Positions 1 to 24,801 of a stretch of DNA of 24,801 nt are shown here, piece by piece. The position numbers and the translations under genes are program-made. The stretch covers positions 1-24,801 of IMG/VR virus record IMGVR_UViG_3300021962_000614. One strand, 5' to 3'. Below the pieces are notes generated by a model. That model saw only the letters and a program-made list of their open reading frames with translations, made no database searches and was not told where the DNA came from. Every line of letters begins with the position of its first letter. Position 1 is the stretch's first letter. Origin of the DNA: a virus.

Positions 1-1
1 T

Positions 2-253
2 ACAGATAACTCTCTTTATGCAGATTCTCTAGCAGGTAACGCAGGAGATGTATATATACAGTTTACACGATCTGCAGATAGTAACCATCATATCAAATTT
101 ACATTAAACTCTGCTACAATCGAGGGATATACAGATAATATAACTGCTTTCGGTAGAGTAGAGCGTACATTTACTTTGCGAGGATATGCATCTAGTGTTA
201 ATGCTGGCTTGACAATTGAGATCGCAAATGCTAATAGTAGTGCGTTATATTAA
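2..253 (+). CDS. Major tail (tube) protein, 3' end only
   Basis: Open from the window edge in the frame starting at base 2, giving 83 residues ending NSSALY and a TAA stop. The fragment is beta-rich, with alternating hydrophobic and polar residues and repeated Thr/Asn/Ser, as expected of a tail-tube C-terminal region. No diagnostic motif is visible. The call rests on position: a strong terminator follows, then (after an opposite-strand cassette) the tail chaperones and tape measure, which normally come straight after the tube gene. The upstream part lies outside the window. A decoration or other tail protein is possible. Confidence 0.55.
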   Translation, partial: TDNSLYADSLAGNAGDVYIQFTRSADSNHHIKFTLNSATIEGYTDNITAFGRVERTFTLRGYASSVNAGLTIEIANANSSALY

Positions 254-274
254 TATATAATATTTTTTACACCA

Positions 275-330
275 CAAAAAAATTGATCCGACTAGATTCT
301 ACTCCGTTTATAGTCGGATCTTTTTTATTT
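275..330. terminator. Bidirectional intrinsic terminator
   Basis: A perfect 10-bp stem pairs GATCCGACTA (285-294) with TAGTCGGATC (311-320) around a 16-nt loop. A T-run follows on the plus strand (321-326) and an A-run precedes it (275-282), giving a U-tract to transcripts from either side. It separates the convergent tail-tube gene and the minus-strand operon. The loop, read on the minus strand, contains TAAACGGAGT, the same word used as ribosome site by the early genes. Confidence 0.9.
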
Positions 331-676
331 ATTTTATTTGTAACTTTACGATCCTAAAGTTTAATTTGTTAGGGAGAGTCTCTAGTATCTCTTCTGCTTT
401 TTCGTATGAGATATATAACTGGTGTAAAACACTATTATTTTTACAGATGATCATGCCAATATCATCAGTATAGATAAATGGAGCTACGATAGCATATACT
501 GTAAATCCTCTATCTATCTCACTATCTATATACTCTTTTGCATCTCTAATAGAGCGCAGTAGAGGTTCTTCTTTTGCTCTTTTATTTACTCGTATTCCCT
601 CGACCTGATAATATATTAGATCGTGTTTACATTTTACTGCCATTATTCTATGCGCTTTATATGGATATGATCTCAT
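329..676 (-). CDS. Hypothetical protein, last gene of minus-strand early operon
   Basis: A 115-residue protein of unknown function. I chose the start at 676 because its ATGA overlaps the stop of the upstream gene and GGAGAGGG lies just ahead. A start at 718 would add 14 residues of unlikely sequence read inside the neighbour. The protein is soluble-looking with a basic N-terminus (MRSYPYKAHRI) and alternating charged and hydrophobic segments. No catalytic motif or membrane segment is evident. Transcription ends at the terminator 285-320. As the distal gene of an early-type operon it is a candidate host-takeover or exclusion factor, which is inference from context only. Confidence 0.75.
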   Translation of the reverse strand: MRSYPYKAHRIMAVKCKHDLIYYQVEGIRVNKRAKEEPLLRSIRDAKEYIDSEIDRGFTVYAIVAPFIYTDDIGMIICKNNSVLHQLYISYEKAEEILETLPNKLNFRIVKLQIK

Positions 677-906
677 CTTACACCCTCTCCACATTCCCAG
701 AGTACATCTATAAACCATTGACGATCTTTGCTAGGATAATATGTCTCTTTTATTTTTTCTGTATCCTCTCCTCTTATTATCGCTCTATACTGCTCTATAA
801 TCTCTCTGTATAGCGATATAGAGAATAGTCTTACAGAGATTAATTGTATAGCTCTCTCTTGTGCAGTCATCTGATCAGGAGATTTATGTTCGTATGAAAA
901 ACTCAT
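673..906 (-). CDS. Hypothetical protein, minus-strand operon
   Basis: A 77-residue, mostly helical and charged protein with no motif I recognise. The start ATG at 906 overlaps the stop of the 40-residue membrane protein upstream (ATGA) and is preceded by GGGAGGATC, a good ribosome site. Its own stop overlaps the next start. These tight overlaps on both sides indicate translational coupling and support a real gene. The sequence has an amphipathic stretch around residues 18-45 (ERAIQLISVRLFSISLYREI) that could be an interaction helix. Confidence 0.75.
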   Translation of the reverse strand: MSFSYEHKSPDQMTAQERAIQLISVRLFSISLYREIIEQYRAIIRGEDTEKIKETYYPSKDRQWFIDVLWECGEGVR

Positions 907-1025
907 AGCGATCCTCCCATAAGATAATAAAACTTTGTTATACCGATACTGCAGATGTGTAGTAGCAGTAGAGAAATAATTACAATTTCACCGATTAAAA
1001 TAATTTCTAATTGTTTTCTAGTCAT
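903..1025 (-). CDS. Small single-pass membrane protein (40 aa)
   Basis: A short gene encoding 40 residues: a basic start (MTRKQ), then a long hydrophobic helix (LEIILIGEIVIISLLLLHIC, about residues 6-25) and a short polar tail. The start overlaps the upstream stop (ATGA) and TAGGAG stands 9 bases before the ATG. The stop overlaps the next ATG. It is therefore sandwiched in a coupled operon. The layout suits a small inner-membrane phage protein such as an exclusion or host-inhibition peptide. The family is unknown, so the function is inference. Confidence 0.72.
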   Translation of the reverse strand: MTRKQLEIILIGEIVIISLLLLHICSIGITKFYYLMGGSL

Positions 1026-1339
1026 AAAATGACTCCTATATTATTTTGATACCATGCAGAATTTGTAGCCTCTGAAATACGAAACTTTATATTCTCTCTG
1101 TTATCATACATTGTATAGCCAGTGCTATCTGTTCTTTTTTCGCAGTAGATAATCTGATCCCAAGTACTGAGCTCATCAGATATAATATAGTTATTTTTAT
1201 CTTGTATATCTTTACGAGTATTAGATCCTGTATATGATACATAGATAGTATCTGTATATTTATTATTATTCTCTGCTATAATTTTTTGAATTATTGATAG
1301 AGGAATATATTGAGCGATTTTTGTAAATTCTAATTTCAT
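1022..1339 (-). CDS. Hypothetical protein, minus-strand operon
   Basis: A 105-residue protein of unknown function. The start at 1339 has the early-gene leader TGGAGTAACAAAATG, the same arrangement as at 12078 and 18274. It is rich in Asn, Tyr, Thr and Ile, with an Asn-rich stretch near residue 24, and shows no membrane segment or catalytic signature. Its stop overlaps the start of the membrane protein downstream. A hairpin at 1370-1395 lies in the 71-nt gap before it, so its expression may be set separately from the gene upstream. Confidence 0.75.
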   Translation of the reverse strand: MKLEFTKIAQYIPLSIIQKIIAENNNKYTDTIYVSYTGSNTRKDIQDKNNYIISDELSTWDQIIYCEKRTDSTGYTMYDNRENIKFRISEATNSAWYQNNIGVIL

Positions 1340-1369
1340 TTTGTTACTCCATTTATTTTTTAGTTAGAT

Positions 1370-1395
1370 GGAGTCTACTTATTATTGTAGACTCC
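1370..1395 (-). promoter_or_regulatory. Intercistronic hairpin in minus-strand operon
   Basis: A perfect 9-bp inverted repeat, GGAGTCTAC (1370-1378) and GTAGACTCC (1387-1395), with an 8-nt loop. It lies between the 103-residue gene and the 105-residue gene. No T-tract follows on either strand, so it is more likely an RNA-processing or stability element, or an attenuator, than a standard terminator. On the minus strand it contains the word CGGAGT, which recurs in the early ribosome sites. Confidence 0.5.
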
Positions 1396-1410
1396 GATAA
1401 TGTATGTTGA

Positions 1411-1722
1411 TTAGCAATATCGCCATGTGATAAAAGAACCTGTGTAGTGATTTCTTGCATCTTGCAAACATGTTTCTAATTTACGAATGTCACACCAGCA
1501 GAATATCTTTCCGTCTACAGTAATTTCTATTTCTTGAAATTTAGGCTGTACTTTATAAGTTTTATTATATTCTATAGTTTGATCTATCTCGTTACATAAC
1601 TCACATTCTGCAGATTGATCTGTATCCCATATACCCTCTGCAATACATTCTGCTACTGCATCGGATATAGTTTCTTTACTGGTGAAATGCCAAATCAATC
1701 CGTTTACATATAATCTATTCAT
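1411..1722 (-). CDS. Cys-rich hypothetical protein, minus-strand operon
   Basis: A 103-residue acidic protein with seven cysteines, including AECELC in the middle, FCWCD near residue 75 and a C-terminal Cys. The paired spacing suggests metal binding or disulfides, but it does not match a zinc-finger class I can name. The start has the early leader ACGGAGTAAATATG. It is the second gene behind the early promoter at 1981-2009. Function unknown. Confidence 0.75.
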   Translation of the reverse strand: MNRLYVNGLIWHFTSKETISDAVAECIAEGIWDTDQSAECELCNEIDQTIEYNKTYKVQPKFQEIEITVDGKIFCWCDIRKLETCLQDARNHYTGSFITWRYC

Positions 1723-1751
1723 ATTTACTCCGTTATTTTATTAATCTTCTA

Positions 1752-1931
1752 TTACTCTTCTATTATTCGAAGATCCCATTTTTGAGAATATTTTGAAAAG
1801 TATAATTCAATCGTATATACTGATTCTCCTCCATTTTTACCATAAGACATATATCTTACTGAATTTGAATATACTGGAGATATATTTAATATTGATAATT
1901 TTTGTTGTATTTGTTCATAATTTAGAATCAT
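1752..1931 (-). CDS. Small hypothetical protein, first gene of minus-strand operon
   Basis: A 59-residue protein starting MILNYEQIQQ and ending RIIEE, stop TAA. It carries the early ribosome site AAACGGAGTACAGAATG and lies about 45 bp downstream of the predicted transcription start of the early promoter. It is a soluble, mixed alpha/beta-looking protein with two Gly in the middle (GKNGGE) and no recognisable family. The promoter plus conserved leader make this a real gene despite its size. The plus-strand reading across 1793-2047 is a shadow. Confidence 0.7.
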   Translation of the reverse strand: MILNYEQIQQKLSILNISPVYSNSVRYMSYGKNGGESVYTIELYFSKYSQKWDLRIIEE

Positions 1932-1980
1932 TCTGTACTCCGTTTATTATTTACTATAGATTTTATTATCTATATACTTA

Positions 1981-2009
1981 TATATATCACTTATATATAC
2001 AAGCGTCAA
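1981..2009 (-). promoter_or_regulatory. Early promoter of the minus-strand operon
   Basis: Read on the minus strand: -35 TTGACG (2004-2009), a 17-bp spacer and -10 TATATA (1981-1986). A T-rich block containing TTATTATTTTT lies just upstream of the -35. The spacer and -10 region carry two TATATAAGT repeats. The stretch is almost identical to the promoter at 17978-18006, which argues for a shared regulator. Confidence 0.75.
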
Positions 2010-2041
2010 GAAAAATAATAAAAAAAATAAATTATTTTTGC

Positions 2042-2070
2042 AGATAGTTAGATAGAAGATAGAATATATA
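2042..2070 (+). promoter_or_regulatory. Putative late promoter for the tail operon
   Basis: AGATAGTTAGATAGAAGATAG begins at 2042 and is followed by TATATA at 2065-2070. The word AGATAGT plus a second GATAG recurs upstream of the fibre gene and the portal gene, each with a -10-like hexamer 23-26 bp further on. With this -10, transcription would begin near 2077, inside the longest reading of the next gene, which favours a translation start at 2100. No good -35 is present, suggesting an activator-dependent promoter. Confidence 0.45.
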
Positions 2071-2099
2071 TGGAAAATAACGATTACACAGGAAATATT

Positions 2100-2600
2100 A
2101 TGCTCAAAGATTTATTGAAAGATATAAACGATACTACATACTACGAGATCCCTATATTTAATGGACTCATGATTATTCGAGGAAAGATCCTATCACCAGC
2201 ACAGATAGAGCAGGCATCTCTAGCCACCTCCCTACTTATGAGGGGCTTAATGTCTCAAGTAGATCAGATACAAAAGATCTCCAGCTCCCTTAAAGATAAC
2301 CCATCGGAACAAGATATAGATCAAGCCTATTCCATGCTTGCAAAACTGCGACCTGAACAAGTTACAAAAATTGCAGAGCAACAAGATCTAACAATTTGCA
2401 ATTCCATTATGCAGGCTAGATCTGCAGATAGTGATACATTCGAGCGCATAAAGATAGTAATGCATCAGGATCAAGCCGATCATCAAAATAATCTGCTATG
2501 GGTAGGATCTCTATCTAGTCAAGATCGCCAGTCTATCCTAGATAAAGCCATGAGAGGGCATCAGGAGGCTCTAGAGAGGATTGCCACCTTTCGCCGATGA
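2100..2600 (+). CDS. Tail assembly chaperone (G-type)
   Basis: A helical, Gln/Asp-rich protein of 166 residues directly before the tape measure, the normal place of the siphovirus tail chaperone that coats the tape measure during tail assembly. I start it at 2100, where AGGAAA precedes the ATG. The first in-frame ATG at 2070 lacks a ribosome site and coincides with the predicted -10 element, but would add 10 residues. The 3' end overlaps an open +1 frame whose product is the GT-type extension. The overlap contains ACC TTT CGC (2586-2594), a plausible +1 slippery site. The assignment rests on position, size and the overlapping frames; sequence identity to a named family was not tested. Confidence 0.75.
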   Translation: MLKDLLKDINDTTYYEIPIFNGLMIIRGKILSPAQIEQASLATSLLMRGLMSQVDQIQKISSSLKDNPSEQDIDQAYSMLAKLRPEQVTKIAEQQDLTICNSIMQARSADSDTFERIKIVMHQDQADHQNNLLWVGSLSSQDRQSILDKAMRGHQEALERIATFRR

Positions 2601-2808
2601 TACGGACTATCTACATATCATAGATACCATCGCTCGCAGTTATGGTAAGACTCCTGCAGAGATACGAGCATTATCATGGGAGGATCTTATTTTTTGTCTC
2701 CAGTGTATGCACACTAGAGGAGAGAGGCTTTCTAGAACTCTCAAAAAATACAAAAAATCAGGAATCATGCCAGTACTATCTGTATCTGACATTATAGATA
2801 TACTGTGA
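2581..2808 (+). CDS. Tail assembly chaperone T domain, probably made by +1 frameshift
   Basis: An open frame of about 75 residues, +1 relative to the preceding gene and ending 28 bp before the tape measure. It has no ATG at its start: the only candidate is a TTG at 2581, 12 bp after AGGAGG. It is best read as the T extension of the chaperone, fused after Phe by slippage of TTT to TTC at 2589-2592, giving a product that continues ADDTDYLHII. The tail chaperones of lambda (G/GT) and of many siphoviruses use this logic. Independent initiation at TTG cannot be excluded. Confidence 0.7.
   Translation: MPPFADDTDYLHIIDTIARSYGKTPAEIRALSWEDLIFCLQCMHTRGERLSRTLKKYKKSGIMPVLSVSDIIDIL
2586..2594 (+). promoter_or_regulatory. 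Candidate +1 ribosomal frameshift site
   Basis: In the chaperone frame the codons are ACC TTT CGC CGA TGA. A P-site tRNA-Phe on TTT can re-pair with TTC after moving one base forward, placing the ribosome in the T frame (GCC GAT GAT). The arrangement resembles the UCC-UUU-CGU +1 site of influenza PA-X. SD-like sequences (AGGAGG at 2563-2568, AGAGGA at 2575-2580) lie upstream and could stimulate slippage. The stop codon is two codons downstream. Confidence 0.55.
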
Positions 2809-2835
2809 TATATTGAGATAAATCTAGGAGGATAT

Positions 2836-5106
2836 ATGGCAGATAGTGTAGTACAATATGTACTGAAGATAGATAGTAAATCTGCGCAGTCAGATCTATC
2901 TAATGTCGGTAAAAAGGCAGAGATCTCTGCTCATAGTATGGATGATCTAACACAATCCACAAAAGAGCTAGAGGGAGCATTATCTGCTATAAAGACTGGA
3001 GGAGATCGATCTGTACAAGGTCTAGATAACATCGCTAGATCTGCGCAAAAAGTAGATAATGCTATGCAAAAAGTAGAACAAAATACTCATAATATGAGTG
3101 AAGCTATATCTAACTCTACGGAAAAAGTAGCAAAATTGGGATCTGGTTTTGGTGCTATGGCATCAGGAGTAGGGGCAGTATCTCCAGAGCTACAAGGGAT
3201 GTTTACTATAATAGCCGATGGATCATCGCTAGCAGATGGTTTTGGGCAGATCCTCGCTAATGGATTAAATCCAGCTATGATCGCTATAGGGGCTACTGTA
3301 GGTATAGTAACAGGAGCAATCTATTTATGGAATCAGGCAGAGGAGGAGGCAAAGAAAAAAGCAGAAGAGACAAAAAAAGCGATAGAAGATCTATCTGTAG
3401 CAATACAAAAACAACATGATATCATAGCTCAAACTGATAGCAGATTCGCCTCCTATATAGATCAGCTTAATGCGTCAAATAACGAGCTTGCAATACTTAC
3501 TGGATCTATGTCGGAATATGAACTAGCTACTGCTCAAGCTACTGCTATAGCAGAGCAACATAGACAAGCTATATCAGGTACATATGATGACCAAATATCT
3601 GCATTAAAACAATCTATCTCTGATCAAGAGAAACAACTAAGTTTATTAAATGAGCAGTTAGCGATAGAAAAGGCAATATATGCTGAAAATAGTAAAACTA
3701 CTTTATCTATTACTGGTGGAGCAGAAGCAGAAAAAAAGGCTCAAGCTGAAAAGTATAATGCATTAAAAAAACAGATAGCTCCTCTACAAGAATCTTTGGT
3801 ACTAGATAAAGATAGACTACATACAATCCTGAATCAAACAAAATCATTAAATGCTCAAGCTGGAGAACTAGAGAATAATTTATTACAGATAGCTAAAATT
3901 AGAGAAGAGGAAAAGAAGAGAGCAGAGGCAGAAAAAAGAAGAGCAGAGCGAAAAGCACTACAAGATAAGCAGGAGGCAGAGAGACAAAAAAAGATACAAG
4001 AGGATCTTCGTATATATGAATCGATGCTAGCAGAGCAAGATCAAAAAGCGCAGACTGCCATTAATGCCCAGATAGCTTTACAAAATATTCTATCTACTAC
4101 TGTTGAAAAACAATTATCTCCTCAGGAAAAAATATTATTAGATCTACAGAATCAGTTAGCGAAAGCTAGAGAGCTGGCAGATATATCAGGAGCATCTAAC
4201 CTCCTTAAAGATGTAGAGAAAGCTCTTATAGACGAGGCTAATAGGCTACTCGATGAGCAACTCCAAAAAGAGATCGATCTCGCAAAGCAGGCGCAAGATA
4301 AAGTAGATGCAGAAAAGGCAAAAACAGAAGAGCTAGCAAAACAGACCGCAGAGAAGAGAAAGCAAGATCGTCTAGATAAAGTCGGAAAAGGTGTAGATGC
4401 ATTATCTAGTATAGCCTCTGGAGATATATCAGGTCTTATAGGGATTATAAACCCAGTAGCAGGAGCGATCTCAAAAGCTCTTATCCAACTAGGTCAAAAA
4501 ACACCAGAAGAGCTTAAAGCAGAGATGATAGCACAGATCGATGCCATTAGAATAGGGCTATCGTATCTACCTGAAATATTGATAACAGTTATGCCTAAAG
4601 TGGCAACGGCTCTAACAGAGGCGATTGTAGATGGTACTATTCAGCTCTTCAAAAATCTCTTTACTCTTATTGTAGATGGTATAAAAAATGTATTCTCTCT
4701 AAGCTTTTTGGATAAAGCTCCTGATCAGCAAAAAGCTAGCAGTCGAGCATGGCAAAATATTATAGACTTTTTTGATCCTAATAAACAAGTAACCTATAAC
4801 GCTCCTACACAGTCCTTCGCATCAGGAGGGAGATATATCCCAAGAGCAGAGGGAGGGATAAGATTTACGGGTCAAGATCAAGGGCTAGCGATGCTCCATC
4901 GAGGAGAATTTGTCGTAGCTCAATCAGGGCAAAGACCCCAGCAGGTAGATCGCCAGCTTTCTCAATCAGGAGGAGGGGCAGTAAATGTAATAATAAACTC
5001 TGCAGTAGTCGATAGAAATGCGGTAGATGGGCTAGTAAGACAGATCGAGCAGAGATTTAATAGCAAGTATGGGCTATCTAGCAGTAATTTATTTGGAGGT
5101 AGATAA
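2836..5106 (+). CDS. Tail tape measure protein
   Basis: A 756-residue protein and the second longest in the window, placed after the tail chaperones. The N-terminal 110 residues are helical and polar. Residues 146-165 form a hydrophobic segment, then a very long charged coiled coil (about 166-510) rich in Lys/Glu/Gln/Ala. A second hydrophobic region spans about 515-630 and the C-terminus is Gly/Gln-rich. This pattern is typical of tape measures, which set tail length and are ejected ahead of DNA. At about 1.5 angstrom per residue it predicts a tail near 110 nm. The ribosome site TAGGAGGATATATG is strong. The stop overlaps the next start (TAATG). Confidence 0.92.
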   Translation: MADSVVQYVLKIDSKSAQSDLSNVGKKAEISAHSMDDLTQSTKELEGALSAIKTGGDRSVQGLDNIARSAQKVDNAMQKVEQNTHNMSEAISNSTEKVAKLGSGFGAMASGVGAVSPELQGMFTIIADGSSLADGFGQILANGLNPAMIAIGATVGIVTGAIYLWNQAEEEAKKKAEETKKAIEDLSVAIQKQHDIIAQTDSRFASYIDQLNASNNELAILTGSMSEYELATAQATAIAEQHRQAISGTYDDQISALKQSISDQEKQLSLLNEQLAIEKAIYAENSKTTLSITGGAEAEKKAQAEKYNALKKQIAPLQESLVLDKDRLHTILNQTKSLNAQAGELENNLLQIAKIREEEKKRAEAEKRRAERKALQDKQEAERQKKIQEDLRIYESMLAEQDQKAQTAINAQIALQNILSTTVEKQLSPQEKILLDLQNQLAKARELADISGASNLLKDVEKALIDEANRLLDEQLQKEIDLAKQAQDKVDAEKAKTEELAKQTAEKRKQDRLDKVGKGVDALSSIASGDISGLIGIINPVAGAISKALIQLGQKTPEELKAEMIAQIDAIRIGLSYLPEILITVMPKVATALTEAIVDGTIQLFKNLFTLIVDGIKNVFSLSFLDKAPDQQKASSRAWQNIIDFFDPNKQVTYNAPTQSFASGGRYIPRAEGGIRFTGQDQGLAMLHRGEFVVAQSGQRPQQVDRQLSQSGGGAVNVIINSAVVDRNAVDGLVRQIEQRFNSKYGLSSSNLFGGR

Positions 5107-5987
5107 TGGGATCAGCAAAGTTTTATTTTTATCCTGAACCTGACGGATCGCAGTTAGTAGAGATAGATATGGGAGAGTATCTAGGGGAAATGTATAGCGA
5201 TATGCAGATCTCTGCAGTAGATGCAGTATCTCTAGACGGCTCTAGATCTAGAGCGATATCTAAAATGGGGGAAATCGTCACGATACAGAGAGATCGGATG
5301 TTACTGGGAGAAGATCTAGCGATAAAATTTATCGCCTTGCAAAATCATTTAGATAGAGGCTACTCCTGTGCATTTACTGCAGATAGTGATAAAGCATGGT
5401 GTGCTCCAGTTAGATCTACTCTATCTGCAGGAGTTACTACAATCCCAGTCTATGCGAATCCTTTCGCAAATATGATCACTCTAGGATCTCCTCCTATACC
5501 TGCTACAGATGATTATGTTACTATAGATACTCCTCCTCCGAACCTGATACAAGAAACTGCAAAAGTAGATAGTGTAGCGAATCTATCAGGAGGAGGAGGA
5601 GGATCTTTTACTATCGCAAATCGCTTAAATTTTGCTTATGGGGGCAGATCTTTTGTAAGGTGGTACAGATTCTACCCGATACTCAAAAGACCCGCAGAAG
5701 ATGTAGGACAGTCGATAGTAACGAATGAGGGAGGTAGATTATTTTCTCTATCTATACGACTTGTAGTAGACTACGCATTATTATTTGCATATCATCCTGA
5801 GACTCAAGGCGAGTCTGGTGTATCTCTCGGAGATAATCTATTAAGAGAATACACTGCATCAGGAACATTACCAGCAGGCAGAAGAGGAGGAGGGCTAGAC
5901 GGGATTCCCAAAAAGTTTAGGGGAGGTAATCAAGATATTGTGCTACCATCTGCAGATACTGCCCAAAGATTAGGGGAGTTTGAATAA
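5106..5987 (+). CDS. Tail-tip protein, distal-tail-like by position
   Basis: A 293-residue protein immediately after the tape measure, start overlapping its stop, preceded by GGAGG. It is beta-rich with a strong aromatic stretch (FVRWYRFYPILKRP) and Gly-rich linkers, one made of five consecutive GGA codons (5589-5603). In siphoviruses this slot usually holds the distal tail protein that closes the tube and seats the tip. No domain signature can be named from sequence alone, so the role is inferred from synteny. Confidence 0.6.
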   Translation: MGSAKFYFYPEPDGSQLVEIDMGEYLGEMYSDMQISAVDAVSLDGSRSRAISKMGEIVTIQRDRMLLGEDLAIKFIALQNHLDRGYSCAFTADSDKAWCAPVRSTLSAGVTTIPVYANPFANMITLGSPPIPATDDYVTIDTPPPNLIQETAKVDSVANLSGGGGGSFTIANRLNFAYGGRSFVRWYRFYPILKRPAEDVGQSIVTNEGGRLFSLSIRLVVDYALLFAYHPETQGESGVSLGDNLLREYTASGTLPAGRRGGGLDGIPKKFRGGNQDIVLPSADTAQRLGEFE

Positions 5988-5988
5988 T

Positions 5989-7527
5989 ATGTCATGGTCT
6001 AATCAGTTTATTACTAGCCTCTCTGCTCCTGCTAAAATAATTACTTATTCGCTAAAATTCCTCGCAGTAAACAGAGAATATAAACTTTCTCAAGGTACAT
6101 ATATCGGATATAGTACAGAGATCAAGATCGGCGAGGCAGATGTAGTATTCGATTCTACTCGTATTACTCCATCTAGATGGAGTGTAGATTTCGGATCTTT
6201 TACTGTGACTATACATGGGGATCTTCGCCCAGTGTTTAATAACTCACTTGTCAAGGGAGCGATCGCAGAGCTTATCATGTCTAGAGATGGGATACAAAAC
6301 AGAGTAGCGATAGGACAACTTTTGTCTGTATCAGGATCTAGAGGAGTATGGACTCTGCAGTTTGGTGATTTCCTCACGATCATGAGATCAAGAGCTACAA
6401 ACATAACTTACCAAAATGCATTTTGGTATAACGCAGGGCAAAAAGCCACAGTAACCACAAATTTCAACTATGCCTCTGGGCAGAATCTCTATCTAGACAA
6501 TATAGATATTTTTGAGCAGGAAACTGGACAAAATGGGCTTATACACATGTTTGATAGTATACATAATCTCGATGTATACTGGCTATGGGATACAAAAACA
6601 TATACCTCTGCCCCTGCTGGCTATCTGCATATCGTATCTACTGGAGTATATCCATCTACTATAAGCCATGATCATCTGCAAGCAGGAGATACTGTGGTAT
6701 CGTGTGCAAGGCTACGAGGTAGAGCAGACTATGTATTTGCAAGGCTCTTAATGTCCACAGGAGACGGAACACAAGGCGTATTCGATGATTATCCAAAATC
6801 ATGGGGGTTAGGGATAAACTGGCAAACAAATTTGGTAGATAAAGCAGATATGGATCGCTACTATGGTGTATGGGCTACATCGACAGGAACACACGAGATA
6901 AATCTAGTGATAGAAAATTCAGGAAATATTCGAACATTTCTGGATGCAATCTTAAATATGGGAATGTTCCCAGTCTGGAGGCAAAACAGTTTATCATGGC
7001 GAGTAGCTCAAGATCCCAATAACGCAGGATATATAACAGTAGTAGATCATATTACAGATATAGATATAATCGAGATCGAAGATCATCAGTTATACGCAGA
7101 TACTCAAGATACGATATATACACAATCGAGAATAGTGTATTATGATACTGTAGCAGGAAAGTTAGATAGTTATACCTCTGCTAGATCTCCTCTCATATAT
7201 CCAGCAGATCAAGTTATCGAGAGAGATCTATCTCTTATATATCGCATAGATAATCCTAGCCAGCTCGTAAAAGCTCAAACTGATATAAAAAGACTAGCAG
7301 TATGGGATAGTAAGCCGTATGAAAATCTGACAATTTCTGTAACGGAAAAACATGCAGTTTTGGTAGCAGGTGATATCGTAGAAATAACCTCTAGTCAAAT
7401 ATACGGATTAAGCGAGGGAATAAATAAAACATATTCACACAGGAGAGGAATGGTGTTATCTAACAGGTGGATGCCCTCTGAATCTCGTTGTATACTATCT
7501 ATAGGGATTATGTACCCTTATGGATAG
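5989..7527 (+). CDS. Tail-tip / baseplate hub protein
   Basis: A 512-residue protein following the distal-tail-like gene by one base. I start it at the ATG at 5989, with AGGGGAG ten bases upstream, rather than the in-frame TTG at 5980 that overlaps the previous gene. It is beta-rich throughout with many aromatic and Asp residues and no signal peptide or membrane helix. Its size, position and composition suit a tail-associated hub protein. No hydrolase motif is visible. Family assignment is open. Confidence 0.6.
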   Translation: MSWSNQFITSLSAPAKIITYSLKFLAVNREYKLSQGTYIGYSTEIKIGEADVVFDSTRITPSRWSVDFGSFTVTIHGDLRPVFNNSLVKGAIAELIMSRDGIQNRVAIGQLLSVSGSRGVWTLQFGDFLTIMRSRATNITYQNAFWYNAGQKATVTTNFNYASGQNLYLDNIDIFEQETGQNGLIHMFDSIHNLDVYWLWDTKTYTSAPAGYLHIVSTGVYPSTISHDHLQAGDTVVSCARLRGRADYVFARLLMSTGDGTQGVFDDYPKSWGLGINWQTNLVDKADMDRYYGVWATSTGTHEINLVIENSGNIRTFLDAILNMGMFPVWRQNSLSWRVAQDPNNAGYITVVDHITDIDIIEIEDHQLYADTQDTIYTQSRIVYYDTVAGKLDSYTSARSPLIYPADQVIERDLSLIYRIDNPSQLVKAQTDIKRLAVWDSKPYENLTISVTEKHAVLVAGDIVEITSSQIYGLSEGINKTYSHRRGMVLSNRWMPSESRCILSIGIMYPYG

Positions 7528-7538
7528 GAGAATAAAAA

Positions 7539-8126
7539 ATGTTAGTAGATTTCACTGGATACCCTAGTATCCTCCAAAAAGTAAAAGATATGGGATTCGC
7601 AGTTTTTGAGACTAAAGACTACGATCTAAATATTATCGGTGTTAGAAATCCTGAAAATAGCCCAAATATCTTCGATGATGAGCTACATGTAGTCTATAAA
7701 ATAGCTGGAATGTGGAAATGGCGAAAATATAAAATTACTACAGATGCAGGAAAAACATATCTAGAGAAAGATAACACTGCAATATTAGTACATAATCGCC
7801 AATATCGAGGATCTCACATCATCGGACTACATAGAGATACATATAAAGCTCTAGTGCAGAGAGGATCGGAAGTAGCAGTATGGAGAGATAGTAACAAGGA
7901 TGGTAAAGCAGACTATGAGGGGCTAGAGCATCTCGGATATTTTGGGATAAATATCCATAGAGCATCTGCACATAAAGAGAGTAAGACGATTGAGAATTAT
8001 TCTGCTGGGTGTCAAGTTTTCGCAGATCCTGACGATTTCGCAGAGTTTATGGAGTTATGCGAGTTACAAGTATCTAGGACTGGATATAAAAAGTTTACTT
8101 ATACTCTTTTGCTAGGAGGGGAATAA
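7539..8126 (+). CDS. Putative peptidoglycan-active enzyme (L,D-transpeptidase-like), likely endolysin
   Basis: A 195-residue protein just upstream of a holin-like gene. The C-terminal half contains GINIHR near residue 135 followed about 16 residues later by YSAGCQVF. This His-then-(S/T)xGC order resembles the active site of YkuD-type L,D-transpeptidase folds, and the last Cys would be the nucleophile. No signal peptide is seen, as expected for a holin-dependent enzyme. It has a good ribosome site (TAGGAG). A structural tail-tip hydrolase is an alternative, since it follows tail genes directly. Activity is inferred from motif and context, not from a full family match. Confidence 0.55.
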   Translation: MLVDFTGYPSILQKVKDMGFAVFETKDYDLNIIGVRNPENSPNIFDDELHVVYKIAGMWKWRKYKITTDAGKTYLEKDNTAILVHNRQYRGSHIIGLHRDTYKALVQRGSEVAVWRDSNKDGKADYEGLEHLGYFGINIHRASAHKESKTIENYSAGCQVFADPDDFAEFMELCELQVSRTGYKKFTYTLLLGGE

Positions 8127-8127
8127 T

Positions 8128-8454
8128 ATGGAACAGGATATTCTACAATTATTTCTATCTGGAGGCTCGAATGTCGCATTCGCTGGCTTTTTGTGGTATC
8201 AGTATAAGGAGCAGCAGAGGCGAGCAGATGAGAGAGAGCAAAAAGCAGAGATTAGAGAGAGAGATATAAGAGATCGCTATGATAGAGTGATCGCAGAGTA
8301 TCAAAAAAAAGAGGAAGATACTCGCAAGGAGCTCGTAGCAGAAATCAACGATATAGATAAGCGCATGGCTCTAGTAGAACAGAAACTAGATGGGGTAAAT
8401 ACAATAGTGCAAGATATAAAAAGCAAATTTTTAAGGATCGCTCCCTCAAAATAA
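8128..8454 (+). CDS. Holin-like protein (UviB/BhlA type)
   Basis: A 108-residue protein beginning MEQDILQLFLSGG with one hydrophobic segment (about residues 6-25) and then a highly charged, coiled-coil tail rich in Arg/Glu/Lys. Short N-terminal anchor plus long charged helix is the layout of UviB/BhlA-type holins, whose N-termini look very similar (ME-x-E/D-I followed by L and F/G). It starts one base after the stop of the lysin-like gene, forming a two-gene lysis pair. I see no spanin genes. The hydrophobic stretch is short, so a membrane-bound accessory protein is possible. Confidence 0.6.
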   Translation: MEQDILQLFLSGGSNVAFAGFLWYQYKEQQRRADEREQKAEIRERDIRDRYDRVIAEYQKKEEDTRKELVAEINDIDKRMALVEQKLDGVNTIVQDIKSKFLRIAPSK

Positions 8455-8466
8455 ACAAAACATTGT

Positions 8467-8534
8467 CAGTAGATAGTCAGATAGATGATAGACAGTATGA
8501 TCTCCATACACTATAATACTACTGCTATCTACTG
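8467..8534. repeat. Inverted repeat around the fibre promoter
   Basis: CAGTAGATAG (8467-8476) and CTATCTACTG (8525-8534) are perfect 10-bp inverted copies separated by 48 bp. The left arm overlaps the late-promoter word and the right arm lies in the 5' leader of the fibre mRNA. It could be paired operators for a looping regulator or two sites for the late activator in opposite orientations. The 129-bp gap 8455-8583 holds no gene. Confidence 0.5.
8471..8501 (+). promoter_or_regulatory. Putative late promoter of the tail fibre gene
   Basis: AGATAGTCAGATAGATGATAG begins at 8471 and TATGAT follows at 8496-8501. No TTGACA-like -35 is placed 17 bp upstream. The same AGATAGTCAG word precedes the portal gene and, with one base missing, the tail operon. 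The leader to the fibre start (8584) would be about 75 nt. Confidence 0.5.
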
Positions 8535-8583
8535 ATACCAAAATCAATAATAACTATAATCATCATCATAATGGAGAATAAAT

Positions 8584-10206
8584 ATGTCAGTACAAATTAC
8601 CGGATCGCAAATTCAAAATACAACTATTCCCGCAGGCAAGTTAGATCTTACTGGAACATTCGATTTTTCTAGCGGATCTTTACGAGTCAAGAATAGTCCT
8701 ACTCAATCAACAGAGGCAGTAAATAAGGGATATGTAGATAATCTCGTAGCTGGCATCTCTTGGAAACAACCTGTAAAAGCCGCATCTACTGCTAATCTTA
8801 CATTATCAGGTACTCAAACTGTAGACGGTATCGCTCTTATCGCTGGCGATCGTGTATTGGTAAAAGATCAAACTGATGGAAAAGAAAACGGTATTTATAT
8901 TGTATCTGCTACTACTTGGAGCAGATCTGAAGATATGAATGCAGACGCAGAATTTCCATCCTCTGCAGTATTCGTACAATCAGGATCTGTAAATGCTCAG
9001 GTAGGTTTTACTTGTACTAACTCTGCTGTAACTGTAGGATCTACTGCTATCACATTCGTACAATTCAATGGAGCTAGTAACATCGTAGCAGGAGCAGCAT
9101 TATCAAAAACTGGTAATCAGTTAGATGTAGAAGTGGATGGAGTAACTATCGAGATTTCTGCAGACCAGTTACAATTAAAAGATCTCGCAGTAGATACTAA
9201 TAAACTCGCAGATAGTGCAGTATCCACACAAAAGATCGCAAATAATGCAGTTACTAATGCAAAATTGCAAAACTCTACAATTTCAGGCGTATCTTTGGGG
9301 TCAAGCCTATTCTCTCTCTCTGCTAGTGCATCAGGAGCGATCTCTTTTACCAGCTATAACGGATCTGCAAGCTCTTCAAATATGGCAGTTAATGTAAACT
9401 CTGCGATGTTAGAAATTGCAAGCAATGCTATCTCTGTAAAAGCTGGAGGTATCTATACAAGTGAATTAGCAGATCAAGCAGTTACCACTGCAAAATTGGC
9501 AGATGAGGCAGTTACTGCTACTCAAATAGCCGATAATGCTATTGTTACTCGTACTATCGGAGCTTTGCAAGTTACTAGCGCAAAAATCGCTAACTCTGCA
9601 GTAGGATCTGTACAATTGAGCGATGGAGCAGTTACATCTAGTAAGATCGTAGACGGATCTGTAGTAGGAGTAAAATTGGCAGATGGTGCAGTAGCAGAGG
9701 CAAAGATCGCAGATGGTGCAGTTACTAATGTTAAATTGGGTAACTTGTCTGTAGCTACTGGCAAGATTCAAGATAGCGCAGTATCTACTGCAAAGATCGC
9801 AGATAGTGCAGTTACTAATGCAAAACTTGCAGGATCGATTACTGCTGATAAATTGAGCTTAGGCCAAGGGGTATTTAATAATAGCGGATCTTTGCAAGCT
9901 AAAGTAGACGGTAGCTATATCTATCTCGATGGATCTCAAAACATCGGCTTAAATGTAGCATCTTACTGGTTATCTTTATCTCCTAATGGATCTCTTACAT
10001 CTTTTGATCTCGGAAATCCCTTAAAAGCCAAATTTTCTCAAATTGTAGTGTATAAGAACGGTTTGGCTATGGATCAAGTACTTTCCCCAGCTTCTAGCGA
10101 CGAATATTCTGTATCTCTTACTGGAGGAACTAACGGAGTAGGGCAAATTACATTCGGATCTGCTCCTGCTAGTAACGATAAAGTAAAAGTATGGTACATT
10201 GCGTAA
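8584..10206 (+). CDS. Tail fibre / receptor-binding protein with repeat shaft
   Basis: A 540-residue protein. The N-terminal region (about 1-165) matches a module common in phage fibres: QSTEAVNKGYVDNLVAG, then LSGTQTVDGIALIAGDRVLV and NGIYIV. Residues about 195-430 form a shaft of short repeats of the type ADxAVTxAKI/L. The C-terminal part ends in a compact beta domain (VVYKNGLAMDQV... DKVKVWYIA). The gene uses GGT, CGT and TTG codons more than its neighbours, suggesting high expression. It has its own putative late promoter and terminates at 10238-10269. Its C-terminal module resembles the opposite-strand 95-residue protein next door. Confidence 0.85.
   Translation: MSVQITGSQIQNTTIPAGKLDLTGTFDFSSGSLRVKNSPTQSTEAVNKGYVDNLVAGISWKQPVKAASTANLTLSGTQTVDGIALIAGDRVLVKDQTDGKENGIYIVSATTWSRSEDMNADAEFPSSAVFVQSGSVNAQVGFTCTNSAVTVGSTAITFVQFNGASNIVAGAALSKTGNQLDVEVDGVTIEISADQLQLKDLAVDTNKLADSAVSTQKIANNAVTNAKLQNSTISGVSLGSSLFSLSASASGAISFTSYNGSASSSNMAVNVNSAMLEIASNAISVKAGGIYTSELADQAVTTAKLADEAVTATQIADNAIVTRTIGALQVTSAKIANSAVGSVQLSDGAVTSSKIVDGSVVGVKLADGAVAEAKIADGAVTNVKLGNLSVATGKIQDSAVSTAKIADSAVTNAKLAGSITADKLSLGQGVFNNSGSLQAKVDGSYIYLDGSQNIGLNVASYWLSLSPNGSLTSFDLGNPLKAKFSQIVVYKNGLAMDQVLSPASSDEYSVSLTGGTNGVGQITFGSAPASNDKVKVWYIA
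9190..9870 (+). repeat. Degenerate in-gene repeats coding for the fibre shaft
   Basis: Imperfect tandem units of about 45 nt (15 residues) encode the AVTxAKL/I motif, for example GCAGTTACTAATGCAAAA, recurring at 9247, 9718 and 9808 with variants between. Repeated units can recombine and change shaft length without breaking the frame. The units are degenerate at third positions, so they are old rather than freshly duplicated. Confidence 0.7.
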
Positions 10207-10237
10207 TTATTTTGTAGTCATAATTTTCCAATAAACT

Positions 10238-10277
10238 AATAAGGGATCTAGATTTCTAGATCCCTTATTTTATTTTA
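10238..10277. terminator. Strong bidirectional terminator between convergent operons
   Basis: A perfect 15-bp inverted repeat, AATAAGGGATCTAGA (10238-10252) and TCTAGATCCCTTATT (10255-10269), with T-rich sequence on the plus strand downstream (TTATTTTATTTTA) and an A-rich left flank for the minus strand. It closes the fibre transcript and the opposing exonuclease/virion-protein transcript. Confidence 0.9.
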
Positions 10278-10286
10278 TGTAAAAAA

Positions 10287-10574
10287 TTATAACTGGATAG
10301 AATAGATAGCTACTACTTTATCTGCTCCTGATGGAGCTACAGAAAATCCAAACTGGTTAGAGGATATGTAATAGATACCCTCTCCGATAATCTGCAAGAT
10401 CCCATTATAGTATACTTGCAGGCTATCTTGTACATAGTTTTCGGATGTCGCAAAAGTAACATTTGATCCATCTACTTGACTTGTCAAATTATCAGTTTTC
10501 ATAGCTGATCCTCCTCCTCCTCCTCCTGCTACTGTACCTCCAGTAGTAGGATTTATTATTTGTGCTATTGCCAT
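10287..10574 (-). CDS. Small virion-like protein sharing a C-terminal module with the fibre
   Basis: A 95-residue protein. The N-terminus (MAIAQIINPTTGG) leads into six Gly coded by six GGA codons, then a beta domain: VYYNGILQ, YYISSNQFGF, APSGADKVVAIY. The order VYxNG, then Y-x-(I/V)-S, then APxxxDKV, matches the C-terminus of the tail fibre (VYKNG, EYSVS, APASNDKV). It may be a fibre tip, a head fibre or a decoration protein. Its start overlaps the upstream stop by one base (TAATG) with GGGAG ahead. Virion-like genes are rarely found opposite to the structural operon. Confidence 0.65.
   Translation of the reverse strand: MAIAQIINPTTGGTVAGGGGGGSAMKTDNLTSQVDGSNVTFATSENYVQDSLQVYYNGILQIIGEGIYYISSNQFGFSVAPSGADKVVAIYSIQL
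10509..10526 (-). repeat. In-frame GGA microsatellite (six copies)
   Basis: Six tandem TCC on the plus strand read as six GGA glycine codons in the 95-residue minus-strand protein. The tail-tip gene has five tandem GGA codons at 5589-5603. Both lie between folded segments, so changes in copy number would alter a flexible linker without a frameshift. Confidence 0.7.
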
Positions 10575-10981
10575 TATCTCGCTCCCTCGTAGACTATCTC
10601 TATATAATCTACATCTAGAGATCCATTATTTACTTTGCAAAAAGCGAATAGATTCCCATCTCCTGCCGATCCTAGCTTGCAATAGCTATTTAATGCGAAG
10701 ATCGCAGATCCTTTCGTGGCAGTAGTAAGACCAGTAGAGATTACAGAGGCAGTATCGGTAATAACCATCGAATCTCCTGCAGAATCCTTACATAGTCTCA
10801 ATGTAAGAGTAGTAGCAGATGAAATATTAGATACTTGTACTACAATAAGCGATACATATCCCTCGAATGGTTGGGATTGAGGGAACATATCCATATTTAT
10901 GGGCATTACTTTTACAGGATTGAAAGAGGTATTTATTCCTAATACTGACGAGGTAGTACTAACTCTGTTTATTTGTGGCAT
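10574..10981 (-). CDS. Beta-rich virion-like protein, minus strand
   Basis: A 135-residue protein rich in Ser, Thr, Val and Asn, with alternating hydrophobic residues (VSLIVVQVSNISSATTLTLR) and no charged helices. This is the character of virion decoration or fibre-associated proteins, but no family is recognised. The start at 10981 is inside the 3' end of the exonuclease gene. Its ribosome site AGGAG lies in the right arm of a 12-bp inverted repeat, so translation may depend on opening that hairpin, for instance by ribosomes finishing the exonuclease. Confidence 0.65.
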   Translation of the reverse strand: MPQINRVSTTSSVLGINTSFNPVKVMPINMDMFPQSQPFEGYVSLIVVQVSNISSATTLTLRLCKDSAGDSMVITDTASVISTGLTTATKGSAIFALNSYCKLGSAGDGNLFAFCKVNNGSLDVDYIEIVYEGAR

Positions 10982-11573
10982 AGATTAAACTCCTAAAATT
11001 TCTTAATAATTTCATTGTAGATAATCTAACCAAAATTTTAGGAGTAGGAGGGCAAAAATTGATAATTATTTTTGCGCAGTCTTCGCAGTCCGATAGTGCA
11101 GTGTGTGATGCTCTTCTATGCCATCCCAAAAATGCGCAGATGTTATCTAGAGACATGCTGGCTAGCCCATATCCTGATAGCATAGATCTACAAAGATCTC
11201 TGGTATCTATATAAGGATACATAGCAGGTATAGACATGTAAACATTTTGATTTTTTCCGAGAGCTTGAATAAATTTTATATCGAACTGGAGATTATGCCC
11301 AGCAAAGATCTTATCTCGATGTCGCTCGATGAACTCTGCTATCTTATATGCTCCCTCTTTTTGAGTGTTAGCATACTGCCATTTATCTGGAGAGTATCCA
11401 TTAATCTCTAGAGCTTTTTGATCTGCAGTATCTATATGAGCAGGTTTTATCTTGATCTCTATAGTCTCTACGATCTTATGATCTATGAGTACTATACCTC
11501 CAAAAGATACGATCTCATGTTTCTCTGCATCCAGTCCAGTAGTTTCTGTATCAATAATTACATATTTTTGCAT
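10959..11573 (-). CDS. DnaQ-like 3'-5' exonuclease (DEDDh)
   Basis: A 204-residue exonuclease with the three expected motifs: DTETTG (residues 8-13), GHNLQFD (92-98) and HTALSD (His157, Asp162), the DEDDh arrangement of DnaQ/epsilon-like and RNase T-like enzymes. It would remove nucleotides from 3' ends of DNA or RNA in the cytoplasm, needing two metal ions. There is no phage polymerase here, so it would act alone or with the host replisome. The ribosome site AGGAGGATAATATG is strong. The final 30 residues after NFCPPTP lie beyond the catalytic domain and are encoded over the inverted repeat 10990-11044. First gene of the minus-strand operon that then makes two virion-like proteins. Confidence 0.88.
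   Translation of the reverse strand: MQKYVIIDTETTGLDAEKHEIVSFGGIVLIDHKIVETIEIKIKPAHIDTADQKALEINGYSPDKWQYANTQKEGAYKIAEFIERHRDKIFAGHNLQFDIKFIQALGKNQNVYMSIPAMYPYIDTRDLCRSMLSGYGLASMSLDNICAFLGWHRRASHTALSDCEDCAKIIINFCPPTPKILVRLSTMKLLRNFRSLIYATNKQS
10990..11044 (-). promoter_or_regulatory. Hairpin that would sequester a ribosome binding site
   Basis: A perfect 12-bp inverted repeat: CTCCTAAAATTT (10990-11001) and AAATTTTAGGAG (11033-11044), loop 31 nt. In the minus-strand mRNA the 3' arm reads AAATTTTAGGAG and contains the ribosome site of the 135-residue gene starting at 10981. Folding would block initiation. Ribosomes translating the exonuclease to its stop at 10959 would melt it, giving translational coupling. 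Confidence 0.65.
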
Positions 11574-11609
11574 ATTATCCTCCTATATACTTATACCATA
11601 TAGAGATTT

Positions 11610-11639
11610 TATATATTGAGATCGGACTATTTTTGTCAG
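11610..11639 (-). promoter_or_regulatory. Possible promoter of the exonuclease operon
   Basis: On the minus strand CTGACA (11634-11639) is followed after 18 bp by TATATA (11610-11615). The -35 touches the first iteron (unit start 11639), so a protein bound to the iterons could repress or activate it. The match is modest and no alternative is clearly better. Confidence 0.4.
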
Positions 11640-11682
11640 GGCAAACTAGGGGCAACGCAGGGGCAACGTAGGGGCAATTTTG
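11639..11682 (+). repeat. Iteron array 1: four 11-bp direct repeats
   Basis: Units GGGCAAACTAG, GGGCAACGCAG, GGGCAACGTAG and GGGCAATTTTG start at 11639, 11650, 11661 and 11672, exactly 11 bp apart, so each GGGCAA falls on the same helix face. The fourth unit is degenerate after GGGCAA. The array also meets the four-tract G-quadruplex pattern with 7-nt loops. Confidence 0.85.
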
Positions 11683-11724
11683 ATCGCTACGATTGTGTAT
11701 ATATCGATATAGTTTTTTTAATAA

Positions 11725-11768
11725 GGGCAACAGAGGGGCAACAGAGGGGCAAACTATGGGCAACGCAT
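11725..11768 (+). repeat. Iteron array 2: four 11-bp direct repeats
   Basis: Units GGGCAACAGAG (twice), GGGCAAACTAT and GGGCAACGCAT start at 11725, 11736, 11747 and 11758. Array 2 has the same orientation and period as array 1. The last unit of array 1 and the first of array 2 are 53 bp apart, close to five helical turns, across an AT-rich core (11683-11724). Confidence 0.85.
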
Positions 11769-12004
11769 AGCCTACAATATAGGCAGTATCGAGATCGTAG
11801 CCCTCCTATTATAAATATAACTATAATTATAAATTTATTGTCAGCAGAGAGCAGTCAGAATAAAGCTGGCAGAAATATCGATGCACTAAAACGCAAAGCT
11901 CTCCGAGAAAAATAAAAGATGCCACAATATCATGGGGAAAAGGGGCGATCTTCTACTGCTATCTGGAAAAAATAATTTATTTTAATTTATTTTTATTATT
12001 TTGA

Positions 12005-12033
12005 TTGACTTATATATATAAGTAGTATATATT
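12005..12033 (+). promoter_or_regulatory. Early promoter of the replication operon, with palindromic spacer
   Basis: -35 TTGACT (12005-12010), 17-bp spacer, -10 TATATT (12028-12033). The 16-bp perfect palindrome ACTTATATATATAAGT (12008-12023) overlaps the -35 and spacer and is a candidate operator. T-rich TTTATTATTTT lies immediately upstream, as at the other two early promoters. Confidence 0.75.
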
Positions 12034-12077
12034 ATATATATAGAGAATGATTCTCTAGAATAAAACGGAGTAACAAA

Positions 12078-12419
12078 ATGAATCAAATAAATACTAATAC
12101 ATTATCAGCATATACAAATAATAATCATTCTGTACTAACATATTTGAATGAATACTACACTAGAGCAGAGGTAGGATTTTTAGAAGATGAAGAAGAAAAC
12201 ACAGTATATATAACACATATAAATGAAACTACTGGATCAAAAATAATAGTTATCATAGAAAAAAATCAAAACACAGAAGATTATAGATTATCTATTGATT
12301 TTGTAAATAGAAAAAATGGAGCTTTCTCTAGAAGAATATTCAACAATGAAAATACAGATATATTAGATGTACAAAAATATTTATATCATAATAATCCAGT
12401 AATGCGTAGATCAGTATGA
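12078..12419 (+). CDS. Hypothetical early protein
   Basis: A 113-residue protein, first gene behind the early promoter, with the conserved leader AAACGGAGTAACAAAATG. It is Asn/Glu/Thr-rich and shows alternating strand-like segments (NTVYITHINETTGSKIIVII), without membrane segments or catalytic motifs. The gene is more AT-rich than the structural genes. The stop overlaps the next start (ATGA). Function unknown; an early regulatory or takeover role fits the position. Confidence 0.78.
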   Translation: MNQINTNTLSAYTNNNHSVLTYLNEYYTRAEVGFLEDEEENTVYITHINETTGSKIIVIIEKNQNTEDYRLSIDFVNRKNGAFSRRIFNNENTDILDVQKYLYHNNPVMRRSV

Positions 12420-12637
12420 GTAACTTATATGCGATAGTACCTGAAGAGATTATCTCTTCAGGTGATCCTAAAAGGCTCATGCTTTATTGTCAGCTCTATC
12501 TACTAGAGATCGCAAATAAAAAGTATAGCCTTAAAGATCTAGAAAGAGAAAGCGAACTATCCTATAAAACTTGTAGGATAGTGCAGACAAAAGTAAGAGA
12601 TAACATAAATAAAAATAAACGGAGTAAAACACAATGA
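12416..12637 (+). CDS. Small HTH-like protein, possible initiator accessory or autoregulator
   Basis: A 73-residue basic protein coupled to both neighbours by ATGA overlaps. Residues about 38-62 (SLKDLERESELSYKTCRIVQ) fit a helix-turn-helix of winged-helix type, followed by a Lys/Arg/Asn-rich tail (NKNKRSKTQ), which suggests nucleic-acid binding. The gene has two strong dyads: a 25-bp perfect palindrome at 12439-12463 within the first 20 codons and a 9-bp stem at 12556-12582. Either could be an operator or RNA hairpin for self-control. The HTH call is by eye. Confidence 0.72.
   Translation: MSNLYAIVPEEIISSGDPKRLMLYCQLYLLEIANKKYSLKDLERESELSYKTCRIVQTKVRDNINKNKRSKTQ
12439..12463. repeat. 25-bp perfect palindrome inside a coding region
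   Basis: Arms ACCTGAAGAGAT (12439-12450) and ATCTCTTCAGGT (12452-12463) are perfect inverted copies around one central T. It is much longer than chance predicts in a 222-bp gene and codes for VPEEIISSG. It could be a dimeric operator or, as RNA, a very stable hairpin near the start of the gene. Confidence 0.75.
12556..12582. repeat. Second inverted repeat in the same small gene
   Basis: ACTATCCTA (12556-12564) and TAGGATAGT (12574-12582) pair perfectly across a 9-nt loop. It lies in the part of the gene coding for the putative HTH. No T-tract follows, so it is not an intrinsic terminator. Confidence 0.6.
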
Positions 12638-13590
12638 GTAATAACGATGTAAAATATCCTGAATGGGCAGTAACACCAAAAGAAAAAATACTATTTAGAT
12701 TCCTATCAAATTTATCCGATCATTTTGGGAAAAGCTTATTTTGGCTTAAATCCCAGCACAGTCTATACTGCACAAAATATGAGAGATTCGATATTGGATT
12801 TTTGAAAGAAAATCTACATTACTATCTTATGAATGACATGCATGCATTTTTGCCTACTCTGCCACAGATAACAGAGTATCTACGCAATAGACCAGCTTTT
12901 CAGGAGCGATGGGAAAGAAGAGATTACACGAACGGTAAAAAGTTTTGCAACGATTGTAGAACAGATGCAGATGGTACAGAGGGAGGATTTCGTCAGGTGT
13001 ATCTATGGGATAAAGATAAGGATAAAGAGATCGAGTATATGGCAACTTGCACATGTGATGCTGGCAAGTGTATGAAAGGAATACCCTATACAACTCTAGT
13101 CTCTAATCTAGGGCATCTCCACAAAAACAGTGAGATATACTATAGCTACAGAAATCATCGACATTATCTAGTATCTGCTAAAGAGCAGAGCGAAAAGAAA
13201 TGGGCAGATCGTGTTAAAGCTGGCAGATGTACATTATCCTCGATGGGTGAGTATATACCAAACTTAAAGCATCCTATTTACAAAACTTTTATAGGGATAC
13301 AAATTTGCGCAGATGAGGGATGGGAGCTACCAGAGGAGTATCTGCAAGGGGCAAAAAACGATAAGGCTCATCAAAATGCGATCAAGTATTATCGACATAA
13401 AAGACTACTGGCTAAAGGTATCGCTACAGATGGACAACCTATGTATATCACTCCAAAAAGCATGGCAGAGGCTCTAACCGGTACTATCATGCCTACAGTA
13501 GATAAGGCGATAATAACACCTCCATCCAATTATGTATTTGATTTTGAGGATATGCAGGGAGATTTTACAGAAGAGATAGATAGCGAATAA
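12634..13590 (+). CDS. Putative replication protein with Cys-rich zinc site
   Basis: A 318-residue protein with the early ribosome site AAACGGAGTAAAACACAATG. The N-terminal part is helical. The segment WLKSQHSLY...LPTLPQITEYL resembles the N-terminal region of phage replication or helicase-loader proteins of the lambda P kind. A probable zinc site follows: CNDC (Cys105, Cys108) and CTCDAGKC (Cys139, Cys141, Cys146). The C-terminus is acidic. It is the only large protein of the early operon and lies about 870 bp from the iterons, so it is the best candidate to bind them or load the host helicase. No ATPase motif is present. Similarity was judged by eye and is weak. Confidence 0.6.
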   Translation: MSNNDVKYPEWAVTPKEKILFRFLSNLSDHFGKSLFWLKSQHSLYCTKYERFDIGFLKENLHYYLMNDMHAFLPTLPQITEYLRNRPAFQERWERRDYTNGKKFCNDCRTDADGTEGGFRQVYLWDKDKDKEIEYMATCTCDAGKCMKGIPYTTLVSNLGHLHKNSEIYYSYRNHRHYLVSAKEQSEKKWADRVKAGRCTLSSMGEYIPNLKHPIYKTFIGIQICADEGWELPEEYLQGAKNDKAHQNAIKYYRHKRLLAKGIATDGQPMYITPKSMAEALTGTIMPTVDKAIITPPSNYVFDFEDMQGDFTEEIDSE

Positions 13591-13599
13591 ATATATTTA

Positions 13600-13628
13600 T
13601 TGCATATCCTATAGATATATGATATATA
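13600..13628 (+). promoter_or_regulatory. Putative promoter of the ParB / packaging operon
   Basis: TTGCAT (13600-13605), 17-bp spacer, TATATA (13623-13628), upstream of the ribbon-helix-helix genes. It lacks the early-promoter repeats. A TTGACA at 13633-13638 has no -10 at the right distance. The resulting leader contains the hairpin at 13647-13677. Confidence 0.45.
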
Positions 13629-13646
13629 TATATTGACATACATACT

Positions 13647-13677
13647 AGATAGAGACATCGGCGAAATCTCTCTATCT
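13647..13677 (+). promoter_or_regulatory. Leader hairpin before the ribbon-helix-helix genes
   Basis: AGATAGAGA (13647-13655) and TCTCTATCT (13669-13677) form a 9-bp stem with a 13-nt loop, ending a few bases before the ribosome site TAAGGAGATAAG. As DNA it is also a dyad suitable for binding by one of the encoded ribbon-helix-helix dimers, allowing autoregulation. Confidence 0.45.
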
Positions 13678-13692
13678 TCTTAAGGAGATAAG

Positions 13693-13929
13693 ATGGCAAA
13701 AGTAACAAAAGAAATAAAAAATACAGATAGAGAGCAGATAGCAGAGCTAGCCAGCATAGAGACAAAAAAAGAGAATCAAATATTGCTAGAGCTACCTCCA
13801 GTAATGATCCATAAAATTAAGATTTTGGCAGAACTAGATAATAATATCTCTCCAGAGATCTACATTAGAAAAGTGCTAGAAGAGTTTATAGCTAATCGTC
13901 AGTATCTCATCAACAGAACAGGAAAATAA
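13693..13929 (+). CDS. Ribbon-helix-helix-like DNA-binding protein
   Basis: A 78-residue protein. Residues about 28-70 (NQILLELPPVMIHKIKILAE... YIRKVLEEFIANR) read as strand-helix-helix, the MetJ/Arc fold found in many small phage and plasmid regulators. The N-terminus is charged and disordered. The ribosome site is TAAGGAGATAAGATG. It is followed after three bases by a second protein of the same fold, the pair opening the operon that runs through ParB and terminase. A role as operon autoregulator or DNA-partition-like factor is inference. Confidence 0.65.
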   Translation: MAKVTKEIKNTDREQIAELASIETKKENQILLELPPVMIHKIKILAELDNNISPEIYIRKVLEEFIANRQYLINRTGK

Positions 13930-13932
13930 TTT

Positions 13933-14127
13933 ATGAAAGATAAAAAAAGCGCATGGTTAGAGCAGTTTAAGAGCGCAGATAAAACCAAACCTATCTGCAT
14001 CACTATAGATACTAAAACTCTGCAGATGTTAGAGGATATAGCAAAAGTAGCCAAAACATCGAAATCTAACGTTATCCGAGTAGCGATAGAATCTCTATAT
14101 AAAGATGGATCGAAAAATGCAAAATAA
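13933..14127 (+). CDS. Ribbon-helix-helix (CopG/Arc-type) regulator
   Basis: A 64-residue protein. KPICITIDTKTLQMLEDIAK followed by SKSNVIRVAIESLYKDG is a clear ribbon-helix-helix pattern: an N-terminal beta strand that pairs in a dimer and inserts in the DNA major groove, then two helices. The 3' end overlaps the start of the ParB-like gene by about 23 bases, so the two are translationally linked. The adjacent dyad at 13647-13677 is a possible binding site. Confidence 0.8.
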   Translation: MKDKKSAWLEQFKSADKTKPICITIDTKTLQMLEDIAKVAKTSKSNVIRVAIESLYKDGSKNAK

Positions 14128-14677
14128 AGAGTCTGTAGGCGAATGGGTAGATATATCTATACTGGTAGAGAATCCTAGAAATCCAAGAGTAAACGATCAG
14201 GCGGTAGAATCTGTAGCGAAGAGCATAAAGAGGTTCGGATTCTCTTCGCCGATCATCGCCAGAAGAGCAAATAACATGATCATAGCAGGGCATACTCGCT
14301 ATAAGGCATCTATAAAGCTCGGATTATCTACTGTACCAGTAAGGTATCTAGATCTAGATCCTGCAGATGCTGATCTATTGATGATCGCAGATAATAAGAT
14401 CGGAGAAAAAGCAGATTGGAATAACGATTTGCTATCCGAGATACTTACAGAGATGAATGGATTCGGATTAGAGTTAGATACTCTAGGCTTTTCGGAGGAG
14501 GAACTATCTAATCTTATAGATACTATGGATGTACTGGATAATAATGATCAATATATAGAAGAAGATCCTAAATTAACTTATAAATTAATAATAGAAGATC
14601 TAACAGAAGAAACACAATATGAGTTAATCGAAAAATTAGAAGCAGAGGGATATAAATGCAAACCATTGATATTATAA
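14105..14677 (+). CDS. ParB/Srx-fold domain protein
   Basis: A 190-residue protein with the ParB-type N-terminal domain: VENPRNPR (residues 21-28), an SIKRFGFSSPII segment, then IIAGHTRYKA (59-68, the GHxR signature) and LDPADADLLMIADNKIGE. No HTH domain of chromosomal ParB follows; an acidic helical region does (residues 105-150). Such short ParB-fold proteins are common in phages, some next to methyltransferases, where they may bind DNA or act as nucleases or CTP-dependent clamps. The start could instead be 14117. The gene overlaps the ABC-GNAT gene by 22 bp, tying it to that protein. The last 100 bp are markedly more AT-rich than the rest. Confidence 0.82.
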   Translation: MDRKMQNKESVGEWVDISILVENPRNPRVNDQAVESVAKSIKRFGFSSPIIARRANNMIIAGHTRYKASIKLGLSTVPVRYLDLDPADADLLMIADNKIGEKADWNNDLLSEILTEMNGFGLELDTLGFSEEELSNLIDTMDVLDNNDQYIEEDPKLTYKLIIEDLTEETQYELIEKLEAEGYKCKPLIL

Positions 14678-15756
14678 TAGAAAATAAACAAAATTTGTCT
14701 ACAAGATGTAAACAAATTGCAGGAATGTTCGATGTACCAATAGAAGAAAAATCTAGATTAGAATGGCATATAAATTCTAATGGATTAAATGAAAAAAAAT
14801 GGAATGTAGGTCTTATTGTAGGACCATCAGGATCTGGAAAATCTACCATAGGTAATCACTTATATAGTGAATATTTATCAAAAGATATAAAATGGGATGA
14901 AAATAGTGTAATTGATAATTTCCCAAAAAGTCTATCATTAGAAGAAATATGCTCTATTTGTAGCAGTGTAGGATTTAATACTATCCCAGCATGGTTTAGA
15001 AATTATGCAGTATTATCAAATGGAGAAAAATTTAGAATAGATCTAGCTAGAAGATTAGCAGAACAAGATAATATAATTGTTGTTGATGAATTTACATCTG
15101 TAGTAGATAGACAAGTAGCAAAAATCGGATCTCATTCAGTACAAAAAATAATTAGAAAACAAGATAGACAATTTGTAGGAATATCATGTCATTATGATAT
15201 TATAGACTGGTTACAACCTGACTGGATTATAGATGCTAGTAAGCAATCTCTAGAATGGAGGTCTCTTCGGCAAAGACCAAAAATTAATGCAGAGATCAGG
15301 AGAGTCTCATATGATTACTGGAAAATATTCAGTAAATATCACTATATGAGCAATACATTAAATAAGTCGGCTCGATGTTATGGTTTGTTCATTGATAATA
15401 ATATAATAGGTTTTTGTGCAGTATTGCATAATGTTGGTATTTCCAATAATCTAAAAAGAATATCTAGAATAGTTATTCTCCCTGATTGGCAAGGACTAGG
15501 ATTAGCATTTATTTTAGCTGAAACAATAGCATCTGCTTATATATCTATAGGATATGAATTTAGAAATTATCCAGCTCATCTATCATACATTAAAGCTCAT
15601 AAAAGATCTAAAAATTGGAGAAATTGTGGTATCAAAGGAATTTGTAAAAATAAAAATAAACCTCATATAGCTATGACAAGTAGATACTGTAACCCTTTTG
15701 AATATGTCGGAAAAAAAATGGATAAAGAAATCGCTATAAAATTTATAGGAGGATAA
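14656..15756 (+). CDS. ABC-ATPase/GNAT acyltransferase fusion (Mom-like)
   Basis: A 366-residue two-domain protein. The N-terminal ABC-type ATPase has Walker A GPSGSGKST (56-64), signature LSNGE (120-124), Walker B IIVVDEFTS (140-148) and a switch His in ISCHYD (179). It lacks membrane segments, so it is not a transporter. The C-terminal GNAT-like domain (about 215-366) has RIVILPDWQGLGLA with the acyl-CoA loop QGLGLA (279-284) and NYPAHLSYIKAHKRSKNW. GNAT-fold Mom of phage Mu modifies adenines in DNA; ABC-GNAT fusions beside terminase occur in other phages. DNA modification is thus a reasonable inference, not a demonstrated function. The gene is more AT-rich and far poorer in GATC than its neighbours, consistent with separate acquisition. 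Confidence 0.8.
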   Translation: MQTIDIIIENKQNLSTRCKQIAGMFDVPIEEKSRLEWHINSNGLNEKKWNVGLIVGPSGSGKSTIGNHLYSEYLSKDIKWDENSVIDNFPKSLSLEEICSICSSVGFNTIPAWFRNYAVLSNGEKFRIDLARRLAEQDNIIVVDEFTSVVDRQVAKIGSHSVQKIIRKQDRQFVGISCHYDIIDWLQPDWIIDASKQSLEWRSLRQRPKINAEIRRVSYDYWKIFSKYHYMSNTLNKSARCYGLFIDNNIIGFCAVLHNVGISNNLKRISRIVILPDWQGLGLAFILAETIASAYISIGYEFRNYPAHLSYIKAHKRSKNWRNCGIKGICKNKNKPHIAMTSRYCNPFEYVGKKMDKEIAIKFIGG

Positions 15757-15761
15757 TCTGT

Positions 15762-16199
15762 ATGAGTAGTGGCAGACCATCAAAATTAGATGGAAAAGTT
15801 AAAAAACTGATCCTCGATGCTATCTCTCTAGGGGCTACGAAGAGACAAGCATGCCAATATGCCAAGATTGACGAATCGACTCTATATGACTGGTTATCTA
15901 AAGGAAAAGGGCAGAGTAGAGGAATTTATTATGACTTTTACCAAGATTATCAGAGAGCAGAGGCATCTCCATGTATATATGCTCTAGGGGTAGTACAAAA
16001 AGCTATGAGAGAGGGAGATGTAAGATCGGCGATGTGGATACTGGAGAAAAAATATGGGTTTGGGCAGACTACTCCTCAAGTGCAAATTTCTGTAACTCCT
16101 GAAAATATGACGGTTACACAGTTAGTAAGAGAGATAGAGGATGTATCCAGTAGGATCGGAGTGCTATCGCCTCCTCCGATAGATCTCGATGAAGAATAA
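15762..16199 (+). CDS. terS: Terminase small subunit
   Basis: A 145-residue protein. GRPSKLDGKVKK and then ATKRQACQYAKIDESTLYDW form the N-terminal helix-turn-helix used by small terminases to recognise the packaging site; the centre is helical (oligomerisation) and the acidic C-terminus (PPPIDLDEE) suits contact with the large subunit. It is followed immediately by the large subunit. The ribosome site AGGAGG ten bases upstream lies at the end of the ABC-GNAT gene, five bases before whose stop-to-start gap, so all are in one operon. Confidence 0.88.
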   Translation: MSSGRPSKLDGKVKKLILDAISLGATKRQACQYAKIDESTLYDWLSKGKGQSRGIYYDFYQDYQRAEASPCIYALGVVQKAMREGDVRSAMWILEKKYGFGQTTPQVQISVTPENMTVTQLVREIEDVSSRIGVLSPPPIDLDEE

Positions 16200-16223
16200 A
16201 ATTATTAGAGAGCAGATAGCAGA

Positions 16224-17687
16224 ATGAATAAGCAGGATATGATCAAATATCTGCAATTGAGTGATAAGATCGAAAAAATAAAACAGACTACTCCTCTCTC
16301 TCTTGCGAAACTATGGACTCCGATCTGTCATAGATGGGATGGACTAGGATCGAAATCTCCTAGAGTTAGGGGATGTGGTAGATATATGGAATATGTAGAG
16401 AATGATCTATGGACATGTAAACACTGCGATATAAAAGAATCTCGATCTAGTCAATGGGGAGCGATCCGATCTATAACGTCAGAGGCTTATGGGATCTTCG
16501 GAGGTAATAGATCTGGTAAAACTGAATCTGTGGTTATGTTTGCTATAGCTACTGCTCTAGGGGCAAAAGATCCCAGTGTTAGAGACTGGCTAGAAATAAA
16601 TGGGCTACCTCCTGACTTTATACAAGATGATCCTGCAGAGGTGTGGATTTCTGCGCTATCTTATGGAGATGCCCTAACATATCTTCGCCCAAAAATAGAA
16701 AAGTTTGCTCCCAGTAATACGCAGTATATACGATGGAAAGCGCAGGATCGAGCCTCTGCGATCTTCCATAATGGAGGAAAGATCCTCTCTTTATCTGCAG
16801 AATCAGGGAGGGAAAAGTTTCAGGGAGGGGCAGTAAAGTTAGTAGTACTGGATGAGGAACATCCAAAAGATATATTTGATGAATGTATGCTCCGATGTGT
16901 AGATCATAAAGGGAGAGTACTGCTATCTATGACTGCACTTAAGGGGATAACATGGGTACACGATGTATTTATATCCAAGATTACTAGGGGATATGGATAT
17001 AGCTATATATCAGGGCTAGATAATCCCTATGTATCCTCCGTAAAACTGCGCAGATCTATCTCTCACATGTCAGATGAGAGCCAGCGATCTAGGCTATTCG
17101 GAGAATTTGTAAATCAGCAGGGGCTAGTATACTCGGAGTTTTCGATAAATATACATGTTGTACCATCTTTCGAACCTCCTGCAGACTGGGCTAGAGATAG
17201 AGCGATAGATTTCGGTGTAAAAAATCCTTTTTGTTGCCTATATTTTGCACACGATGAGAAAGACGATGTACTGCATGTATACAGAGAATACTATATGACA
17301 GAAAAGACTACTCTGGATAATGGCAGAAATCTAGAGCAGATACAGAAGAGATATGCAGAGGAGTATAGATGGACAGTAGCAGATCCAGAGAGTAAAGACG
17401 GGAGGCTAACTCTTATGAGGGAGTGCAATATAGATAATAAGCCAGCTCCAAAACATCTCGGAGTAGTAGAGACTATAAACTATGTAAAAGAACGCCTTGC
17501 AATAGATGCAGAGGGAAAAACACATCTAATCATTCACGATAATTGTAAGAATCTTTTGAAAGAGTTAAGATTATACAGATGGGCAGAGGGAGCAGGAGGA
17601 GATAGACCGATCAAAAAAGATGATCATGCTCTAGATGCTCTCCGATATGAGATTGCATTTTTAAAACGATGGCAGTTACACCAGTGA
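16224..17687 (+). CDS. terL: Terminase large subunit (ATPase-nuclease)
   Basis: A 487-residue packaging motor. ATPase: Walker A GGNRSGKT (93-100) and Walker B VVLDEE (207-212). Nuclease: RAIDFGVKNP (Asp329), VADPESKD (Asp387) and KKDDHALDALRYE (Asp466/467/471), the acidic cluster of the RNase H-like fold that cuts concatemers. An unusual N-terminal extension carries Cys/His pairs (Cys35-His36, Cys51, Cys65 and Cys68) that look like a zinc site before the ATPase. The ribosome site is weak (AGCAGA), so translation may rely on the small subunit upstream. The stop overlaps the HTH gene. Confidence 0.95.
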   Translation: MNKQDMIKYLQLSDKIEKIKQTTPLSLAKLWTPICHRWDGLGSKSPRVRGCGRYMEYVENDLWTCKHCDIKESRSSQWGAIRSITSEAYGIFGGNRSGKTESVVMFAIATALGAKDPSVRDWLEINGLPPDFIQDDPAEVWISALSYGDALTYLRPKIEKFAPSNTQYIRWKAQDRASAIFHNGGKILSLSAESGREKFQGGAVKLVVLDEEHPKDIFDECMLRCVDHKGRVLLSMTALKGITWVHDVFISKITRGYGYSYISGLDNPYVSSVKLRRSISHMSDESQRSRLFGEFVNQQGLVYSEFSINIHVVPSFEPPADWARDRAIDFGVKNPFCCLYFAHDEKDDVLHVYREYYMTEKTTLDNGRNLEQIQKRYAEEYRWTVADPESKDGRLTLMRECNIDNKPAPKHLGVVETINYVKERLAIDAEGKTHLIIHDNCKNLLKELRLYRWAEGAGGDRPIKKDDHALDALRYEIAFLKRWQLHQ

Positions 17688-17959
17688 GCACATATATGAG
17701 AGAGATAGATCGATATATCCCCAAAAATCATTTTGGTTCGTGGCTACACTCCTATCTATCTACTCATAATATAGATATTTCCTATCTATCCAAGATTTCA
17801 GGAATCTGCAGAAGAGATATAAAAAACTGGATACTAGGGGTATCTCATCCTAAGATCGCATACTATGCTTTTTTGATCAGGGCATTATGCAAGATAACAG
17901 GAGACAAGGAACAAGATCTCTATGTGGATAGTATTAAGCAAGTACTAAAAGATTTTTGA
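17669..17959 (+). CDS. Cro/CI-type helix-turn-helix protein
   Basis: A 96-residue protein. Residues about 22-65 (WLHSYLSTHNIDISYLSKIS, GICRRDIKNWILGVSHPK) fit a lambda-repressor-like helix-turn-helix: Leu-Ser-xx-Ser-Gly-Ile, then Ile-xx-Trp-xx-Gly-x-x-x-Pro. It overlaps the terminase stop by 19 bp. A start at 17696 would remove nine residues. It lies just before an early promoter (17978-18006) and is the only Cro-like regulator in the window, making it a candidate to switch the early promoters off. No cleavage or dimerisation domain of a CI repressor is present, so lysogeny is not implied. Confidence 0.72.
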   Translation: MAVTPVSTYMREIDRYIPKNHFGSWLHSYLSTHNIDISYLSKISGICRRDIKNWILGVSHPKIAYYAFLIRALCKITGDKEQDLYVDSIKQVLKDF

Positions 17960-17977
17960 TATTTTTTATTATTTTAT

Positions 17978-18006
17978 TTGACACTTGTATATATAAATGC
18001 TATATA
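17978..18006 (+). promoter_or_regulatory. Early promoter of the small-gene cluster
   Basis: -35 TTGACA (17978-17983), 17-bp spacer, -10 TATATA (18001-18006). The spacer and following bases carry ACTTGTATATATA and TATATATAAGT, nearly identical to the minus-strand promoter at 1981-2009. TTTTTTATTATTTT lies immediately upstream. Confidence 0.8.
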
Positions 18007-18054
18007 TAAGTATACAGATAATAAAATCTGTAATAACTAATAAACGGAGCTTAT

Positions 18055-18201
18055 ATGATGCCAATAGATAATACAATTGCTAGACTAGAAAACGAAATTG
18101 CTACAAATAATTTTCACTTTTCTACATGTGATCTTGAAAATACAAAAAGATTATTAGAGATCGCTTATAAAATAAGAGCTAATATTCTAGCTAGAAAATA
18201 A
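18055..18201 (+). CDS. Small hypothetical early protein (48 aa)
   Basis: A 48-residue protein beginning MMPIDNTIARLENEIA and ending ILARK. It carries the early leader TAAACGGAGCTTATATG and is the first gene after the early promoter. Predicted to be mostly helical, with an N-terminal amphipathic stretch and a Leu/Ile-rich C-terminal helix. No family recognised. The second ATG three bases on could be the true start. Confidence 0.65.
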   Translation: MMPIDNTIARLENEIATNNFHFSTCDLENTKRLLEIAYKIRANILARK

Positions 18202-18216
18202 TAATAAATCTTATCA

Positions 18217-18247
18217 GTGGCAGGAGTTCTATTACTACTCCTGCTAC
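18217..18247 (+). promoter_or_regulatory. Intercistronic hairpin
   Basis: GTGGCAGGAGT (18217-18227) and ACTCCTGCTAC (18237-18247) form an 11-bp stem with one G-T wobble and a 9-nt loop. The stem contains AGGAG, but the functional ribosome site is ACGGAGTAAC at 18261-18270. No T-tract follows. Likely an mRNA stability or processing element, similar in position to the hairpin at 1370-1395. Confidence 0.5.
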
Positions 18248-18273
18248 TACTAACTAATAAACGGAGTAACAAA

Positions 18274-18501
18274 ATGATTAAAATCTTATGTATAGATAAC
18301 GATCACGATAACGCAGTAAAAGAGAATCTCACAAAACATTATTATGTAGCAGTAGATAAGATACTCTATATCTCTGTACCAGATAATGATAAATCTATTA
18401 GAGGATGTGAGATAAAACTAGTTACTGGAGAGATCTTGATATGTGTGGAAAAAAAAGAGAATGTATTTGAAAAGTTAATGTTAGTGTGGAGTAAAAAATA
18501 A
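18274..18501 (+). CDS. Small hypothetical early protein (75 aa)
   Basis: A 75-residue protein. The start at 18274 has the conserved leader AAACGGAGTAACAAAATG. The longer reading from 18217 begins with a Leu repeat produced by the hairpin and lacks a start site, so it is rejected. The sequence (MIKILCIDND, then YISVPDNDKSIRGCEIKLVTGEILICV) looks like a small beta barrel. Function unknown. Confidence 0.75.
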   Translation: MIKILCIDNDHDNAVKENLTKHYYVAVDKILYISVPDNDKSIRGCEIKLVTGEILICVEKKENVFEKLMLVWSKK

Positions 18502-18502
18502 T

Positions 18503-18721
18503 ATGACTATAGATGGAATAAAAATAATAGACCTTACAAAGATCATTTATACAGTGTGTAGCGATAGAGGGATCTCTACTTTTGAGGCGATGGAAATAGC
18601 AGAAGAGATACTAGTTAGATCAGCTCTTCGAAGAGATATAAATAATTATCTAATAAGACTAGTAGGAAAGATTAAGCATAGACTTATCATAGAGGAGATC
18701 AATAGATGCCAAACTCTATAA
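18503..18721 (+). CDS. Small helical hypothetical protein
   Basis: A 72-residue, mostly helical protein starting one base after the previous stop and overlapping the next start by 16 bp. It has Ile/Leu-rich helices separated by charged turns (SALRRDINNYLIRLVGKIKH) and a basic character near the C-terminus. The ribosome site is weak (GGAG 12 bases before), so coupling is likely. No family recognised. Confidence 0.7.
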   Translation: MTIDGIKIIDLTKIIYTVCSDRGISTFEAMEIAEEILVRSALRRDINNYLIRLVGKIKHRLIIEEINRCQTL

Positions 18722-19008
18722 TAATAAATAATCGTCTGATTCTTAAAATGTGGAATAGCCAGATCGATCAAATAATCGAAGATCCCAAAAAGCATAATAT
18801 AGAAAAAATAGGATCTGCATTAAGAGAGGTAGATAGTAAGCAGATAGCATGGCTAAGATCGGATTATGGCATATCTGCAAAATGTGGAGAATGGATACAA
18901 GAGCTTAATATAGATGGTACATGGTTCTGCTCCTGTCCTGATTTCCAATATAGAGGCAGGATATGTAAGCATCTAGCAGTACTCTCCCATAACTGCACAA
19001 AATTTTAG
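18706..19008 (+). CDS. SWIM-type zinc finger protein
   Basis: A 100-residue protein ending in FCSCPDFQYRGRICKHLAVL, which fits the SWIM motif CxC-x(n)-CxH (here n = 9). SWIM domains bind zinc and contact DNA or protein; in cells they accompany SWI2/SNF2 ATPases, MuDR-type transposases and Sws1. Here it stands alone with an N-terminal helical region (residues 1-60), as in several small phage proteins. Last gene before the structural operon, so a role in late-gene activation or DNA processing is possible but not shown. Confidence 0.78.
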   Translation: MPNSIIINNRLILKMWNSQIDQIIEDPKKHNIEKIGSALREVDSKQIAWLRSDYGISAKCGEWIQELNIDGTWFCSCPDFQYRGRICKHLAVLSHNCTKF

Positions 19009-19032
19009 AGATAAATAATTGTACTTTGCAAA

Positions 19033-19064
19033 AGATAGTCAGTTAGATAGATCGGTGATATACT
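19033..19064 (+). promoter_or_regulatory. Putative late promoter of the head operon
   Basis: AGATAGTCAGTTAGATAGAT begins at 19033; TATACT follows at 19059-19064, 26 bp from the first base, upstream of the portal ribosome site AAGGAG. The AGATAGTCAG word is identical to that at 8471. A TTGCAA at 19026-19031 is 27 bp from the -10, too far for a sigma70 -35. Confidence 0.5.
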
Positions 19065-19085
19065 ATGCTCATATAAGGAGATTAT

Positions 19086-21644
19086 ATGGCAAACGAAATC
19101 GAAAAATCTAACTGGCTATCTCGCTTTTTATCTGTATTTCAGAGTAAAGCATTAAAAACAGTACAAGATCCGAAAGAGGTAAACAGAGGAGCAGGATGGA
19201 CTAGCACATTTGGGATCTCTCCTACGTTCTCTCCTCGTGCTAGTATGTCAGTATATGGCAAACATGCATATACTCATGCATGTGTTACTAGAGCCTCTCA
19301 AGATATAGCCTCTCTGCCTATAAAGTACTATCGTAAAGACGAGCAGATCTATGAAGATCCTTTTATATCTCTCATCGAGACTCCGAACTCTCAAGATAAT
19401 CAATATATTTTTATAGAGCAGTTAGTAGTCGATATTATGATGACTGGGAATCTTTATGTACTGATCATCGGAGATATATCTAGACCTGCTAGCCTATATC
19501 GTCTGCATCCAGAGCAAGTTAGGATTATACCAGATCCCATAAAGATGATCGCCGGCTATGAGTATAGCGATGGAGGATCTACTGTAATATATCCTCCTGA
19601 TAGAGTGATACATATCCGATCTGCATCATGGGATATAGGAGCTAGAGGCGAGCTATATGGCATGGGTATAGTAGAGGCTCTAAACGAAGAGATTACTGCC
19701 GATCTCAATGCCCAGCGAATGGCTAGTGCAGTATCAAAACAAGGGAGACCAGATGTTTTACTATCTCCTCAAGATCCTGCAGATATATGGGATAAGAAGA
19801 CAAGAGAAGACATCATGCAGAGCTATCGATCTATGACGAAAGATGGAGGAGCTATGGCATTATCAGGTCAGATAAAAGTAGATACTCTAGCACTATCTCC
19901 AAGAGACATTGAATTTCAAGCTCTGCGAACACTGGCTAGAGAGAATATATCTGCAGTATGTGGAGTACCCTCTACTGTTCTAGGACTACCTGACGCAAAT
20001 TACGCGACTGCGAGACAATCCTCTATTACTTACTGGCAGATACAAAAACAGAGATCAAAAAAGATCGAGTTTCTATTAAATAAGATCGCTAGATTATTCT
20101 CTCCTGATCTTTGGTGTATGATCGATTTTTCCGATGTCGATGCCTTGCAAGATATGCGATCTGCACAGTTACAGAGAGTGCAATATCATATCCTTAATGG
20201 TATGTCTCCAGCAGATGCCTACAATTATGAGGGGCTAGATAACTCTCCATTTTTGGAGCAGGTAGCAGTAGCAGATACTACTACGCAATCTATAGATCCT
20301 ACAGATATGATAGCTAGATCTATAGAGCAATTGTGCAAAACAGAAGAAGATACAGAGGATACTCTAGACTATGATGATATAGATCTACTCGAGTTAGAGA
20401 TAAACTACAATGTAGATCAAAAAAAAAATATTACAATTCATAGAGGATCTGTAGGAGATAATAACCCTACAAATTTTCCTGAAGATGGAGACGATAAAGA
20501 GGTAGCTCTACGAAATTCAAACTATGAGAGATTTCCATATCAGGAGGCTCTATCGCTTAAAGAGCAGTATCCAGAGATATGGAAAAGAGCAGGGAATATA
20601 CTAGGGAATCTTCAGTTTTCGAGGCTCTTACCGATAGCAGAAAGATCCTCTAGTATAGCCCAAACTGATACAGAAGAGTTAGCAATCCGTTTACGAGAAG
20701 CATGGGGAGCTAGACATTTCGATGATTATCGGCTCAATGGTGTAGTAGCTCAAATAAAATGGCTAGTAGTAGGATCTCGTGGATTATCACACATGAGAAA
20801 GGTTATCTCGGATGAGAAGAGAAGACTAGATGCAAAAAAAAGATCCTTCAGATCGCAGGAGCAGAAAGATCTCTACTGGCATCAATGGAATGTTAAAGCC
20901 CTAGAACCATCGCAGAACGCATTAAATACTGCTAGTACTAACTATCTGCTATCTGCCTCTACTAGATATGCTCTTCGATCTTCTACTCTCATAAATGCGA
21001 TACAAAATAAATCATACGAAGAGAAAAATATAAACTACTCCCAGCTACTAGGGAGAGCTATAGAGATTAAGGCTATAAAAGATAGTATCGGTAGAGTATG
21101 GAGCAGTATATGGACTCTTACCGGAAACGATAACCTGACAGAACTTTATGCATTGACAGGAAAAACTAGACCTCTCGATCTAGATTTCGGACTACGATCC
21201 CTCTCCGATCCTATGATCTCGAAGATGGCTACAGAGATAGTAGATACTACAGAGAGAGAGGTAAAAGAAATAGTTAGGACTGGTATAGAGCAGGGTCTAT
21301 CTAATGAGCAGATAGCCAAAAATATAAAAAGTGCTACATCTTTCTCGGATGCTCGATCTATGATGATAGCGCAAACAGAGGCAACTAGATCTATAAATGA
21401 ATCTACTGTACAATCTTATCAGCTCTTCGAAAAAACGGAAAATGTGCAAGTTATGAAAGAATGGATCTCTAGTAGAGATGGAAAAGTAAGAGACGAGCAT
21501 AGAGAGCTAGATCTAGATGCTCCGATACCAGTAACTCAAGATTTTGAGGTTAATGGGTATCGAGGATCTGCTCCCTCAAATTTTGGAGTACCTGCAATGG
21601 ATATCAATTGCAGATGTACCATAGCCCCAGTAATAAAGGATTAA
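19086..21644 (+). CDS. Portal protein fused to MuF-like head morphogenesis domain
   Basis: An 852-residue protein, the longest in the window. The N-terminal 400 residues are an HK97-type portal: HAYTHACVTRASQDIASLPI, VVDIMMTGNLYVLI, then GVPSTVLGLPDANYATARQS. A linker rich in Asp/Glu follows (about 420-470). The last 190 residues form an SPP1 gp7/Mu F-like domain, with MIAQTEATRSINES near 760 and MKEWISSRDGKVRDEH, then INCRC (840-844). Portals form the dodecameric DNA gate; MuF-type proteins are packaged with the head and may enter the cell. Normally these are two genes. The fused frame is continuous with no internal stop, so it is a genuine fusion here. Ribosome site AAGGAG. Confidence 0.9.
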   Translation: MANEIEKSNWLSRFLSVFQSKALKTVQDPKEVNRGAGWTSTFGISPTFSPRASMSVYGKHAYTHACVTRASQDIASLPIKYYRKDEQIYEDPFISLIETPNSQDNQYIFIEQLVVDIMMTGNLYVLIIGDISRPASLYRLHPEQVRIIPDPIKMIAGYEYSDGGSTVIYPPDRVIHIRSASWDIGARGELYGMGIVEALNEEITADLNAQRMASAVSKQGRPDVLLSPQDPADIWDKKTREDIMQSYRSMTKDGGAMALSGQIKVDTLALSPRDIEFQALRTLARENISAVCGVPSTVLGLPDANYATARQSSITYWQIQKQRSKKIEFLLNKIARLFSPDLWCMIDFSDVDALQDMRSAQLQRVQYHILNGMSPADAYNYEGLDNSPFLEQVAVADTTTQSIDPTDMIARSIEQLCKTEEDTEDTLDYDDIDLLELEINYNVDQKKNITIHRGSVGDNNPTNFPEDGDDKEVALRNSNYERFPYQEALSLKEQYPEIWKRAGNILGNLQFSRLLPIAERSSSIAQTDTEELAIRLREAWGARHFDDYRLNGVVAQIKWLVVGSRGLSHMRKVISDEKRRLDAKKRSFRSQEQKDLYWHQWNVKALEPSQNALNTASTNYLLSASTRYALRSSTLINAIQNKSYEEKNINYSQLLGRAIEIKAIKDSIGRVWSSIWTLTGNDNLTELYALTGKTRPLDLDFGLRSLSDPMISKMATEIVDTTEREVKEIVRTGIEQGLSNEQIAKNIKSATSFSDARSMMIAQTEATRSINESTVQSYQLFEKTENVQVMKEWISSRDGKVRDEHRELDLDAPIPVTQDFEVNGYRGSAPSNFGVPAMDINCRCTIAPVIKD

Positions 21645-21650
21645 AAAATT

Positions 21651-22043
21651 ATGCAAATATATATTATTGTATCTATAGCCTCTCTCATAGTAGGAGCAGG
21701 ATCTACATATCTCATAACACAAAAAGATCCTCCTCCAGCTCCTCCGATAATAATCACTCCTACAGAAGATGTAGCAAAAGAGCAACAAGAAATAATTAAA
21801 CAACTCACAGATACAGATTTATTATTTATTCCTTGCTCAAAAGAATATATAGAAAGTAACGATAATTTACTCTGTAGGGAAATGTTTTGCAGGATGATGA
21901 GTAGAGGGATCGATAGTAAAACCTCTGGGCAAGAGTGCGAGGAGATCAGTAATATAGCAAATTCGCAGTATATGATAGAACATTGTGAGAAGATACCTGA
22001 TAGTAAAGACCAGTGTTATAAGATATATACTAGCCGTAAATAG
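21651..22043 (+). CDS. Cys-rich protein with N-terminal membrane anchor
   Basis: A 130-residue protein inside the head operon. Residues 1-24 form a hydrophobic helix (IYIIVSIASLIVGAGSTYLI), then a Pro-rich spacer (DPPPAPPIIITPTED) and an acidic domain with six Cys (CSKEY, LLCREMFC, QECEE, HCEK, DQCYK). There is no lipobox, so it is an anchored or slowly cleaved export. The even Cys set suggests disulfides outside the cytoplasm. Such a protein is out of place between portal and protease and may be a moron affecting the host envelope or superinfection. Function is unknown. Confidence 0.7.
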   Translation: MQIYIIVSIASLIVGAGSTYLITQKDPPPAPPIIITPTEDVAKEQQEIIKQLTDTDLLFIPCSKEYIESNDNLLCREMFCRMMSRGIDSKTSGQECEEISNIANSQYMIEHCEKIPDSKDQCYKIYTSRK

Positions 22044-22096
22044 TATAGACAATGGATCAAAATAGTGTAATAATCTATATGCATAGGAGATAATAT

Positions 22097-22813
22097 ATGG
22101 AATACAAAAATCTTACAGTTAGAGAGATAGCAGATAATAAAGTTACGTTTATCGCATCTACTGCTACTATAGATAGATATGGCGATGTGATTAATCAAGA
22201 TGGATGGGATCTATCTGCGTACTCTAGAAATCCAGTAGTGCTATATAATCATAATGCAAACTCTTTGCCTATCGGTAAAGGTACTGTATATATGAAAGAT
22301 GGACAACTGATGATCGATGTAAATTTTGATCAGAACGATCCTGATGCACAGAAGATAGAGAGTAAAGTAAAAAACGGATATATCTCTGCAGTATCTGTAG
22401 GGTTTCAGCCTCTAGAGGCAAAATCTAGAGCAGATCTCCCAAAAGATCATTATGCTTATGGTACCAGAGGACAATTTTTTAGTAAACAAGAGTTACTAGA
22501 GGTATCTATAGTAACCATTCCTGCAAATAACATGGCAACTTTGAGCAAAAATATGGAAACTAGAATTGGATTAAAAAACATTATTAGATCTATGATCGTA
22601 GAAGAGATTAAGCATATTTTATCTGTAGAAGAGCTAGATAACGGAGATTATGTAGTTACTTTTGCAGGAAAACATGAGGATATGCCTGCAGAGGAGACTC
22701 CTATAGAGCCTCCCCCAGCAGAAGAGCCTCCAGCAGATCAGCAAGAATCTATAGACGAGAATAAAAACTTTCTATCAGATATACTATCTAACCTTAAACA
22801 ATACACCAAATAA
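22097..22813 (+). CDS. Prohead protease (HK97 family, serine)
   Basis: A 238-residue protease that trims the capsid protein delta domain during head maturation. Key residues: VVLYNH (His52), ISAVSVGF (Ser100) and LLEVSIVTIP (Glu135), in the order typical of the HK97 prohead protease (herpesvirus-assemblin fold). The Pro/Glu-rich C-terminal tail (about 195-225) may be a scaffold or autocleaved region. Ribosome site AGGAGATAATATATG. It lies 16 bp before the capsid gene. Confidence 0.93.
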   Translation: MEYKNLTVREIADNKVTFIASTATIDRYGDVINQDGWDLSAYSRNPVVLYNHNANSLPIGKGTVYMKDGQLMIDVNFDQNDPDAQKIESKVKNGYISAVSVGFQPLEAKSRADLPKDHYAYGTRGQFFSKQELLEVSIVTIPANNMATLSKNMETRIGLKNIIRSMIVEEIKHILSVEELDNGDYVVTFAGKHEDMPAEETPIEPPPAEEPPADQQESIDENKNFLSDILSNLKQYTK

Positions 22814-22829
22814 ATACATGGAGATTACT

Positions 22830-24242
22830 ATGGAAATTAAAAAAATGGGCGAGCAAATTATCGCACAATTGAATGACATTCAAAAAGACAATACAAAAAA
22901 GATGAACGGATTAGATGAGAAAGTGAAATCTCTCGATACTGCGGTTCGTTTAATGCAAGAGGCATCTACAAAAATCGGCTATGAGGTTACATCTACTGAC
23001 GATAACTTGAAAAAATTTGTCAATCCAGATGGATCTATCAGATTGAGCAGAGGCAAAGTAGAGGGCGGATTAGTAGAAGACGGTCTTCTAGATACTACAG
23101 AGAACATGTCTCAATGGCATATCGATCTCAAGAAATTGGCAGAGCAAAAATCATTGTTAGGTAAGATGCTGATTAAAGGTGTAACTCCTAAAACTGATGC
23201 CATGATCAAAAGACATTTATCCCTTGCTCCTAGATCTATCCGATCTGCAGTAGAGAAATCTATGTATGATGGAGCTGGTGTCGGTGCAGAGTTAGTACCT
23301 GATCAATTTTTGGCTATGTTGCACGAACAATATCAATTGCCCAAAGTAGTTAGATCTCTTTTTGGACAAATCGAAATGACAAGCGCATCTATGCTAGTTC
23401 CTCGCTTGGATCGTGGTGGTCGTCCTTATATTAAAGGTCAAGTAACTGTAGATAATCCTGCATACTATACTGCCTCTACTCCAGTAACTGCACAAAAAAC
23501 TATTAATGCTAAAGGTTTGGCTACTCATTATGTATTAGATGAAGATCTTACAGAAGATTCTGCAATTCTTTTGTTGCCAGCTATGCAAAAACAGATCGCT
23601 CAAGATCTCGCAGATGCGTTCGAAGATGCCATTATCAATGGTGATTCTGCTGGTACTCATCAAGATACTATCGCTAACTGGAACATTCGGGGTCGATGGG
23701 GATCTAGTGGTTTAGGAACATCTGCGGATCATCGTAAACTGTTTACTGGTCTTCGAGCTCAAGCTTTTGATCGTAGCAGTACAAAAGATATCTCTTCTCT
23801 TACCATTACAAAATTCTTAGAAATGGTAGCAGTAGCAGGAGAATTTGCGACTGCATCTCGTGTATTGATCGCATCTCCAGAAGCTATTACTCAACATGTA
23901 TTAGGATTAGATCAGTTAATCACTGTAGATAAATTTGGCCCTAATGCTACTATTTTGTCAGGTCAGATCGGATCTATCTTCGGTATTCCTGTTGTAATGT
24001 CAAGATTTTTGTCTGCAGATATGAATGCATCAGGTATCTTTGATAACGTTACTACCACCAAAACAGGTTTGTTATTGGCTAATACTGATTCTTGGAATGT
24101 TTTCGCTCGACGAGGAGTACAAGTAGAGCAAGAAAAAGATATTAAAACTGGCGCATATCATTTGGTAGCTACAGAACGTGTTACGTTTGATACTATGGAT
24201 AGCGACTCTGCGAAAAACGTAGTATTTGGCTATAACCTATAA
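22830..24242 (+). CDS. Major capsid protein (HK97 fold)
   Basis: A 470-residue capsid precursor. Start at 22830 is preferred since GGAG lies six bases ahead; an in-frame ATG at 22818 has no site. The N-terminal 100 residues are a charged coiled coil (delta domain) expected to be removed by the protease. The body shows HK97-fold landmarks: LVPDQFLAMLHEQY, DLADAFEDAIINGD and the ending FARRGVQVEQEKD. GGT, CGT and TTG codons are used more often than in the other head genes, consistent with very high expression. Confidence 0.93.
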   Translation: MEIKKMGEQIIAQLNDIQKDNTKKMNGLDEKVKSLDTAVRLMQEASTKIGYEVTSTDDNLKKFVNPDGSIRLSRGKVEGGLVEDGLLDTTENMSQWHIDLKKLAEQKSLLGKMLIKGVTPKTDAMIKRHLSLAPRSIRSAVEKSMYDGAGVGAELVPDQFLAMLHEQYQLPKVVRSLFGQIEMTSASMLVPRLDRGGRPYIKGQVTVDNPAYYTASTPVTAQKTINAKGLATHYVLDEDLTEDSAILLLPAMQKQIAQDLADAFEDAIINGDSAGTHQDTIANWNIRGRWGSSGLGTSADHRKLFTGLRAQAFDRSSTKDISSLTITKFLEMVAVAGEFATASRVLIASPEAITQHVLGLDQLITVDKFGPNATILSGQIGSIFGIPVVMSRFLSADMNASGIFDNVTTTKTGLLLANTDSWNVFARRGVQVEQEKDIKTGAYHLVATERVTFDTMDSDSAKNVVFGYNL

Positions 24243-24260
24243 TTTTTTGAGAAGATAAAC

Positions 24261-24801
24261 ATGGCTCTAGTATCTGTTGCTACATTAAAAGAGTATCTGC
24301 CTGAACTCACCGGATCAGGAGCAGATACAGAGCTATCTAATCTAATCAATAGAGTAGAGAGCATTATAGGGAGGTTTCTAGGTTTTCCTCCTCCTGATAA
24401 TGCTCTATCTGTTACTCTGGGATCGGCGATCTATACTGTATATGTAGATAGCCCATCATACACAAATAAAAACCTACTACTGCTCCCTATAAAGCCGATC
24501 ATATCTATAACATCTGTTTTTGCAGATGCTACTAGAGTATACGGAGCAGATACAGAGATAACCTCTGCAGAATACGATATAGATAAGAAAGCTGGTAGAC
24601 TCATATTAAAAGAGAATGTAGCTACTATCGGATTTTCTAGAGGATTTCAAGCTAATAAAGTTTATGGAACATTCGGATTTACCTCTGCAGATACGGATCT
24701 GATACATGCAGTATGCGTATACTGCGCACATCTACATAGAGCAAAGTCCTCGCAGGGTAAAAAATCGCAGGGTATTAGAGATGCTAGTACAACTTATGCA
24801 G
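24261..24801 (+). CDS. Head-tail connector protein (gp6-like), 3' end missing
   Basis: Starts at 24261 after GAGAAG and stays open to the window edge, at least 180 residues. LVSVATLKEYLPELTG, IINRVES-like helices (NLINRVESIIGRFLGF) and the late helix HAVCVYCAHLHRAKSSQGK match the helical head-tail connector (HK97 gp6-like) layout, with a beta insertion that includes a Tyr/Val-rich hairpin. It forms the ring below the portal. Downstream partners are outside the window. Confidence 0.75.
   Translation, partial: MALVSVATLKEYLPELTGSGADTELSNLINRVESIIGRFLGFPPPDNALSVTLGSAIYTVYVDSPSYTNKNLLLLPIKPIISITSVFADATRVYGADTEITSAEYDIDKKAGRLILKENVATIGFSRGFQANKVYGTFGFTSADTDLIHAVCVYCAHLHRAKSSQGKKSQGIRDASTTYA

Follow-up and report, generated by a model that had tools for sequence, protein, structure and literature searches.

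A ParB-domain protein and an ABC-ATPase/GNAT fusion beside phage terminase genes: a probable system for acyl modification of DNA bases

The locus described here raises the question of what a ParB-domain protein and an ABC-ATPase/GNAT fusion do for a phage when they are encoded in one tight run with both terminase subunits. The window, i.e. the whole stretch of DNA analysed, comprises 24,801 nucleotides (positions 1 to 24,801 of IMG/VR virus record IMGVR_UViG_3300021962_000614). Genes for the ParB-domain protein, the fusion, TerS and TerL (ORF calls) follow one another on the plus strand (Table 1), with a 22-nt overlap between the first two, 5 nt between the fusion and TerS and 24 nt between TerS and TerL; the four-gene operon with overlaps or gaps of less than 30 bases described in an earlier note is thus real. 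The gene set, its conservation, the swapping of partners, co-evolution and the predicted fold are directly established. As relatives pair the same ParB part with DNA methylases, glycosyltransferases and Mom, the most likely function of the ParB and ABC-GNAT pair is to put an acyl group on phage DNA. A ParB-guided, ATP-gated two-protein system for acyl modification of DNA bases, situated beside the packaging genes, is considered probable.

Table 1. Features of the ParB/ABC-GNAT/terminase run, in coordinates of the window
Feature	Position	Strand	Evidence
ParB-domain protein, 190 aa	14105-14677	+	Pfam ParB_N 8e-10
ParB N-terminal domain, residues 1-150	14105..14554	+	ParB_N 8e-10; phrog_620, phrog_498; partner survey
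ParB C-terminal tail	14555..14674	+	alignment; covariation with ABC and GNAT
Candidate translational coupling element	14645..14677	+	sequence; overlap repeated in 74 loci
ABC-ATPase/GNAT fusion, 366 aa	14656-15756	+	phrog_11143; ABC_tran 2e-8; Acetyltransf_1 2e-5
Walker A GPSGSGKS, residues 56-63	14821..14844	+	163-homologue alignment
ABC signature LSNGE, residues 120-124	15013..15027	+	163-homologue alignment
Walker B and catalytic Glu, residues 141-145	15076..15090	+	163-homologue alignment
H-loop His179	15190..15192	+	163-homologue alignment
GNAT domain, residues 208-366	15277..15753	+	Acetyltransf_1; predicted fold
His-Tyr pair H229-Y230, candidate catalytic/base-contact residues	15340..15345	+	163/163 homologues
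Acyl-CoA binding loop QGLGLA, residues 279-284	15490..15507	+	sequence and homologue alignment
Terminase small subunit TerS	15762-16199	+	phrog_4102, 3e-21
Terminase large subunit TerL	16224-17687	+	Terminase_6N (Pfam)

Residues 6-356 of the fusion match phrog_11143 over its full length, across both the ABC and the GNAT domain (E 5.5e-101), and judged by sequence the protein is a member of this known orphan family, not a Mom. Its AlphaFold2 model has a pLDDT of 90.9. The ABC motifs are intact and a membrane part is lacking, as had been claimed: among 163 homologues, the G, G and K of Walker A are kept in 162, the L, S and G of the signature, D144 and E145 at the end of Walker B and the H-loop His179 are invariant, and a D-loop is also present and near-invariant. 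The region inspected as the Q-loop, whose position in the homologue alignment is approximate, has a conserved Asp (D87). No membrane segment was found in the fusion (maximal 19-residue hydropathy 1.66), and the neighbours are ParB and terminase, so that the membrane domain in or beside the protein that marks an ABC transporter is missing. The GNAT domain is modelled with a GNAT fold (pLDDT 89.2) and its PDB matches are GNATs, the best of them protein acetyltransferases. The superfamily loop Q/RxxGxG/A is present as QGLGLA from Q279, and the H229-Y230 pair is invariant.

The notion that an ABC ATPase with a GNAT modifies DNA bases is already published: an ABC-ATPase-coupled GNAT family was predicted to acylate a DNA base (Iyer/Aravind 2013, as restated in PMC7824862). 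The example in that family, Tenacibaculum phage pT24, has the same two domains and the same predicted role, and its homologue of the fusion was found by tblastn; it differs in being annotated as two genes and in having no recognisable ParB adjoining. Cultured members of the family include Lactococcus phage P335, in which ABC and GNAT are encoded separately, and Leptospira biflexa phage LE4. Set against the restatement of the 2013 prediction in PMC7824862, the ParB partner, partner exchange, tail co-evolution and a link to aspartate decarboxylase (PanD) are added here.

The ParB protein does not have the make-up of a partition ParB (ParABS). ParB_N is the sole domain found, with no ParB HTH (parS-binding) domain, and no ParA partner is present among the window proteins scanned, a set exclusive of some small ORFs. 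The N-domain is proposed to be the DNA-binding or targeting part. It is followed by a 40-residue tail, beta-alpha-beta by pattern, that ends in E-G-x-x-C-x-x-L-I; Mom-linked ParBs have a zinc ribbon at this position. Given the N-domain, the tail covaries with ABC (0.38, reached in 0 of 200 permutations), and given ABC, its covariation with its own N-domain is 0.02; it covaries with GNAT as well. From these sequence patterns the tail is proposed as the docking part for ABC-GNAT.

In all 77 viral relatives that could be tested (those with at least 500 nt of upstream sequence), a ParB gene lies upstream of ABC-GNAT, in 74 of them within 300 nt, which is far beyond chance. It is also upstream in most of 80 bacterial-genome loci. 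There is no recognisable ParB near the pT24 copy and two genome loci, and ParB is therefore not absolutely required. At the junction in the window, a Shine-Dalgarno-like GAGGG (14645-14649) precedes the ABC-GNAT ATG at 14656, within the region of the ParB Cys codon. The identical 22-nt overlap recurs in 74 loci, with the Cys kept in all and the Shine-Dalgarno-like motif in 69; it is conserved because the ribosome-binding site and ATG sit inside conserved ParB codons. This explanation was preferred to a programmed frameshift giving a ParB-ABC fusion, which the frame relation would permit. An apparent natural triple fusion (L128) was discarded, its ParB part being scrambled by frame errors, and low GC3 of tail and ABC-GNAT proved not to be general, being confined to the window and a handful of AT-rich relatives.

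The unit stays beside terminase, in keeping with the terminase linkage seen in the earlier note: a same-strand TerL follows in at least 49 of the roughly 64 viral relatives, again far beyond chance, and the adjacency is kept over several TerL types. Methylation of pac is required for packaging in phage P1. It could be supposed that the mark here is likewise a packaging licence, instead of or besides an anti-restriction device, with acylated bases in or around the packaging site letting TerS/TerL start cutting there. The position upstream of several terminase types in many hosts, in a slot also taken by methylases, is consistent with such a licence, but the neighbourhood is explicable by late-gene position alone, and the copy in pT24, like the annotated Mom-ParB pairs, lies away from annotated terminase genes; a licence is considered unlikely.

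That the module modifies DNA is supported by the company that the ParB domain keeps. In an independent partner sample of 80 loci, obtained with the ParB domain as query, 31 of the 32 long ParB fusions scanned are to N6/N4 DNA methylases. Among 20 separate partners scanned, seven are C5 methylases, five TAGT glycosyltransferases and five N6/N4 methylases; the sample also holds ABC-GNAT and Mom loci. The same domain accompanies Mom in 78 of 80 loci, a figure for one Mom subfamily only, since an alignment of diverse Moms is too variable for a scan of the collection, and it accompanies Mu-type Mom in 0 of 32. In a tree of the domain, ABC-linked and Mom-linked members are intermixed, with at least eight partner changes on well-supported branches. 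Streptococcal prophages give an example: Javan523 has ParB, ABC and GNAT, and Javan128 a ParB-N6/N4 methylase in the same slot, with 84% identity between the ParB domains, 79% between the upstream genes, and terminase downstream. Of the role given earlier to the ParB fold, service to a modifying enzyme is thus borne out by association, and we infer DNA contact itself.

Phage ParB-DNA methylase fusions (phrog_498; N6/N4 type) have the same kind of ParB N-domain and the same slot upstream of terminase, where they exchange with ABC-GNAT; they differ in being single polypeptides that use SAM-type transfer, with no ATPase. The cytosine carboxymethyltransferase CmoX, with ParBc genes nearby, is a published precedent for this kind of N-domain, again with SAM-type transfer and no ATPase (PMC12783734). 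A finding that speaks against DNA modification comes from Serratia phage eta, which encodes a ParB homologue but showed no modified nucleoside when analysed by HPLC (PMC3918226), a comparison that concerns the ParB homologue alone.

These associations bear on whether the GNAT might instead acylate a protein (host nucleoid, RNA polymerase, terminase) or RNA, with ParB adjacent for other reasons. GNATs mostly act on proteins or small molecules, as the best PDB matches would suggest, and the phage GNAT Rac is quoted as acetylating RNA polymerase (PMC7824862). Against this, the remaining enzymes recognised as partners of the ParB domain are DNA base modifiers, and a DNA methylase replaces ABC-GNAT one for one behind a near-identical ParB, which makes a protein or RNA substrate quite improbable.

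Mom of phage Mu (PF25680; PDB 8bv8) is GNAT-related and modifies DNA adenine. The earlier note had taken the GNAT domain for a Mom-type enzyme with a Mom-like acyl-CoA loop and tail; the loop is real, but the likeness was mistaken, as Mom lacks QxxGxG, and the assignment was rejected. PF25680 does not match the fusion at E 0.1 (Mu Mom itself, 2e-75), and profile-profile comparison (hhalign) of the fusion family with Mom gives a probability of only 6-12%, a signal that weakened rather than strengthened with bigger alignments. The signatures SxAD and GxxYQAxN(W/F) are absent from the ABC-GNAT family; the sole shared motif is the His-Tyr pair, present in 89 of 91 Mom proteins. A structural search with the GNAT model retrieved generic GNATs, and in the viral library a Mom came no higher than rank 11. 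A true Mom system, in which the GNAT would make N6-carbamoylmethyl-adenine as Mom does and the ABC domain would be an accessory, is very unlikely, since the His-Tyr pair aligned by hhalign, the shared ParB domain and the one rank-11 match are outweighed by these missing residues and profile matches, by the acyl-CoA loop and by a ParB tail that differs in kind.

As for the acyl donor of the preferred DNA-acylating system, 22 viral PanD loci show the strict order ParB, ABC-GNAT, PanD, CoA-transferase, and in two further ones ABC-GNAT is present and the available sequence shows no ParB. Fifteen distinct PanDs adjoin a CoA-transferase. Rhodococcus/Gordonia phage Jace is a cultured member that carries both PanD and the CoA-transferase. 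This strict order of aspartate decarboxylase and CoA-transferase points to beta-alanyl-CoA, which the two phage enzymes would probably yield in this subset of relatives. Neither gene is next to the window cassette, for which a host acyl-CoA, e.g. acetyl-CoA, probably serves as donor. PanD beside Mom (L408-L411) is 2.7 kb apart and was not counted as linkage, and an ASCH amidohydrolase was dropped as a consistent neighbour, since it accounts for one of 102 downstream genes.

The division of labour may be pictured as follows. The ParB N-domain would bind phage DNA and set the site of enzyme action, and its tail would dock the translationally coupled product of the overlapping gene, as conservation suggests. 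The ABC ATPase dimer, by analogy with TmcA, may open or hold the duplex as it binds and hydrolyses ATP in turn, and so present a base. With acyl-CoA as donor, the GNAT would then acylate an exocyclic amine, either cytosine N4 or adenine N6. Acting late, beside terminase, the pair would mark DNA ahead of packaging, and protection from host nucleases is the most likely purpose; the ATP-driven clamp and the defence against host restriction of the earlier note may have a place in this picture. The TmcA/NAT10 cytidine N4-acetyltransferase likewise has ATPase and GNAT in one chain and a nucleic acid base as target, but its substrate is RNA and its global similarity to the fusion model is low (2zpa at rank 22 in the PDB fold search of the whole model, weak, TM-score 0.30). 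The TmcA ATPase is helicase-like, not ABC. The archaeal COG2401, a fusion of an ABC-type ATPase with a predicted acetyltransferase, is the same domain combination by name.

No biochemical or mass-spectrometric data on any family member were found in the literature, nor any observation so far of the DNA-base acylation predicted in 2013, which is now given a partner and a likely division of labour. The role of the ParB domain in phage methylases has been given as unknown (PMC12783734); the suggestion made here is that it is a common component by which various writers reach DNA. In a broader and tentative form, ParB N-domains might serve phage DNA writers in general as a plug-in for loading and targeting, passing between methylases, glycosyltransferases, Mom and ABC-GNAT by way of a tail specific to each partner. 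In the same view, the ABC-GNAT branch might write a new DNA base by ATP-dependent chemistry, beta-alanylated (+71.04 Da) where PanD and CoA-transferase are present and elsewhere acetylated (+42.01 Da) or otherwise acylated. Relatives with their own aspartate decarboxylase thus offer a specific mass to look for, and the sister prophages, with methylase or ABC-GNAT behind closely similar ParB domains, are a matched natural control.

The cassette genes of the window and their neighbours are collected in the table. Open reading frames and profile searches confirm the four-gene run described in the earlier note. Downstream of TerL in this 24.8 kb virus record are the portal, the head protease and the major head proteins, with a few small open reading frames between. 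A repressor-like ribbon-helix-helix frame runs 23 nt into the ParB gene and is a possible regulator of the cassette. A 100-amino-acid SWIM zinc finger protein has terminase on one side and portal on the other, and an 852-amino-acid protein joins a portal (residues 28–403) to a head-morphogenesis domain (711–852).

Cassette genes and neighbouring frames in the window
Feature	Coordinates	Strand	Basis
Ribbon-helix-helix frame	13933-14127		
ParB-domain protein	14105-14677	+	ORF and profile match
ABC/GNAT fusion	14656-15756	+	ORF and profile match
TerS	15762-16199	+	ORF and profile match
TerL	16224-17687	+	ORF and profile match
SWIM zinc finger protein	18706-19008		
Portal/head-morphogenesis protein	19086-21644		

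The ABC-ATPase/GNAT fusion (ABC-GNAT) has the full set of ABC catalytic motifs and an acyl-CoA loop in its GNAT domain, both nearly invariant among 163 homologues, and hydropathy reveals no membrane segment; the claim of an intact ABC domain without a membrane part is borne out. The AlphaFold2 prediction shows two domains with high confidence (pLDDT 90.9). The protein aligns end to end with phrog_11143, a family annotated as of unknown function. The family is found in as many as 78 phage records, spread over many hosts, although some of the weaker matches are limited to the ABC part; it is also present in bacterial-genome loci (Planctomycetota, Nonomuraea, Endozoicomonas and others), many of them beside a terminase. 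In Pseudomonas phage Komp_PAO1_1 the gene adjoins tail-fibre assembly genes, not terminase, and is overlapped by a formyl-transferase-domain gene (L374:3995-5721). That ABC plus GNAT forms a DNA-base acyl modifier is proposed in a passage of PMC7824862, restating Iyer 2013.

The GNAT domain had been likened to Mom, the DNA-adenine modifier of phage Mu, partly for its acyl-CoA loop. The loop is present, but Mom lacks it, and it is not a Mom trait; only a His-Tyr pair is common to both. Membership in Mom is rejected: the Pfam Mom profile, which scores Mu Mom at 2e-75, does not match the fusion, profile–profile comparison gives probabilities of 12% and 6%, and the Mom signatures SxAD and YQAxN(W/F) are absent. 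PDB matches to the GNAT model are generic GNATs, and the 50 entries listed do not include Mom (8bv8). In a viral structure library, phage LP65 contributes a Mom-family protein at rank 7, and a Mom follows at rank 11.

Of the viral loci, 77 extend 500 nt or more beyond the 5′ end of ABC-GNAT; all of them have a ParB-domain gene upstream, 74 within 300 nt. The two genes overlap in a fixed way in 74 loci, Lactococcus P335 and Streptococcus Javan523 among them: ABC-GNAT begins at a conserved Cys codon of ParB, exactly 22 nt from where the ParB stop ends, and in 69 of these loci the codons just before it include a Shine-Dalgarno-like sequence. Exceptions are pT24 and two genome loci, where no ParB gene is recognisable beside ABC-GNAT. 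In the near-identical viral loci L301 and L302, a small gene encoding an HNH-like zinc motif (L301:564-1004) separates ParB from ABC-GNAT, and the L301 ABC-GNAT is split by a frame change.

The ParB C-terminal tail differs by partner: with ABC-GNAT it ends EGxxCxxLI, and with Mom it is a zinc ribbon. With the overlapped residues left out, similarity in the tail tracks that in ABC and GNAT when the N-domain is controlled for (0.38; none of 200 permutations reached this value) and does not track the N-domain when ABC is controlled for (0.02). Third-position G + C in the window at 14555-15756 is 0.13 in the tail and 0.11–0.18 in ABC-GNAT, or 0.10–0.18 over both, against 0.34 in the ParB N-domain, 0.32 in TerS and 0.30–0.34 in neighbours overall. 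A drop confined to tail and enzyme would fit their having moved as one unit. The shift is not general; beyond the window it is found in a few AT-rich relatives only.

Partners were surveyed, partner-blind, in 80 viral loci retrieved with one ABC-linked ParB N-domain. An N6/N4 DNA methylase is present in 31 of 32 long ParB fusions scanned. Among 20 separate partner genes scanned are seven C5 methylases, five TET-associated glycosyltransferases and five N6/N4 methylases; further partners are ABC-GNAT (five, plus L301/L302) and Mom (three). In a separate comparison, a ParB-domain gene with a zinc-ribbon tail adjoins a Mom subfamily of the actinophage type in 78 of 80 loci, whereas Mu-type Mom has a ParB domain beside it in 0 of 32. 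In a quick tree of 107 ParB domains, built from few alignment columns, ABC-linked and Mom-linked members are interleaved, with 16 partner changes by parsimony, at least eight forced by starred branches, against 35.9 expected if random. By gene content, the ParB domain accompanies DNA writers.

Streptococcus phages Javan523 and Javan128 share an upstream gene (79% identity) and the ParB domain (84% over 144 amino acids). In Javan128 ParB continues into an N6/N4 DNA methylase, whereas the Javan523 ParB stops after the tail, with ABC and GNAT next. By its sequence, the pair is a natural swap of the enzyme behind ParB. ParB-methylase occupies the same slot in Javan316 and Lactobacillus CR191. Just 3′ of the Javan523 GNAT is an ASCH-domain protein (L083:7131-7508); a passage of PMC6972931 gives N4-acylcytosine derivatives as substrates of the E. 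coli ASCH protein YqfB. Terminase is downstream in both Javan phages, with TerL proteins unrelated by BLASTP. More widely, of the roughly 64 viral relatives whose sequence extends far enough, at least 49 have a same-strand TerL downstream; for genome loci the count is 42 of 80. As the viral TerLs are of several Pfam types (Terminase_6, TerL_ATPase/nuclease, GpA), the position is kept when terminase type changes. This adjacency may mean either that DNA is marked before packaging or merely that the cassette occupies a late-gene slot.

In eight of about 160 relatives the gene directly 3′ of ABC-GNAT encodes aspartate decarboxylase (PanD), and the next one a short protein of CoA-transferase family III; complete PanD copies have the Y-x-G-S self-cleavage motif. 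The reverse search with PanD gave 47 viral loci. The full order ParB, ABC-GNAT, PanD, CoA-transferase is found in 22, two more are without ParB in the available sequence and one is cut at a contig edge, with 15 distinct PanDs among them; in five of the remainder an ABC-GNAT is 1.2 kb further on. The strict order occurs in phages of unrelated hosts (L071:106-2826, L087:5447-8212, L068, L063, L164, L156; L379-L401, L424) and suggests a beta-alanyl-CoA donor. In L390, L392-L396 and L424 the PanD/CoA-transferase pair is flanked by two ABC-GNAT genes. Beta-alanine from PanD, once converted to its CoA ester, would be a reasonable acyl source. Alternatively, PanD might decarboxylate an aspartyl adduct already on DNA.

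Going further than the gene associations and the predicted fold allow by themselves, we infer a mechanism in which the ParB N-domain would bind DNA, the tail would hold ABC-GNAT, ATP-driven ABC dimerisation would expose a base and GNAT would acylate an exocyclic amine. The ATPase role is by analogy with TmcA, an ATPase plus GNAT base acetylator (2zpa; rank 22, TM 0.30, among PDB matches listed for the whole model). The ParB link, the DNA-writer partners and the methylase swap are lines of association that support the earlier note's idea of the cassette as a putative DNA-modification system.
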